This document shows positions 1-64,000 of a DNA stretch of 64,000 nucleotides, piece after piece. Under the pieces are notes generated by a model. It saw only the letters and a list, made by a program, of their open reading frames with translations. It did no database searches and was not told the origin of the DNA. Position numbers and translations under genes: made by a program. How positions within the stretch are numbered: position 1 is the stretch's first letter; each line of letters starts with the position of its first letter. Source of the DNA: Sulfurimonas sp. (GTDB lineage: Bacteria > Campylobacterota > Campylobacteria > Campylobacterales > Sulfurimonadaceae); NCBI RefSeq assembly GCF_041583195.1, contig NZ_JBFHGL010000011.1, positions 1 through 64,000 of the forward strand. The letters run 5' to 3'.

Positions 1-141
1 AAGACCTGCCGGTGTCATTAATAGCACTAATGCTGCTGACATCATCATCCACGCTGTGTCACCTGTATCTAATGTTGGCGCATCCTCTGCCAATGCTAAT
101 GTCGGTAATAGCATCAATGCTATCTTTAACCACTTCTTCAT
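1..141 (-). CDS. amt: Ammonium transporter Amt, N-terminal part (runs off the left edge)
   Basis: The reverse strand encodes 47 residues starting at an ATG at 139-141, with an AGGAG ribosome site just upstream. They begin with a cleavable signal peptide (MKKWLKIALMLLPTLALA) and continue into the first membrane helix, DTAWMMMSAALVLLMTPAGL. Amt/MEP channels that conduct ammonium across the inner membrane have this precise pattern: a signal peptide followed by a helix ending in M-T-P-A/G-L. The rest of the gene lies outside the window, so completeness and any neighbouring PII gene cannot be judged. It is transcribed away from gyrA. Confidence 0.85.
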   Translation of the reverse strand, partial: MKKWLKIALMLLPTLALAEDAPTLDTGDTAWMMMSAALVLLMTPAGL

Positions 142-330
142 TTGAACTCCTATAAATTTAAATCTACAAAATTGTACACTAAATATAAATATATTTTATC
201 CAAATAAATGATTATTTTTTAATCAGTTAATTTTTTATAATATTTATAAATCAAATTGTTTACCGTTTACAATTAACTTAAGGGAGTATCAGATAGAATA
301 CTTGAAAATATTTTTTATTTAGGTGTACAA
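142..330. promoter_or_regulatory. Divergent intergenic region between amt and gyrA
   Basis: These 189 AT-rich bases hold the promoters for two genes transcribed in opposite directions. A TATAAT hexamer lies at 236-241 on the plus strand, but no good -35 box pairs with it. TTAGGTG just before 331 is the probable gyrA ribosome site. I see no clear operator and no hairpin terminator. Confidence 0.35.
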
Positions 331-2823
331 ATGAGTAATTTGCTAAACAACGACGATATAGAATCTATAAATATAGAAGAGACACTTCAAGAGAGTTATC
401 TTGATTACTCTATGAGTGTAATCGTAGGGCGTGCCTTACCTGATGTAAGAGATGGACTAAAACCTGTTCACAGAAGAATCCTTTACGCAATGGATAAGTT
501 AAACCTTTCTCATGGTGCAAAGTATAAAAAATCTGCTCGTATAGTAGGTGATGTAATTGGTCAGTACCACCCACATGGTGATACGGCTGTTTATGATGCA
601 CTTGTTCGTATGGCACAAGACTTCTCAATGAGAATGGAATTGGTTGATGGTCAGGGTAACTTCGGTTCTATTGACGGTGACAATGCAGCGGCAATGCGTT
701 ATACGGAAGCTCGTATGACAAAATATGCAGGTGAACTTCTAAAAGATCTAGATAAAAACACTGTAGATATGATAGACAACTACGATGCTACTACGAAAGA
801 ACCTGAGGTAATGCCTACACGTGTACCGAACCTTTTAATAAACGGTTCAAGCGGTATCGCAGTTGGTATGGCAACGAATATACCGCCACATAATCCTAAA
901 GAGGTTATAAACGCACTTAAAGCTCTACTTGCAAACCCTAAAATTACAGTTTCTGAAATAATGGAACATATCCCTGCACCTGATTTTCCAACAGGTGGTA
1001 TTATCTATGGTAAAAAAGGTATTACAGAAGCTTATGAGACTGGTCGTGGACGTATAAAAGTTCGTGCAAAAACTCATATAGAACAAAAAGGTAAAAAAGA
1101 GATCATCGTTATAGATGAACTTCCTTACCAAGTAAACAAATCTCGTTTAATAGAAAATATTGCAAACCTAGTAAAAGACAAACTAATTGAAGGTGTATCT
1201 GAGATTCGTGATGAATCTGACCGTGAAGGTATCCGTGTAGTTATTGAGCTTAAGAAAGACGCCATGAGTGAGATTGTTCTAAACAATATGTTTAAACAAA
1301 CTCAGATGCAAACTACTTTTGGTATCATCATGCTATCTATATTAAATCAAGAACCTCGTATATTCGGAATTATAGATATCTTAAAACACTTTATTAACCA
1401 CCGTAAAACGATTATTATCCGTCGTACAATTTTTGATTTAGAAAAAGCAAAAGCTCGTGCACACATCTTAGAAGGTCTAAGAAAAGCAATAGATATCATC
1501 GATGATGTTATACGTGTTATACGTGCATCTAAAACAGAAGAAGAAGCTAAAGACAACCTTGTAAGCGACTTTGATTTCTCTGAAATTCAGGCGGCAAGCA
1601 TTGTTGCAATGAGACTTGGTCGTTTAACAGGTTTAGAAATTGAAAAAATTGAAAACGAACTAGCAGAACTTGTTAAGCTTATTGAATATCTAGAATCAAT
1701 CCTAAAAAGTGAAGAAGTACTACACGGAATTATACTTGAAGAGTTTGATGAAGTATTATCAATATATCCTGGTGAGCGCCGTACAGAAGTTGAAGACGAC
1801 TATGACGATATTGACATAGAAGACCTTATTCCAAATGAACCGATGGTAGTTACTATTACTCACCGCGGTTATATCAAGCGTGTGCCACTTGCAGCTTATG
1901 AAAAACAACGTCGTGGCGGTAAAGGTAAAACTGCCGTAACTACATATGAAGATGACTTTATAGAAAGCTTCTTTACATGTAATACACATGACACTTTATT
2001 ATTTGTAACAGATCGTGGTCAACTACACTGGTTAAAAGTTTACCGTATTCCTGAGGGTAGCCGTACAGCTAAAGGTAAAGCTGTAGTTAACTTAATTAAC
2101 CTTATGGCTGATGAAAAAATTCAATCAATCATACCTACAACAGATTTTTCAGAAGAAAAATCACTTGTATTCTTTACAGAGGCAGGTGTTGTTAAGCGTA
2201 CAAACTTAAGTGAATTTAGTAATATTAGAAGCAACGGTGTTAAAGCGATTAACCTAGATGACGACGATACTTTAATTACAGCAAAAATTGCAGATAGAGA
2301 TATTAAGTATCTATTTATAGTGACTAAGCTAGCTCAGTGTATCAAGTTTGAAATTGAAAAAACTCGTGATCAGGGTAGAAATACTCGTGGTGTTAGAGGT
2401 ATTAAGTTCAAACACAAAGGTGATAAAGTAGTAGATGCTAATATCATACGTGACGATGAACAAGAGATCTTGGTAGTTTCAGAAAAAGGTATAGGTAAAC
2501 GTACAGAAGCCGGAGAATACCGTTTAACTAATCGTGGTGGTTCTGGTGTAATTGCTATGAAAATGACTCCTAAAACTGGTAAACATGTAATTGGATGTTT
2601 AATGGTAGATGAAACTATGGATATGATGGCTTTAACAAAAGCTGGAAAAATGATCCGTGTAGATATGCAAACTATATCAAAATCAAGTCGTAATACGTCT
2701 GGTGTATATATAGTTAAAGGTGATGATGTAGCAAGTATTTCTAGATGTCCTAAACAGCCGGATGAAGATGAGGATGAGAGTGATGAACTAATGATTCCAC
2801 CATCTGTTGAGGAATTGGAATAA
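331..2823 (+). CDS. gyrA: DNA gyrase subunit A
   Basis: GyrA is the DNA-breaking and rejoining subunit of gyrase, the type II topoisomerase that introduces negative supercoils. The 830-residue protein has the catalytic tyrosine in AAMRYTEAR (Tyr124) and a C-terminal beta-pinwheel carrying the GyrA box QRRGGKG, which separates GyrA from ParC. The quinolone-determining segment reads [12 protein letters not shown]. Thr85 and Asp89 there correspond to Campylobacter Thr86 and Asp90, so no common resistance substitution is visible. The C-terminus is an acidic tail (DEDEDESDE), as in many gyrases. The start is an ATG after TTAGGTG. The flagellar genes flgP, flgQ and flgR follow on the same strand, the order known from Campylobacter jejuni. 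Confidence 0.97.
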
Positions 2824-2868
2824 CAATTGCTTAATTCTGAATATATAATTAACCTCAAGGGATAAAAT

Positions 2869-3366
2869 ATGAGATATTCTCTAATATTCGCACTACTTTT
2901 AAGTATGTCTTCACTTCAAGCTGTTGAAACAATGCAAGATGATACTGTGCAGGAGTATGAACTAGTTTCAGACGTATTAAAAGAAGATGCTAATGATGCA
3001 CAAACTAAATTAGATAAAGACGTAGATTCAAATGTAGGTCCTGTTCTATCAGAGCAACAACCTATGGTAATCAGTGTAGTTGGACAAGGTGTAGCACCAA
3101 GCAACACTCAGTCTCCTGCTCAAGCTTATGCACTTGCTAAACGTGCTGCTATTGCCGATGCTTACAGAATGATTGCTGAGAAAGTAAAAGGTGTTAGAGT
3201 TGACGGTAAAGACCTTATCAAAAATATGATGGTAAAAAGATCAACTGTACGTACAGCTGTATATGCAATGGTAAGAAATGCTAACGTTGTTGAAACAATA
3301 TTTAAAGACGGTTTATGCGAAGTAGAGATGGAAATCACTCTTTCTCACGCAGACTTTGCGCGTTAA
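2869..3366 (+). CDS. flgP: FlgP-like flagellar basal-disk protein (LPP20 family)
   Basis: This 165-residue exported protein begins with a Sec signal peptide (cleavage probably after SSLQA). After an acidic linker, residues about 65-160 form an LPP20-type domain, marked by VGQGVAP, the helix AYALAKRAAIADAYRMIAEKV, and VETIFKDGLCEVEMEI. In Campylobacter jejuni FlgP is an outer-membrane lipoprotein that builds the basal disk of the flagellar motor. Identification rests on this domain and on the order gyrA-flgP-flgQ-flgR-asd. Unlike a lipoprotein, its signal peptide has no cysteine at the cleavage site, so attachment to the outer membrane would need another mechanism. A strong AAGGGA site precedes the ATG. 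The gene overlaps the next one. Confidence 0.7.
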   Translation: MRYSLIFALLLSMSSLQAVETMQDDTVQEYELVSDVLKEDANDAQTKLDKDVDSNVGPVLSEQQPMVISVVGQGVAPSNTQSPAQAYALAKRAAIADAYRMIAEKVKGVRVDGKDLIKNMMVKRSTVRTAVYAMVRNANVVETIFKDGLCEVEMEITLSHADFAR

Positions 3367-3728
3367 TATTTTTTTTACTAAGCTCATCCACAATTGCTGA
3401 TGAGTACTACATCTCTTATAGATACGTTGTTAAAGACGCCGTTCTTTACAACGAATCTCTTGAAGTATCACCTGCAATGCAAAAGTGCTCAGGTGACACT
3501 TATTCACCGATAATTTTTGATAGTGATAACTATAAAACTCTCAAAGAATTAATTTCGACTAACTCACAAGAATTTATTAATTACTTGCATAAACTGGGAC
3601 TTCAAGTTGAGCATAAAGAAAAAACTATAAACTACCAAAACACCTCTACTACGGTTCTTACACTAAAGACAAAATGTTTCAAAGTCGATTTTAATGATAA
3701 TTTTGCTAGAATAGCCCCTTTAAAATAA
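3315..3728 (+). CDS. flgQ: Probable FlgQ-like exported protein
   Basis: A 137-residue secreted protein of unknown biochemical role. After a positively charged start (MRSRDGNHSFSRRLC) comes the hydrophobic segment ALIFFLLSSSTIA, then a mature part beginning DEYYISYRYVVKD. No known enzymatic motif is visible. Its place between flgP and flgR matches flgQ of Campylobacter jejuni, whose product stabilises FlgP and is needed for motility, so the name rests mainly on synteny. The chosen ATG lies inside flgP, giving a 52-base overlap and suggesting translational coupling. I see no later ATG, GTG or TTG that would keep the signal peptide, which supports this start. Confidence 0.55.
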   Translation: MRSRDGNHSFSRRLCALIFFLLSSSTIADEYYISYRYVVKDAVLYNESLEVSPAMQKCSGDTYSPIIFDSDNYKTLKELISTNSQEFINYLHKLGLQVEHKEKTINYQNTSTTVLTLKTKCFKVDFNDNFARIAPLK

Positions 3729-3757
3729 GGCATTTTTGCCAAACATTAGGGCTTTAA

Positions 3758-4903
3758 GTGAAAATTGCAATAGTTGAAGATGATATTAATATGAGAAAAT
3801 CTCTTGAAATCTCTTTTGAAGATTTCAAGGAATTCGAAATTAACACATTTAAAAGTGCCACAGATGCATTAAAAAAACTTGACGACACTTATGATCTAAT
3901 TATTACAGATATTAATATGCCTAAAATGGACGGTATAGAGTTTATAAAAGAACTAAACGGTAAATATGAAGTTATCATTATGACAGGAAATGCAACACTT
4001 GGACGTGCAATAGAATCTATTCACTTGGGTGTTAAAGATTTTTTACTAAAACCATTTGATATTGATACTCTTGTTGAAGCTATAAAACGTGAAGATAAAA
4101 TTCAAAAAGTTCAAAAATCTGCTAAAAAGACTACTAAAAAAACAAATACTGGCTTTTTAGGAAACTCTAAAGCACTCGAAGGTGCTTTAAATATAGCAGA
4201 CAAAGCTTGTAAAACAGATGCCAGTATTTTATTGCTTGGTCAAAGTGGAGTTGGAAAAGAAGTATTTGCAAACTACATCCATAAAAACTCTCCTAGGGCA
4301 AAAAAACCATTTGTAGCTATAAATATGGCAGCAATTCCTGATAATCTTATTGAGAGTGAGCTTTTTGGATTTGAAAAAGGTGCCTTTACAGATGCTACTG
4401 AAGCAAAAGCTGGACAGTTTGAAATAGCTAATGGTGGAACTTTATTTTTAGATGAGATTGGTGAGATGCCTATCGGTGTTCAGGCAAAACTTCTTCGTGC
4501 ACTTCAGGAAAAAGAGGTTAGACGTCTTGGTTCATCAAAATCTATCAAAATTGATGTGCGTATAGTGTCTGCAACAAATGCAAACCTAAGCGATAAGATC
4601 AAAGAAGGTGAGTTTCGTGAGGATCTTTACTACAGACTAAATACGATCCCACTAAACATACCGCCTCTAAAAGATCGTAAAGATGAGATTATGCAGATAG
4701 CTGAGGCTACTTTAGAGCAAAACTGCCAAAAATATGACTTTGAACAAAAGACTTTTAGTGACGAAGCAAAAGATCAGCTTTTAGCATACTCTTGGCCTGG
4801 AAATATTCGTGAGTTAATCTCTGTGGTTGAGCGTGCGACAATTTTAAGTGATGGAAATACAATAGCTGCCGACTCATTACATTTAGAGTCTCGTGGACTA
4901 TAA
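3758..4903 (+). CDS. flgR: Sigma-54 activator FlgR (receiver plus AAA+, no DNA-binding domain)
   Basis: A 381-residue NtrC-type response regulator that, with sigma-54, should switch on mid-class flagellar genes. Residues 1-115 are a receiver with phosphoacceptor Asp51 (LIITDINMP). Residues about 133-365 are the AAA+ ATPase, with Walker A GQSGVGKE (161-168), Walker [13 protein letters not shown] and the sensor region WPGNIREL. The sigma-54 contact loop reads GAFTDA (208-213) instead of the canonical GAFTGA. The protein stops soon after the AAA+ core and has no Fis-type helix-turn-helix, as in Helicobacter pylori FlgR, which activates from solution. The start is a GTG. The order gyrA-flgP-flgQ-flgR-asd supports the assignment. 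Confidence 0.88.
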
Positions 4904-4925
4904 AATTTAAAAAGGAAAAACAATT

Positions 4926-5966
4926 ATGGGTAAAAAATATAATGTAGCAGTTGTTGGTGCAACTGGTGCTGTTGGTGAAGAGCTGTTTCGTGTTTTAGAA
5001 CAAATAGATTTTCCAATTGGTGAGTTACTGCCTCTTGCAAGTTCTAACTCAGCTGGAAGCACTATAGAGTTTAACGGGAAAGATCATAAAGTTTACGAAC
5101 TTACAGAAACAGTATTTGATGAGCATCAAGTAGATATAGCTTTTTTCAGTGCCGGTGGTAGTATTTCGGCTAAATTTGCTAAATATGCTGTTGAGAGCGG
5201 AGCTGTTGTAATTGACAATACATCACACTTTAGAATGGATGAGAATGTACCTCTAGTTGTTCCTGAAGTTAACCCTGAAGATATAGCTAAATGGCGTGAA
5301 ACTGGTATTATTGCAAATCCAAACTGTTCAACTATTCAAATGGTTCAGGTTTTAAAACCACTTGATAATCTTTACGGGATCAAACGTGTAGATGTAAGTA
5401 CATATCAAGCTACAAGTGGTGCAGGTAAAGCAGGTATGGAAGAGCTTGTAAGACAAATGCAAGATTTCTTTGCTTTTAAACTTGAAGATAGTAAAAAAGA
5501 AGCATTTATGCACCAGATTGCATTAAACGTTATACCACATATCGACACTCCTCAACCAAACGGTTTTACAAAAGAAGAGATGAAGATGGTAAACGAGACT
5601 CAAAAAATTATGAAAAAGAAAATAGCAGTAGCTGCTACTTGTGTTCGTGTACCTGTTTTAAGAAGCCATACTGAATCTATTACAGTAACTTTTGAAGACG
5701 GTGTAGATGTGGATGTTGAAAAAGCAAGAGAAGCTATAAATAGCTTTGAAAACGTAGAGGTTATGGATGATTTAGAAAACGGTGTATACCCGATGCCTAT
5801 TATCTCAACTGATACAGACACTACATATGTTGGAAGAATTAGAAAAGATATATATTCTAAAAACATGCTTCATATGTTTAATTCAGCCGATCAGGTTCGT
5901 GTTGGTGCGGCTACAAATGCCGTTCGTATAGCATTAAAATGGATCGCTTTAGAGGAGAACAAATAA
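4926..5966 (+). CDS. asd: Aspartate-semialdehyde dehydrogenase
   Basis: Reduces aspartyl phosphate to aspartate semialdehyde with NADPH. This is the branch point to lysine and diaminopimelate, methionine and threonine. The 346 residues show the N-terminal nucleotide-binding motif VVGATGAVGEE, the catalytic cysteine in ANPNCSTIQM, and the substrate-binding region VRVPVLRSHTES. Length and motifs are normal for the family. An AAAAGGA site precedes the ATG by the usual distance. The next gene begins two bases after the stop, so the two are probably co-transcribed. Confidence 0.96.
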   Translation: MGKKYNVAVVGATGAVGEELFRVLEQIDFPIGELLPLASSNSAGSTIEFNGKDHKVYELTETVFDEHQVDIAFFSAGGSISAKFAKYAVESGAVVIDNTSHFRMDENVPLVVPEVNPEDIAKWRETGIIANPNCSTIQMVQVLKPLDNLYGIKRVDVSTYQATSGAGKAGMEELVRQMQDFFAFKLEDSKKEAFMHQIALNVIPHIDTPQPNGFTKEEMKMVNETQKIMKKKIAVAATCVRVPVLRSHTESITVTFEDGVDVDVEKAREAINSFENVEVMDDLENGVYPMPIISTDTDTTYVGRIRKDIYSKNMLHMFNSADQVRVGAATNAVRIALKWIALEENK

Positions 5967-5967
5967 T

Positions 5968-6483
5968 ATGGAAAAGATTTTTGAGAGCAGTTTATGGAGT
6001 TCAAGATTTATTATAATCTTGGCTGTAGTATTTGGTCTTCTAGGTGCTATTATACTTTTTGTTGTAGCAAGTTTTGACGTATATGAAACTGCAGCTTATG
6101 TTATAAATACATATCTAAATCATGCACATCCTGAGCACTTTCACGAAAAAGTTGTCGGTGGAATTATAGGTGCGGTTGATCTATACCTGATCGGTGTAGT
6201 TATGCTTATATTCTCTTTTGGTTTATATGAGCTTTTTATATCTGATATTGATGCTGCAAAAGACAGTGACGGTGAAGACAACCAGCTACTTGCTATCCAC
6301 TCACTGGATCAACTAAAAGATAAGATTAGTAAAGTTATAGTAATGGTTTTAGTTGTAGGTTTTTTCCAAAAAGTTGGAGATACAGATTTTGCAACTCCTT
6401 TAGATATGCTTTATTTAGCACTATCGATTACAGCAGTTGCAGTAGGACTTTACTTTTTAGGTAAAGTTGGAAAAAAACATTAA
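5968..6483 (+). CDS. YqhA/UPF0114 family membrane protein
   Basis: A 171-residue inner-membrane protein with about four hydrophobic segments: near 15-37, 62-88 (GGIIGAVDLYLIGVVMLIFSFGLYELF), 114-132 and 145-165. The pattern AVDLYLIGVVMLIFSFGLYELFISDID is typical of the UPF0114 (YqhA) family, whose function is not established. A similar membrane protein follows asd in Campylobacter jejuni, so the neighbourhood is conserved. It begins two bases after asd and is followed closely by hemE. Confidence 0.75.
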   Translation: MEKIFESSLWSSRFIIILAVVFGLLGAIILFVVASFDVYETAAYVINTYLNHAHPEHFHEKVVGGIIGAVDLYLIGVVMLIFSFGLYELFISDIDAAKDSDGEDNQLLAIHSLDQLKDKISKVIVMVLVVGFFQKVGDTDFATPLDMLYLALSITAVAVGLYFLGKVGKKH

Positions 6484-6500
6484 AAATTTAAGGAAAAGAT

Positions 6501-7550
6501 TTGAGTAAAATATTTGTAGATGCATGTTTAGGTAAAGAGACTCCATATACTCCTGTATGGATGATGAGACAAGCAGGTCGTTACCTGCCTGAATATATGG
6601 CAGTTCGTGCCGAAGCAGGAAGCTTTTTAGACCTATGTCATGATCCGAAAAAAGCAGCAGAAGTTACAATTCAGCCATTAGATATAGTTGGTGTGGATGC
6701 TGCAATTTTATTTTCAGACATTTTAGTTATCCCTGATGAGATGGGTATGGATCTATCTTTTGTAAAAGGTGAAGGTCCAAAATTCTCAGATCCTATAAAA
6801 ACTCAAGACGATATAGATAGATTAATAGGCGGTGAAGAAGCTGCTAATAAACTTACTTATGTTTATGAGACTATTGAACTTCTACGTGAGCAATTAGATG
6901 CACGTGGAGATAACAAAGCACTTATTGGTTTCACAGGAGCTCCTTGGACACTGGCTACTTACATGATCGAGGGTCAAGGTACTAAGACATATAATATTTG
7001 TAAAAAAATGATGTACTCAAATCCTGAACTTTTACACAATATCCTTAGAAAAGTTACTGATGTTGTAAAACTGTATATGGAAAAACAAATACAAAGTGGT
7101 GTTGATGTTGTTCAGATCTTTGATTCGTGGGCAGCTGCAATTGAGCCTGGAAAATATGATGAGTTTTCTTGGAAGTACATGGTTGAGATAGCTGAGTATT
7201 TAAAAGAAAAATATCCTCATATCCCTGTAATTATGTTCCCTAAAGGTGTAGCGGCATTTATTACTAGCGATAAAGTGTATGGAAACTTTGATGTTATGGG
7301 AATTGACTGGGGTACACCTATGGCTTTAGCTAAAAAGCATCTAGGTGATAAGTATGTTCTTCAAGGAAATATGGAACCATGTCGTCTTTATTCTAAAGAG
7401 GCTACAACTAAATGTGTAGAAGTTATCCAAGAAACTATGGACGGAAAACGTCACATATTTAATCTTGGTCACGGAATTCTTCCAGATGTTCCGGTTGAAA
7501 ATGCTATACACTTTGTGAATGAGTGTCATAGAGTAAGTGGAAAAAAATAA
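6501..7550 (+). CDS. hemE: Uroporphyrinogen decarboxylase
   Basis: Removes four carboxyl groups from uroporphyrinogen III to give coproporphyrinogen III in heme synthesis. The 349-residue protein carries the family's N-terminal signature [15 protein letters not shown], with its essential arginine, the second signature [13 protein letters not shown], and a C-terminal NLGHGILP motif. The start is a TTG at 6501 preceded by AAGGAAAAG, and no ATG lies near enough to replace it. The gene overlaps the following radical SAM gene by 14 bases. The oxygen-independent coproporphyrinogen oxidase that would act next in the pathway is encoded at 48244-49611. Confidence 0.96.
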
Positions 7551-8481
7551 TATAATATTCGGACCTATAAACTCACGCCGTTTCGGTATGAGTTTAGGTA
7601 TCGATCTCTCCCCTGCTTTCAAACAATGTAATTTTGACTGTCTCTATTGTGAGTTAGCTCCTGCGGCAACTGTTGATAAACAAAATGATGTTCTTGAAGT
7701 ACAAACAATTATAGATGAGTTAAAAAAACATCTAAATGATAAGATAGATGTTATAACTCTGACTGCAAACGGTGAGCCTACTCTTTATCCAAAACTGGAT
7801 AAACTAATTAACGAAATAGACAAAATAAAAGCTCAAACAGAGACTTTAATCCTTACCAATTCTGCTAACCTAGTTAATGAGTCTACATTTAATTCTTTGC
7901 TTAAATTAGATCAGGTAAAACTCTCTTTAGATGCTGTAAGTGATGATATATTTAAAAAGATAGACCGTCCCTATTCAAATATAAATATAGATAAAGTTGT
8001 AGAAAAAGTTATAGAATTTTCTAAAATCTATAAAGGCAAACTCTTTATTGAGATCCTTTTTGTACATGGATTAAACGATACAAAAGATGAAGTAAAAAGA
8101 CTAAACAAAGTCCTTTTGGAACTTGAACATATACAAAGAGTTGATCTTGGAAGTATAGACAGACCACCCGCCTACCCTGTTGTTGGGATCAGTTATAAAG
8201 AACTACACGATATATCTTTAATGTTTGATGCTTCATTACCTATACATATAGCTTCACGTATACATGCAGAGCCAAATAACAGCTACTATAGTAATGAAGA
8301 GATCATAAATACATTAGATAAAAGACCATTAACCAAAGATGATATAGATCTTTTGTTCGATGATGAGACAAAAATAAGGCTTGAAAAACTTATTGAGAGT
8401 GAAAAACTAGTTAAAAAAACAGTTGGAAATTTAGAATTTTACATTCCAGAAAATAATTTAAAAAGAAAACGTCAAAAATAG
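7537..8481 (+). CDS. Radical SAM protein (COG0731-like)
   Basis: A 314-residue cytosolic radical SAM enzyme. The iron-sulfur cysteines are in CNFDCLYCE (C-x3-C-x2-C, near residues 32-39), followed by a [14 protein letters not shown] segment typical of the S-adenosylmethionine site. The N-terminal [17 protein letters not shown] and the overall pattern resemble the COG0731 group, distantly related to the tRNA wyosine enzyme TYW1. The substrate is unknown. The C-terminal 90 residues contain a small helical region ([10 protein letters not shown]...[11 protein letters not shown]) that may be a winged helix. The start is a GTG inside the end of hemE, so translation is probably coupled. The same pair occurs in Campylobacter jejuni. 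Confidence 0.8.
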
Positions 8482-8491
8482 CCAAAAATAC

Positions 8492-8520
8492 TTGACTTTT
8501 TGAAGACCATAAAGTATAAT
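8492..8520 (+). promoter_or_regulatory. Sigma-70 promoter of the tRNA-Asn pair
   Basis: TTGACT at 8492-8497 and TATAAT at 8515-8520 are separated by 17 bases, close to the consensus housekeeping promoter, and lie 16 bases before the first tRNA. Such a well-formed -35 box is unusual in this AT-rich phylum and fits a strongly expressed stable RNA. Confidence 0.8.
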
Positions 8521-8536
8521 TTCGCCTCATATATAT

Positions 8537-8611
8537 TCCGGATTAGCTCAGCGGTAGAGTAGGTGACTGTTAATCACTTGGCCACTGGTTCGAATCCAGT
8601 ATCCGGAGCCA
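8537..8611 (+). tRNA. tRNA-Asn (GTT), first copy
   Basis: A 75-base cloverleaf with acceptor stem TCCGGAT/ATCCGGA, D arm GCTC...GAGT, anticodon loop CTGTTAA with anticodon GTT at 8569-8571, T loop TTCGAAT, discriminator G and an encoded CCA end. It is followed 28 bases later by a nearly identical second copy. Confidence 0.96.
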
Positions 8612-8639
8612 TATATATTGAACCCTCAAACTTTTACAT

Positions 8640-8714
8640 TCCGAATTAGCTCAGCGGTAGAGTAGGTGACTGTTAATCACTTGGCCACTGGTTCGAATCC
8701 AGTATTCGGAGCCA
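8640..8714 (+). tRNA. tRNA-Asn (GTT), second copy
   Basis: A 75-base copy of the preceding gene with the same anticodon GTT, T arm and encoded CCA. It differs in the acceptor stem, TCCGAAT/ATTCGGA, where one G-C pair has become A-T on both sides, so folding is preserved. No separate promoter is evident in the 28-base spacer, so it is probably read from the promoter at 8492-8520. Confidence 0.96.
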
Positions 8715-8733
8715 CTTAATAACAAATCGAATA

Positions 8734-10722
8734 CTACCACATATATTCTTCTAGTATTTTGTAACTTAGTATTTCATTTTCTCTTAAATCTATATGTTTT
8801 AGTTCCAAGTCTATAATATAATCGTGAAAACATTTTAATATCTCTTCTCTGTCTATTGATATATGCTCGTACCCTAATATGACAAAATAATCACCGTGAA
8901 TTCTAAAGACTATTGAATCTGAGTATTTTTCATGTAAACATTCAGCTATCTCTTGTAACAAAATGTCGCCTTTATTCCAACCATGCAGTTTATTGTATTT
9001 ACTCATGTATCTTACAGATATAATATTTAAACATTTATAGTTTTGAGCACCTTCATTATTTGCGAGTATTGCATCCAAGTATTTTGCATTGTATTTTAGT
9101 GTTACAGGATCTTCAAAAAAGTAAGCCAGTCTTTTGGCCTCAATATTATCTTCTGTAAATATATTTTGATCACTTACTTCAATATCATCTAGAGTTTTAA
9201 AATACTTTACTGCACTATTAACCAAATCTGGATCGAACTGTGTTCCAGAATATTTTATTATCTCTGCTATCGCTTCATCTATAGTTTTTTTAGATTTATA
9301 TATCCTTGTAGTAGTCATCGCATCAAACGCATCCGCAATAGTCATAATCCTTGAGAGCAAAGGTATATCTCCTTGAGATATTCCATCAGGATAACCTTTA
9401 CCATCATATCTTTCATGATGATGTCTAACAATTTTTGCAATACTTTTAAAGTCAGAGACTTGACTAATCATTTCAGAACCTACAGATGCATGAAGTTTCA
9501 TCAATTCATATTCACTTTTAGAAAGTTTTTTAGGATTTAATAGTACAGATTCAGGTGTTACTAACTTTCCAATATCATGTATTAATCCTGCTTTGTATAT
9601 CTTATCTTGAATACTACCGGAAAGTCCATGGAACTTAGCAATCTCTCTTGAATATATAGCCACTCTTTTCGAATGCCCTGAAGTATATGTATCTTTTTCC
9701 TCAACAAATCTAGCAAATGTAAATATAGTCTCTTCATCATGTTTGAGTCTTGAAAAGAAAAAATAAACTATTAACAATAAAAACACTATAGTTAACAAAG
9801 AATTTATAAAAAATTGCTCTGTATTTCTTTTTTGTTGTTCATCCAAATATGTTTTTCTTAATTTCAATATAATATTTATACCATCATTGATTTCAACATC
9901 CATTTTTTTAGATAAAAATGAATTAGTTGTTAACATTGGTTTTGAAAGTATAAGCTTATAATCATCTTCAAAATCATTTGATATATTATATTTATGATCT
10001 AGCGAGTTACCCCAACACTTTTCTTCCGTAGCACAAGTTTGTCCATAGTGGTACATGGTGTATCCTTTATCATTATACAGGACCATGTCATAAAATGGTG
10101 TGTTAGTAAACTTTAATAAAAACTCTTTCATAAAGTAGTTTATTATAAGTATACCTCCAAAATTTCCATACAGATCAGTTATTGGTAATACTGCTCTTAG
10201 GGTTGGTTTGTAAGGAACTTCTACTTTTCCTCTTTCAACATTTAAATCAAGTGCACTAAACCAAACTTTTTCCAGCTCTTTTGTTTTTGAATCTTCAAAA
10301 TAATATCTGTCCGATTTATCTTGAAGATCATATCTTGATATTAAATAAGGTTCTGAATTCTCTGATCTTTTATCAACTCTTATTTTTTCTAATCCATTTT
10401 TATCAATAAAACGTAGCTGCATAAAATTTGAATTAGCTTTTGAATATGTTATAAACATATCTTCTAATAGTTGTGAGTTATTACTGTATTTCAGATAGTT
10501 TTGAAAAAGTGTAGAGTTTCTAATTGATACTAAATCATTTTCTGCATCTTTGAGAAAAGTTTTAAATATGATTTCTCTTTCTTTAACTTTATCACTAGCA
10601 TTATTAAGAGCTATTTCCTGTGTAGTATTGAAGAAATATAATTGTTGAACAAAATAATATACTACTAATGAAATACTTAAAAATATTAACAATATTAAAC
10701 TTTTTTTTCTTACCGTGTTCAT
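8734..10722 (-). CDS. Membrane sensor with HD-GYP domain and degenerate GGDEF domain
   Basis: A 662-residue inner-membrane signalling protein, probably a c-di-GMP phosphodiesterase. A membrane helix (about 9-27) is followed by a periplasmic double-Cache-type sensor (about 35-295) and a second helix (about 305-324). The cytoplasmic HD-GYP domain spans about 330-500, with the metal dyad in LIHDIGK (His382-Asp383) and the motif HHERYDGKGYPDG. The last 130 residues resemble a GGDEF domain in which the active loop has decayed to HGDYF (609-613), so cyclase activity is not expected. The sensor is closely related to that of the cyclase at 31178-33040. The gene lies downstream of the ars operon on the same strand, 127 bases away. 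Confidence 0.88.
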   Translation of the reverse strand: MNTVRKKSLILLIFLSISLVVYYFVQQLYFFNTTQEIALNNASDKVKEREIIFKTFLKDAENDLVSIRNSTLFQNYLKYSNNSQLLEDMFITYSKANSNFMQLRFIDKNGLEKIRVDKRSENSEPYLISRYDLQDKSDRYYFEDSKTKELEKVWFSALDLNVERGKVEVPYKPTLRAVLPITDLYGNFGGILIINYFMKEFLLKFTNTPFYDMVLYNDKGYTMYHYGQTCATEEKCWGNSLDHKYNISNDFEDDYKLILSKPMLTTNSFLSKKMDVEINDGINIILKLRKTYLDEQQKRNTEQFFINSLLTIVFLLLIVYFFFSRLKHDEETIFTFARFVEEKDTYTSGHSKRVAIYSREIAKFHGLSGSIQDKIYKAGLIHDIGKLVTPESVLLNPKKLSKSEYELMKLHASVGSEMISQVSDFKSIAKIVRHHHERYDGKGYPDGISQGDIPLLSRIMTIADAFDAMTTTRIYKSKKTIDEAIAEIIKYSGTQFDPDLVNSAVKYFKTLDDIEVSDQNIFTEDNIEAKRLAYFFEDPVTLKYNAKYLDAILANNEGAQNYKCLNIISVRYMSKYNKLHGWNKGDILLQEIAECLHEKYSDSIVFRIHGDYFVILGYEHISIDREEILKCFHDYIIDLELKHIDLRENEILSYKILEEYMW

Positions 10723-10849
10723 TATGTCTACCTTTTGGGTTCAACTATGATACTAAAATTGAAAATTATCCTGACTTCAAATCAAGTTCTCTTAATATTC
10801 AAATAAATTATAACATAAAACATTAGAAACCGGTAAAAAGTATATTATA

Positions 10850-11080
10850 CTAAGACATAAGCGCAATAACCTCATCAACACTTAAAACTTTACCGGTACT
10901 TACAACTTTACCATCAATTACAAGTCCAGGTGTACTTACTACCTGATACTCCATTATTTTCATCATATCATCTACTTTTTCTATTTGAGCAAACTTACCG
11001 CTTTTTGCAACTGCTTCTTTAACTACAGCTTCTAACTGATTACACTTTGCACATCCAGTTCCTAAAATCTCAATTTTCAT
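10850..11080 (-). CDS. Small thioredoxin-like (redox-active disulfide) protein
   Basis: A 76-residue thioredoxin-fold protein with the redox motif CAKC (Cys10-Cys13) after MKIEILGTG. A cis-proline loop, VVSTPGLVIDG, lies in the middle. It resembles the archaeal/bacterial MTH895/TM0996 group of glutaredoxin-like proteins, which are often encoded beside PF03773 permeases. It is the last gene of the arsR-arsC-permease operon, nine bases after the permease. It may deliver electrons to ArsC or serve the permease. This role is inferred from position. Confidence 0.82.
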   Translation of the reverse strand: MKIEILGTGCAKCNQLEAVVKEAVAKSGKFAQIEKVDDMMKIMEYQVVSTPGLVIDGKVVSTGKVLSVDEVIALMS

Positions 11081-11089
11081 ATTCTCTCC

Positions 11090-12034
11090 TTATAAAATTA
11101 TATTAAACAAATAGCCTATAGCTATTATCCCGCTTCCGACAATACTAAAAAATATAGCTATCAATCTAAGTGAGATTATCTTTTTTAGTATCAAAGCTTC
11201 CGGCAAACTAAGTGCCGTAACCGCCATCATAAAACTTAGAGCTGTCCCTAAAAGCATCCCTTTGGATGTAAGAACCTCTACTAGCGGCATAACACCTGCT
11301 GCATTAGAATACATCGGTATACCCATTAATACTGCAATTATAACGGCAAATGGATTACCCTCTCCCGTATAGCTAGCTATAAAATCAGTAGGTATATAAC
11401 CATGTATCCAAGCCCCTACTCCAACTCCTACCATCACATATATATAGATCTTTTTAAATATATCTAGAGTATAACTCCAAGCTTCTTTGCATCTCTCTTT
11501 AAAAGATAACCTTACCAAGTCAGCTTCAAGTTCACCCTCAATCGGTTTTACATCTAAAAGCACCTCTTTCTCCATATCCATTTTTCCAATTAGGTATCCG
11601 CCAAGTATTGCTACACTAAGACCAAATGCTATGTATAAAAGAGTGATTTCCCAACCAAATATACCAAACAGCATAGCAATTGCTATTTCATTATTCATAG
11701 GTGCAGATATTAGATAACTAAATGTTACTCCTATGGGAATTCTAGCCTGTATAAAACCCAAAAACAGAGGAATTGCAGAACATGAACAAAAAGGTGTTAC
11801 AACACCAAAAAGTGAAGCTGCCACATGTCCGTAAAATGCTGACTTGCCTTGCAGGTGAGCACGTACATATTCAGTATTTACCCATGTTCGCAAGAATGAC
11901 ACTGCAAATATAATAGTGATCAGTAAAAACCATATCTTTATAGTATCGTATATAAAAAAATGCAGAGCATCTGCTAACTTGCCTTGTATATTTAAAAATT
12001 CAAAGACAAAGCTACGGGATAATTCATGCCACAT
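11090..12034 (-). CDS. ArsP-like permease (PF03773/DUF318)
   Basis: A 314-residue polytopic inner-membrane permease with about eight hydrophobic helices. The motif TPFCSCSAIPLFLGF and the later GIPMYSNAAGVMPLVEVL are hallmarks of PF03773. Campylobacter jejuni ArsP in this family exports trivalent organoarsenicals, and other members have different or unknown cargo, so arsenic export here is likely but not certain. A cytoplasmic loop (about 150-185) lies between the two halves. The gene abuts arsC with no gap and is followed by the thioredoxin-like gene, so all four minus-strand genes form one operon. Confidence 0.82.
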   Translation of the reverse strand: MWHELSRSFVFEFLNIQGKLADALHFFIYDTIKIWFLLITIIFAVSFLRTWVNTEYVRAHLQGKSAFYGHVAASLFGVVTPFCSCSAIPLFLGFIQARIPIGVTFSYLISAPMNNEIAIAMLFGIFGWEITLLYIAFGLSVAILGGYLIGKMDMEKEVLLDVKPIEGELEADLVRLSFKERCKEAWSYTLDIFKKIYIYVMVGVGVGAWIHGYIPTDFIASYTGEGNPFAVIIAVLMGIPMYSNAAGVMPLVEVLTSKGMLLGTALSFMMAVTALSLPEALILKKIISLRLIAIFFSIVGSGIIAIGYLFNIIL

Positions 12035-12439
12035 CTAGCAAAGTTCCTCTTTTATTACAGGTAATAGTTCTTTTTCTATCAAATCAAGTGTTATCGCGTA
12101 TTCTTCTACTGCTTTTCCACTAGGATCATCAAAACCTACATGTATAGTTTTGACTGCTTTTGGAAACATAGGACATGTCTCTTTTGCATGATCACATACA
12201 GTTACTATCAGATCAAACGGAGTATCAAGCACAGTCTCGATCACTTTAGAGTGATAATCATCTCTCCAGTAACCTTTCTCTTTTAAAAGTGCTTCTGCAT
12301 TTGGATTAACAGCTCCACTGGCTTTTACACCTGAACTTTGAGCTTCTACACACTCTCCAAGTTTTGAATTAATTAAAGCTTCTGCCATAATAGAGCGGCA
12401 ACTATTTCCTGTACATAAGATTAGTACGTTTTTTTTCAT
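12035..12439 (-). CDS. arsC: Arsenate reductase, thioredoxin-coupled ArsC
   Basis: Reduces arsenate to arsenite, which the efflux pump can export. The 134-residue protein has the low-molecular-weight phosphatase fold. The P-loop CTGNSCRS holds Cys9 and the nucleophile Cys14, and the redox relay pair Cys82/Cys89 lies in CDHAKETC, the arrangement of Staphylococcus aureus ArsC. This makes it the thioredoxin-dependent class rather than the glutaredoxin-dependent E. coli type. It overlaps arsR by four bases and abuts the permease gene. The small CAKC protein at the end of the operon is a candidate electron donor. Confidence 0.94.
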   Translation of the reverse strand: MKKNVLILCTGNSCRSIMAEALINSKLGECVEAQSSGVKASGAVNPNAEALLKEKGYWRDDYHSKVIETVLDTPFDLIVTVCDHAKETCPMFPKAVKTIHVGFDDPSGKAVEEYAITLDLIEKELLPVIKEELC

Positions 12440-12759
12440 ATTTTACATTCTCCACTTTCTGATATTTTTTTTAGTTTTGGTAAGTTTATATCAAGATGTC
12501 TGATCTCCTCTATAGCTTCACTTCGAAACCTGTCAAGCGGACTTCGTATAGAATAATAAGCCCACGTCCCTTTTCTGTCAACTCTTATAAAACCTGCTTC
12601 TTTTAATAGTTTAAGATGGCGTGATAGGCGTGATTGAATCATATTAAGAGAGTTTTGAAGATCACAAACACAACACTGTCCGTTCTCATCTAAGAATCTA
12701 AGTATTAAAACTCTTGTTTCATCATTTAAAGCCGATACACTTTTTAAAAATATATCCAA
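12436..12759 (-). CDS. arsR: ArsR-family arsenic-responsive repressor
   Basis: A 107-residue winged-helix repressor of the ArsR/SmtB family. The CxC pair in CCVCDLQ (near residue 30) corresponds to the arsenite-sensing CVCDL motif of E. coli ArsR. The recognition helix is SRLSRHLKLLKEAGFI, and the wing is VDRKGTWAYYSI. It heads the minus-strand operon and is divergent from arsB. The palindrome at 12803-12824 between the two is its probable operator, so arsenite should release both transcripts. A good AAGGAG site precedes the ATG. Confidence 0.92.
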   Translation of the reverse strand: MDIFLKSVSALNDETRVLILRFLDENGQCCVCDLQNSLNMIQSRLSRHLKLLKEAGFIRVDRKGTWAYYSIRSPLDRFRSEAIEEIRHLDINLPKLKKISESGECKI

Positions 12760-12802
12760 AGCAACTCCTTTTGTTCATAAAAGTCTAACATAAAAACAGA
12801 TA

Positions 12803-12824
12803 TATATCAATATATCTTGATATA
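12803..12824. promoter_or_regulatory. Probable ArsR operator
   Basis: A perfect inverted repeat, TATATCAA-N6-TTGATATA, lies in the 117-base space between arsR and arsB. The ATCAA-N6-TTGAT core matches the usual ArsR-type operator shape. It overlaps a plus-strand TATAAT box at 12821-12826, the likely arsB -10, and sits upstream of arsR, so one bound dimer could silence both directions. Confidence 0.75.
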
Positions 12825-12876
12825 ATGATTTTATTTTGCTATAGTTTCTAAAATGATCTTAATTCGGAGTAATTCT

Positions 12877-14139
12877 ATGACCCTTGCAATAGCTGTATTT
12901 TTAATAACCTTAGTATTTGTAATTTGGCAACCTAAAGGTCTTCAAATAGGAACAACAGCTGTTGTCGGTGCAATAATTGCATTGCTTGTAGGAGTGGTTA
13001 ATTTCACAGATGTATTTACTGTAATTGACATCGTATGGGATGCAACGTTAGCATTTATAGGTATTATAATTATCTCAATGATCTTAGATGAGATAGGCTT
13101 TTTTGAATACTCAGCTATTAAAATGGCAAAACTGAGCGGTGGAAGTGGAAATAAGATGTTTGTGTATATCTTGCTTCTTGGTGCTTTAGTTGCGGCATTT
13201 TTTGCCAATGATGGAGCTGCATTGATTCTAACACCTATTCTTCTAGCTAAGATGAAATATTTAAAGATGAATCCTCTGGCTATTTTTGCTTTTTTAATGG
13301 CAGGAGGTTTTATAGGAGACAGTGCATCAAATCCTTTAGTTATCTCAAACCTTACAAATATAGTAACGGTTGGATATTTTGACATAGGTTTTGTCGAGTA
13401 TGCGAAAAATATGTTTTTACCAAACCTATTAAGTATATTTGCTTCGATCATAGTCCTTTGGATCTACTTCCGCAAAGATATTCCTCTTAAAGTAGATGTA
13501 TCTACTCTTCCTGAGGCAACTTCAGTAATTAAAAATCATACAATGTTTAAATTTTCATGGTTTTTTCTTGGGCTTTTAATGGCAGGATATTTTATTGGAG
13601 ATTTCTATAATCTACCTGTTTCTGTTTTTGCTCTTGGTGGTGCATTGGTATTTTTACTTATTGCAAACAAATATAAAGCTGTAAAACCTATCATGACGAT
13701 CAAAGCTGCACCTTGGCAGGTTGTTTGGTTTAGTATTGGACTTTATGTAGTAGTATACGGTCTTAAAAACGCAGGCTTTACAGATGTAATAGCTTCTTGG
13801 ATAACTACATTAAATAGCTATGGAAATACTACAGCTATTATTGGAACAGGTTTTTTATCTGCATTTATAAGTTCTGTTATGAATAATATGCCAACTATCA
13901 TGATTATGGATATTGCAATTGACAAAGTTGGTTACGTAGGTAATGAAGCTCTTGTATATGCCAACATATTAGGTTCAAATCTAGGTCCTAAAATGACACC
14001 TATAGGTTCACTAGCTACTCTTCTTTGGCTGCATGTACTGGCAAAAAAAGGTGTAAAAATAACTTGGGGTGAATACATGAAGGTAGGTCTTGTTGTAACT
14101 CCTCCGGTACTTCTTATAGCACTACTTGGTTTAATTTAA
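12877..14139 (+). CDS. arsB: Arsenite efflux pump ArsB (ion transporter superfamily)
   Basis: An inner-membrane arsenite/antimonite exporter of about 420 residues with 11-12 hydrophobic helices. Recognisable stretches include GIIIISMILDEIGFFEY, the half-repeat FFANDGAALILTPI, and the second half-repeat SSVMNNMPTIMIMDIA followed by LGSNLGPKMTPIGSLATLLW. These are typical of ArsB rather than Acr3. I chose the ATG at 12877 because GGAG lies seven bases before it. An in-frame ATG at 12853 lacks a ribosome site and would add eight polar residues. It is transcribed divergently from arsR and should be derepressed together with it. Confidence 0.92.
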   Translation: MTLAIAVFLITLVFVIWQPKGLQIGTTAVVGAIIALLVGVVNFTDVFTVIDIVWDATLAFIGIIIISMILDEIGFFEYSAIKMAKLSGGSGNKMFVYILLLGALVAAFFANDGAALILTPILLAKMKYLKMNPLAIFAFLMAGGFIGDSASNPLVISNLTNIVTVGYFDIGFVEYAKNMFLPNLLSIFASIIVLWIYFRKDIPLKVDVSTLPEATSVIKNHTMFKFSWFFLGLLMAGYFIGDFYNLPVSVFALGGALVFLLIANKYKAVKPIMTIKAAPWQVVWFSIGLYVVVYGLKNAGFTDVIASWITTLNSYGNTTAIIGTGFLSAFISSVMNNMPTIMIMDIAIDKVGYVGNEALVYANILGSNLGPKMTPIGSLATLLWLHVLAKKGVKITWGEYMKVGLVVTPPVLLIALLGLI

Positions 14140-14207
14140 AGCAGTTATGTAATTAGTTAATTTATATATAATGGTATAATTACTAATACTAGCTAAAAAG
14201 GGGTTTA

Positions 14208-15869
14208 GTGTTTAGTTTTAGTAAAATAAAAAATATTGTACTAGTAATTATAATTACATTAATAACGCCTATTATTTTAGGTACTGTTCTAAACTCAATT
14301 GTATCTGAACGTTTTATAAGTATACCTCTACACTCTGTAATAGAAACTTCAGGTGGGATCATAGCGATTGTAATATCTATGATCTTTTATGTAAAATCAT
14401 CTAAAGAGCATATATTAAACCACTTCAACTTTTCAACTACGGCACTTTTAGCTATGGGAATCATAGATATATTTCATGCTTCTGTAATGCCTGGTAAAAT
14501 GTTTGTATGGCTGCATTCTACCGCCGTGTTTTTTGGTGGTCTGTTTTTTATAAGTGTATGGCTTAAAAATGTACAAGTATCAAGAAAAGTATATATATCT
14601 ATACCTGTTTTATTCATAGTATTTCCCATAATATTTTCTCTATTATCAATATATTTTCATGAGCTGATTCCACCAATGCTTAATGATGACAACTCGTTCA
14701 CAACAGCAGCAAATTTTCTAAATATCATTGGCGGAATAGGTTTTTTTATAGCATCTGTAAAGTTTATATCCAACTACATGAAAACAAACAACTTGGATGA
14801 ACTGCTATTTGCGGGACATACTATGCTGTTTGGCATTGCAGGTGTTTTATTTTTATCTTCTGTAGTATGGGATGCTCAATGGTGGTTATGGCATATTTTA
14901 AGATTATTAGCATATATAATCGCATTTTACTTTTTATATAAAGAGTATAAAGATGAGATAGAAATAGTAGAAAAAACAAATGTAGAGCTAGAAATTGCAA
15001 ATGATAAAATCGTAGAATATCTTGATATTGTTGATAAAAATGTAATTACCTCAACTACCGATACTAAAGGTGTTATTATAAAAGCTAGTCAGGCATTTTG
15101 TGATATAAGCGGATATTCCAAAGATGAACTTATTGGAAAACATCACAATATAGTAAGACATCCTGATATGCCTAAAGAGTTGTATAAAGAGCTATGGAGT
15201 TATATAAAAAATGGTAAGCAATGGTCTGGGGAGATCTTGAACAGAAGAAAAAACGGAAGTTCATATTGGGTAGAGACAACAATCACACCTCAGTATGATA
15301 AGAATAACAATCTTATCAGTTTTACTTCTATTAGACATGATATTACCGATAAAAAAAATATTGAGATCTTGTCAATCACTGATGAACTAACCAACCTATA
15401 TAATAGAAGATTCTTTAATAAAACAATAGAAAAAGAGATAAACAGAGCCAGACGTGACGGCAAGTTTTTAAGTTTTATGATTTTGGATGTAGATCACTTC
15501 AAACTATACAATGACACATATGGTCATATATATGGAGATACCGTACTCAAAAAAATAGGTGAAGTTTTATCTACAAATACAAAAAGAACAAGTGACTATG
15601 CTTTTAGACTAGGTGGAGAAGAATTTGGAATAATTTTTTCAGGTGTAAATAAAGAGTGTTCATTTGAATTTGCCAAAAAAATAATAAAAGAGATAGAGGA
15701 ACTTAAAATACCACATGAAAAAAATTCTGCTAGCAAATATGTTACTGCTTCTGCGGGATTAATTGTTAAAAAAGATGAGTCACTAAAAGATTCTGATAAC
15801 ATATATGCATCCGCTGATCAGCTACTATATGAAGCTAAAGAGAGTGGTAGAAACAAAGTTATTATATAA
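14208..15869 (+). CDS. Diguanylate cyclase with seven- to eight-helix membrane sensor and Aer-like PAS
   Basis: A 553-residue c-di-GMP synthase. Residues 1-245 contain about seven or eight membrane helices resembling MASE-type integral sensors (FHASVMPGKMFVWLHSTAVFF). A PAS domain follows (about 270-382), with RHPDMPKELY (317 onward) and NRRKNGSSYWV. It closely matches the FAD-binding PAS of the Aer redox receptor. The GGDEF domain (about 385-553) has an intact GGEEF (469-473) and an inhibitory site RTSD (460-463) five residues upstream. So it should be active, feedback-inhibited and possibly redox-controlled. The start is a GTG preceded by AAAGGGG. A TATAAT box lies at 14175-14180. Confidence 0.9.
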   Translation: MFSFSKIKNIVLVIIITLITPIILGTVLNSIVSERFISIPLHSVIETSGGIIAIVISMIFYVKSSKEHILNHFNFSTTALLAMGIIDIFHASVMPGKMFVWLHSTAVFFGGLFFISVWLKNVQVSRKVYISIPVLFIVFPIIFSLLSIYFHELIPPMLNDDNSFTTAANFLNIIGGIGFFIASVKFISNYMKTNNLDELLFAGHTMLFGIAGVLFLSSVVWDAQWWLWHILRLLAYIIAFYFLYKEYKDEIEIVEKTNVELEIANDKIVEYLDIVDKNVITSTTDTKGVIIKASQAFCDISGYSKDELIGKHHNIVRHPDMPKELYKELWSYIKNGKQWSGEILNRRKNGSSYWVETTITPQYDKNNNLISFTSIRHDITDKKNIEILSITDELTNLYNRRFFNKTIEKEINRARRDGKFLSFMILDVDHFKLYNDTYGHIYGDTVLKKIGEVLSTNTKRTSDYAFRLGGEEFGIIFSGVNKECSFEFAKKIIKEIEELKIPHEKNSASKYVTASAGLIVKKDESLKDSDNIYASADQLLYEAKESGRNKVII

Positions 15870-15883
15870 ATTGTTACGATAAT

Positions 15884-15900
15884 TATCACAAAGTGTGATA
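15884..15900. promoter_or_regulatory. Palindrome TATCACA-AAG-TGTGATA upstream of a response regulator
   Basis: A perfect 7-3-7 inverted repeat just upstream of the probable -35 box (15916) of the following response regulator. A related half-site, TATCACAAAG, lies at 15956-15965, downstream of the -10. Similar sequences precede the cyclase at 36768 and the DUF4395 gene at 43544. A dimeric regulator site is likely, but its protein is unknown. Confidence 0.55.
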
Positions 15901-15915
15901 TTTTTTAATTTATCT

Positions 15916-15944
15916 TTGCTATATGTATAAAATTGTATTATAAT
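15916..15944 (+). promoter_or_regulatory. Probable promoter of the 15993 response regulator
   Basis: TTGCTA at 15916-15921 and TATAAT at 15939-15944 are 17 bases apart, and the start codon follows 48 bases later. The promoter is flanked by the TATCACA palindrome upstream and a half-site downstream. Confidence 0.6.
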
Positions 15945-15992
15945 AACATCTTATTTATCACAAAGTAGTTACATTTTATATTAGGGAAGATA

Positions 15993-16745
15993 ATGACACA
16001 ACCAGTAGATATTATTATTGTTGAAGACGACGAGATAACAGCCTTAAATCTCAGTATGTCGTTACAAAAACACGGTTATAACGTGGTAGCAGTTTGTTCT
16101 AACGTAACAGATGCAAAAAATAAAATTTCTACTAATATACCAAATTTAGCAATTATTGACATATCTCTCCAAGATATATCCGATGGGATTGAGTTAGCTA
16201 CGTTTATTAAACAACAATATAATATTCCATTTATATACCTAACATCTCACAGCGATGATGATATTATATCTCAAGCTAAAATCACAGAACCTTACGGATA
16301 TATCGTAAAACCGTTTGATCCAAGCTCACTTCATGCGACTATTCAGATGGCTTTATTTAAATTTGATGTTGAAAATTCTAGAAAAGATGATCTAAGCTCA
16401 CTTAAAATGGATAAGCTAAATCTTGAAAAACTTTTATATTCTAAAAGAGCTTCAGATGAACCTATTGTTCCTTTTGGAAGTGATTATCATCTTGATATAT
16501 CTATATGTGAAACTTTTTACAAGGGTAAAAAGATCAAACTGACAAAAAAAGAGAATGCTTTTTTACGTCTACTTGTAGCTCAACTTGGTCAGGTTGTTAC
16601 GTTTGAGCAAGCAAGAGATTATGTTTGGGATGAGAGCGGAGCAACTGAAAACAGTGTGAGAACACTGGTATGGAGACTTAGAAACAAACTTGAGACAGAT
16701 ATTATAAAAAATGCCTCAGGTATAGGTTATTTTATAGAAGAATAA
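15993..16745 (+). CDS. Response regulator, receiver plus OmpR-type winged helix
   Basis: A 250-residue transcription factor. The receiver (about 4-125) has the acidic pocket VEDDE, phosphoacceptor Asp56 in LAIIDISLQ, a conserved threonine in YLTSH and lysine in IVKPF. An unusually long linker (about 126-160) leads to a winged-helix domain (about 165-250) with KLTKKENAFLRLL and SVRTLVWRLRNKL. A GGGA site precedes the ATG. Its stop abuts that of the hybrid kinase encoded on the other strand, which is the obvious candidate partner, though convergent arrangement gives no operon link. Confidence 0.88.
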   Translation: MTQPVDIIIVEDDEITALNLSMSLQKHGYNVVAVCSNVTDAKNKISTNIPNLAIIDISLQDISDGIELATFIKQQYNIPFIYLTSHSDDDIISQAKITEPYGYIVKPFDPSSLHATIQMALFKFDVENSRKDDLSSLKMDKLNLEKLLYSKRASDEPIVPFGSDYHLDISICETFYKGKKIKLTKKENAFLRLLVAQLGQVVTFEQARDYVWDESGATENSVRTLVWRLRNKLETDIIKNASGIGYFIEE

Positions 16746-19040
16746 CTAAACTACTTTAATACTTTGAAGATATTTATAAATATCTTCATAAGATCCTTTA
16801 TAGTTATAATCATCTACTTTTGCTTTTGCTTTTTGTTCCATTTCACTTGCTAACTTTTGTAAGAACTCTATTCTAAAGTTTGCACTTGATCCTTTGATAC
16901 TATGAGATTGTAAAGCTATATTTTTATAATCTTTTTTATCTATTGAAATTGCAAGTTCTGGTAAAATAGTTGACATCTTTTTTAGATACAACTCAAGAAG
17001 CATTGTAAGTTCATCTCTTGTTAGTTGCAGCTCTTCCATAAGCTTGTCCGTATCAAGACCTTCTACACTTTTACTAGATTCTACAACTTTACTTTTTACT
17101 TGTTTTTTATCATCTTCTTCAAGATATTTGTCAAAAACTTTTTCAAGCTCTTTTATAACTATAGGTTTTCCTAAAAATGAATCAAATCCGCTTTTAAGAC
17201 CACGCTCTTTAGCCCCTTTGATCACGTTAGCAGTAAGTGCTGAAATCGGAGTATGTTTTAATCCTATATTTTTTTCATAGTTTAGTATCTTTGCAACAGA
17301 CTTATTCCCGTCCATTATAGGCATCTGCTCATCCATAAGTATAAGATCATACTCATCGTTATTTTCCCTATATAGATCATATGCTTCTAAACCGTTGTTT
17401 GCTATATCAAAATCTAGACCGTATTTTGACAACATTATTTTTATCAGTTCTTGGTTTGCTTCATTATCTTCAGCAACCAGTATTTTCCCTTTATAGCTCT
17501 TTATTTTACGCTGGTTTATTATATGTTTCTTGCTAGGATTTAACAGTGCCAGAAACTTAGATTTAAACTTTGCACAATATAGAGGGAAAGTAGCTGACTG
17601 TATATGCTGATACCCTTCATATTCACTGTTTTCTTTACTCATTAAAGCTATATATTTTTTATCTGCTGAATTTATAATATACTCTTTAAGAGTCTTATCT
17701 TGCAGATCTTCACTTATAAAAAATGCAATATCAAATGCAATATCAAGATTATTAACTATATCAATCTTTATATCAAATAAATTAAAATATCTCAGTATAG
17801 AGTCAAGTTTGTATCTGCTTTTTTCATTGTTAAAATAAAAAACAATTTTTTTATCAAATATGTTTGGCATACCACCCATAACCGTACAAGTCAGACTCTC
17901 TACTTTTACAGGCACATCAAGATAAAATGTACTACCCTCGCCCAGTTTTGACTCAACATGGACATCACCCTTCATCAGGTTTGCCAGTTGTCTACATATT
18001 GATAAGCCAAGTCCTGTACCGCTTGTAAAATCCAATGTCTTGTCATGTGCTTGCGTAAACGCAGAAAAAATAATCTTTTGATTTTTTTCACTTATACCTA
18101 CACCGCTGTCATTTACACTTATACTAAGCATCTGATCTTTACATTTAGCTTCAACAGATATTCTACCGCCATGTGGTGTAAACTTTATGGCATTACTTAA
18201 AAAATTTGATATTATCTGTTTAATTCTAAGTGCATCTGCATATATTTCACCTGGAATTTTAGGATCTATAAAAGAGACTATTGTGATATTTTTATTTGAT
18301 GCTGAAGCAACAAACAACTCCAGTGTATGGCTGATCTCATCATGAAGAGAAAAAAACTTAGGTTCTATTGTAAACTCGCCGCTTCTTAGTTTTGAGAAAT
18401 CCAATATATCGTTAATAATACTAAGAAGTGTTTCACCACTTGTATTAATAGTATCTAAATAGTTTCTGTGTTTATCAGACAACTCTTCATCTCTAAGAAC
18501 ATTTACAAAACCAATAATTGCATTTAATGGTGTACGTATCTCATGTGACATGTTGGAGAGGAAATGATCTTTTGCCAAAGTTGCTTTTTCGGCTTTTGCC
18601 CTAGCATCTGTAAGTTTTTGAAAGATTGTATCTGTATAGTATCTAAGTATTCCTCGAAAGTTTTGATCAAACAGATATGAGATCTCATCAAAAATATCTT
18701 TTGAATTAATCTTTGCGTCATATGTAAAATCAACCATAGAACGGCGAAAGTGACTACATATTTCAAAAAGCTCATCTGCACTGATTTCTCTGTTTTTTAG
18801 ATAAGCTAAAAGTTCTTTCATTACAGGGCAGTTGCCAATCTCTGTTTCACCACTTATAACACCCATAAAATAATCAAACACGCCAGAACCGTATATCTCT
18901 ATAAAGCTTTTTGGTTCAATTGAGTGCTGAAGAAGTATTTTTTTTGGAGAATCATATGAAATCCAATTTGCCAATATATCCTCTTTAGCTTCTATAAAAT
19001 TACTTCTATGCTTTACTAATTCTTTACTTTTAATCTTCAT
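16746..19040 (-). CDS. Hybrid sensor histidine kinase (HisKA-HATPase-REC-Hpt)
   Basis: A 764-residue cytosolic phosphorelay kinase with no membrane helix. Residues 1-140 form an all-helical module with EIGNCPVM (67-74) and LFEICSHFRRS, shared with the cyclase at 36768. After a coiled coil come HisKA with His166 (SNMSHEIRTPLN), HATPase with N box NFLSNAIKF, G1 DSGVGIS and G2 GTGLGLS, and a decayed receiver-like stretch. A true receiver follows, with the phosphoacceptor aspartate in LILMDEQMPIMDG. A C-terminal Hpt domain carries the histidine in HSIKGSSANF. All phosphorelay residues are present, so output through the nearby response regulator is plausible but not proven. Confidence 0.92.
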   Translation of the reverse strand: MKIKSKELVKHRSNFIEAKEDILANWISYDSPKKILLQHSIEPKSFIEIYGSGVFDYFMGVISGETEIGNCPVMKELLAYLKNREISADELFEICSHFRRSMVDFTYDAKINSKDIFDEISYLFDQNFRGILRYYTDTIFQKLTDARAKAEKATLAKDHFLSNMSHEIRTPLNAIIGFVNVLRDEELSDKHRNYLDTINTSGETLLSIINDILDFSKLRSGEFTIEPKFFSLHDEISHTLELFVASASNKNITIVSFIDPKIPGEIYADALRIKQIISNFLSNAIKFTPHGGRISVEAKCKDQMLSISVNDSGVGISEKNQKIIFSAFTQAHDKTLDFTSGTGLGLSICRQLANLMKGDVHVESKLGEGSTFYLDVPVKVESLTCTVMGGMPNIFDKKIVFYFNNEKSRYKLDSILRYFNLFDIKIDIVNNLDIAFDIAFFISEDLQDKTLKEYIINSADKKYIALMSKENSEYEGYQHIQSATFPLYCAKFKSKFLALLNPSKKHIINQRKIKSYKGKILVAEDNEANQELIKIMLSKYGLDFDIANNGLEAYDLYRENNDEYDLILMDEQMPIMDGNKSVAKILNYEKNIGLKHTPISALTANVIKGAKERGLKSGFDSFLGKPIVIKELEKVFDKYLEEDDKKQVKSKVVESSKSVEGLDTDKLMEELQLTRDELTMLLELYLKKMSTILPELAISIDKKDYKNIALQSHSIKGSSANFRIEFLQKLASEMEQKAKAKVDDYNYKGSYEDIYKYLQSIKVV

Positions 19041-19045
19041 GTCAG

Positions 19046-21598
19046 CTATTTTTTTAATATTTTACTTATGATCTCATACGAGTTTTTAGAAAGTGATTCA
19101 ACACTAACAATTCTTTCGAGTTCAGTTTTTATGAGGGCTTTATTGGTATCATTCATCTTCTCATATATTTTAAATGCACCTGCTAACGCTGAGGCCATTT
19201 GAGCATTGATTTTATCTATCTCTAAAATTTTATCTGCAACAAATTTATACCCTAGTCCGTCTTTTGCATGGAAGTGTTTATAGTTTCTTGCAAATACTCC
19301 AATTAGTGAACGTACAAGATTTGGTACTTTTTCATCATAAGCCTCATCGTTTTGAAGAGCCATAACACGATCTAGAGTACCAGCTCTCTCAGATGCCGAT
19401 AGTATTGCAAAATATTTATTCATTACGAGTGTGTCTTTTTTATATTTTGAATAAAAATCTGCTAAAGCGATTGCACTCTCTTTTTGTGTCGTATTTTCAA
19501 GTATATCCAAGGCTATTATTTTATCAGTCATCGTTACAGAGTTTTCATATTGATCATAAGCTAAAGCTGTAATTTCCACATCTTCAAGAGCACTCAACAT
19601 TTTTAAAACCCTATTTTTAATTGCGCGCTCACCCATACTCTGTGAATCAATTGCGTCATTTTTAGGTTGATGGTTTTGTTTGTACAGTACGATAAGTTTA
19701 TCTCTATATACACTAGCAAGATGTTTTTTCAGTTTTTCTCTTACCTCATACAGCGGTTCAAAATCAACCACCTCTTGTCTTTGCATAAGCGTAGATATAG
19801 AAGGCAGTTCAAGTACAAGTGCTTTAAATGACAGATCCAGCTTTGCATCTAAAATAAACCCGTAAGTTTTTACAAAATCTTCATTTATCTCTTTTGCATT
19901 CATCATATCCTCAAGTGTCTCAATAGCATATGACTGCATAGACTCATATTTCACAAAAGAGTTTGAGTCGTGTCTGCTTAAAAATGGGTAATCATTTTTT
20001 TCCTGTTTGATAATTACAGGTGCTGAAAAGTCACGGTTGATCGATAAAATAGGCTTAGAAGGAAGTTTCCAAGTGAACTCTTCAAACTCTTTTGAAACTA
20101 TTATTATCTCCTCTAAACTTTCCCTGCCAGATTCTTCTAATAGTGCTATTTTCAGAGGAAAATAGTAAGCTTTTTGAGCTTTTCCATCTAGCGTATTTGG
20201 AATTACCTGAGTTAAACGAAGTGTATAAGTACCATTCTCATATTTTTCACTTACCAGTAACCTAGGTGTTCCGTTTTGGTGGTACCATCTCTCAAATTGT
20301 GTCAGGTCAACTTCGCTTGCTTCACTCATTGCCCATAAAAAATCTTTTGTAGTTACAGCCTGACCATCAAAACTTTGAAAATACAGATCGGTTGCTTTTC
20401 TGTAGTTTTTTTCTCCCAAAAGAGTGTGAATCATACGGATAACCTCAGCACCTTTTTCGTATACGGTTGCGGTGTAGAAGTTATTCATAGATATATATGA
20501 CTCGGGCTGAATCGGGTGTGATGTTGGTGATGCATCTTCAACAAACTGACGATCACGCAGAGCTTTTACATCTTCTATACGCTGAACCTCTTTAGAGTTT
20601 AGATCAGCAGAAAAACACTGATCACGAAAAACAGTAAGACCCTCTTTTAGAGTCAGTTGGAACCAATCGCGACACGTAATCCTATTACCTGTCCAATTAT
20701 GAAAATACTCATGTGCAATTACACTTTGAATACCCATAAAGTCCCTGTCGGTTGCAAGTTCTTCATTTGCTAAAACATAATGGGAATTAAAAATATTAAG
20801 CCCCTTGTTCTCCATTGCACCCATATTAAAACTGTCAACCGCCACTATATTGTAGATATCCAGATCATACTCACGACCATACTTTTGCTCATCCCATAGC
20901 ATTGCATCTTTAAGTGATTTCATAGCGTGGTAACATTTTGATTCGTTTCCAAGATCACAATATATATTTAACTCGATCTCTTTTTTACCCATAGTTGTAA
21001 AACTATCTGTTATGGAACCTAAATCACCGGCAACCAATGCAAAAAGATACGATGGTTTAGGATGAGGATCAAACCATGTAACACTATGTTTATCACCTAA
21101 ATCACTAGTAGTTTTTTTATTTCCGTTTGCTAATAGTACAGGGTATCTTTTTTTGTCCGCTATAACAGTTGTCGTATACACAGACATAACGTCAGGCCTG
21201 TCTATATACGGGGTAATTCTTCTAAAACCTTCAGGTTCATTTTGAGTACAAAAAATTGAACCTGACTTATACAAACCTTCCAATTCTGTATTGTTTTGCG
21301 GATATATTTTATTTTTTATCTTTAACGTAAACTCAGCAGGGACATTATTTACACTCAATACTTCATCTTTATAGCTGTATCTAGTATCATCTATTTTTAA
21401 ATCATTTATATATATTTCCAATAGTTCTAGATCGATACTGTCAAGCTTTAATGTAAATGCAGGATCAATTTCCTGAGATTTAATCTGCATAACATTCGTA
21501 ACCGTAGTAAATTCCTCTTCAAGTTCAAACGTTAAATCTAAACTCTTCACTTTGTAGTAAGGTTTTTTATAATCTTTTAAATATATTGTTTTTACCAT
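19046..21598 (-). CDS. pepN: Aminopeptidase N (M1 family)
   Basis: An 850-residue cytoplasmic zinc aminopeptidase that trims N-terminal residues from peptides. The exopeptidase motif GAMENKGLNIFNS is followed by the zinc site HEYFHNWTGNRITCRD and the downstream glutamate in LKEGLTVFRDQ. These closely follow E. coli PepN, as does the C-terminal helical region. Length is normal. It begins with an ATG after AGGGATTA and is six bases from the start of the hybrid kinase gene, so the two may be co-transcribed, with the cyclase at 21614 upstream on the same strand. Confidence 0.95.
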   Translation of the reverse strand: MVKTIYLKDYKKPYYKVKSLDLTFELEEEFTTVTNVMQIKSQEIDPAFTLKLDSIDLELLEIYINDLKIDDTRYSYKDEVLSVNNVPAEFTLKIKNKIYPQNNTELEGLYKSGSIFCTQNEPEGFRRITPYIDRPDVMSVYTTTVIADKKRYPVLLANGNKKTTSDLGDKHSVTWFDPHPKPSYLFALVAGDLGSITDSFTTMGKKEIELNIYCDLGNESKCYHAMKSLKDAMLWDEQKYGREYDLDIYNIVAVDSFNMGAMENKGLNIFNSHYVLANEELATDRDFMGIQSVIAHEYFHNWTGNRITCRDWFQLTLKEGLTVFRDQCFSADLNSKEVQRIEDVKALRDRQFVEDASPTSHPIQPESYISMNNFYTATVYEKGAEVIRMIHTLLGEKNYRKATDLYFQSFDGQAVTTKDFLWAMSEASEVDLTQFERWYHQNGTPRLLVSEKYENGTYTLRLTQVIPNTLDGKAQKAYYFPLKIALLEESGRESLEEIIIVSKEFEEFTWKLPSKPILSINRDFSAPVIIKQEKNDYPFLSRHDSNSFVKYESMQSYAIETLEDMMNAKEINEDFVKTYGFILDAKLDLSFKALVLELPSISTLMQRQEVVDFEPLYEVREKLKKHLASVYRDKLIVLYKQNHQPKNDAIDSQSMGERAIKNRVLKMLSALEDVEITALAYDQYENSVTMTDKIIALDILENTTQKESAIALADFYSKYKKDTLVMNKYFAILSASERAGTLDRVMALQNDEAYDEKVPNLVRSLIGVFARNYKHFHAKDGLGYKFVADKILEIDKINAQMASALAGAFKIYEKMNDTNKALIKTELERIVSVESLSKNSYEIISKILKK

Positions 21599-21613
21599 TA
21601 ATCCCTCTTAATT

Positions 21614-23380
21614 TTATACTGAAAGTAGATTTCTACCATTTTCTTTTGATTTATACAATAGATCATCTGCTCTTTTTAGCAAACTGTCTATTGATTCGTT
21701 ATTTTGAAATTCAACTAAACCTATACTTAAAGTAACTTGTTTATCAATTTCAAAATTATACTCAGAAATATTTTTCATAATTCTTTCTAAAGAATGCTTT
21801 GCATCATCCATACCTGTGTCCGGCAATATTAACAAAAATTCTTCACCGCCGTATCTTCCTATATGATCAATTTCACGAATATTTTTCTTAATAATATCAA
21901 CCATACGAATCAGAACACTATCACCTTTGTCATGACCAAACTCATCATTTATCTTTTTAAACCAGTCAACATCCGCCATAGCCAAACACAGTTTTGTGTT
22001 GTTTCTAGCAGCTCTTTTTATCTCATGGTCTAAAATCTTTATAATTGAGTAACGGTTATGTGCTTGAGTCAAATAATCTGTTTTTGCAATCTTCTCCAAC
22101 TCTTTTGTTATTTGGACAAGTTGTTTTGTTCTATCTTTTACTTTTAATTCTAGAGACATATTTAAATTTTTTAGCTCGTTAGCTTTTAAATTGATCTGTT
22201 TATGGTGTCTCTCAAACGCTTTTTTTACATAGTTAGAAATAAGGTATGAGATAATCAATGAGATAAAAAGTAAGGCAAAACTACCATAAATGATATTATT
22301 TAGTTTCATATCATGAGCCTCATCTAACACAATGCTTTGCTCAGCGGCACTCTTTCTTATACTTGACTCATAATATCCGCTCACGACAACCCAGTCTGAA
22401 TTTGGAACCTGCTGTGCATATGCATACTTTATCTCAACATTACCAGAAGCTGGGTTTTGCCATTTGTAAGTTACGTAACCGAACTTTTTATCTTCAAACA
22501 TATCTTTAATAGCAAGATAAACTTTGTTTGTATCTTCACTAAAATTTGATATATTTTTCCCAACCAGTTTAGAATTTGTTGAGTGCATAATAATCTCTGC
22601 ATTTTTATTCACTATATAGATATAGTTTGAACTCATTTTATCAATACTGTATAAACTTTTTATCAACATCTCATCTGATCGTTTTGATGCAGAATCAAGA
22701 TACTCAGATGAGCCCATATACCAATCATATAAGCCAAACTTTTTTACATATGCAAGCTGATGGTACTGTTTGTTCATCCCTTTATTTGGTCTGGTAAATG
22801 TATCCCAAAGGTAACCCTCCCCTTCGTTTTTACATATATCAATCTCCTCTTTTATTATCTCTTTACCGCTTGCATCTTTAAAATTGATGATTGAACTACC
22901 TTCTAAATGCCTTAAGTACTCAGGAGCTAGGTAAAATACACCCTTATAATCCAATATCCATATAAAACTTTCTCCCCCATTCCAGGTTAAAGGTCTTAAT
23001 GTTTCAATAATAAGTTCTTGTATCTCTTTTTTTGACTTACTCGCTCTATATTTTTTTTCTAAAGATTTTGCAATTTTTATAGCATTGTTTACTCTTTTTT
23101 GTATACGGTATTTCATCTGATCTTGAGTAATACTTTTATGATAAGTTATATAATCTACAATAGAATTGACTCTACTTTTGATTGTTTTTCTATATGCATT
23201 ATGTAAGTCTTTTTCTATTTCTGCAACATTTTTTTCATAACTTTGATTACTGGCATTTATTATTAGAAAGCTAAATAGTAAAATAACAGAAGGTATAAAT
23301 ATGAATGGACCGTATGCCAATAAGTTAACAATGTTGTGTTCATTTATAAATCTATATTTTTTGTTGTTATTTTCGGCCAT
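21614..23380 (-). CDS. Diguanylate cyclase with periplasmic Cache sensor
   Basis: A 588-residue membrane protein. Helices near 17-45 and 365-385 enclose a periplasmic double sensor of the Cache_2 type, seen in [21 protein letters not shown] and the second half [25 protein letters not shown] short coiled coil leads to a GGDEF domain (about 425-588) with intact GGEEF and an inhibitory REID five residues upstream. So it should make c-di-GMP in response to a small external ligand and be feedback-inhibited. The ligand cannot be predicted. The gene is divergent from pyrC, with about 100 bases between start codons. Confidence 0.9.
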
Positions 23381-23480
23381 AATTATTATTATATCTTATA
23401 TGTTTTTGTTTATCCTTAATATAACGTTTGATAAAGATTATTTTGTTAAAATACATAAAGATATTTTGTTAAGGATTTTT

Positions 23481-24488
23481 ATGAAAACTCACACTCTTTT
23501 AATGCCGCTTGATATGCACTTACACCTACGTGATGGTGTTATGCTTGAAAATGTAGCTCCACTTACTGCTTACAGTTTTTCAGGTGCTATTATTATGCCA
23601 AATCTAGTACCGCCCGTTACAACTTTAGATGATGTGAAGAAATATAAAGAGCGTATTATGGCTACGGTTCCAAATGATTATTTTGAACCGTATATGACAC
23701 TTTTTTATAAAAACTACGACAAAGCATTTTTAGAAAGCGTTGCTGATCATATAACAGCTATAAAGCTTTATCCTGATGGTGCTACTACAAACTCTGAAGG
23801 CGGTGTAAGCAGTTTTGATATTGAAGAGATGCGTGAGACGCTAGAAGCTATGAGTGAGTTAGAGATCCCTTTATGTGTGCACGGTGAAACTGCAGGTTTT
23901 GTAATGGATAGAGAAGCCGAGTTCATGAGTATATATGAACTTCTTGCAAAAAACTTTCCAAACCTAAAAATTATTATGGAGCATATAACTACAAAAGCCG
24001 CTGTCGATATGCTTGATAAGTATGAAAATCTATATGCAACTATTACTGTTCACCACCTGCTTTTAACTCTTGATGACGTAGTTGGCGGAATGATGATGCC
24101 ACATAACTTTTGTAAGCCTATTGCAAAGCGCCCTGAAGATCTCGATGCTCTTTTAAGTGTAGCTCTGGAAGCTCATCCAAAAGTTATGTTTGGATCAGAT
24201 TCTGCGCCACATCCAAGAGATAAAAAAGAATCTTGCGGATGTGCAGCAGGTGTATTTACCGCACCAATTGCATTACAACTGCTATGTGAAATATTTGAGC
24301 AGTATGATAAACTAGAAAATCTACAAGCATTTGTAAGCGACAATGCCCAAAGCATATACGGTATATGCCCTGAGTTTAAAGAGGTTGTTTTAGAAAAACG
24401 CCCTTTTGAAATTCCTGATAGCTATTCAGGTGTTGTGCCTTTATATGCAGGTAAATTAATTAACTGGGCAATTCAAAGCGTTGAATAA
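23481..24488 (+). CDS. pyrC: Dihydroorotase
   Basis: Converts carbamoyl-aspartate to dihydroorotate in pyrimidine synthesis. The 335-residue zinc enzyme starts [19 protein letters not shown], with the HxH metal ligands, and includes further ligand regions CVHGETA and [10 protein letters not shown] and the aspartate region FGSDSAPH. This is the type II E. coli-like dihydroorotase. I chose the ATG at 23481, preceded by AAGGA. Sixty upstream in-frame codons read as a random hydrophobic stretch opposite the start of the neighbouring cyclase gene. The gene overlaps the following response regulator by eight bases. Confidence 0.94.
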
Positions 24489-25137
24489 GATACTACTGCT
24501 TGAGGACGATATTTTACTGGGAGAGACACTGGTAGATCTATTAGAAGATGATGGCTATGAAGTTCATCATTTTCCTAACGGTCAAGATGCACTAGATGCA
24601 ACATTTGATAAAAAATTTGATCTGTATATTCTTGATATAAACGTCCCTCAAATTGATGGCTTAACTTTGCTAAAAGAGCTAAGAGAAGCAGAAGACAACA
24701 CACCTGCCGTGTATCTTACATCACACCAAGAGAAAGATAAACTTATGCAGGGTTTTCAAAACGGTTGCGATGATTTTATAAAAAAACCGTTTGATAACGA
24801 TGAACTTTTAGTTAGAATCTCATCTATCTTAAAAAGAACTATGCCTGCAAAAAAATCTGAATGCATTGACAAACTTTGCCATGATGAAGTTCATAAAAGA
24901 ATCCTTTACAACAATGAAGAACTAGATCTTTCAAAAAAAGAGTATCAACTCTTGCTTTTACTTATGAAGCATGTAAATTCAACTGTTCCTAAAGAGCTTA
25001 TTTTGGATGAGTTATGGAGTATTGGAGAGGGTGGAAGTGACGGTGCATTAAGGGTTTATATAAACCGTATTAAGCAGTTGCTTCCTGATGTAAATATTCA
25101 AAATATAAGAGCAGTCGGATACAAACTTGTTTTATAA
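24481..25137 (+). CDS. OmpR-type response regulator
   Basis: A 218-residue transcription factor. The receiver (1-115) has LLLEDD, phosphoacceptor Asp52 (LYILDINVP) and the lysine in FIKKPFD. The C-terminal winged helix (about 125-218) has [12 protein letters not shown] and [16 protein letters not shown]. Translation starts at TTG 24481, inside the end of pyrC. The gene overlaps the kinase gene by 11 bases, so the two are a cognate pair. The following exbB and exbD in the same run suggest envelope-related output, but no target site was seen. Confidence 0.9.
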
Positions 25138-25951
25138 TCTACGTCTAAATATTTTTATATATTACTTTTTTACAACCATAGGTTTTTTGGGTGTATTTTA
25201 CTATTTTTTAGAAGTTTTAGCATTTGATGATCCTTACCTTCTCTTAGCAATTTTGGCAACACTGGCTATATTTTCAGGTGTGTTTATATCAAAGCTTGCC
25301 GTGAAACCTCTAACAGATCATTTAAATAATATTGAGCAGCTCTCAAAAGAGACTCTACATGAGTTAAACCTTCCAATAGCAACCATTAAAACAAATTCAC
25401 AGATGCTCAAAAAAAATATAACAAATGAAAAAGATATAAAAAGAATCTCAAGAATTCTAAGTGCATCAGATATGCTTCAACAACGTTATAACGAGCTTGA
25501 TTATATGATCAAAACCCATACTACAAAAGAGATAGATGAAGAGTTTTATCTAGATACGCTTGTTAAAGAGCGTGTAGAGTTTTTACAAGGGATCTATCCA
25601 AACAAAAAAATAAATTCAGAACTTGAACAAACACAGATTACAAATGACAAGATAGGTCTAAGTAAGGTAATTGACAATATTATTGATAATGGGGTAAAAT
25701 ACAGCCAAAATAACGACAATATAGATATTATTTTAAAAAATAAAAAACTAACCATCCAAGATTACGGTCAAGGAATGGATGAAAATGAAGTCGTTCGTGT
25801 ATTTGACAAATACTATCAAAGTGATTCAGATGCACAAGGTTTTGGAATCGGGCTTAGTTTAGTAAAAAGGTTTTGTGACAAACAAAATATAAAGCTTTCA
25901 ATAGATTCAAAACCAAATGTCGGAACAAAAATAATTTTAGAATTTAAATAA
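25127..25951 (+). CDS. Small membrane sensor histidine kinase
   Basis: A 274-residue kinase, short for its class. Two membrane helices (about 8-28 and 36-56) are separated by only a few residues, so it lacks a real periplasmic sensor and probably senses within the membrane or through a partner. The phosphorylated histidine lies in ETLHELNLPIATIKT. ATP-binding boxes follow: IIDNIIDNGVKYSQ, DYGQGMDE and GFGIGLSLVKR. The start is TTG within the end of the response regulator gene. exbB begins eight bases downstream. Confidence 0.88.
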   Translation: MFYNLRLNIFIYYFFTTIGFLGVFYYFLEVLAFDDPYLLLAILATLAIFSGVFISKLAVKPLTDHLNNIEQLSKETLHELNLPIATIKTNSQMLKKNITNEKDIKRISRILSASDMLQQRYNELDYMIKTHTTKEIDEEFYLDTLVKERVEFLQGIYPNKKINSELEQTQITNDKIGLSKVIDNIIDNGVKYSQNNDNIDIILKNKKLTIQDYGQGMDENEVVRVFDKYYQSDSDAQGFGIGLSLVKRFCDKQNIKLSIDSKPNVGTKIILEFK

Positions 25952-25959
25952 GGAAACAA

Positions 25960-26400
25960 ATGAGCAATTCAAATCTTTTAGCGTATGCTGAACAAACTGT
26001 AGATTATGGAGTAATGGGGATACTTGTAATTATGAGTATCGTTACTCTATGGCTATTCATAGAGCGAATGATGTTTTACAGAAGTGTACGCCTTGATGAT
26101 TATGATAACAGAGACAACTTAGAGCTTGATCTGACTGACAACATCAGCATCATAAGTGCTATAGGCTCAAATGCTCCATATGTAGGACTTTTGGGTACTG
26201 TTCTTGGAATTATGCTGACTTTTTATACTATGGGTGATGCAGGTGCGGTTGATGCAAAAAAAATAATGGTTGGTCTTGCTCTAGCGCTTAAAGCTACTGC
26301 TATGGGTCTGATTGTGGCAATTCCATCAATCATCTTCTATACTATCTCTTTAAGAAAAATAGAAAAAATCTTAACAAAGTATGATATAAAAAATGGCTAA
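25960..26400 (+). CDS. exbB: ExbB/TolQ-type proton channel subunit
   Basis: A 146-residue inner-membrane protein of the MotA/TolQ/ExbB family, shorter than E. coli ExbB. The first helix is about residues 15-35. The conserved pair of helices is marked by NAPYVGLLGTVLGIMLTFY and LALALKATAMGLIVAIPSIIFY. With ExbD it should form a proton-driven motor that energises an outer-membrane process through TonB or a TonB-like partner. AGGAAACA precedes the ATG. It overlaps exbD by eight bases. No tonB is encoded nearby. Confidence 0.88.
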   Translation: MSNSNLLAYAEQTVDYGVMGILVIMSIVTLWLFIERMMFYRSVRLDDYDNRDNLELDLTDNISIISAIGSNAPYVGLLGTVLGIMLTFYTMGDAGAVDAKKIMVGLALALKATAMGLIVAIPSIIFYTISLRKIEKILTKYDIKNG

Positions 26401-26785
26401 GTGCAAAAAAGCTCCAAAAAGATTTGATGAGATAAACGTTATACCGTTTATTGATATTATGCTTGTGCTTTTAGTTATGGTTCTAACTACTGCTACTTTT
26501 ATAAAACAGGGTGTAATTCCCGTAAATCTTCCAGAAGCAAAAAAAGCAGACAAGCAAGATACTAAAAAAGAAGTAACCATATACGTAAACGCGAAAGGTG
26601 AGATCTTTTTTGAAAAAAACAGAGTAAATCTAAAAAGCCTAAAAGAAAACCTAAGCACTATCTCAAAAGAGCAGACAGTTATTCTTAGAAGCGATAAGGA
26701 ATCACGCTTCCAAGACTTTGTAAGTGTTATGGATATACTAAAAGAGCTAGAACACGAACAACTTTATATTGTTACTAAAGAATAA
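26393..26785 (+). CDS. exbD: ExbD/TolR-type protein
   Basis: A 130-residue partner of ExbB. It has one membrane helix (about 18-40) whose proton-carrying aspartate lies in INVIPFIDIMLVLLVM, followed by a periplasmic domain with PVNLPEAK and VTIYVNAKGEIFFEKNRV, typical of the ExbD/TolR fold. It starts inside exbB. The adjacent gene on the other strand ends ten bases away, so there is little room for a terminator. Confidence 0.9.
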   Translation: MAKCKKAPKRFDEINVIPFIDIMLVLLVMVLTTATFIKQGVIPVNLPEAKKADKQDTKKEVTIYVNAKGEIFFEKNRVNLKSLKENLSTISKEQTVILRSDKESRFQDFVSVMDILKELEHEQLYIVTKE

Positions 26786-26795
26786 AATTCTAGAT

Positions 26796-27914
26796 TTAAA
26801 ACAGGTGTTCAAACAGTTGCTTAACACCTTGTTTTATTAACTCATCTTTTATCTGATCACCAATACCGTTTGACTGTGTATTTGGAGCTTGATAAATAAC
26901 TTTTGCTTTATTTTGCTCTTCTAACATCCTTTTTTGTTCTGAGAGTAAAAATTCCTGATACTCTCTTTTTTCTTTATCTTTTAATATCTCTGTTGTTACA
27001 TCGATCATTGTAGCTATAATTTTTTCGCTCAAACCCATTTTAATCAACAGATCAATCTCATCTAAAGTAAACTCTTTATACGGAACTTTTACCCTTTTTA
27101 TTAAAGAAACAACTAAAAACTCACTCTTACCATCATTAATCAGCTTTCTAATATCTCCAACTTTCATACCTGCAGGACCTGTAAAAAGGAGTCTTATACT
27201 GTCATCAAAAATATAGTAGACGCTATCCGGGTTTTCATCTGTATATTTTTTCAACCCTTCAAAGTCGTTGTTTTTTAAAAAAGTATCTACCTCTTTTTTC
27301 AATTTATCTTCATGCTCTTTTTCTTTTTTTAGAGCCAGTTTTTCTTCTTGTTTTTTTAGATATAACTCTCTGTCTTTTTTTGCATGCTGTTGTAGATAAC
27401 TTATAATTTTGGAATCGCTTGCAGACTCTATCGGAGTCTTTCCATCATTGTCCAATAAACTGAGATCAGCCCCGTGTTCTGACAAGTATTTTACTATTTT
27501 AAAATAGCCTTTGTTTGCAGCCATATGTAAAGGTGTAGCACCCCAATGATCATTTGTTGTTTTGGCATTGTTTATATTAACATCGGCTCCCTGCTCCACC
27601 AAATACTTAACAACATCTAAATGTCCTTGTATCGATGCTGCATGCAATGGTGCCCAATAGCTATCTGGATAAGCCGCATCAATTTTTGCACCATGCTCTA
27701 CCAAATATTTAACAGCTTCTAGTTGTCCATTATGTGCCGCCCAAGATATTGGCGTATATTCTAAACTTAGCGTGTTTATATCTACACCGTTATTAAGTTC
27801 TTTCTCTATAGTTTTAATATCGCCAATGCTAGCTGCAGTTGCAATTTTAGCTACACATCCAGAAAAGAAAAAAACCACAAATACTGTAATAATTCCTAGG
27901 AGGTATTTTTTCAT
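26796..27914 (-). CDS. Ankyrin-repeat lipoprotein with GLSD-type C-terminal module
   Basis: A 372-residue predicted lipoprotein: the signal peptide ends in VFFFSGC, with the lipidated Cys20. Residues about 28-178 hold roughly five ankyrin repeats (TPISWAAHNGQLEAVKYLVEHGAKID; APLHAASIQGHLDVVKYLVEQGADVN). A charged linker (180-215) leads to a C-terminal module (about 216-372) shared with the proteins at 38017 and 39328: TGPAGMKVGDIRKL, SLIKRVKVPYKEF, MGLSEKIIATMIDVTTE. The role is unknown. The start at MKKYLLG was preferred over 20 extra upstream residues because it gives a proper signal peptide. It begins one base after the stop of the small upstream gene, so the two are probably translationally coupled. 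Confidence 0.85.
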   Translation of the reverse strand: MKKYLLGIITVFVVFFFSGCVAKIATAASIGDIKTIEKELNNGVDINTLSLEYTPISWAAHNGQLEAVKYLVEHGAKIDAAYPDSYWAPLHAASIQGHLDVVKYLVEQGADVNINNAKTTNDHWGATPLHMAANKGYFKIVKYLSEHGADLSLLDNDGKTPIESASDSKIISYLQQHAKKDRELYLKKQEEKLALKKEKEHEDKLKKEVDTFLKNNDFEGLKKYTDENPDSVYYIFDDSIRLLFTGPAGMKVGDIRKLINDGKSEFLVVSLIKRVKVPYKEFTLDEIDLLIKMGLSEKIIATMIDVTTEILKDKEKREYQEFLLSEQKRMLEEQNKAKVIYQAPNTQSNGIGDQIKDELIKQGVKQLFEHLF

Positions 27915-27915
27915 T

Positions 27916-28170
27916 TTATTCGTATGTTTTATCCATAAGTTTAATGCCGCTTGTCCATGAAGTGTTTGAATCATCTTTTTTTACTGACTCTTCAATCTTT
28001 TTAACTTCCTTAACTGGCTGTTTTTTTTCAAACTCTTTTTTCTCGATTTGCTCTACATCATGAAAAAGCGTTGAGGCTATAAAAAAAAGTATCATAATAA
28101 CTACAACACTTGCATAAGCCAATAAATAATTTTTAATATGTCCACTTTCAAATGGATTTTCGATCTTCAA
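27916..28170 (-). CDS. Small single-pass membrane protein, unknown function
   Basis: An 84-residue protein with one membrane helix (about 14-36, YLLAYASVVVIMILFFIAS) followed by a lysine/glutamate-rich stretch (EKKEFEKKQPVKEVKKIEE) and a short polar tail. The charge pattern recalls the N-terminal anchor and spacer of TonB, but there is no C-terminal TonB domain, so that name is not justified. Its stop is one base from the ATG of the ankyrin lipoprotein gene, which points to a shared operon and perhaps a shared membrane complex. Confidence 0.65.
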   Translation of the reverse strand: MKIENPFESGHIKNYLLAYASVVVIMILFFIASTLFHDVEQIEKKEFEKKQPVKEVKKIEESVKKDDSNTSWTSGIKLMDKTYE

Positions 28171-28295
28171 ATTAGTTACCTTTGTTAAATATTTTTCTAA
28201 TTGTATCTATATTTTTTTAATAATACTCAGCATTTTAGTTAATCTAAATTTTATAATAAAATGTAATAATTATTACTTATACAAAAGGCTGTCTC

Positions 28296-29714
28296 ATGAA
28301 TAATAAATTGAAAGTCACTGCTATATTATCAGCTAAAGTCCGTTTTTTACTATATTTATCATCGTTATCTACCCTTGTTTTTTCAGAAAACTACTGTGTA
28401 AATATATGTCCTTTTATCGACGGTCTCTCTTTTGGTTCACTAACTTTTAACCTTTTTATCATATTTATTTTTCATGTAATTGTCAGGGAACTTCTATTTT
28501 ACTTCTTTAAAGATGTCCCACCTACTTTGACAACTCCGCGTTATGCATATTATCTATCTATAATTTCTTGGCTGATCGCAGGTGTCGCTGCGTTTGCATT
28601 GCACAGTTATCTATATCCATACTTTCCAATTGGCAGTCATTTAAAACTACTTAGCAGTTACTGGATTTTAGGTGCAGGAATTTTGGCTCAGTTAGAGTAT
28701 ATAATATATGAGCAAAAATATAAGCAGATAACAAATGAGTTATATTTGATCTCATTTAATGAAAATATATCTCGCAGAATATTTGAGAGTTTCATTATAC
28801 TCAGTGCAGCTCCATCTATAACGATAATGCTTATATTGGCACGCTACAGAAATGAGACCCTTCAAGGCTCACATATATTAGAAGAGATAACGTACGTAGT
28901 TACTCTTTTTGTATCTGTAGCGGTAATTTGTGCTTATTACTTTGGAAAAATGCTAAAAAAAGACACTCAAAAAGTTTTAAATAATATTCATGAGATTAAA
29001 CACTCTAACTATAATATTAAGCATAATATAGCAAGAGCCGATGAAATTGGAGAGATATCGCAGGCGATAGAATCCATGTCCCATGAAATAGGAACCTTGA
29101 ATGAGGAGATCATCTCAACACAAACAGAAATTGTAAATACAATGGGAGAGATAGCAGAAACAAGGAGTAAAGAAACCGGAAACCATGTTAAACGTGTAGC
29201 TCTTTTTTCTGAACTTTTAGCTCTTAAATACGGATTTAGTGAAGATGAAGCAAAACTTTTAAAACAAGCATCTCCTATGCACGATATAGGAAAAATCGGT
29301 ATCCCTGACATCATATTAAACAAGCCAGGTCGCCATACTGAAGAAGAGTTTGAACTAATGAAAACACATGCTGCTCTTGGTTATGAAATACTTAAAAATT
29401 CAAATAGAGAAATATTAAAAGCCGCCGCCATAGTTGCTCATGAGCATCATGAAAAGTATGATGGAAGTGGATATCCAAGAGGTTTAAAAGGTCAACAAAT
29501 ACATATATATGGACGAATTACTGCTGTAGCCGACGTATTTGATGCACTTGGTTCAGATAGAGTTTACAAAAAAGCATGGGAAGATGAAAAGATTTTTAAT
29601 TTGTTTAGAGAAGAAAAAGGCAAACACTTTGATCCGGATTTAGTAGATCTGTTTTTTGAAAATATAGATTATATCTTAGAGATTAGAGACAACCTAAAAG
29701 ATAAAGCTACTTAA
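28296..29714 (+). CDS. Membrane HD-GYP protein, probable c-di-GMP phosphodiesterase
   Basis: A 472-residue protein. About six membrane helices (near 15-30, 48-70, 85-104, 118-137, 165-183 and 198-218) are followed by a HAMP-like linker (about 218-275) and an HD-GYP domain (about 280-465). The metal dyad is in SPMHDIGK (His329-Asp330) and the signature in HHEKYDGSGYPRG (GYP 392-394), so catalysis is plausible. There is no obvious periplasmic ligand domain, so sensing is probably in the membrane. An AAAAGG site precedes the ATG. It overlaps the convergent cyclase gene by four bases. Confidence 0.9.
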   Translation: MNNKLKVTAILSAKVRFLLYLSSLSTLVFSENYCVNICPFIDGLSFGSLTFNLFIIFIFHVIVRELLFYFFKDVPPTLTTPRYAYYLSIISWLIAGVAAFALHSYLYPYFPIGSHLKLLSSYWILGAGILAQLEYIIYEQKYKQITNELYLISFNENISRRIFESFIILSAAPSITIMLILARYRNETLQGSHILEEITYVVTLFVSVAVICAYYFGKMLKKDTQKVLNNIHEIKHSNYNIKHNIARADEIGEISQAIESMSHEIGTLNEEIISTQTEIVNTMGEIAETRSKETGNHVKRVALFSELLALKYGFSEDEAKLLKQASPMHDIGKIGIPDIILNKPGRHTEEEFELMKTHAALGYEILKNSNREILKAAAIVAHEHHEKYDGSGYPRGLKGQQIHIYGRITAVADVFDALGSDRVYKKAWEDEKIFNLFREEKGKHFDPDLVDLFFENIDYILEIRDNLKDKAT

Positions 29715-31120
29715 CCTACACTAACTCTATTTTTACCACTGTTTTTAGATTTGTATAACAATCTGTCTACTCTTCTGAATATAGTGTCTTCAGTATCACT
29801 TTCATTACTTTCAGATACTCCAAGACTCACAGTAATAGTCCGATCTGTAACCTCGTCTAACTTTTCTGAAATATTTTTACGCAGCTTTTCTGCAACAGAG
29901 ACAGCACTCTCTAAACCTGTTTCAGTTAATAAAACTACAAACTCTTCACCACCGATTCTAAAAACATAATCATTTTCTCTTAGTTGTGATTTAACAATAT
30001 TACTTAGCTTAACTAAGACTTCATCTCCAACCTTGTGACCATATGTATCGTTTACCTGTTTAAAATCATCTATATCAAACATAATCATTGAAAACTTTGT
30101 CTTATAACGCTTTTTGAGTGACAATAATTCTTCTACTCTTTTGTTATAAGATTTTCTATTGTAAAGTTTTGTCAGTTCATCTACATATGTTTGATCTTTA
30201 ATTTTCTTTTGTGCTAAATGTAGTTCGGTTATATCTCTTGCTATACCTAAAACACCTGTATCTTTATTGTTGTATTTAAATGGAATTTTTTGCACTAAAA
30301 GATATTTTCTCTCACCATCTGGATATGTAATCCATTCATAGTTAGAAGAGACTTCATTTTTCTCAAGCATTTGTACATCCATCTCTCTAAACTGTGAAGC
30401 CATCTCTTCTCTAAAAAGCTCGAAATCATTATGACCAATCATCTTATCTTTCGTTTGTCCTACAAATTTTAAAAAGGCATCATTACAACCTAAATATTTA
30501 AACTCTTTATCTTTAAAAAATATAAGATCATCTGTTGAGTTAATAATTGAGCTGAGAGTACTTTCAGACTTTTCAACCTGATGAATATAATTTTCCTCTT
30601 TTGTTACATCGATAACTATACCGACTGAAACTAATGGTTGGCCATTTGAGTCAAAATCTGTTTTACATTTTTCAATCACCCATTTAAGCTCTCCATTTGA
30701 GAGTAAGACCCTATGTTTGATCTCATAATCTTTCTTTGTCTTTAACGAATCTAAATAAGCATTTTTCACACATTCTCTGTCATCTTCATAAACTATATTT
30801 ACAAAACTTTCGAAGGAAAGTTTAAACATGCCTTTATCTATTTTAAACATGTTATATATTTCATCTGACCAAAATAGTGTACCTTTTTTTAAGTCGTACT
30901 TCCAAAAACCTATTTCAGATATTTGTTGCACTTTTAAAAAAGTATTTTTTTCTTCTAATGCATTTTGTCTTAATTGAAAAAGAATTCCTAAAATAATTGA
31001 AAATATGATGGCAAAGGTGATTTTTTCAAAACTTGATAATATATACTCTGAAAATAAAAAAACAGATACAATGATTACAGAAGCGAACACTACTAAAATT
31101 GTCGGTATATATCTACGCAT
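29711..31120 (-). CDS. Diguanylate cyclase with two PAS domains
   Basis: A 469-residue membrane-anchored cyclase. Two short N-terminal helices (about 6-27 and 30-48) have almost no periplasmic loop. PAS domains lie at about 55-180 (EIGFWKYDLKKGTLFWSDEIYNMF, PAS_3 type) and 185-305 (STDDLIFFKDKEFKYLGCNDAF). The GGDEF domain follows, with GGEEF near 390-394 and an inhibitory REND five residues upstream. Its C-terminal end strongly resembles that of the cyclase at 33042, suggesting paralogy. AAGG precedes the ATG. Confidence 0.9.
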   Translation of the reverse strand: MRRYIPTILVVFASVIIVSVFLFSEYILSSFEKITFAIIFSIILGILFQLRQNALEEKNTFLKVQQISEIGFWKYDLKKGTLFWSDEIYNMFKIDKGMFKLSFESFVNIVYEDDRECVKNAYLDSLKTKKDYEIKHRVLLSNGELKWVIEKCKTDFDSNGQPLVSVGIVIDVTKEENYIHQVEKSESTLSSIINSTDDLIFFKDKEFKYLGCNDAFLKFVGQTKDKMIGHNDFELFREEMASQFREMDVQMLEKNEVSSNYEWITYPDGERKYLLVQKIPFKYNNKDTGVLGIARDITELHLAQKKIKDQTYVDELTKLYNRKSYNKRVEELLSLKKRYKTKFSMIMFDIDDFKQVNDTYGHKVGDEVLVKLSNIVKSQLRENDYVFRIGGEEFVVLLTETGLESAVSVAEKLRKNISEKLDEVTDRTITVSLGVSESNESDTEDTIFRRVDRLLYKSKNSGKNRVSVG

Positions 31121-31177
31121 ACCTTATTATACAACTTAACTTCTTAATACAATTTTTTATTATGCTAAAATTAGTTT

Positions 31178-33040
31178 ATGAATATATTTAAAAACAAAAC
31201 ATATATTAGTTTTATTTTTTATTTTGTCTTTTATGGAATTGTGATTTCATTATTTACTTCATTTGTTAATTACAAAATTCAGTATTCAGATATTGAAAAA
31301 GGCATCAAACAAAATGCTGAGTATACTTCAATGCAAAAAATTAATCGTATTGAAAGCTACATTGAAGGGATCAAGCAAAACCTTTATTCAATTACAAATA
31401 ACCCGACTTTTATTAGATATTTGGAAAATTCAAACCCAGAAAACAAAGAACAAACACAAAATATATTTATAAATACTGCTATGTCAAATATAAACTTCTT
31501 TCAAGTACGTTTTATCAACAAAGATGGATTAGAAATTATAAGAGTCGACAAAGATAGAGCTACGAACTATTCTTTTGTAGTAAGTGAAAAAAATCTTCAA
31601 GATAAATCAAACAGATATTATTTTCAAGAAAGTATTAAAAGTTCTCAAGGAATGTACTGGAGATCTAAAATTGATCTAAATGTTGAGCGAGGTGTTATTG
31701 AAAAACCTATACGCCCGACAATCAGAGTATCTACACCTGTTTATCATAATCAGATTTTACATGGAATTGTTATCATAAATGTAGATCTGACAAAGTTATT
31801 TAATGCAATTCAACAAAGTTCTGATTTTATTATATATATAGCAGATAACGAAGGCAATTTTTTAATACATCCGAATGAAAAAAATTCATGGAGTAAGTAC
31901 TTAAAAAATGGATATAAACTTAGTGACGAATTTCCTAACAAATACAAAATAATGTTATCTACTAGTAGCTATAAATCTATGCTTGTAAACTCATTCAGTC
32001 TAGAAAGAGCAATTCAAAACAATGAAGATTTATCACTTATACTAAAAACTGAAAATGACTATGTTACAAACCTAAAAAACAACAATTATCTTCTGACATT
32101 ATATTTAACAGTTTTAATTTTAGTAGTGTCTATACCTTTAGGAGTATTTATTTCATTAACTCCGGCAAGACTACAAGAAAAATTGAACATACTGTTAAAA
32201 GAAAATGCTGAACAGTTGGATATCATCGATAAACATGTGATTACTTCGACTACAGATCTAAATGGTAATATAATTGATTTAAGTACTGCGATGTGTAAAA
32301 TAAGCGGTTATTCTAAAGAAGAATTAATTGGAAAAAATATGTCTGTTTTAAAAAGCGGAAATTTACCAAAAGAACTTTATGAAACATTATGGAGAACTAT
32401 AAAAAACGGTTTAGTATGGCAAGGTGAAATTGAAAATAAAACTAAAAATGGTGATTATTACTGGTTAGAAATAACTATACTTCCGCGCTTAAATTCAAAT
32501 AATGTTATAGAAAACTATATGGCTATATGTACAGATATTACAGATAAAAAAATTATTGAATATATTTCAGAGCATGATAAACTAACTAAACTATATAACA
32601 GAACAAAACTTGATAAAGTTCTTGAACATGAATACTTAAGATCGCAAAGATATAAAAACACTTTTTCTATAATCATAATCGATCTAGACCACTTTAAATC
32701 TGTAAATGATACATATGGGCACCTTGTCGGTGATAGTGTATTAGTAGAACTTGCAGATATACTACAATCAAGTATCAGAAGTACTGATACGCTTGGAAGA
32801 TGGGGTGGTGAAGAATTCTTAATAATATGTCCGCAAACAGATCTTTCAGGAGCAAAAGAGTTGGCTGAAGAGATAAGAAGAAAAGTTGATAATCATACAT
32901 TTAAAACAATTGGAAATAAAACGATAAGTATTGGAGTTTCTGAATTAAATAATGATGATAATATAGAGAGTCTTCTTAAAAGAAGTGATGATTGTTTATA
33001 TGAGGCTAAAGAATCTGGTAGGAACTGTGTTAAAAGTTAG
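31178..33040 (+). CDS. Diguanylate cyclase with double-Cache-type sensor and PAS
   Basis: A 620-residue membrane cyclase. Helices at about 10-30 and 307-328 enclose a periplasmic sensor with FFQVRFINKDGLEIIRVDK, LQDKSNRYYFQES, SKIDLNVERG and IRPTIRVSTPV. These motifs also occur in the HD-GYP protein at 8734. The PAS (about 347-462) is close to that of the 14208 cyclase, but its FAD-motif region reads LKSGNLPKELY instead of RHPDMPKELY. The GGDEF domain has intact GGEEF with inhibitory RSTD upstream. So it should be an active, feedback-inhibited enzyme. No clear ribosome site precedes the ATG. Confidence 0.9.
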   Translation: MNIFKNKTYISFIFYFVFYGIVISLFTSFVNYKIQYSDIEKGIKQNAEYTSMQKINRIESYIEGIKQNLYSITNNPTFIRYLENSNPENKEQTQNIFINTAMSNINFFQVRFINKDGLEIIRVDKDRATNYSFVVSEKNLQDKSNRYYFQESIKSSQGMYWRSKIDLNVERGVIEKPIRPTIRVSTPVYHNQILHGIVIINVDLTKLFNAIQQSSDFIIYIADNEGNFLIHPNEKNSWSKYLKNGYKLSDEFPNKYKIMLSTSSYKSMLVNSFSLERAIQNNEDLSLILKTENDYVTNLKNNNYLLTLYLTVLILVVSIPLGVFISLTPARLQEKLNILLKENAEQLDIIDKHVITSTTDLNGNIIDLSTAMCKISGYSKEELIGKNMSVLKSGNLPKELYETLWRTIKNGLVWQGEIENKTKNGDYYWLEITILPRLNSNNVIENYMAICTDITDKKIIEYISEHDKLTKLYNRTKLDKVLEHEYLRSQRYKNTFSIIIIDLDHFKSVNDTYGHLVGDSVLVELADILQSSIRSTDTLGRWGGEEFLIICPQTDLSGAKELAEEIRRKVDNHTFKTIGNKTISIGVSELNNDDNIESLLKRSDDCLYEAKESGRNCVKS

Positions 33041-33041
33041 T

Positions 33042-34172
33042 TCAAGCAACTAAATCAGATGTAACTATATTTTTTCCACTCTCTTTAGATTTATAAAGTA
33101 ATTTATCAACTCTTTTAAATATAGAATCTTCTGTATCATGCTCTTTAACTTCTGTTATACCGATACTAATTGTAATTTGACGATCTTTTATAGAGTTTAG
33201 ATTTTTTTCCACGTTAGCTCTTATTTTTTCCGACACTTCATTACCTTCATATATATTAATATTTGGACATATTATTACAAACTCTTCACCGCCTATCCTG
33301 TAGATGGTATCTATTTTATTTCTTATAATCGAATTTACCAATTTAGATATATCCATCAAAACAATATCACCCACTCTGTGACCATAGGTGTCATTAATTT
33401 TTTTAAAATTATCGATATCAAACATAATCAATGCAAAAGGTGTTTTATACCTATTAAAAATTTGTAACTGTTTAACTATATCTCTGTTATATCCTTTTCT
33501 GTTTTGTATTTCTGTTAATGGATCTATATATGAGAGAAATGCCTTTTCTTCAATCTCTTTATTGAATCTGTTAATTAAAAAATAACCAAATGCCATTATT
33601 AATACGATTGATATGTAAACTATGTATTTGATAGTTGTATATGTCGTATACATATTTTTAAACTTTAAATTAATATGCTCTTCCAACTCTTCTAATGTTT
33701 TAGAAAGCAAAGCATATTTTTTGTCATAGATTTCATCTAGTTCTCTGATATTTATTTTATTTTTCATTCTATTATATTGAATAGATTTTATCTCTTCAAG
33801 TATTTTTTTTGACTTATTAAGCATACTATTCATATACTTATCATTAAGAGAGTTATTAAGCTTAAAACCGTTAATTATTCCGCCGCTTATGAGTAAATCT
33901 AAATTATCAATACTTCTTTTTATAAATAGATCAATTTTTGAGAACTCTTTAATATCCCCGTTTAAAAATTCTTCTAACCACAAATGAGATTGAGTAGAAA
34001 AATATTTTATATTCACAATTGTATATGTAAGATGTTTATTGTGTTTGGAAAATCTATCTGTGAAGTAGTTTAGTGATAAAAAGGATAGGACTATTATAAT
34101 ATTTAACGTTATTAATATTTTATATATTCTTTTTTTACTTTTAAAATATTGATTAAATAAAGTGTTTTTCAT
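33042..34172 (-). CDS. Diguanylate cyclase with periplasmic helical sensor
   Basis: A 376-residue membrane cyclase. Helices at about 18-37 and 183-203 bracket a helical periplasmic domain with FSTQSHLWLEEFLNGD, a pattern seen in PilJ/four-helix-bundle sensors. The GGDEF domain (about 215-370) has intact GGEEF near 294-298. The usual inhibitory RxxD is replaced by RNKID, one residue out of register, so feedback inhibition may be lost. Its stop is one base from that of the convergent 31178 cyclase. The C-terminal sequence closely resembles the cyclase at 29711. Confidence 0.88.
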   Translation of the reverse strand: MKNTLFNQYFKSKKRIYKILITLNIIIVLSFLSLNYFTDRFSKHNKHLTYTIVNIKYFSTQSHLWLEEFLNGDIKEFSKIDLFIKRSIDNLDLLISGGIINGFKLNNSLNDKYMNSMLNKSKKILEEIKSIQYNRMKNKINIRELDEIYDKKYALLSKTLEELEEHINLKFKNMYTTYTTIKYIVYISIVLIMAFGYFLINRFNKEIEEKAFLSYIDPLTEIQNRKGYNRDIVKQLQIFNRYKTPFALIMFDIDNFKKINDTYGHRVGDIVLMDISKLVNSIIRNKIDTIYRIGGEEFVIICPNINIYEGNEVSEKIRANVEKNLNSIKDRQITISIGITEVKEHDTEDSIFKRVDKLLYKSKESGKNIVTSDLVA

Positions 34173-34344
34173 GGTTTAGATTATACACAAATTACATCTG
34201 TACATCAAGCGTATATAGTTCTTTGATGCGCAGCCTAAAAATGACACGAAAGTGTCATTAATTGTCCTTCGCAGTTTTGTCCTTCGGACATAGAACCTTG
34301 ATTCGAAAAGGGTAAAAGCCAAGAAATTGGCTTTTACCCTTTTC
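34173..34344. other. Intergenic region with three consecutive hairpins
   Basis: Between the cyclase start and the groEL stop, three perfect inverted repeats follow each other: AATGACAC-GAAA-GTGTCATT (34240-34259), TGTCC-TTC-GGACA (34278-34290) and the groEL terminator (34310-34339). TTGTCCTTCG also occurs twice, at 34262-34271 and 34277-34286. The first two are not followed by T-runs. I see no coding potential. Confidence 0.6.
34310..34339 (-). terminator. Terminator of groES-groEL
   Basis: A perfect 13-bp stem GGGTAAAAGCCAA / TTGGCTTTTACCC with a four-base loop, flanked by AAAA on one side and TTTT on the other, beginning five bases past the groEL stop codon. On the minus strand the stem is followed by TTTTC. 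The symmetrical flanks mean it could also stop plus-strand transcripts. Confidence 0.85.
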
Positions 34345-36254
<1,910 letters not shown>

Positions 36255-36295
36255 TTTAACTCCTTATAAACAGTATAAATTTTTGATTTGTGATT

Positions 36296-36312
36296 TTACT
36301 AAAAATTAGTAA
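36296..36312 (-). promoter_or_regulatory. Palindrome TTACTAA-AAA-TTAGTAA upstream of groES
   Basis: A perfect 7-3-7 inverted repeat 42 bases upstream of the groES start codon, at the expected -35 position of a minus-strand promoter whose -10 is probably TATACT. It is not a CIRCE element. A repressor site is possible, but its length and AT content mean chance cannot be excluded. Confidence 0.4.
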
Positions 36313-36506
36313 CAAAGTCAACAAGTTTAGTCTATATGACTCAATTATAGTATCTAATAAACACTAAATTATATTTAGCTTAGATTTTCAAAAACTAACT
36401 TTCAAAACTATCTAAAAATATATAAAACAATAAAATCTCAATATATAATGTTTTCAAAGCTATTTTAAAGTTTTAGATGGATATAATTTCGACCTACAAA
36501 ACGGAT

Positions 36507-36583
36507 GTCAAGGTAGCTCAGCTGGTTAGAGCGCTGGTCTCATAAGCCGGAGGTCGAGAGTTCAAGTCTCTCTCTTGACACCA
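36507..36583 (+). tRNA. tRNA with CAT anticodon, probably elongator tRNA-Met
   Basis: A 77-base cloverleaf with acceptor GTCAAGG/TCTTGAC, D arm GCTC...GAGC, anticodon loop CTCATAA, T loop TTCAAGT, discriminator A and encoded CCA. A CAT anticodon could also belong to initiator tRNA-Met or to the lysidine-modified tRNA-Ile. The paired G-C at the acceptor end argues against initiator. Elongator Met is favoured over Ile, with moderate certainty. A TATAAT box lies at 36482-36487. Confidence 0.88.
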
Positions 36584-36698
36584 TCTTTTAAAAAAATCAC
36601 AAACTATAATAGATTAATTTTCTCAACATCAACAAATATAAATTATTTTAATACCATTCTACCCACTTCTATCAAAATTGTATTATTCAAATAACTAA

Positions 36699-36726
36699 TA
36701 TCACAAATTTATCACATAATATGATA
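36699..36726. promoter_or_regulatory. TATCACA repeat cluster upstream of the 36768 cyclase
   Basis: TATCACA occurs at 36699-36705 and again at 36710-36716, where it pairs with TATGATA (36720-36726) across a three-base gap. This is the 7-3-7 layout seen at 15884-15900 with one mismatch. The second unit overlaps a possible -10, TATGAT. The binding protein is unknown. Confidence 0.45.
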
Positions 36727-36767
36727 AACTGTTGCAAAATAAGTTAAATAATATTGGGAAATACTTT

Positions 36768-38015
36768 TTGGAACTCTATAACTCATATAACGTAATATCA
36801 GAAAATAAAAATAAAATAATAAAAGAATGGATCAACTCAGAAACCCTTAACCATATATTAGAACATATAAAATACTCTCCTGAACTATATGAAAAAGAGG
36901 TAGCTTCACAGGTTTTAAACTATCTGCTAAGCATTATAAAAAACGAGGCAGAGATCGGTGACTGCCCTGCTATGAGAAAAGTTGTTGAAACTTTTTTAGA
37001 TTCCGGATTGTGTGTTGAAGATGTATTTTTAAACTGTACTATCTTTAAAAACAATGTTATTGAAGTACTTTACATAAATAAAATTGAGATAGAAGAGATT
37101 CGTAAAGTAACTAATATTTTAGATAAGAATCTGCATAGAATACTAGGTATATACACAAAACAAAAACGTGACAGAGATCAGAAATCTAATTTTCATACAG
37201 ACCTCATTGAAGAACACGTAGCCTTAAGTACTACAAATACGGATGGCATCATAACATATGTAACGGATGCATTTTGTAAACTATCTGGTTATACAGAGAG
37301 TGAACTAGTAGGCAATACGCACAGTTTACTAAGTCATCCTGATATGCCTAATGATTTTTTTAAGTCTATGTGGAAAAAAATAAAGAAAAATCAAGTATGG
37401 AAAGGTAAAGTCAAAAATAGAAAAAAAGACGGCGGAGAGTTTATAGCAAGAACAGAGATAATACCCTTTTTAGATAAAGACGGTAGTGTTATTGAATATG
37501 TAGCTATAAGACATGATATTACAGATAAAGAGCTATCAAATATTGATCCGCTAACTGGTATGTACAATAGGAGATATTACAAAGCTGTAATTGATGATAT
37601 ATTTGAAACACATCAAAAACTATCTATCATGGTAATAGATATCGATCACTTCAAAAGTATAAACGATAATCACGGTCATAGCTTTGGAGACTTGGTATTA
37701 AAAGAGTTTTCAAAAGTTTTATCTAGAAAAATACGTAATAAAGACCTATGTATAAGATGGGGTGGAGAAGAGTTTGTTGCCTTACTTCCTGGTACAGAAC
37801 TTGAAAAAGCAATAGAAATTGCAGAGAGAATAAGAACAACTATCGAGAGCCTTGAAATTCTAGATAAAAACTCAGGAACATCTGTAGATATAAAATGCTC
37901 CATTGGAGTAACAACTAGATATGAAAATGATACATATTCAAGCATGTTTGACAGAGCTGACGGTAATTTATATACCGCCAAAAACAATGGTAGAAATATG
38001 GTGATATCTAAATAG
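36768..38015 (+). CDS. Diguanylate cyclase with helical N-terminal module and Aer-like PAS
   Basis: A soluble c-di-GMP synthase of 415 residues. Residues 1-130 form a helical module with EIGDCPAM (62-69), matching the N-terminus of the hybrid kinase at 16746. A PAS (about 180-290) has HPDMPNDFFKSMW and VWKGKVKNRKKDGGEF, related to FAD-binding Aer PAS domains. The GGDEF domain has intact GGEEF and inhibitory RNKD five residues upstream. I favour the TTG at 36768 because GGGA lies eight bases before it. A TTG at 36732 would add 12 residues but lacks a ribosome site. The stop is one base from the convergent ankyrin lipoprotein gene. Confidence 0.88.
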   Translation: MELYNSYNVISENKNKIIKEWINSETLNHILEHIKYSPELYEKEVASQVLNYLLSIIKNEAEIGDCPAMRKVVETFLDSGLCVEDVFLNCTIFKNNVIEVLYINKIEIEEIRKVTNILDKNLHRILGIYTKQKRDRDQKSNFHTDLIEEHVALSTTNTDGIITYVTDAFCKLSGYTESELVGNTHSLLSHPDMPNDFFKSMWKKIKKNQVWKGKVKNRKKDGGEFIARTEIIPFLDKDGSVIEYVAIRHDITDKELSNIDPLTGMYNRRYYKAVIDDIFETHQKLSIMVIDIDHFKSINDNHGHSFGDLVLKEFSKVLSRKIRNKDLCIRWGGEEFVALLPGTELEKAIEIAERIRTTIESLEILDKNSGTSVDIKCSIGVTTRYENDTYSSMFDRADGNLYTAKNNGRNMVISK

Positions 38016-38016
38016 T

Positions 38017-39258
38017 TTAGAATAACCTTCTTAACAACATATCAACACCCTTGTCAACTGCTTTATCCACAATAGCATCGCCAACGCCTCTCTGTTGTGT
38101 AGCAGGAGTGGCCGAACTTTTTTGATATACAACTTTTGTCTTATTGTTCTCTTTTGCTATACGCTGCTGCTCAGCCAATAAATTCTGCTGTTCTTTTTTG
38201 CGTTGCTGCTCTTTTAAAAGCTCCGTTGTAACATCCATCATTGCAGATATTATACTATCAGATAAACCCATTTTCTGCAGTTTTTCTACCTCATCCATAG
38301 AAAACTCTTTATATGGAGTTTTTACTCTTTTTATAAATGATATGATGATTTTTTCACTTTTACCTTTTTTAATCATATCACTAACATCTACAACTTTAAG
38401 ATTTTTAGGTCCAGTTAGTTTTAGTTTTAATGTTTCATCTTTGATATATTGAACAGCTATAGGGTTTTTATAAACGAACTCTATTAGCTCTTTTTTATCT
38501 TTCTTAGATTCAAGCTCTGCAACTTTTTTTTCTAAAGTTTCCTTTTGTTGTGCTGTTTGAGTATTTTGATTAATATCTGAAGATTGTGCTACACTAAATT
38601 GCATATTTGGATCTTCTCTATATTGCAAGACAAATGAACGAGTTTGTTTCAACTTAGAAATCTTTTCCATATAAATATTATAGAACTGTTGGTTTGATTT
38701 ATATTTCTCAGCAAGTTGTTCATGAATCTTTATATTAGAATCAATAGAAGCTACTAAATCATTTCCATATCCGTCCTTATCAGACATCTTAGCCCCTCTG
38801 CTCAGAAGAAGCTTGATAGTATCTATGTTTCCGGTACGTATTGCATAATGTATAACTTCACCTTTATAGTTGTCTGTCTCATAAATATTTGCACCGCTGT
38901 TTATTAAAAGCTCAGCTACTTTTGTAGCTCCTGAACTAGACGCCTGCATAAGTGGAGTAATTCCATATTTACTTTTTTTATCTACCAATGCACCGCTGCT
39001 AATTAGATACCTTGCAATTGACAGATAATTATCATTTGTTGAAGCATAATGAAGTGCAGTATTTCCTAAACTTGACTCAACTTCATTTACCCTACCAGCC
39101 TGAACATACTTTTTTGCATTATTCATATCTACTGCGGCTAAAACAGGTGTTATTTCACCAGAACTTCTAACTGCACTATATCTAGGTTGTGCAACACAAC
39201 CACTAAGTAATACTAAAGCAATAAGCATAGACGAAAAATCAACTAACCTTTTTTTCAT
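38017..39258 (-). CDS. Ankyrin-repeat lipoprotein with GLSD-type C-terminal module
   Basis: A 413-residue predicted lipoprotein with lipobox LLSGC (Cys21). Residues about 35-170 hold four or so ankyrin repeats (NTALHYASTNDNYLSIARYLISSGALVD; TPLMQASSSGATKVAELLINSGANI; EVIHYAIRTGNIDTIKLLLSRGAKM). A helical, glutamine- and lysine-rich linker follows. The C-terminal module (about 255-413) is shared with the proteins at 26796 and 39328, including LTGPKNLKVVDVSDM, SFIKRVKTPYKEF and MGLSDSIISAMMDVTTELLK, and ends in DKAVDKGVDMLLRRLF. It is tandem with the 39328 paralogue, 69 bases downstream of it. The function is unknown. Confidence 0.85.
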   Translation of the reverse strand: MKKRLVDFSSMLIALVLLSGCVAQPRYSAVRSSGEITPVLAAVDMNNAKKYVQAGRVNEVESSLGNTALHYASTNDNYLSIARYLISSGALVDKKSKYGITPLMQASSSGATKVAELLINSGANIYETDNYKGEVIHYAIRTGNIDTIKLLLSRGAKMSDKDGYGNDLVASIDSNIKIHEQLAEKYKSNQQFYNIYMEKISKLKQTRSFVLQYREDPNMQFSVAQSSDINQNTQTAQQKETLEKKVAELESKKDKKELIEFVYKNPIAVQYIKDETLKLKLTGPKNLKVVDVSDMIKKGKSEKIIISFIKRVKTPYKEFSMDEVEKLQKMGLSDSIISAMMDVTTELLKEQQRKKEQQNLLAEQQRIAKENNKTKVVYQKSSATPATQQRGVGDAIVDKAVDKGVDMLLRRLF

Positions 39259-39327
39259 AAAAACCCCTTTTTATTTTATAATAAAAAATTATAATCTAAA
39301 AAATATAAGCACTATCTTAAGCAATTA

Positions 39328-41421
39328 TTAGAATAATTTTCTTAACAACATCTCAACACCCTTGTCAACCGCTTTATCTACTGCTTTATCTATAATAACA
39401 TCCCCAACTGTTTTTTGCTGCAGACTAGGACCTTGTTGATATATAACTTTTGTTTTACTGTTTTCTTTTGCTATACGCTGCTGTTCAGATAATAAAAACT
39501 GTTGCTCTTTTTTACGTTGTTCATCTTTTAATAACTCAGTTGTAACATCGATCATTGAGGCAATAATATTATCGCTTAAACCCATTTCAATAAGTGTATC
39601 GATTTCATCTAATGTAAACTCTTTATATGGTGTTTTTACCCTTTTGATCAATGAAATAACTATTACTTCACTTTTGCCTTGTTTTAAAAGTTTACGAATG
39701 TCTCCAACTTTCATACCGCGTGGACCTGTAAACATTAAACGTAATGAATCATCAGATATGTAATACGCTGCACTAGGATTTTTATCTGTATATGTTTTAA
39801 GACCTTGAAAATCCTTATTGTTTATAAATTCATTAACAATAATGCGTTGTTGCTTCTTTTTATCCTCTTCTACCTCTCTCTTAGCTAGAGATGGATCTTT
39901 AAAATATTTTAACAGTTTATATTGATTTGATTGAGTGGCCACTATTTGAGCTGTTCTGCCATAACTGTCTTTAAGCATTAAGTTTGTATCCATGCCTATT
40001 AAGTATTTTACAATTGCCTCTTGATCTTTTATCTCTTCTTTCTCTCTATATAAAGCCAAATGTAAAGGTGTATAATTTATTTTGCCTTTATATACTGTTT
40101 GCGCATTTAAATCAGCTCCATTATTAGCTAAATACTTAACAACATCAATATTGTTATATCTTGCTGCTAAATGTAAAGGTTCCCATCCATCCGGTTGTGC
40201 TGCATTAATATCTGCATTGTTTTCTACTAAAGATTTAACTATATTTAAAGAACTGTTTCGAGCTGTAAAATGCAATATTGTTTTATTATCAGATGTTTTA
40301 ATGTTAGGATTCGCGCCATGTTCAAGAAGAAACTTAATTATGGCTTCTTGATCTTTTAGCTGTTCTTTTTCTCTATATATAGTAAGTATTAGTGGAGTAT
40401 TATGTGCTTTGCCTTTATGCAGGGTTTGTGCATTCAGATCTACTCCATTTTGTACTAAATATTTTACAACATCTAAGCTGTTATATCTTGCTGCTAAATG
40501 TAAAGGATTCCAATTATCTACAGTTTTAGAATTAATATCAGCCTTATGCTTTATAAAAAGTTTTACAATATCCAAAGAGGTATTTTGAGCTGCATCCAAA
40601 AATGCTGTCCAGTCACTTTTTCCTTTTATATTAGCATTAGCACCATTTTTAAGCAAACAATCTATAACTCTTATCTTGTCATTAAGGCGTTCTTTTTCTC
40701 TATATAATGCCAAATATAAAGGAGTATGGTTTGGTATACCTTTATCAAGGATCTGTACATCTAAATCTACTCCTTGTTTAACTAAATATTCAACTACATC
40801 TGCGCTGTTATACCTAGCTGCTAAATGTAAAGCAGTCCATCGATCAGATGTTGTATCGTTTATATTAGCCTTATTGTTTATCAAAAATTTTACTATCTCT
40901 AAAGGTTTTTCTCTAGAGGCAATCAAAAGAGGTGTCCAATTATTTTTTGCCGCTATATTTACATCTGCACCTTTTTCCAATAGAAATTTTATAACAGATA
41001 TTTGCTCTTTTAAACTTTCGTTCTCTCTATATATTGACAAGTATATAGGAGTAACTTTCTCAGAGCTCTCAGCGTTTAAATCAGCTCCATTTTTAAGAAG
41101 ATATTTTACGACATCAAAACTATTGTATCTAACTGCATAATGTAATGGTGTCCAGAGTGATTTTGATTTTGCATTTATACTTGCACCTTTTTGAACCAAG
41201 TACTCCACCGTAGCTAGATCAGCTGATTTAGCTGCGTACATTAAAGCAGTAATACCTTTTTCATCTACTTCATCAACTTTAGAACCTTTATCAATTTCCT
41301 GTTTCATCATCTTAAAGTTGTTGTTTTTTGCAGCAGAAACCACAGGTGAAGATGCGACACATCCGGTAAATATAAGCATACTAAACATCAAGACAGTTAC
41401 ATAGATTATTCTCTTTTTCAT
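39328..41421 (-). CDS. Large ankyrin-repeat lipoprotein with four super-repeats
   Basis: A 697-residue predicted lipoprotein with lipobox IFTGC (Cys21). Ankyrin repeats fill about 30-510. From residue 90 they are organised into super-repeats of 105-109 residues, starting at Trp90, Trp195, Trp304 and Trp413. Each runs W-x-PLHLAARYNS, DVVKYLVxNG, then an insertion YREKExLKDQ and IVKFLI. The C-terminal module (about 525-697) matches the proteins at 26796 and 38017: TGPRGMKVGDIRKLL, SLIKRVKTPYKEF, MGLSDNIIASMIDVTTELLK. Its role is unknown. A scaffold or ligand-binding protein on the periplasmic face of a membrane is inferred from the repeats and lipobox. Confidence 0.86.
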   Translation of the reverse strand: MKKRIIYVTVLMFSMLIFTGCVASSPVVSAAKNNNFKMMKQEIDKGSKVDEVDEKGITALMYAAKSADLATVEYLVQKGASINAKSKSLWTPLHYAVRYNSFDVVKYLLKNGADLNAESSEKVTPIYLSIYRENESLKEQISVIKFLLEKGADVNIAAKNNWTPLLIASREKPLEIVKFLINNKANINDTTSDRWTALHLAARYNSADVVEYLVKQGVDLDVQILDKGIPNHTPLYLALYREKERLNDKIRVIDCLLKNGANANIKGKSDWTAFLDAAQNTSLDIVKLFIKHKADINSKTVDNWNPLHLAARYNSLDVVKYLVQNGVDLNAQTLHKGKAHNTPLILTIYREKEQLKDQEAIIKFLLEHGANPNIKTSDNKTILHFTARNSSLNIVKSLVENNADINAAQPDGWEPLHLAARYNNIDVVKYLANNGADLNAQTVYKGKINYTPLHLALYREKEEIKDQEAIVKYLIGMDTNLMLKDSYGRTAQIVATQSNQYKLLKYFKDPSLAKREVEEDKKKQQRIIVNEFINNKDFQGLKTYTDKNPSAAYYISDDSLRLMFTGPRGMKVGDIRKLLKQGKSEVIVISLIKRVKTPYKEFTLDEIDTLIEMGLSDNIIASMIDVTTELLKDEQRKKEQQFLLSEQQRIAKENSKTKVIYQQGPSLQQKTVGDVIIDKAVDKAVDKGVEMLLRKLF
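39952..41154 (-). repeat. Four in-frame super-repeats within the ankyrin lipoprotein gene
   Basis: Units of about 315-327 bases encode residues 90-194, 195-303, 304-412 and 413-490 (the last is incomplete). Translations such as PLHLAARYNSLDVVKYLVQ recur in each. Each unit spans about three ankyrin repeats plus a YREKE-containing insertion, so the whole unit, not the single ankyrin repeat, was duplicated. Confidence 0.8.
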
Positions 41422-41528
41422 CTCAAACCTTTTTACTTTCCGGTATATTTAAATATTTTACAAAAAAGATCTTTAAATAATTTACAATTTACTATATAAT
41501 TATTCAATTGACAAAAGTGGGGTTCTAT

Positions 41529-42035
41529 ATGAAATATGCACAAACTTATAACAAACTGGCAGAATTTGGAAGAAAAGTATTAGAGATCGAAGTAGTAGAT
41601 GAGATTCTTCCCTACATATCAAAATATGCTAAAGATACTATCGGTGCCGATAGATGTTCAATATTTGTATATGATCAAGATAAAGAAGAACTTTGGACAA
41701 CACTTGCCGATAATGTTGAAAGAATAACTGTGCCTTCGGATAGAGGTTTGGTAGGTTATGCCTTGGCTACAAAAGAAGGGCTTATTGAAAACAACCCTTA
41801 TAAAAACGAACATTTTTACAAAGATGTCGACACTGAAACAGGATATATAACTAAGAATGTTATCGTAGCTCCTATTTTAGGTTCTCAAGGAGAAGTTGTA
41901 GGTGTGTTTCAACTTATAAACAAAGAGGATGAATTTGATATTGACGATGCAAAATTTATGAAGTTTTTCGCTCACTATATAAGCGGATTTTTAGAACTGG
42001 CAGAACTTAACGAGCATCTGGATAACAAAAAGTAG
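41529..42035 (+). CDS. GAF-domain protein
   Basis: A 168-residue cytosolic protein that is almost entirely one GAF domain (about 20-160). Landmarks are DRCSIFVYDQDKEELWTTLA, GLVGYALATKE, and GVFQLINKEDEFDIDDAKFM, the last resembling the NKxxxxF motif of cyclic-nucleotide-binding GAF domains. No output domain is attached, so it probably signals by protein contact. I placed the start at ATG 41529, with GTGGGG upstream. An in-frame TTG at 41508 would add seven residues. Its 3' end overlaps the convergent pseudouridine synthase gene by 29 bases. Confidence 0.85.
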   Translation: MKYAQTYNKLAEFGRKVLEIEVVDEILPYISKYAKDTIGADRCSIFVYDQDKEELWTTLADNVERITVPSDRGLVGYALATKEGLIENNPYKNEHFYKDVDTETGYITKNVIVAPILGSQGEVVGVFQLINKEDEFDIDDAKFMKFFAHYISGFLELAELNEHLDNKK

Positions 42036-42747
42036 ACCTGCAAATATTTGAGAATGTCTCATCTAATCCTGCTTTTATAACTATCTCTTTTTTCAAGTAT
42101 GGATGATACAGTTTTAATTCACTGGCATGTAAAAGCATTCTATGGCAGTTAAACTCTGCTCTTATGAGTTTATTATGCTCCCCTCTTCCGTATTTCGTAT
42201 CACCTAAAAGATGATGAGATATATGCTTCATATGTCTTCTAATCTGATGCTTTCTTCCCGTTTTCGGTTTTAGCTCAACCAAAGAGTATCTTACTTTATC
42301 GTAACGTCCCACTGCAAAATCTAGCTCGGCCCTTGCCAATGTTTTATAGTGAGTTACAGCTTCTTGTGCATCTTTATCGGTTTTTGCGTCTTTGTCTGCT
42401 ATTTTGTCAAGTTTCTCTTTTAAAGCATAATCGATCACACCCTCATCATCAGTATATCCGCGTACAGCTGCAATATAAGTCTTTTGAATTGCATTGTTTT
42501 TAAACTGTTCTGATACCAAGTTTGCACTCTCTTTATCAAGTGCAAAAAAAAGTACGCCAGAAGTAGGTTTATCTAAGCGGTGAAGAGGATATACATACTG
42601 CCCTATCTGATCACGAAGCATCTGAACTGCAAAACGTGTTTCATGCCTGTCGATCGGTGATCTGTGTACTAAAAGTCCTGAAGGTTTGTTGATAGCAATG
42701 TAGTGTTCATCTTGATATATAATCTCTAATTCTTCATTTATATTCAT
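42007..42747 (-). CDS. truC: RluA-family pseudouridine synthase, TruC-like
   Basis: A protein of about 246 residues that isomerises uridine in RNA. The active-site aspartate lies in HRLDKPTSGVLFFALD. The N-terminus EIIYQDEHYIAINKPSGLLVHRS and the absence of an S4 domain match TruC, which modifies position 65 of some tRNAs. Other RluA-type specificities are possible. TGRKHQIRRHMKHI is the second conserved motif. The start could be the ATG at 42747, chosen by analogy with the short TruC N-terminus, or the one at 42762. Neither has a good ribosome site. Confidence 0.85.
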   Translation of the reverse strand: MNINEELEIIYQDEHYIAINKPSGLLVHRSPIDRHETRFAVQMLRDQIGQYVYPLHRLDKPTSGVLFFALDKESANLVSEQFKNNAIQKTYIAAVRGYTDDEGVIDYALKEKLDKIADKDAKTDKDAQEAVTHYKTLARAELDFAVGRYDKVRYSLVELKPKTGRKHQIRRHMKHISHHLLGDTKYGRGEHNKLIRAEFNCHRMLLHASELKLYHPYLKKEIVIKAGLDETFSNICRSTFCYPDAR

Positions 42748-42822
42748 ATGGAATTGTATCATTTTAATCTATAATGAAGTTAGATAATATAAAATAATAC
42801 TATCTTACAAAAAAGGTTTAAA

Positions 42823-43452
42823 ATGGATTACAGTTTTTCTATAACAGGACTTTTAAAAGAAGCTTTTGATCGTTCTTACGGGGTAAAAGGTACAATTGTC
42901 GGTGCTTCATTAATATATGGAATTGTTGCCGTAATAATTTCAGCAATACTGGAACTTGTTTTTCCATCTGGAGACTCTTTTTTTAATGGAATCATTCAAA
43001 CTCTTATATCAGCACCGATCACTGTACCTATTATGGTTGGTGTAACATTTTTGGGTATTAACCATGCAAGAGGTTTAGATATAAATATACCTTCTATATT
43101 TGATTATTTTGGGATGATGGTACCAATAATAACAACTTTTATTTTAATGTATATCTGTTTAATTATAGGTTTTACTTTACTTATTCTTCCTGGTATATAT
43201 CTTGCAGTTTCATATACATTTGCTTATCAACTGGTTGCAGATAAAGGTCTTGGTGCATGGGAGGCTATGGAATTATCAAGAAAAACTGTTACCAAACAAT
43301 GGTTTAAATTCTTTGGTTTAGGACTTTTAAGTGCATTAATTATTATACTAAGTATTATACCGCTTGGTATTGGTCTTATTTGGAGTATACCAACAGTTTA
43401 TATAGCTTATGGACTTTTATACCACCATATATTTGATGATGAAGAAGTTTAA
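42823..43452 (+). CDS. Multi-pass membrane protein, unknown function
   Basis: A 209-residue protein with about five membrane helices (near 22-45, 55-80, 97-125, 130-150 and 170-200). The stretch LPGIYLAVSYTFAYQLVADKG followed by AWEAMELSRKTV resembles a conserved segment of DUF975/YciC-like membrane proteins, whose roles are poorly known. An AAAAAGG site precedes the ATG. It stands alone between the pseudouridine synthase and the DUF4395 gene. Confidence 0.7.
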   Translation: MDYSFSITGLLKEAFDRSYGVKGTIVGASLIYGIVAVIISAILELVFPSGDSFFNGIIQTLISAPITVPIMVGVTFLGINHARGLDINIPSIFDYFGMMVPIITTFILMYICLIIGFTLLILPGIYLAVSYTFAYQLVADKGLGAWEAMELSRKTVTKQWFKFFGLGLLSALIIILSIIPLGIGLIWSIPTVYIAYGLLYHHIFDDEEV

Positions 43453-43461
43453 AATATTTGC

Positions 43462-43478
43462 GTGATAAGTTTGTGATA
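43462..43478. promoter_or_regulatory. TATCACA-type sites upstream of the DUF4395 gene
   Basis: On the reverse strand this reads TATCACA-AAC-TTATCAC, two similar half-sites in direct orientation, related to the palindrome at 15884-15900. It lies about 30 bases upstream of a TATAAT box (43508-43513) that probably serves the gene at 43544. Confidence 0.35.
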
Positions 43479-43543
43479 TATTTCAAAATCTTTTGATATT
43501 AACTTGATATAATTTCCCATAATAAAGTGAAAAAGGAAATTTT

Positions 43544-44290
43544 TTGAACTTAAATAGTTTTTTATGGGAATATGGGGCAAAAGTTCCCGGTTACGACGTC
43601 AGAGTTGTAAATGAAAGAGAAGTAAGAGCAGCAGCAGGTATACTTGGAACACTAGGTATGATAGTTGTATTTGTTGCTATCGGTTTTAATCATACTATCG
43701 TAGCAAGAATCTATCTTGCATTTATGTTTCTTGATTTTACAGCTAGATTAATTAGCACAAACTATGCTCCATCTTTACTTTTAGGAAGATTCTTCGTACA
43801 AAATCAAAAACCTGAATATACTGGTGCTGCTCAAAAACGATTTGCATGGCTACTAGGCTGGATCATTTTCCTTCCAATGCTATGGTGGTTTGTTATAAAC
43901 TGGGATATCAGTTTTTACAAAGTTTTACTTTGTGTGCTTTGTCTTCTTCTTACTTTTCTTGAGAGTGCATTTTCAATATGTATAGGATGTATGCTGTATC
44001 AAACGATCACAAGAAAAGATGCACAACATTGTCCTGGTGGCGTGTGTGAAATACGTGAAAAAGAGCCAATCCAGATGTTTAATCCTGTACAAAAAGCAAT
44101 AACTGCCCTAACTATGATAGGACTTGTTGTTGGTACATACCTATTTTTAGCGACACAAGAACCTAAAACATTCTTCGGTGAGTTTTTACATGAAATGGTA
44201 TTAACAGATGCTCAACTTAAAAAAATAGAAGAGGAAAAGTACAAAAAAGCTATGGAAGCTGAATTTGGAAGTGATGACGAAGACTTCTAA
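43544..44290 (+). CDS. DUF4395 family membrane protein
   Basis: A 248-residue inner-membrane protein with about four helices. The N-terminal VNEREVRAAAGIL, the stretch FLDFTARLISTNYAPSLLLGRF, and FLESAFSICIGCMLYQ, with its CxxC pair, are typical of DUF4395. The function is unestablished. The CxxC in a membrane segment hints at redox chemistry or metal handling. The C-terminus is charged (KIEEEKYKKAMEAEFGSDDEDF). The start is TTG after AAGGAAA. It overlaps the convergent helicase gene by four bases. Confidence 0.8.
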   Translation: MNLNSFLWEYGAKVPGYDVRVVNEREVRAAAGILGTLGMIVVFVAIGFNHTIVARIYLAFMFLDFTARLISTNYAPSLLLGRFFVQNQKPEYTGAAQKRFAWLLGWIIFLPMLWWFVINWDISFYKVLLCVLCLLLTFLESAFSICIGCMLYQTITRKDAQHCPGGVCEIREKEPIQMFNPVQKAITALTMIGLVVGTYLFLATQEPKTFFGEFLHEMVLTDAQLKKIEEEKYKKAMEAEFGSDDEDF

Positions 44291-45546
44291 CCTCTCTTCG
44301 TCACTTTTCTGTGTTTGGCAGTAGTTTTTTTATAGTGCTTTTTACGAGGTTTCTTATCCTCTTTTTTATGCTCTGATTTTAATTTAACTTCATCTCTGTC
44401 TTTACGTCTTGCATTAGGATCAGGCTCAAATCCTTCAACTGTTTCTTTTGGTATTCTCTGACCTATTAGACGTTCAATATCTTTAATATCATACTTTTCA
44501 TATATATCTAAAAGTGTTATAGCTTCACCGTCACGTCCTGCACGACCAGTACGCCCTACACGGTGAACATAATCTTCAGGAACGCTTGGAAGCTCATAGT
44601 TGATCACGTATGGAAGCTCTTCTATATCTAATCCGCGGGAAGCTATATCTGTAGCTACAAGTACACGAATTTTTTCCTCTTTAAAAGCATTTAGTGTTTT
44701 AAGACGTTTTGCCTGTGTCTTGTCTCCGTGGATTACATCTGCTTTTAATCCGTCTTTTTTAAGCTCTTCAACTAACTCATCTGCACTTGCTTTTGTCTTT
44801 GTAAACACAAGAACTTGTCTAAAGTTACGTGAACCTATTAAGTATGCACAAAGAGCTGCTTTTTTATCTACATCAACAAGATATGCTACTTGATTTATAG
44901 TATCAACAGTTGAGTTCTTCTTAGCCGATTCAATGAACTGAGGTTTTCTAAGAATCAGTTTTGAAAGCTTTCTAACCTTGTCACTATAAGTTGCTGAGAA
45001 AAGCAGAGTTTGATGGTTTTTAGGAAGTAAAGGATGAGTTTTTCTGATCTCTTTAACAAAACCCATATCAAGCATTCTGTCTGCTTCATCAAGTACAAAT
45101 ATCTCAACATCATCAAGCTTTAATCCGTTATCTACATGTTCGATCAAACGACCAGGCGTAGCTATAACTATATCTACACCTTTTTTTAAAATACGCTGTT
45201 GAGACTGTATATCTTTTCCGCCTACCAGAACAGCTATATTTAGCTTCATATTTTTTGCATAGTTATTAAGATCTTCATAGATCTGAATACTAAGTTCACG
45301 TGTAGGAGATAAGATTACCCCGCGAAGAGTTCTGTTTTCATCTGCACTTGTATTTCTAAGTCTTTGAAGCATAGGCAGTCCAAACGCAGCCGTTTTACCG
45401 GTACCTGTTTGAGCTGTTGCAAAAATATCTTCTTTTGCTAAAACAAGTGGAATAGCTCTAGTTTGGATTGTAGTAGGGTTTTCATAGCCTAACTCTCTTA
45501 TAGCAGATAACAGTGGCTTCATAACACCTAGTTTTTCAAATGACAT
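44287..45546 (-). CDS. rhlE: DEAD-box RNA helicase, RhlE-like
   Basis: A 419-residue ATP-dependent RNA helicase. Motifs appear in order: Q motif, Walker A ATAQTGTGKTAAF, PTRELSIQ, TPGRL, VLDEADRMLDMGF (DEAD box), SATYS, the second-domain VLVATDIASRGLDI and HRVGRTGRAGRDG. After about residue 365 a basic tail (KKEDKKPRKKHYKKTTAKHRK) follows, as in RhlE. It is probably involved in ribosome assembly or RNA decay. Specificity cannot be read from the sequence. Confidence 0.92.
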   Translation of the reverse strand: MSFEKLGVMKPLLSAIRELGYENPTTIQTRAIPLVLAKEDIFATAQTGTGKTAAFGLPMLQRLRNTSADENRTLRGVILSPTRELSIQIYEDLNNYAKNMKLNIAVLVGGKDIQSQQRILKKGVDIVIATPGRLIEHVDNGLKLDDVEIFVLDEADRMLDMGFVKEIRKTHPLLPKNHQTLLFSATYSDKVRKLSKLILRKPQFIESAKKNSTVDTINQVAYLVDVDKKAALCAYLIGSRNFRQVLVFTKTKASADELVEELKKDGLKADVIHGDKTQAKRLKTLNAFKEEKIRVLVATDIASRGLDIEELPYVINYELPSVPEDYVHRVGRTGRAGRDGEAITLLDIYEKYDIKDIERLIGQRIPKETVEGFEPDPNARRKDRDEVKLKSEHKKEDKKPRKKHYKKTTAKHRKVTKRG

Positions 45547-45636
45547 ATAGATTCTCTCTTTAACTTAACTTATAATTTATATGAAATTTTAGCATATTAA
45601 AGATATAATCCCACCAATACGAAACGGTTAACAAAA

Positions 45637-46131
45637 ATGGTAAGAAAAAATTTAAAGAAAATATCAAAAAGCGAAAAAATAAAAGAGTTTATAAAAAAAT
45701 ATAAAGTCCCATCGGAATACCTATCTACAAATAGAAAAATGGTAGTTCGAGGAGTAACTTTAGGTATTTTTATAGCCTTTATACCTATGCCTATGCAGAT
45801 GGCTGCCGTGCTCGCTTTTATGCCATTTTTCAAGTTTAACGTACCACTCGGGCTTGCTATGTGCTGGCTCTCAAACCCTTTTACTATGCCGCCAATGTAT
45901 TATATGGAATATTTAACCGGTAGTTTTTTCTTAGGTATTAAGCCTGAGCCTGTTGAATTAACAGTTGATTGGTTTATGAATAATCTAGACAATATTTTTA
46001 TACCTCTATATACAGGCACACTTTTTTATTCTGTCGTAGGTTCATCTTTGGCTTTTTGGCTGGTAAATCATTTTTGGAAGGGTTCAGTTCACAAAGACAG
46101 AAAACTTCATCGCGACGATAGAAAAAGCTAA
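45637..46131 (+). CDS. DUF2062 family membrane protein
   Basis: A 164-residue protein with a basic N-terminus and two or three membrane helices. The pattern GVTLGIFIAFIPMPMQMAAVLAF, then LGLAMCWLSNPFTMPPMYYMEYLTGSFFLG, is the signature of DUF2062, a small inner-membrane family of unknown function. It overlaps the convergent lgt gene by four bases. Confidence 0.85.
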   Translation: MVRKNLKKISKSEKIKEFIKKYKVPSEYLSTNRKMVVRGVTLGIFIAFIPMPMQMAAVLAFMPFFKFNVPLGLAMCWLSNPFTMPPMYYMEYLTGSFFLGIKPEPVELTVDWFMNNLDNIFIPLYTGTLFYSVVGSSLAFWLVNHFWKGSVHKDRKLHRDDRKS

Positions 46132-46955
46132 ACTTTTAAACTCTTTTTATAAAAATAGACCCAAGCCGCCATTGAGAAAGCCACCATTGAAAGGCTCATT
46201 AACTGTCCTTGAGTTACAGTGTTACAACACAGGTATCCAATCTGAACATCAGGTGCGCGCCAGAACTCTGCAATAGCACGGAATAGCCCGTATGCAGCTC
46301 CATAAACCAAGATAAGTTCACCTGAGTATTTTTGATATTTTCTATATCCGTATACTACAAAGAATACTAATATTCCCTCTAAAAATGCTTCATAAAGCTG
46401 TGAAGGATGACGAAGAACTCCATCTACGTAAATTCCCCAGCTTACATCTGTTTCACGCCCTACAAGCTCTTGATTTAAAAAGTTTCCTATACGACCAAAT
46501 GTAAAAGCTAACGGCACAGAGATAGCCACAAGATCCATTATACGGCCAAACGGCTCTTTATGCTTTTTAGTGAAAAGATACGATCCTATAAAGAAACCTA
46601 TAATCGCACCGTGATAACTCATACCACGAATACCTACAAAATCTCCGTTTTGGTCAAAAGGGTTAAAAATCTGCCAAGGGTGTGTTAAATAATAAACCGT
46701 TTGTGTATCATAAAATAGAATATATCCAAGTCTGGCACCCAAAATAATACCTATCTCAATATAGATAAAATAGATATCTAACTGCCCCTCTTTAAACTCT
46801 AAATTATCTTTTTTTATAAAATATTTTCCAATATAAAGTGCAGTTACCAAAGCCAGAACATACATCATCCCATACCAGTGTACAGGGAAAGAAAATACGT
46901 GAAATGCTATTGGATCAAAGTTCTCGTATATATGGTTCCAGCTATTGTTAGGCAT
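46128..46955 (-). CDS. lgt: Prolipoprotein diacylglyceryl transferase
   Basis: A 275-residue inner-membrane enzyme that attaches diacylglycerol to the lipobox cysteine of prolipoproteins, including the three ankyrin lipoproteins encoded here. The family signature GRIGNFLNQELVGR is present, as are RGMSYHGAIIGF and HPSQLYEAFLEG with conserved catalytic-region residues. About seven membrane helices are visible. Its ATG overlaps the stop of the upstream Fe-S gene by one base. Confidence 0.96.
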   Translation of the reverse strand: MPNNSWNHIYENFDPIAFHVFSFPVHWYGMMYVLALVTALYIGKYFIKKDNLEFKEGQLDIYFIYIEIGIILGARLGYILFYDTQTVYYLTHPWQIFNPFDQNGDFVGIRGMSYHGAIIGFFIGSYLFTKKHKEPFGRIMDLVAISVPLAFTFGRIGNFLNQELVGRETDVSWGIYVDGVLRHPSQLYEAFLEGILVFFVVYGYRKYQKYSGELILVYGAAYGLFRAIAEFWRAPDVQIGYLCCNTVTQGQLMSLSMVAFSMAAWVYFYKKSLKV

Positions 46956-48241
46956 TACTTTTTAAGTGCCTCAGCTATAAGCTCTATAGGGTTTTTAAAC
47001 ACAACATTCTCCACTCCGCTTACATTCATAGAGTTGTTGATCTGCATACGACAAGCTGAACACTCAGCACTCACAACCTCTGCACCTGTTTTTGCTATCA
47101 TCGCAGCTTTTGGTTTTCCTGCAGCTTCTGCAAAGTGATACTTTTCAGTCTGCATAGTTACACCGCCAAAACCACAACAAAGGTTCGGATCACTCATCTC
47201 TACAATAGAGTAGTTTTTGCTTATCAAGTTTCTTGGCTCTTGATATACACCCTGCATCTTTTTAGCATGACAAGGGTCATGGTAAGTTACGATGTTAGGC
47301 ATCTTTTTCTTAGATGCTAATAGCTCGCTTAATTGTGTATGATGCTCTAGCCACTCTGTCGCCATAAATATTTTATCTTTTATCTTTTTAGCGCGTTCTA
47401 ACCACTCAGGCTGATCATGAAAAAAGTGCTCATAATCGATCTTAAGCATAGCAGAACAAGTAGCTTCTGGAACTATGATAGCCTCTATATCATCACCGAA
47501 CTTTTCAAAGTACTCTATATTGTGTTTAGCATTGCTGTCAACCGTATCAAAATCACCTGTAAAGTATGCAGGTGCCGCACAACACTTTTGATCTTTTGCC
47601 AAAAAGGCATCTATTTCTAAAGTCTCTAAGATCTCTAAAAGTGATTCACCTACTTTTTTATAGTTGTAGTTACCTAAACACCCTATAAATACTGCTACTT
47701 TTCTTTTTCCGCCGTTATCTATGTTTTCCTCATGCGAATTTAAAAAAGATTTTTTCATTAACGATGGCAGTAATCTGTCAGCTTTTACCATCGGTATGAA
47801 TGAGCGAGGACTCATAGAATCGATCTCTGCTTTAATTTTAAATCCGCATGTTTGAAAAACATACCCTAGTTTAAAAGCAAGATCATTTAACCAGCGGTGG
47901 CGAAGAAGTAAGAAGAAAAGTTTTTTATACCAAGCGATTCCAAACTTTTGCGCTATATCTGCACGGGCTTGTTCTATAACCATATCTGTCGGAAGAGATT
48001 TTGGACAAACATCTGTACAAGCTGTACATAAAAAACATGATTCAAATATATCTTTTGCATTTTTATCAAGTTCTAAATCACCGCGTTTATATGCACCAAG
48101 TAGATCAATAAAACCACGTGGAGATGTGACCTCGTCGGCATTTACATTATGAATAGTACAAACAGGTATACATTTACCACATTTAACACAGTCGTTACTT
48201 GTAGCAGTAAAGTCAAAAATCTCTTCTAGTTTTTTAGTCAT
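46955..48241 (-). CDS. Fe-S oxidoreductase with two 4Fe-4S sites and CCG domains
   Basis: A 428-residue protein of the GlcF/LldE/HdrD group. N-terminal ferredoxin motifs are CVKCGKCIPVC and CFLCTACTDVCP. Two cysteine-rich CCG domains follow, with GCLGNYNYKK...KCCAAPAYFTGD and YHDPCHAKK...CCGFGGVTMQ...CSACRMQI. Such proteins pass electrons between a flavoprotein dehydrogenase and quinone or other carriers. No flavin subunit is encoded beside it. It sits between hemN (two bases away) and lgt in one minus-strand run. Its partner and substrate are unknown. Confidence 0.85.
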   Translation of the reverse strand: MTKKLEEIFDFTATSNDCVKCGKCIPVCTIHNVNADEVTSPRGFIDLLGAYKRGDLELDKNAKDIFESCFLCTACTDVCPKSLPTDMVIEQARADIAQKFGIAWYKKLFFLLLRHRWLNDLAFKLGYVFQTCGFKIKAEIDSMSPRSFIPMVKADRLLPSLMKKSFLNSHEENIDNGGKRKVAVFIGCLGNYNYKKVGESLLEILETLEIDAFLAKDQKCCAAPAYFTGDFDTVDSNAKHNIEYFEKFGDDIEAIIVPEATCSAMLKIDYEHFFHDQPEWLERAKKIKDKIFMATEWLEHHTQLSELLASKKKMPNIVTYHDPCHAKKMQGVYQEPRNLISKNYSIVEMSDPNLCCGFGGVTMQTEKYHFAEAAGKPKAAMIAKTGAEVVSAECSACRMQINNSMNVSGVENVVFKNPIELIAEALKK

Positions 48242-48243
48242 TT

Positions 48244-49611
48244 TTATACCGTTTTAGAAAATGTCTTTTTATTTGCAGCGTGTTTTTTCATGTAAGCATC
48301 AAAAGGCATACAAATATTTCTGATCAGAAGTGTACCTGTATGGCTACACTCGATTTTACTATCACTTATACTAAGCAACTCTTCATCTGCAAACGGTTTA
48401 AGAGCCTCGATTGCATCTGCAAAATAAGTGTTAAAATCTACATCAAACTTTTCATTAAATCTGTTTATATCAAGTTTGAAGTTACTCATAAGCTCCATAA
48501 TCACATACTGACGTATAAGATCATCTTCACTTAGAACTACACCGCGTTCAAAAGGAAGTTTACCTGCATCGATCGCCGCTTCGTAAAGCTTCATATCTTT
48601 AAAGTTTTGATTGTAAGAATCAATGCCCTCACCGATAGATGTAAGTCCAACACCTATTAGATCAGCTCCGCCTTTAGTTGTATAACCTTGGAAATTTCTG
48701 TGAAGCTCACCCTTCTCAATAGCTTTGAAAAGCTCATCTTCAGGTTTTGCGAAGTGATCCATACCAACCATTTTATATCCATGTGAAGTTAAGTAATCAA
48801 TAGTGTATTTCATGATCTCTAACTTCTCATCTGGACGTGGCAGCGTAGTCTCATCTATTTTACGCATAGTCTTTTTCATCCAAGGAACGTGTGCGTAGTT
48901 AAATACTGCAAATCTATCTGGATCAAGGCTAAGTGAAAGCTCCAGAGTCTCTTTAAAAGTCTCTAAAGACTGGAATGGAAGTCCGTAGATAAGATCAACA
49001 TTTACAGAGATCATGTTGTACTTTCTAGCCAGATCCATTGCGGCTTTTGTAATGTCGTAAGGCTGAACACGGTGAACAGCTACTTGAACTTTTTCGTTAA
49101 AATCTTGAATACCAAAACTTACACGGTTAAACCCTGCTTCGCTCATCACTTTCATCTGCTCTTCTGTGATGTGGCGAGGATCGATCTCACAACTTATTTC
49201 TGCATCTGAGCGAAAATTTGGAAATGTTTTTTTGATCTCATCAATGATCTCTTTTAACTGAGGCGCTGAGAAAAATGTAGGAGTACCGCCTCCAAAGTGC
49301 ATTTGAAGTACGTCGCGTGAAGTATCTAAATGTTTTGAAAGGATCGCCAACTCACGCTTAATATAATCAACATAGCGTGCCATCTTCTCCTCTTTTGAAG
49401 TAAAGACTACGTTACATCCACAGAAGTAACAAGCATTTCTACAAAACGGAAGGTGAAAATAAAGACTTAAAGGACGAGACTTGTCTTGAGTTTCAAGTTT
49501 TTTAATATATTCATCGTACTTATAAGAATCACTAAATTCTAATGCCGTAGGATATGAGGTATATCTTGGTCCAGGTTTTGAGTATTTTATAAATTTTGAA
49601 AAGTCTAACAT
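48244..49611 (-). CDS. hemN: Oxygen-independent coproporphyrinogen III oxidase
   Basis: A 455-residue radical SAM enzyme that converts coproporphyrinogen III to protoporphyrinogen IX without oxygen. The N-terminal GPRYTSYPTALEF is followed by the cluster motif CRNACYFCGCN, in the CxxxCxxCxC form of true HemN, then MHFGGGTPTF and RVSFGIQDF. The C-terminal domain is full length. This fits a genuine HemN rather than the related HemW. It continues the heme pathway started by hemE at 6501. Confidence 0.94.
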   Translation of the reverse strand: MLDFSKFIKYSKPGPRYTSYPTALEFSDSYKYDEYIKKLETQDKSRPLSLYFHLPFCRNACYFCGCNVVFTSKEEKMARYVDYIKRELAILSKHLDTSRDVLQMHFGGGTPTFFSAPQLKEIIDEIKKTFPNFRSDAEISCEIDPRHITEEQMKVMSEAGFNRVSFGIQDFNEKVQVAVHRVQPYDITKAAMDLARKYNMISVNVDLIYGLPFQSLETFKETLELSLSLDPDRFAVFNYAHVPWMKKTMRKIDETTLPRPDEKLEIMKYTIDYLTSHGYKMVGMDHFAKPEDELFKAIEKGELHRNFQGYTTKGGADLIGVGLTSIGEGIDSYNQNFKDMKLYEAAIDAGKLPFERGVVLSEDDLIRQYVIMELMSNFKLDINRFNEKFDVDFNTYFADAIEALKPFADEELLSISDSKIECSHTGTLLIRNICMPFDAYMKKHAANKKTFSKTV

Positions 49612-49676
49612 CTATTTACATCCATATATTATTTAACGCGATTATCCCCAAACTTTATTAACGGTTGGGAAAAACT

Positions 49677-51044
49677 CTATCTTGGCATTCCACCTGGGAA
49701 ACCACCCATTCCGCCTGCACCGCCCATTTGACCCATCATATCTTGAAGTTGTTTCATACCGTTTTTACCAGAGAATTTTTTAGCCATTTTACCTGCATTT
49801 TTAAACTGTTTGATCATACGGTTGATCTCAACTTGAGTAAGTCCACAACCTCTTGCTATACGCTCTTTACGAGAGTTGTTTAAAAGATCCGGATCTTCTC
49901 TCTCTTTTTCAGTCATTGAGCTAACCATAGCTTTTATGTTTTTAAGCTCGCTTGAGTTTTCTAAATCGAAATCTTTTAAAGCTTTACCCATGTTACCCAT
50001 ACCAGGCATCATAGACAGAAGTGATTTCATTGAACCCATCTTCTTCATAGCTTCCATCTGCTCTAAAAAGTCGTTGAAGTTAAACTTACCTTTTTTGATC
50101 TTTTGTGTAAGTTTTTTAGCTTGTTTCTCATCGATCACACCTGCAGTTTTCTCAGCAAGACCCTCAACGTCACCAAATCCCATTAAACGGTTAACGATAC
50201 GCTCAGGCATGAAAACTTCAAGGTCTTCCATCTTCTCACCGCTACCGATGAAACGTAATGGAACTTCTACTTGACTTGATAATCCAAGAGCTACACCACC
50301 TTTAGCATCACCATCGTATTTTGAAAGGATAACACCGTCAATTCCGATCTTTTCTTTAAACGTTGTCGCAGTTTTTACAGCATCTTGACCAGTAAGTGAA
50401 TCAGCTACATAAAAGATCTCACTTGGTTTTGCTACTTCTTTAACTGCGTGAAGTTCATCCATAAGCTCATCATCAATAGCTAAACGACCGGCAGTATCTA
50501 TTAGAACTACATCGTAGATCTTAGAGTTTGCATACTCAAGTCCTGCTTTAACAACCTCAACTGGATTTTTTGTAGCTTCATCTTCGTAAAGTTCAACTTC
50601 GATCTGAGTAGTTATTTGACGAAGTTGTTCAACCGCTGCTAAACGCTGTAAATCGGCTGCGATTATAAGAACTTTTTTTTGCTTACCTTTTAGATAAGTA
50701 GCTAACTTACCAGTAGTAGTTGTTTTACCAGAACCTTGAAGACCAGTCATTAGTATAACTGTAGGAGGATTTGGTGCAAAAACAAAACCTTTGTTTCCGC
50801 CAACTTCTAAAAGCTCGTTAAGTGTAATTCTTAGTGCTTCTAAAAACTGATCTTTACCGATCCCTTTTTCTTTTGTTCTTGTCTGAACATTTGCTACTAA
50901 CTCTTTTACAACTTTATGATTCACATCTGCTTTTAAAAGCGACTTTTTAAGCTCGTCAAGTGCTTTTTTAAGTGCTTTGTCGTCATCAAATGTACGAATT
51001 TTTTTAATCGCTGCTGTAAACGAGGATGTCAGTGTATCAAACAT
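49677..51044 (-). CDS. ffh: Signal recognition particle protein Ffh
   Basis: A 455-residue GTPase of the signal recognition particle, which delivers nascent membrane proteins to the SecYEG channel. The N domain is followed by G-domain motifs GLQGSGKTTTTGKLA, DTAGRLAID and SKYDGDAKGG, and a methionine-rich M domain (about 300-455) ending in a glycine/methionine tail GGAGGMGGFPGGMPR. The length is normal. No 4.5S RNA gene was recognised nearby. Confidence 0.97.
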   Translation of the reverse strand: MFDTLTSSFTAAIKKIRTFDDDKALKKALDELKKSLLKADVNHKVVKELVANVQTRTKEKGIGKDQFLEALRITLNELLEVGGNKGFVFAPNPPTVILMTGLQGSGKTTTTGKLATYLKGKQKKVLIIAADLQRLAAVEQLRQITTQIEVELYEDEATKNPVEVVKAGLEYANSKIYDVVLIDTAGRLAIDDELMDELHAVKEVAKPSEIFYVADSLTGQDAVKTATTFKEKIGIDGVILSKYDGDAKGGVALGLSSQVEVPLRFIGSGEKMEDLEVFMPERIVNRLMGFGDVEGLAEKTAGVIDEKQAKKLTQKIKKGKFNFNDFLEQMEAMKKMGSMKSLLSMMPGMGNMGKALKDFDLENSSELKNIKAMVSSMTEKEREDPDLLNNSRKERIARGCGLTQVEINRMIKQFKNAGKMAKKFSGKNGMKQLQDMMGQMGGAGGMGGFPGGMPR

Positions 51045-51180
51045 AAAAATACCTTCTAAATATCTGTATAATTTTTGTGGATTATATCTAAGTGGTGCTT
51101 TATATCTTTTTAATCAATTTTTATACTCTTTTAATCTATATAAGACGATAATTATTTTATAGGTTATAGAGGAGTATATT

Positions 51181-51438
51181 ATGAGCAAACATAAAGACAA
51201 AATAGCAAAGATTTTTGAACATCCAATATCTGGAAACATAGATTCTATGAGATTGGTTCATGCACTGGAACATTATGGTGTTGAAGTTGATGAAAGTAAA
51301 AAGCATCGTGCACTTTTACATTTTAAGGGTAAGGAATATTCTTTAGCTCTTTCACATAGGAATGAATTATCTAAAGACGCTATTGTAGGACTTCGTCATT
51401 TTTTAGAAGAAGTTGGTTTAACACCTGATAACTTATAA
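51181..51438 (+). CDS. Solitary HicA-like protein
   Basis: An 85-residue protein resembling the HicA mRNA-interferase fold, especially solitary HicA-like proteins: IFEHPISGNIDSMRLVHALEHYG, HRALLHFKGKEYSLALSH, and LSKDAIVGLRHFLEEVGLTP. A histidine (His42 in KKHRALLHF) sits where HicA has its catalytic residue. There is no hicB antitoxin on either side, so a toxin-antitoxin function is doubtful. Ribosome site GAGGAG precedes the ATG. The stop is one base from the convergent metalloprotease gene. Confidence 0.7.
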   Translation: MSKHKDKIAKIFEHPISGNIDSMRLVHALEHYGVEVDESKKHRALLHFKGKEYSLALSHRNELSKDAIVGLRHFLEEVGLTPDNL

Positions 51439-51439
51439 C

Positions 51440-51955
51440 TTATTTACTCCACTGCTCTATCTTACCGTTTAAGTCCATATGTGTAAGATAAAGTCGAACA
51501 TCAAACTCCACCTGATGATAATCACAGAACATGTGTTCACATAACTTATAAAAAGCCTTGTTATGCTCTTTTTCTTTAAAATGGGCTAACTCATGTACAA
51601 CTATCATCTGTAAAAATTCTTCAGGAGTATTTTTAAACATAGATGCAACTTTGATCTCATTTTTTGCTTTTAGTTTAGCGCCTTGAACACGAGATACAAA
51701 ATGGTGAGTCCCCAAGGCATTATGGATTACATTTATCTTCCCATCATACACAGCTTTGCTAAGCGGTGCTGTCTTTTTCATATACTCATTTTTTATATCT
51801 TGCACATATGAAAAAAGTGCTTTGTCGTTTTTGTATGAATGGGCACTAGGGTACTTTTTCAAAAGATATTTATCAAGCTTGTTTGAATCGATCAAAGTAT
51901 GAACTTGTTGTTGAACAGATGGCGGGTAATGGTTTAGATATTTTAATTTTTTCAT
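51440..51955 (-). CDS. YgjP-like (DUF45) metallopeptidase-domain protein
   Basis: A 171-residue protein with a zinc-binding HExxH in IVVHELAHFKEKEHNKAFYKLCEHM, the typical segment of the DUF45/YgjP family. A preceding stretch, LGTHHFVSRVQGAKLKAKNEIKVASMF, fits the family. It lacks a signal peptide and is probably cytosolic. The substrate is unknown. It overlaps the upstream DUF188 gene by four bases. Confidence 0.8.
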   Translation of the reverse strand: MKKLKYLNHYPPSVQQQVHTLIDSNKLDKYLLKKYPSAHSYKNDKALFSYVQDIKNEYMKKTAPLSKAVYDGKINVIHNALGTHHFVSRVQGAKLKAKNEIKVASMFKNTPEEFLQMIVVHELAHFKEKEHNKAFYKLCEHMFCDYHQVEFDVRLYLTHMDLNGKIEQWSK

Positions 51956-52404
51956 CTTGTATACTTTGTTAAAAATGCATTTATCTGGTTTGCAAACAGC
52001 TCCGCATCTTTAGTTGAGAATGGTTTAGGTCCCTTAGTTATCTCTCCGCTTTCACGGATCTTCTCCATCAAGTTTCTCATAGCCAAGTACTGTTTTATAT
52101 TATCCACACTGTAAAGCTCACCTCTATGGTCTATTGCGTGAGCATTTTTAGTTATAACTCTGTCAGCCAAGGGGATATCGGCAGTTATAACCAAGTCATC
52201 CTCTTGTAGCATCTCAACTATTTTATTGTCAGCTTCATCAGCTCCCTCATCAACTATCATGTACTCAACAAATTCAGATTTGCCTATGTTGATCTTTTTG
52301 TTTGACACTACTATTGTTTTGATCTTTAAACGCTCAATCTGTTTTAAAAGTATAGGTTTTAGCAAGTTTGGAAAAGCATCTCCGTCTACATATATTTTAA
52401 ACAT
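51952..52404 (-). CDS. YaiI/YqxD family protein (DUF188)
   Basis: A 150-residue protein starting MFKIYVDGDAFPN, with DLVITADIPLADRVI and an AIDHRGELY segment, as in the DUF188 (YaiI/YqxD) family, which has a PIN/NYN-like fold with conserved acidic residues. Nuclease activity is suspected for the family but not established. It overlaps the upstream fusion gene by eight bases. Confidence 0.88.
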   Translation of the reverse strand: MFKIYVDGDAFPNLLKPILLKQIERLKIKTIVVSNKKINIGKSEFVEYMIVDEGADEADNKIVEMLQEDDLVITADIPLADRVITKNAHAIDHRGELYSVDNIKQYLAMRNLMEKIRESGEITKGPKPFSTKDAELFANQINAFLTKYTR

Positions 52405-53353
52405 CTATCAGCTCCAACTTCTCTTTGCGGCTTAACTTCTTTATTGCGGCTTCTCTCTTTGTAGCATCCACTCGATCTGCACAGTTCTCATAATACACTA
52501 ACTCTACCGGTCTTTTATTTCTTGTATATTTTGCACCTTTTGCAGAATTATTATGCTCATCCAAACGTCTGGCAAGATCGGTAGCTACACCAGTGTAAAG
52601 AGTATCATCTGCACATTTAAGCATATACACCTTCCACTTACTGATCGGCGTTACAAATGTATCAATCCCTTCAACTTGGTAAAACTTAGCTTCATTTTCC
52701 TGACAATAATACATAGCATAAGCACATGTAAGAGAGTCCAACATATCTTCATGATCTTTTAGTTTTTTACCCCTAAGATCACTCAAGTCTTGTTTTAAAA
52801 TCTTATGTGGTGAGAACTCTTTTAAAAGGTATTTTTTATAGATCGCTAACTGTTCTTTTATAAAAACTGTATCACGACCTTTTTTTCTTTTGTATGGAAG
52901 TATCTCATGGTTATTCCAAAGCATCGCTATAGTAGAGTGTGTATATACTTCAAAAACTGTCTTCTGAGCTTTATAATCACGTTTAAAATCAAGCTCGCTA
53001 AGTTTATCAAATAGTTGCACGCTTCTAATATCAGGGGAGTATTTTGTAAGTAGTTTTTTATTTGCAGGGAGCATTGAGATCTTGTACTTGGCAAAGTCTT
53101 TGTTAAACTCTTTCTCAACCAAACGGTTTCCACTCTCATTTGGAACAACAAGCGGTGCGTCTACACCAACGAAGAGTTTATGCTCTTTATATTTTAAAAT
53201 CTCATCTATGATCTCATCTATCGAGTAAAGTAGTTTTATATCTATTATTTTGAGTTTGTTTTTTTGTGGCGTGGCAATGCAGAAACCGCTTGGGTTTTTC
53301 TCACCCCAAGCTAAGTCAATACCTATATAAAAAGACTCTTGTTTACTACTCAA
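52397..53353 (-). CDS. DUF429 - GIY-YIG fusion protein
   Basis: A protein of about 318 residues combining two nuclease-like domains. Residues about 8-237 form a DUF429 domain, a predicted RNase H-like fold, with acidic residues in YIGIDLAWG, FVGVDAPLVV, TVFEVYTH and DHEDMLDSLTCAYAM. Residues about 240-318 are a UPF0213-type GIY-YIG domain, with KVYMLKCADDTLYTGVATDLARRLDEHN, a conserved glutamate in TKREAAIKKL, and SRKEKLELI. The two usually occur as separate proteins. The start is uncertain: TTG at 53353 or 53362, both overlapping the upstream gene. No ATG fits. Confidence 0.82.
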   Translation of the reverse strand: MSSKQESFYIGIDLAWGEKNPSGFCIATPQKNKLKIIDIKLLYSIDEIIDEILKYKEHKLFVGVDAPLVVPNESGNRLVEKEFNKDFAKYKISMLPANKKLLTKYSPDIRSVQLFDKLSELDFKRDYKAQKTVFEVYTHSTIAMLWNNHEILPYKRKKGRDTVFIKEQLAIYKKYLLKEFSPHKILKQDLSDLRGKKLKDHEDMLDSLTCAYAMYYCQENEAKFYQVEGIDTFVTPISKWKVYMLKCADDTLYTGVATDLARRLDEHNNSAKGAKYTRNKRPVELVYYENCADRVDATKREAAIKKLSRKEKLELIDV

Positions 53354-54080
53354 AGTGCACAAATGCCTTTGGTTCAGGTGCAGTGAATTCCATACCTAAA
53401 AGTCTTACTTTATAAGCATGAAGCATTACGCGTTTTGAGCGTCTTCCACCGTACTGCTCATCACCGATGATCGGATGATCTACATAACGAAGGTGTGTAC
53501 GGATCTGGTGTGTACGACCGTGATGGATTATACATTTTACTTTAGTCTTTTTTGCACTTACAATATCAGGGAAAAACTCACTTCTTGCAGGTTTTCCTTT
53601 GCTAGATACATTAGACTGTGCACGGTTGTTTTTCTTAGTTGTGAAGATCGGTTTATCAACCTCTATAGGCTCACTCATGATCCCTTCAACCCAAGCAATG
53701 TACTCTTTGTAAACATTGTCTTTTTTAAACTCTTTTATAGCTTTTTGTCTAAACTCTTCGTTTTTAACAAGCATTAAAACACCACTAGTTTCACGATCAA
53801 GTCTGTGAAGAAGTTGAACATCTTTAAACATACGTTCAATCTCATCAGAGTTTATGTATGGCGGTTTATCAACTACCAGTATGTCATCGTTTTCAAATAT
53901 GATGTTTGGCTTTTCAACCTTTGTTACACGGAAAATCGTTTTATCGTCAATCTCACCGCGGGCGATCATAACTTTCTTGTTTCCTACATATACAAGCCCG
54001 CGATCTATCATAGACTTTGCTACGTTGTTTGAGATTCCCTCTTGAGCTGCTAGGAGCTTATATGCTTTCTCTTTTCCCAT
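53346..54080 (-). CDS. RluA-family pseudouridine synthase with S4 domain
   Basis: A 244-residue rRNA or tRNA pseudouridine synthase. An N-terminal S4-like RNA-binding segment (AYKLLAAQEGISNNVAKSMIDRGLVYVGNKKV) precedes the catalytic domain with the active aspartate in LLHRLDRETSGVLML and HHGRTHQIRTHL. This layout suits RluC/RluD-type enzymes, but the target cannot be assigned. It lies two bases after waaA's stop in the direction of transcription, and its stop overlaps the fusion gene. Confidence 0.88.
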   Translation of the reverse strand: MGKEKAYKLLAAQEGISNNVAKSMIDRGLVYVGNKKVMIARGEIDDKTIFRVTKVEKPNIIFENDDILVVDKPPYINSDEIERMFKDVQLLHRLDRETSGVLMLVKNEEFRQKAIKEFKKDNVYKEYIAWVEGIMSEPIEVDKPIFTTKKNNRAQSNVSSKGKPARSEFFPDIVSAKKTKVKCIIHHGRTHQIRTHLRYVDHPIIGDEQYGGRRSKRVMLHAYKVRLLGMEFTAPEPKAFVHFE

Positions 54081-54082
54081 TT

Positions 54083-55252
54083 TTAAATTTCCTTTGATTT
54101 AATTCTATCAATAACCCTGTCTAAATCTATCTTCTCATCTACCATTGAAGGCGGCAATTCTTTTGCAGCCATTAGAGCATCTGCAATCTCGTTTGTTTCT
54201 ACATACTGAACATGATGTACATATTTGAACAACTCTTTTTGATGGAAAAAATGTTTACCCGTAATTATCTTACATCCAAAAAAAGCAGGTTCTAGCGGAT
54301 TATGTCCGCCAATATCTTCTCTAAATGCACCACCTAATATTGCTATATCGCTAATATTATATATATTGTTTAACTCACCCATAGCATCTACAAGTACCAT
54401 GTCTGAAGAGAAACTATTATCTTCAGAAAATCTAGACAAACTAAGTCCATGTTTTTGAGCATAAACTTCCATAAGAAGATAAACACTCTCAAAACGCTCA
54501 GGATGGCGCGGTACCATAATAAGTTTTGACTTATTATTTTTCACATACCTTACAAATGCTTCAAGAACTGACTTTTCTTCACTTTCATGAGTACTACCTG
54601 CTACAATTACTTCCTCTTCAGGTTTATTGTAATCTTTAGTCTTTTTTATCTCACCTGCAAGTTTGATATTTCCAACTACTTCTATATCTCTGGCACCCAA
54701 AGCCAAAAAACGATTTTTGTCGGCTTCACTTTGTGCATAGATAATATCTACACGTGAAAGCAACTTCTCATAAAACCACGAAAACTGTAAATATTTTTTT
54801 GCACTTCTCTCAGATATACGTGCATTTAGTAAAATAACACGAGACCCAATTGAGCTTGCAAGTACAAAAAGCATATACCAAAATTCAGCTTCCAAAACTA
54901 CAACTACACGTTGCTTTTTCATCCAAAAAGGAAGCCACATCTCATATGGGAGGTAACGAACCTCTGCATCATACTTGTTTGCTTCTTTAAATCCCGTATG
55001 AGTAATCGTAGTTATCTTAAGATCTTCATCTTGTAACTCTTCTAATACAGGTTTTAATGCTTTAGCTTCACCAAGTGAGCATACATGAAACCAGACCCCG
55101 TTTTCTGAGTCGAATTTTTTATTTTTATATAGAAAAAATCTTGCCGGAATTGATTGTTTGTACTTTGGTTTGAGAGATAATAATATCAAAAGTGGTAGCG
55201 CTATTAGATATAGCACAACACTTAAGATATAGTAAAAAACTGTGAAAGGCAA
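54083..55252 (-). CDS. waaA: 3-deoxy-D-manno-octulosonic acid transferase (Kdo transferase)
   Basis: Attaches Kdo to lipid A in lipopolysaccharide assembly. The protein of about 389 residues has an N-terminal membrane anchor (FYYILSVVLYLIALPLLILLSL), then the GT-B features VWFHVCSLGEAKALKPVL, the active-site glutamate region VVLEAEFWYM, and GGAFREDIGGHNPLEPAFFG. I favour TTG 55252, which gives the short N-terminus usual for WaaA and lies just past the upstream stop. Its AAGG is close to the start. ATG codons at 55279 and 55321 lie inside the upstream gene. Confidence 0.88.
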   Translation of the reverse strand: MPFTVFYYILSVVLYLIALPLLILLSLKPKYKQSIPARFFLYKNKKFDSENGVWFHVCSLGEAKALKPVLEELQDEDLKITTITHTGFKEANKYDAEVRYLPYEMWLPFWMKKQRVVVVLEAEFWYMLFVLASSIGSRVILLNARISERSAKKYLQFSWFYEKLLSRVDIIYAQSEADKNRFLALGARDIEVVGNIKLAGEIKKTKDYNKPEEEVIVAGSTHESEEKSVLEAFVRYVKNNKSKLIMVPRHPERFESVYLLMEVYAQKHGLSLSRFSEDNSFSSDMVLVDAMGELNNIYNISDIAILGGAFREDIGGHNPLEPAFFGCKIITGKHFFHQKELFKYVHHVQYVETNEIADALMAAKELPPSMVDEKIDLDRVIDRIKSKEI

Positions 55253-55256
55253 TGCC

Positions 55257-55970
55257 TTATTGCTCTGCAGTTTCCACATAAAGGATACGACCACAGTGTG
55301 GACAGTTAGTGATATCTTCACCTTTGATTACATCAGCGTAAACTTTATCACTGATCAGCATATTACAACCCATACAAGCTTGCTCTTCAACTTTTACAAC
55401 AGTTGTATTTTTAGCCCAACGACGAATTTTTTGATAGAAAGCTAAACCTTTTTGGTTTACAGTACTTAAAAGTTTCTCTTTTTCAACAAATACTTTTTGT
55501 CTCTCATCATTGATAACTTTTAGTTTCTCATCAACATCAGCTTTTACAGATTCTAAGTTTGCTTCGATCTCAGCTAAAGATGATTTTGCAGCTTCTATCT
55601 GCTCGTTTTTGTTGTCAATAATTTTCTCTAAACGCTCAATCTCTTCATTTGCGAAAGTAACTTGCTCTTTTGCAATCTCTTCTTCAAGTTGAAGTGATTT
55701 CATCTCACGCTCAGTTTTAACTTCTTTAGATTTTTTAGAGTTATCTTCAAGCTTTTGAGAAAGTTCAGCTAAATGAAGTTCATTTTTAGATTTTTTTAAT
55801 TCTTCTTCTTTGATCTCTTCAGTTAAGTTCTCAATATCTTTATCAATACTGTCTTTCTTTGCAACAGCTGCCTCATAACTTGAGTTTGCTTCCTCAATTT
55901 GCGGCTCAAATGCATCTATCTCTTTATCAACAATTGAAAGATCTATTAGTTGTTTTAGGTGCGGATTCAT
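55257..55970 (-). CDS. Coiled-coil zinc-ribbon protein (CT398-like)
   Basis: A 237-residue cytosolic protein. Residues about 20-170 are one long coiled coil rich in Glu, Lys and Ser. The C-terminal 50 residues form a zinc ribbon with ACMGCNMLI and NCPHCGRIL. Helicobacter HP0958 (FlgZ/FlhX), an RpoN-binding flagellar regulator, has this same architecture, so a role in sigma-54 or flagellar control is a reasonable guess. The sequence alone cannot prove it. AGGAGA precedes the ATG. Confidence 0.85.
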   Translation of the reverse strand: MNPHLKQLIDLSIVDKEIDAFEPQIEEANSSYEAAVAKKDSIDKDIENLTEEIKEEELKKSKNELHLAELSQKLEDNSKKSKEVKTEREMKSLQLEEEIAKEQVTFANEEIERLEKIIDNKNEQIEAAKSSLAEIEANLESVKADVDEKLKVINDERQKVFVEKEKLLSTVNQKGLAFYQKIRRWAKNTTVVKVEEQACMGCNMLISDKVYADVIKGEDITNCPHCGRILYVETAEQ

Positions 55971-55983
55971 TAATCTCCTTCGA

Positions 55984-56706
55984 TTAAATATATGTAAAAG
56001 GGTTCTTTGATGATGAAATTATAGCGTTTAAACCTAAAACTTTCAAATGCTTGTATAAAATATCAGCAAAAAAGCATTCAGATTCAAAATGTCCGATGTC
56101 GATTAGTGACAAATTTATGCTTTTTGCTTCCATCGCATCGTGATACTTTATATCCCCTGTAAGGAAGCAGTCAGCGTCAATATACTTGATCATACTTCCT
56201 CCGCTTCCAGTTGTCAAAGCACATGTTTTTACAAAATCAGAACATTTTACACTTTTTATATTTTCAAGTGAAAAAACCTGAGCAATTTTTTTAGCAAAAA
56301 TGTCAAAATCTTCATTTACTTCAAATTTTATAACAAACTCTTCATCGTCCAAAATTTTGTATCCTAAAATCTCATTAGCAACATATTTATTTAGATGTGT
56401 TTTATCAAAATTTGTATGCATCGCAATGTTTGATATTTTTTTCTCAATCATAGTTTTTAAAAAGTTTGACGGATATTTTTCAAAATCAAGCTGAGTAATT
56501 CCACCAAAAATCAGAGGATGATGAGTTATTAAAAGTGTATTAGGTTTTAAACTCTCAAGCAGCTCTGCATCAACATCTATGCTTAAAACTATATGCTCTA
56601 TCTCTTGATCACGAGAGCCTATCTGTATACCAGAATTATCCCACTTTTCCTGCAGTTCAAAGGGTGAAAGCTCATCTAGTTTTTCATATATCTCTTGAAG
56701 TTTCAT
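55984..56706 (-). CDS. Nif3-like dinuclear metal-centre protein
   Basis: A 240-residue member of the Nif3/DUF34 family, metal-binding proteins sometimes annotated as GTP cyclohydrolase type 2 homologues without firm evidence. Metal-ligand regions are TLLITHHPLIFGG, NIAMHTNFDKT and, near the C-terminus, LIDIGHFESECF. The conserved start PFELQEKWDNSGIQIG is present. It lies between the zinc-ribbon and TPR genes in a closely spaced run. The function is unknown. Confidence 0.9.
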   Translation of the reverse strand: MKLQEIYEKLDELSPFELQEKWDNSGIQIGSRDQEIEHIVLSIDVDAELLESLKPNTLLITHHPLIFGGITQLDFEKYPSNFLKTMIEKKISNIAMHTNFDKTHLNKYVANEILGYKILDDEEFVIKFEVNEDFDIFAKKIAQVFSLENIKSVKCSDFVKTCALTTGSGGSMIKYIDADCFLTGDIKYHDAMEAKSINLSLIDIGHFESECFFADILYKHLKVLGLNAIISSSKNPFTYI

Positions 56707-56708
56707 TC

Positions 56709-57338
56709 TTACTCTTTACTCAGTTTTTCTAACTCTTGCTTCGCTTCTTCAAACTCAGGGTTTAATTCAAGGGCTTTTGAATACATCTCACGTGCAACAT
56801 CTTCGTTTTTCATATCTACCATCAAGTTGCCGTAGTTGTAGTATGTTACAGGGTTTGTGCCATCTAACGCCAAAGAATCGTTAAGATGCATTTTAGCCGA
56901 TGCATATTCACCCTCTGCACGATAAACCGATGCTAAAGAGTTATGAACAAACTCATCATTTTTATCGACATCCAAAGACTGTTTATAATAGTCAATTGCA
57001 GCTGTGTTGTCACCTACTTTTGCACTGATAAATCCAAGTTTGAAAAGTACTTCTGCATTTCCAGGACCTTTTAAATTTGCTTCATTTAACAGAGCTAATG
57101 CTTTTTGTTCATCTTCATTTTGGAAGGCTTCATCAGCACTCTCTACCAATTCATCAACAGAGTATGGAGAAAAAGTTTGCAGTTGTTTTTCATACTCTTG
57201 ATCTGAGTCATCTTGAGATGGCTCGTAATCTTGATTTTGGTCTTCTGTATTATTATCTTCTAATGTCTGAATATGCTGATATATTTTAAAAGCAAAAAAC
57301 ACAGACGCACCTAGCATCAGTATTTGTAATAGTGTCAT
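56709..57338 (-). CDS. Membrane-anchored TPR protein
   Basis: A 209-residue protein with an N-terminal helix (about 3-18) acting as a signal anchor, an acidic spacer (about 25-60, rich in Asp, Gln and Ser), and roughly four TPR units from about 65 to 205 (AEVLFKLGFISAKVGDNTAAIDYYKQSLDVD; PVTYYNYGNLMVDMKNEDVAREMYSKALELNP). It probably acts as a protein-binding scaffold at the inner membrane. The partner is unknown. It is two bases from the M23 peptidase gene upstream. Confidence 0.8.
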   Translation of the reverse strand: MTLLQILMLGASVFFAFKIYQHIQTLEDNNTEDQNQDYEPSQDDSDQEYEKQLQTFSPYSVDELVESADEAFQNEDEQKALALLNEANLKGPGNAEVLFKLGFISAKVGDNTAAIDYYKQSLDVDKNDEFVHNSLASVYRAEGEYASAKMHLNDSLALDGTNPVTYYNYGNLMVDMKNEDVAREMYSKALELNPEFEEAKQELEKLSKE

Positions 57339-57340
57339 CT

Positions 57341-58171
57341 TTATAATTCCTTGTTGACTAATTTTATAAATTGCAGCGGATCAACTTGTACACCGCTAAC
57401 TCTAGCTGAAAAATGTAAATGTGGACCTGTTACGCGACCGCTCACACCAGATAGTCCTATAACCTCGCCTTTTTTTACTTTTTGACCTTTTTTTACATCG
57501 AATTTACTCATATGATAATAACACGTATAAACACCATGTCCATGATCAACTACGATTGATCCACCTGAGTAAAATCTATCTTTCACAAGTACTACTTTTC
57601 CATCATTTACACATCTTATCGGTGTACCAACTTTTGCACGAAAATCTGTACCGCTATGGTAACTTTTAAACGTTCCGTTAAATGTTCTTGCACGTCCGAA
57701 ATCACTTGTAATTTTAGACTCCATCGGCATAATAAACTTTGAATCAACATAGTTTTTATCTGTCGTAGTATTATAGATCTTAATAGCTTCGGTATACTCT
57801 TTTGAAGCTCTTTTTTTATTCTCTTTTGATAGTTTTACTTTCGAGCCGTCTACTTTAAGAGTTTCTTTTTCATAACCGCCATCAACAACTTTAATTGGGA
57901 TGATTTTTGTTTTTTCTTTATTGTTTTTAGTATAGTGAACTACAACATCAAGTTTTTTCGGTTTTTGATAATAACTTACAGGTATAAAAACATAATCTGA
58001 GAAGATCATATATTTTTTGTCTTCTACTTTTGCATAGTTATAATTTATACCATCTTCTTTTTCAAACTTTATAAGTGCAGTTTGTCCGTTTTTTATCTCT
58101 GTATTTGATATCTCAAATCTTATTCCAAACAGATTACTTAGTAAAAATAGCGCTAATAATAATATTCTCAT
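57341..58171 (-). CDS. M23 family peptidoglycan endopeptidase
   Basis: A 276-residue secreted metallopeptidase. A signal peptide (about 1-16) precedes an N-terminal beta domain of about 110 residues, and the catalytic LytM/M23 domain lies at about 150-270. The zinc ligands are His and Asp in YHSGTDFRA, and His-x-His in GPHLHFSARV. The typical HGVYTCYYHMSKFDV is also present. All catalytic residues are intact, so it should cut peptidoglycan cross-links or stems. In related epsilon bacteria such enzymes shape the cell helix, but this is not specific evidence. Its ATG overlaps the smpB stop by one base. Confidence 0.92.
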   Translation of the reverse strand: MRILLLALFLLSNLFGIRFEISNTEIKNGQTALIKFEKEDGINYNYAKVEDKKYMIFSDYVFIPVSYYQKPKKLDVVVHYTKNNKEKTKIIPIKVVDGGYEKETLKVDGSKVKLSKENKKRASKEYTEAIKIYNTTTDKNYVDSKFIMPMESKITSDFGRARTFNGTFKSYHSGTDFRAKVGTPIRCVNDGKVVLVKDRFYSGGSIVVDHGHGVYTCYYHMSKFDVKKGQKVKKGEVIGLSGVSGRVTGPHLHFSARVSGVQVDPLQFIKLVNKEL

Positions 58172-58623
58172 TAATAATCCTTCATAGCTCGTTCAATATC
58201 ACGTTTTTGATCTTTAGCCTTAAGATCGGCTCTCTTATCGTGAAGTTGTTTACCCTTAGCAATAGCAATCTGAACCTTTACCAAATTTCTATCATTAAAA
58301 TACAGTTGCAGCGGTACTATTGTATATCCATCACGGTCAACCGCTTTTTGGAGTTTATCTATCTCTTTTTTATGCAAAAGCAACTTTCTGCTTCCACGCT
58401 CTTCATGCCCGTAATAATGGTGTGTTGTTTCAAGTCTTCCGATGTGCATGTTGTACAAAACGGCTTCACCGTTATCAAGACGTATAAAACTGTCTTTCAT
58501 ATTTATACGGCGTGCGCGAATACCTTTAACTTCACTACCTGTTAGTACAATACCGGCTTCAAACTTCTCTTCTATAAAATAATCGTGATAAGCTTTTTTA
58601 TTTTTTGCGTATGGTTCACCCAT
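58171..58623 (-). CDS. smpB: SsrA-binding protein SmpB
   Basis: A 150-residue RNA-binding protein that brings tmRNA to stalled ribosomes. Landmarks are [32 protein letters not shown] and [10 protein letters not shown], with a basic C-terminal tail [18 protein letters not shown]. The length is normal. The tmRNA gene itself was not seen in this window. The gene follows ispE after a 49-base gap. Confidence 0.96.
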
Positions 58624-58672
58624 AAAAATTTGTTTCTCTCTTTTTAATTACTATTTGTAATTATAACAAAGC

Positions 58673-59440
58673 TTATACAACTTTGAAGAAACTGCTTCCG
58701 CTTCCGCTAAAGTAGTAACCATCTTTTTGATGTTTTTTCAGCTCTGGGTATTCTTTTAGAGCAGGTTTAAACAGATCATTTGCTTCTTCTGGAGTATATG
58801 AGTTTAATATCTCTAAAGATGTAGTGTTTTTTAACCTTTTAACTTCTGTCTCGTCAATTGGATCAAAAAAGTTTGCACGGTAAGATTTGTAAACTTTTGG
58901 AGTTGAGATCTCTACTTTAGGGGTACATACATCAAAGTTTAGAAGTGCTTCATCGTACTTCTCTACAATCTCTCCAATACCGCCGACATTTGCACTGTCA
59001 TATCCATATATAAAAAATGGAACATCAGCACCAACTTCAAGTCCAATCTCAGCTAATTCTTTTATGCTCAGATCTAGATGTAAAACTTCATTACACATTT
59101 TAAGATAGGTTGCCGCATCACTGCTTCCACCGCCAAGTCCTGCAAAAGCAGGAATACTTTTGTCAACTTTTACAGCATATGTCTGCATAAGATTTTTTAG
59201 AGATTCACTTTTTGTATATTTAAGAAGTGCGGTATATGCTTTATAGATTGTATTTTGTTCTGTAGTACAAGAAAAATCACCGATTATTTTAAAATCTTGA
59301 ATTTCCTTTTTTTCAAATGATAATTCGTCGTAAAGATTCTCAACTCTCATAAAACGAGAGATGATCTCATGGTAATCTCCACGTACACCCGTAATTTTTA
59401 AAAAAGTATTTACTTTTGCATACGCTTTGTATATTTTCAT
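58673..59440 (-). CDS. ispE: 4-diphosphocytidyl-2-C-methyl-D-erythritol kinase
   Basis: Phosphorylates CDP-methylerythritol in the non-mevalonate isoprenoid pathway. The 255-residue GHMP kinase begins KAYAKVNTFLKITG and has the ATP loop PAFAGLGGGSSDAA, with a C-terminal GSGSSFFKV loop. It is slightly shorter than the E. coli enzyme, as usual in this phylum. It lies directly after csrA, with one base between coding regions. Confidence 0.95.
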   Translation of the reverse strand: MKIYKAYAKVNTFLKITGVRGDYHEIISRFMRVENLYDELSFEKKEIQDFKIIGDFSCTTEQNTIYKAYTALLKYTKSESLKNLMQTYAVKVDKSIPAFAGLGGGSSDAATYLKMCNEVLHLDLSIKELAEIGLEVGADVPFFIYGYDSANVGGIGEIVEKYDEALLNFDVCTPKVEISTPKVYKSYRANFFDPIDETEVKRLKNTTSLEILNSYTPEEANDLFKPALKEYPELKKHQKDGYYFSGSGSSFFKVV

Positions 59441-59441
59441 T

Positions 59442-59672
59442 TTATTTTTTAATGATCGAGCTTAGTTGAGAAAGAAGTGAGTCATCGATCTCTTTAGAAG
59501 AAGCAACGTTTGAATCTTTTACGTTTTCTAAAAGTTCACTTCTGATTATGTTTACATCTTTAGGTGCTTCAATACCGAGTTTTACAACACCTTTGTCTAT
59601 AGATATAACTTTTAAAATTATATCATCCCCCAACTGTATTGATTCATCTACTTTACGTGCTAAAACTAACAT
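59442..59672 (-). CDS. csrA: Translational regulator CsrA
   Basis: A 76-residue RNA-binding regulator that recognises GGA motifs in mRNA leaders. MLVLARKVDESIQLGDDIILKVISI and VKLGIEAPKDVNIIRSE match the family. The C-terminal 20 residues are variable and longer than the E. coli protein, which is common in flagellated bacteria using FliW antagonism. In Campylobacter, CsrA controls flagellin mRNA. The gene overlaps truB by seven bases, in the conserved truB-csrA-ispE order. Confidence 0.95.
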   Translation of the reverse strand: MLVLARKVDESIQLGDDIILKVISIDKGVVKLGIEAPKDVNIIRSELLENVKDSNVASSKEIDDSLLSQLSSIIKK

Positions 59673-60490
59673 ATATTTATCCTGCCAAGTTCATATTTGA
59701 CTTGTTTATTTTCTATCTTAATTATCGAGATATTATCATCATTATCTATCCAATAATATCCATCTTTTTTGTTTTCTAAATCTTCTAAAGCAAGAACTCT
59801 TCCATATTTGAGATTTTCTTGATCTCCATTGTAAAAATTCTGCTCAATGTTCAAAGATTTTTTGATATCTAATGCTTTTTCATTATCATAAAAAAACTGT
59901 CCTTCATTTAATCTCTCGAGCATTGAAAGACTTCCATATTCTAATCCTAGTCTTTTTGCAACTAGTAATCCAAGAGATCTTATATAAGTACCCTCGCTTA
60001 CTGTAGCTTCAAAAGTTACAAATGGGTGGCAATAAGAGATTAGTTTAGTTTCATATATAGTTGAATTGATCTTGTTTAGTTCAAACTCCACACCTGCACG
60101 GGCTAGATCATACGCTCGCTGACCGTTTATACGTTTAGCTGAAAATATCGGCGGTTCATATTCAAGCTCACCCTCTAACGATTTTAGAACATCCAATATT
60201 TGACTCTCGCTAAACTCTTTTACCTCATCAATTCTCTCGATCATCTCTGTATCTAAGGAATCACTTTTAGCACCTAACCATAATGTAGCACGATAAGTTT
60301 TTGGAGTTTTATCTAAAAAGCGAAAAAGTTTAGTATGACTTCCCATACCAATTAACAATACACCTTTTGCAAAAGGATCTAACGTACCAGAAAAACCAGC
60401 TTTTTTTTGGTTATATTTTCTTTTTAGTTTAGTTAAAAAAAAATTCGAGCTGATATTTGATGGTTTGTATGCAACAAACAGTCTATTCAT
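59666..60490 (-). CDS. truB: tRNA pseudouridine-55 synthase TruB
   Basis: Makes pseudouridine 55 in the T loop of tRNAs. The 274-residue protein has the catalytic aspartate in GFSGTLDPFAKGVLLIG, the early motif YKPSNISSNFFLTKLK, and a C-terminal segment lacking a full PUA domain, usual in Campylobacterota. It is seven bases from the uvrD stop upstream. Confidence 0.94.
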   Translation of the reverse strand: MNRLFVAYKPSNISSNFFLTKLKRKYNQKKAGFSGTLDPFAKGVLLIGMGSHTKLFRFLDKTPKTYRATLWLGAKSDSLDTEMIERIDEVKEFSESQILDVLKSLEGELEYEPPIFSAKRINGQRAYDLARAGVEFELNKINSTIYETKLISYCHPFVTFEATVSEGTYIRSLGLLVAKRLGLEYGSLSMLERLNEGQFFYDNEKALDIKKSLNIEQNFYNGDQENLKYGRVLALEDLENKKDGYYWIDNDDNISIIKIENKQVKYELGRINIC

Positions 60491-60497
60491 ACATAAC

Positions 60498-62546
60498 CTA
60501 TAAACGTTCTATAAATGAAGCAAGTATCTCTTTTTTAGTACCTGCGAAATTTATATTTAGTTTGAATTCTTTTCCCGCTTTACTCACGCCAAGTACACGA
60601 CCAGTTCCAAAGATTTTGTGACGCACAAGATCGCCTTTTTTAAAGGCTGTATTTTTTTCAACTTTTAAGCTTCCTTGACAAAGTCCAGCTTCATTGAAAA
60701 ATCTTGATTTTTCCAGATCACTTCTGCGACCCTTGTAAAATCTGCTTCCAACATGAGATAGAGTAAGTCTTTCTTTTGCACGTGTAAAAGACACATAACC
60801 AAGACGTCTCTCTTCTTCTAAGTCACTTCCATCACCCACAAGCGGTAAGAAGCCCTCCTCCATACCTATAATAAATATATGATCAAACTCTAAGCCTTTA
60901 GATGCGTGAATACTCATCATATATATACTCTCACCCTCTACCTGGTCCTGTTCACTTTGAAGCGTGAGTTCATTTAAGAATTCATCTAATCCAGACTGAG
61001 GATTATTTTTTATAAAGTCACGAAATAGTGCATAAAACTCATCCATATTTCTTACTCTATCTTCTGCATCAGGTTGACCATTATATATATCTTTTAACTT
61101 GAAAGTCTCCTCTAAAGTATCTATAAAATCATAAGTAGATTCTTCAGCAACTTTTGACACGCTCTCTATGTCTTTTATAAATTGTTTTAGAGTTTTTGCA
61201 TTTTTCTTTCTAACAAGAGCTTCTAATTCTGCAGCAGTAGAGCTTTTTATATAAGCGAAAATAGACTTTTCTGCTTCGTGGGCTGCTAATTCTAGTTTAT
61301 CTACACTCGCCTTACCTAGACCACGTTTAGGTTTATTTATAATTCTTTTGAAAGAGAAGTCATCATGTACATTTGTAACTACACGGATATAAGAGATTAG
61401 ATCTTTTACCTCTGCACGGTCATAGAAACGCTGACCGCCTACTAATTTATAATTTATACGTGCACGGTTTAATCCCTCTTCAATTGAACGAGAAAGTACG
61501 TTTACACGATAAAGCACGGCAATATCTTTTGCACTTACACCAGAGTCTATAAGCTTTGTTATATTTGTAGCAATTTTACGCGCCTCTTCAGTTTCATCTT
61601 GAGAGTTTAATACTACTACATCATCACCGCTTCCGCGAGTAGGCTTTAGCTCTTTTCCAAGACGTGAACGGTTATGCTCGATTAGAGCATTTGCAACTTT
61701 TAAGATTGGTTCACGTGAGCGGTAGTTGTTTTGAAGCTTGAAAACTTCTGTATTTTCAAAGTCTTTATGAAACTCCATAATATTTCTTATGTGAGCTCCA
61801 CGCCAACCGTAAATACTTTGATCATCATCACCCACTACACATATATTGTTGTGAGTAGAACATAACTTTTGTAAAAGTTTTAATTGAAGTTCATTTGTAT
61901 CTTGATATTCATCTACCATAATGTACTGGTATTTTTCACTTGTCTTCTTTGCAAGTTCTGGATGCTCATCCAAAAGTTTGTAAGTAAGCGCTATAAGATC
62001 ATCAAAGTCTACAAGGTTATTTTCGTTTAAATATGCTTCATACTCTTCATAAACTTTTGCGATTTGCTGGTAATTATAAAATTCTGCTTGTTTGTAAGCA
62101 TCATCAGGTGTCATAAGTGAGTTTTTATATCTTGAGATCTCACTTGCAATTAATGGGGTTGCAATCTCTGAGTTTATCTTTTTTAAAATTCTTTTTTTAT
62201 CATCCGTATCGATCACGACAAAGTTGTTTTTTCTACCCATTAAATGGATATTGAACTTTAAAAATAAAAGACCGAATTTATGGAATGTACAAAGCAGTGG
62301 CGGATAAGAGATATCTTCAATCATATCTATCGCACGTTCACGCATCTCTTTTGCAGCTTTATTCGTAAACGTAAGTGTCAATGTATTTGAAGCAGGTATA
62401 CCAATACCTTGTATCAGATAAGATAATCTAGAGATGATCGTTGTTGTTTTTCCACTTCCTGCACCTGCCAAAATAAGTACAGGACCCTCTGTTTTTTTTA
62501 CAGCATCACTCTGTTCATCATTTAGTTTTGCGAAAATTTTTTCCAT
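60498..62546 (-). CDS. uvrD: ATP-dependent DNA helicase UvrD/PcrA/Rep
   Basis: A superfamily 1 helicase of about 682 residues for DNA repair and replication. Motifs in order are Q motif LNDEQSDAV, Walker A LAGAGSGKTTTI, the TFTNKAAKEM motif, VDEYQDTN, DDDQSIYGWRGA, YRSREPI and the later SIHASKGLEFDHIF and VSFTRAKERL. I chose ATG 62546, with GGGG just before it. GTG 62555 would add three residues. Its C-terminal KKGDLVRHKIFGTGRVL is a PcrA/UvrD-type feature. It heads the uvrD-truB-csrA-ispE-smpB run. Confidence 0.92.
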   Translation of the reverse strand: MEKIFAKLNDEQSDAVKKTEGPVLILAGAGSGKTTTIISRLSYLIQGIGIPASNTLTLTFTNKAAKEMRERAIDMIEDISYPPLLCTFHKFGLLFLKFNIHLMGRKNNFVVIDTDDKKRILKKINSEIATPLIASEISRYKNSLMTPDDAYKQAEFYNYQQIAKVYEEYEAYLNENNLVDFDDLIALTYKLLDEHPELAKKTSEKYQYIMVDEYQDTNELQLKLLQKLCSTHNNICVVGDDDQSIYGWRGAHIRNIMEFHKDFENTEVFKLQNNYRSREPILKVANALIEHNRSRLGKELKPTRGSGDDVVVLNSQDETEEARKIATNITKLIDSGVSAKDIAVLYRVNVLSRSIEEGLNRARINYKLVGGQRFYDRAEVKDLISYIRVVTNVHDDFSFKRIINKPKRGLGKASVDKLELAAHEAEKSIFAYIKSSTAAELEALVRKKNAKTLKQFIKDIESVSKVAEESTYDFIDTLEETFKLKDIYNGQPDAEDRVRNMDEFYALFRDFIKNNPQSGLDEFLNELTLQSEQDQVEGESIYMMSIHASKGLEFDHIFIIGMEEGFLPLVGDGSDLEEERRLGYVSFTRAKERLTLSHVGSRFYKGRRSDLEKSRFFNEAGLCQGSLKVEKNTAFKKGDLVRHKIFGTGRVLGVSKAGKEFKLNINFAGTKKEILASFIERL

Positions 62547-62672
62547 ATTCCCCACTAAAGCTTTTAAATTTTATTTATTATATCAAAAATATTCTAAATT
62601 ATAATGGAGATGTTGCTTTTATTATAATTTTGAGTTATACTTTCATCATTACTTTAACTTATAGGAATTATT

Positions 62673-63575
62673 ATGTTAAAAGATTTTGCTAAACTGCAAA
62701 CATTTTTAATGGTTACAAAAGAAAAGAGTTTTTCGAAGGCTTCGGCAAAACTTGGAATCTCTCAACCGGCTGTTACACAACAAATAAAGTTTATTGAAGA
62801 TTATTTAGACACAAAGATTGTTCAAAGAAAGAAAAACGGTATATTACTTACCAAAGAAGGTGAAGACCTTTACAGAATTGCGAAAAGGCTTGAAAAAGCA
62901 ATAGAAAACAGTGAAAAAGAACTTATAAGTATTATTAATAAAGAATTCACTTTTGTAATAGGTTCATCTAATGCAATCGGTAACTATGTTCTACCAAACT
63001 ATTTAGGTGAGATTAAAAAGAGAATAGACAACGAAGTTTATATGAATGTTGATAAATCTTGTAACATTATAGAAGCTTTAGAAGATAAAAAAGTTGATTT
63101 AGCTCTTATTGAATCACCTGTATTTAAAGATGATATTATCTATAGAGAGTGGATCGAAGACGAACTAGTATTTTTCTCAAACCAACCGATTAAAAAACAA
63201 TTGACTGCTGAAGATCTGCTTGATTTTGACTGGATATGCCGTGATGAGCAATCACATACAAGAAGACTAACAGCTGAAGTTTTTGAAGAGATTGGTGTTC
63301 AATGTAACAGCTTTAACGTAGTAAGTGTTATGGAATCTCCTACTGCTATAAAAGAAGCTATTTTAAACTCTGACAAAAATGCTGAGCGTCCGCTTGTATC
63401 TGTTATGAGTAGACACGTAATAAGAGGCGATGTTGAAGCTGAAAGATTATTTTGTGCAAGAATTAAAAACTATAAGATTGAGCGTAAGTTCTACATAGCG
63501 TATTCAAAAGACAGAAAACACGATGCATTTGTTGATAACGTTGTAAGTTATCTTCTTTCTCTAAGTAAAATCTAA
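62673..63575 (+). CDS. LysR-family transcriptional regulator
   Basis: A 300-residue regulator. The N-terminal winged helix-turn-helix spans about 5-65, with SFSKASAKLGISQPAVTQQIKFIED and LLTKEGEDLY. A periplasmic-binding-protein-like effector domain (about 90-295) follows, starting FTFVIGSSNAIGNYVLP. The pattern resembles CysB/CbbR-like LTTRs, but the effector and targets are unknown. It starts at ATG after ATAGGAA. It is convergent with the partial gene that follows, and LysR regulators often control divergent genes, yet the gene behind it here is uvrD, so the target may lie elsewhere. Confidence 0.88.
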   Translation: MLKDFAKLQTFLMVTKEKSFSKASAKLGISQPAVTQQIKFIEDYLDTKIVQRKKNGILLTKEGEDLYRIAKRLEKAIENSEKELISIINKEFTFVIGSSNAIGNYVLPNYLGEIKKRIDNEVYMNVDKSCNIIEALEDKKVDLALIESPVFKDDIIYREWIEDELVFFSNQPIKKQLTAEDLLDFDWICRDEQSHTRRLTAEVFEEIGVQCNSFNVVSVMESPTAIKEAILNSDKNAERPLVSVMSRHVIRGDVEAERLFCARIKNYKIERKFYIAYSKDRKHDAFVDNVVSYLLSLSKI

Positions 63576-63594
63576 ATTGATTTAAAGAATAAGC

Positions 63595-63663
63595 CGTCCA
63601 AATCTTTTTCTTTTTCGGCTGAATCTTACCAAGTAAGATTCGCTCGTCAAAGAGATTTAGACG
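63595..63663. other. Nested inverted repeats between convergent genes
   Basis: An inner perfect hairpin, GAATCTTAC-CAA-GTAAGATTC (63621-63641), lies inside outer arms CGTCCAAATCT (63595-63605) and AGATTTAGACG (63653-63663), complementary with one mismatch. No T-run follows the inner stem, so it does not look like a simple terminator. It separates two genes transcribed toward each other and may still end or stabilise both transcripts. Confidence 0.55.
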
Positions 63664-63672
63664 ATGCAAAAT

Positions 63673-64000
63673 TTATTTTAAAAATTTTGAATTATCAGGG
63701 TTTGATAAAAATATATTCATAGAATTTTCAATCCCCTTATCGTCAACCTCTTTTTTAACTACTTTTTCTTCTTTTTGATATTTTGCCAAATTAATAAGTA
63801 CCGGTTGATCATCAATTATAATTTGAACGATACTAAGTAGCGGAACACTAACAACTGAACCAAAATTATCTGCTCCAAAACCTGCTTCAAATACAAGCAT
63901 ATCATCTTCTATTCTGGCACTCTCAAAAGTATAAGCGGCAAGATAAAACAAAGTCATTGCATGAAACTGAGATAAGATCTCTTCAGGTAGTTCTGGAGAA
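63673..64000 (-). CDS. Unidentified protein, C-terminal part (runs off the right edge)
   Basis: The open frame continues past an internal methionine to the window edge, giving 108 residues that end in NSKFLK. Readable parts are PELPEEILSQFHAMTLFYLAAYTFESARIEDD and FEAGFGADNFGSVVSVPLLSIVQIIIDDQPVLINLA. A hydrophobic stretch (about VSVPLLSIVQIII) and a lysine-rich linker precede the tail. I do not recognise the family. The true start lies outside the window. Confidence 0.6.
   Translation of the reverse strand, partial: SPELPEEILSQFHAMTLFYLAAYTFESARIEDDMLVFEAGFGADNFGSVVSVPLLSIVQIIIDDQPVLINLAKYQKEEKVVKKEVDDKGIENSMNIFLSNPDNSKFLK

Follow-up and report, generated by a model that had tools for sequence, protein, structure and literature searches.

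Ankyrin arrays are described in excerpts of the 2006 study 'Expansion of Protein Domain Repeats' (PMC1553488) as growing by several domains at once, in blocks of two, three or four with four the more dominant, and block-duplicated repeats are described there as mainly eukaryotic. A second described system is Tli of Enterobacter cloacae, an immunity protein against a type VI phospholipase, which it neutralises; excerpts of PMC10294624 give it ankyrin repeats and a lipoprotein signal. The gene analysed here, gene A, lies in a stretch of 64,000 nucleotides of Sulfurimonas sp. DNA (contig NZ_JBFHGL010000011.1, positions 1 to 64,000), which we call the window and to which coordinates refer unless another locus is named. 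Gene A resembles the ankyrins of PMC1553488, as excerpted, in its multi-domain block duplication. It differs from the repeats described there in belonging to a predicted bacterial lipoprotein and in the insert that recurs as a marker at each third repeat. Like Tli as excerpted (PMC10294624), it joins a lipoprotein signal to ankyrin repeats, a likeness at the level of description. Unlike Tli, it occurs in a genome without a type VI sheath gene, its two flanking genes encode GGDEF/PAS and GAF proteins, and it carries a tail that is shared with paralogs.

Gene A starts with an ATG that has an AAAAAGG stretch directly upstream. Its product consists, in order, of a signal peptide with a lipobox, ankyrin repeats recognised by Pfam and a C-terminal tail. 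The features of the gene are as follows.

39328..41421, minus strand: gene A, a predicted lipoprotein of 697 residues (open reading frame; Pfam Ank_2 E 4.7e-87)
41359..41421, minus strand: signal peptide and lipobox, residues 1-21 of A (read by eye)
41161..41358, minus strand: ankyrin repeats 1-2, residues 22-87, ahead of the duplicated units (predicted helices at residues 26-44 and 59-77; repeat table)
40840..41154, minus strand: unit 1, residues 90-194, 105 residues, repeats 3-5, insertion YRENE
40513..40839, minus strand: unit 2, residues 195-303, 109 residues, repeats 6-8, insertion YREKE
40186..40512, minus strand: unit 3, residues 304-412, 109 residues, repeats 9-11, insertion YREKE
39859..40185, minus strand: unit 4, residues 413-521, 109 residues, repeats 12-14 with the third degenerate, insertion YREKE
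39331..39849, minus strand: conserved helical tail, residues 525-697 of A (about 173 residues)

The lipobox, read by eye, is IFTG before Cys21, with a valine at the +2 position. Bacterial lipoproteins are recognised by a lipobox and follow a +2 rule, the membrane rule having been derived from E. coli. From these sequence features A is predicted to be lipid-anchored. A signal peptide with a lipobox cysteine can also be seen by eye in 20 of the 21 inspected members of the tail family described below, A included, a reading that leaves aside the start of the L043 gene.

The ankyrin repeats of A score 287.1 bits against Pfam Ank_2 (cut-off 27.3), and with either model, Ank_2 (PF12796) or Ank (PF00023), six stretches exceed the threshold. 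An AlphaFold2 model of the full-length protein, built with a five-row alignment (mean pLDDT 82.0, pTM 0.65), contains 14 ankyrin helix pairs by our count, in repeats of 29 to 39 residues. These repeats belong to the same family as Ank_2 and Ank and have the same helix pairs, but some of them are longer, with 39 residues in repeats 4, 7, 10 and 13 and 37 residues in repeats 6, 9 and 12. The second helix is also longer in predicted pairs 4, 7, 10 and 13, where it spans 13-16 residues rather than about 9.

The initial annotation held that Trp90, Trp195, Trp304 and Trp413 begin four units of 105-109 residues, each about three ankyrin repeats with a YREKE insertion. These residues do open four units, with residue 90 at window position 41154; tryptophan also occurs at residues 162 and 271 and is thus not exclusive to unit starts. 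Each unit comprises three repeats and carries its insertion in the middle one (YRE followed by N or K at residues 131, 240, 349 and 458). The lengths of 105, 109, 109 and 109 residues agree with the range given, but the insertion of unit 1 reads YRENE and not YREKE. Unit 1 is also without four residues, a four-codon gap, relative to the other three units. In unit 4 the third repeat has degenerated, sharing 9-21% identity with its counterparts, and it extends to about residue 515, beyond residue 490, where the initial annotation ended the duplication. Two extra repeats (residues 22-87), missing from the earlier description, stand ahead of unit 1.

The repeating unit is longer than the usual ankyrin of 33 residues, as had been proposed. 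Over residues 1-540 of A, self-identity is 34% at an offset of 109 and 16% at an offset of 33, with a second peak at 218 (27%), and the DNA peaks at 327 nt (52%). Repeats that are three apart have a mean identity of 45% and those six apart 41%; repeats 1, 2, 4 or 5 apart have 29-33%, with neighbours at 29% on average. A period-3 contrast as large as this was reached by 43 of 20000 shuffled repeat orders, which supports the claimed duplication of a three-repeat block. The contrast still beats the shuffles when the four insert-bearing repeats are left out (153 of 20000), and the three-repeat block is therefore the duplicated unit rather than a mere carrier of a recurring insert. Among the other ankyrin frames compared, a small profile finds six or more repeats in only four. 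Two of these peak at an offset of 66, which is twice 33. The other two peak at 333 and 799, which we took as edge effects because the overlap there is only about 100 residues.

Judged from their sequences, the unit duplications are old and not fully saturated. The six unit pairs have protein identities of 35-54%, DNA identities of 57-67% and dS values of 0.82-1.72. At sites where a pair of units agrees in amino acid, 174 of 290 codons are identical, against 134.9 predicted from codon usage in 13 genes of the window (pooled z 4.9, from unit pairs that are not independent; z for single pairs lies between 0.4 and 2.6). Of the synonymous memory, roughly a quarter survives between units. Because this memory is not fully lost, the units should be younger than full saturation would imply. 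A profile of the unit matches one of 135 genomes of the genus, the window's own, at E <= 1e-14, a limit of our own choice that leaves weaker unit-like matches aside. The four units score 171-189 bits against this profile, and a paralog on contig C7 of the same genome scores 70.6 bits (E 2.2e-19).

One pair of stretches stands out from this general divergence.

40479..40506, minus strand: 28 nt in unit 3 with an exact in-phase copy in unit 4 (codon-usage simulations)
40152..40179, minus strand: 28-nt stretch of unit 4 matching unit 3 (codon-usage simulations)

An in-phase identity of 28 nt between units 3 and 4 was reached by none of 2000 simulated codings, and the C7 paralog uses partly different codons for the residues of this patch. 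By these codon comparisons, the patch is likely to stem from a local, possibly recent exchange between the two units. A more extensive process can be imagined in which the duplication is old and the first repeats of the units have been homogenised by gene conversion (concerted evolution). The first repeats of units 2-4 do carry most of the synonymous memory, with 19 of 24 codons matching between units 3 and 4 (11.3 expected), 14 of 18 between units 2 and 4 (8.4) and 14 of 22 between units 2 and 3 (9.6), and the 28-nt run lies within them. However, the second repeats of units 2-4 have little or no such memory (10 of 22 between units 3 and 4, with 11.0 expected), there is one long identical patch only, and the third-repeat counts are small. 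We consider concerted evolution unlikely and prefer an old block duplication in which exchange was at most local.

The tail of A is found in five predicted lipoproteins of the window's genome. B and C lie in the window, and the remaining two are on contig C1 (338 residues; gene at L039 1617-2633) and contig C7 (363 residues).

38017..39258, minus strand: paralog B, 413 residues, ankyrin head and A-type tail, 69 nt downstream of A
26796..27974, minus strand: paralog C, 392 residues, ankyrin head and A-type tail

The tails of the other four paralogs are 56-71% identical to that of A, depending on the alignment. Codons match at 64 of 101 positions between the tails of A and B (49.4 expected), a memory close to that between the units, and at 52 of 100 positions between those of A and C (48.3 expected), which is less memory than between the units. 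Toward the 3' terminus of both B and A (about 38020-38110 and 39331-39420), 15 of 18 codons are identical where 8.5 are expected. This count comes from the last 29 aligned codons of the two genes, is above that of the rest of the tail and suggests, at the level of codons, a local exchange between both genes. A and B lie on the same strand only 69 nt apart and may be co-transcribed. Gene C is convergent to a gene pair that by eye resembles ExbB and ExbD.

Within the genus the tail profile matches 5 of 135 genomes, within the family 17 of 228 and in a sample of the order 8 of 398; a wider profile, applied to a sample of the phylum, matches 10 of 397. The window's own genome is included each time. 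Eight of the 17 family genomes, all from genus g26, match about the first 100 profile positions only; eight of the nine tail-matching genomes of that genus are partial in this way. A scan of contigs of all species with two peptide patterns gave 28 stretches and two relatives; both patterns are strict and found fewer than the order sample did, which makes the scan weak for absence outside Campylobacterota. The named carriers are a Sulfurimonadaceae MAG (L042) and an Arcobacter MAG (L043). Whole protein A matched 49 of 60 relatives, in our view through ankyrins in general, except for the tail of genome G034.

The libraries searched give this tail no name. The best Pfam score for the tail of A is 14.9 bits against a cut-off of 27, and over six tails the best E value is 0.0052, with each family appearing in one tail only. 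NCBIfam has no match for A's tail and a best E of 0.016 over the six. PHROGs, which has no cut-off, gives over 20 tails a best E of 0.00053, in a single tail, and a sequence search of the PDB with the tail returned 0 matches up to E 10. Among the literature matches listed, titles and the openings of abstracts do not describe the gene family.

An AlphaFold2 model of residues 510-697 (mean pLDDT 81.8; of the 188 residues, 122 reach at least 90) is all helical and includes one helix of 41 residues. Its block means are above 90 at model residues 11 to 140 and then 32-68, and the last 38 residues are poorly predicted (32-55). In the full-length model a large part of the tail past residue 620 is weak as well (blocks of 29-72), and the 41-residue helix is shorter and weaker. 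Foldseek found 0 PDB matches to the tail model at E <= 0.001. The chains that VIA-align listed for model residues 1-153 are helical, mixed and all weakly matched (Z at most 4.4, with an rmsd of 20.2 over 103 aligned residues), and families off that list may still match.

The heads that precede the tail are of several kinds. The order and family searches found 28 tails, of which 20 were aligned; the other eight are the third of genome G343 and seven partial ones from g26. By head classes that we assigned mostly by eye, 16 of the 20 follow ankyrins, two follow other domains (the C1 paralog and G517) and two are headless with a short linker only (G343 and G193). The tail tree has 4 of its 17 inner branches starred, and its well supported branches force at least two changes each for the non-ankyrin and the headless classes. 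The headless and ankyrin genes of G343 have tails that are 92% identical in DNA. These two copies (L076 4994-8240) lie 1.5 kb apart with two genes between them. G517 has two family copies near each other with one gene between, and this pair shows 79% DNA identity in the tail and 65% in heads of different kinds by gapped alignment.

In the C1 paralog the non-ankyrin head has no Pfam match, and a DUF2846-like label considered for it was not borne out by Pfam. Weakly related heads occur in 7 of the 228 family genomes besides its own (E 1.5e-6 to 7.8e-4, 34-41% identity), and for six of these the open frame is 464-483 residues long. The family-wide profile search places no tail in six of these seven genomes, and in the seventh (G034) the tail is on another contig. 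We also considered whether lipoproteins upstream of the two headless tails are detached heads. This idea was dropped; their likeness to the two fused non-ankyrin heads is in the signal region only (E 0.018 and 1.2).

No neighbour gene is common to all inspected loci of the tail family, and gene context therefore points to no partner. By eye, G137 and G487 have two neighbours in common, as do G193 and G034. The tail gene of G034 (ankyrin head, L041 1629-2675) and that of G193 (headless, L079 3627-4376) both appear to lie near folE- and fliI-like genes. This may be one locus that holds different heads.

The explanation that we favour, and hold with reasonable though limited confidence, is that A is a periplasmic lipoprotein scaffold with a 14-repeat ankyrin head that grew long ago by blocks and a shared tail for docking or oligomerisation. 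The protein would be exported to the periplasm and tethered to a membrane via its predicted lipid, and its 14-repeat solenoid would serve as a protein-binding scaffold. The array would owe its length to ancient tandem duplications of three repeats together, one of which had a lengthened turn and second helix. Divergence of the units would have followed, with units 3 and 4 exchanging sequence locally at most. The tail, with its short helices, long helix and C-terminal helix, would be the common part of the lipoprotein family; its probable role is to dock to a partner that the members share or to form oligomers, and the variable head may confer binding specificity. The three-repeat period, the divergence of the units, the common tail and the differing heads are observed directly. 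The scaffold half of this explanation rests on family knowledge and on predicted anchoring and fold, and we infer the half that concerns head, tail and partner.

The tail could also be an undescribed periplasmic docking module that brings exchangeable heads to one common machine or complex in Sulfurimonadaceae and Arcobacteraceae, a proposal that we put forward as tentative and rather doubtful. It would accommodate heads that are ankyrin arrays of varied length, two unrelated domains or nothing at all on paralog tails that are kept alike, and it draws on the near identity of the headless and ankyrin tails in G343.

Growth of the array is of a known kind, and the tail is a modest novelty. The array exemplifies block duplication among bacterial ankyrin proteins, and its insert, which marks the unit, makes the age of that unit measurable. 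The tail matters more than the repeat. A small set of predicted lipoproteins with different heads forms a family by sharing it. That family offers a handle on the binding targets of periplasmic ankyrin proteins in Campylobacterota and is worth a second look.

We give little credence to A being an immunity protein against a toxin delivered to the periplasm. This role would parallel Tli, an ankyrin-repeat protein with a lipoprotein signal in the excerpted text (PMC10294624), and family copies do adjoin here and lie near each other in G343 and G517. However, the type VI sheath family PF05591 has 0 matches in the window's genome (99.91% complete), in a search whose control was positive in 1 of 14 control genomes, E. 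coli. The absence of this family makes Tli-like immunity less likely than a scaffold. The two genes that flank the A-B pair are by Pfam a convergent GGDEF/PAS gene (36732-38015) and a divergent GAF gene (41508-42035).

That the duplication is recent, with a unit number that differs between strains, was the conclusion of the initial annotation, and we regard it as very improbable. The exact spacing of three units by 327 nt would fit it, as would the one 28-nt stretch shared by units 3 and 4. Against this stand the low identities between the units (35-54% in protein and 57-67% in DNA), their dS of 0.82-1.72 and the four-codon gap of unit 1, and Tandem Repeats Finder reports no array inside gene A at a score of 40 or more. 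A constant number of units with old, highly divergent sequence between them had been named as the outcome that would speak against recent duplication, and the half of it that concerns age and divergence is what we observe.

A host-directed ankyrin effector is scarcely credible, since the NCBIfam effector models (AnkY, AnkH and others) that match P0001 do so through ankyrins and fall well short of their curated cut-offs (at best 133.8 bits where 600 are required), and the lipoprotein signal favours retention.

Two further ideas were set aside. For a mobile or phage origin, pattern-based scans of viral contigs gave no relative of the tail profile or of protein A, plasmids gave no match for the DNA of A and B, and a protein-level search of plasmids and phages with the tail of A gave none. 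For an anti-phage role, the PADLOC models PDC-M72A (E 5.7e-73 for A) and 'Ankyrin' match on the ankyrins, and in our judgement any ankyrin array would give such matches. A scan for promoters and terminators gave 19 where shuffles give 19.0, and 1 where they give 1.4, and thus no excess. Several genes with GGDEF-like ends lie close together at 29711-34172 and 36732-38015, with a Pfam check on the gene at 36732 alone.
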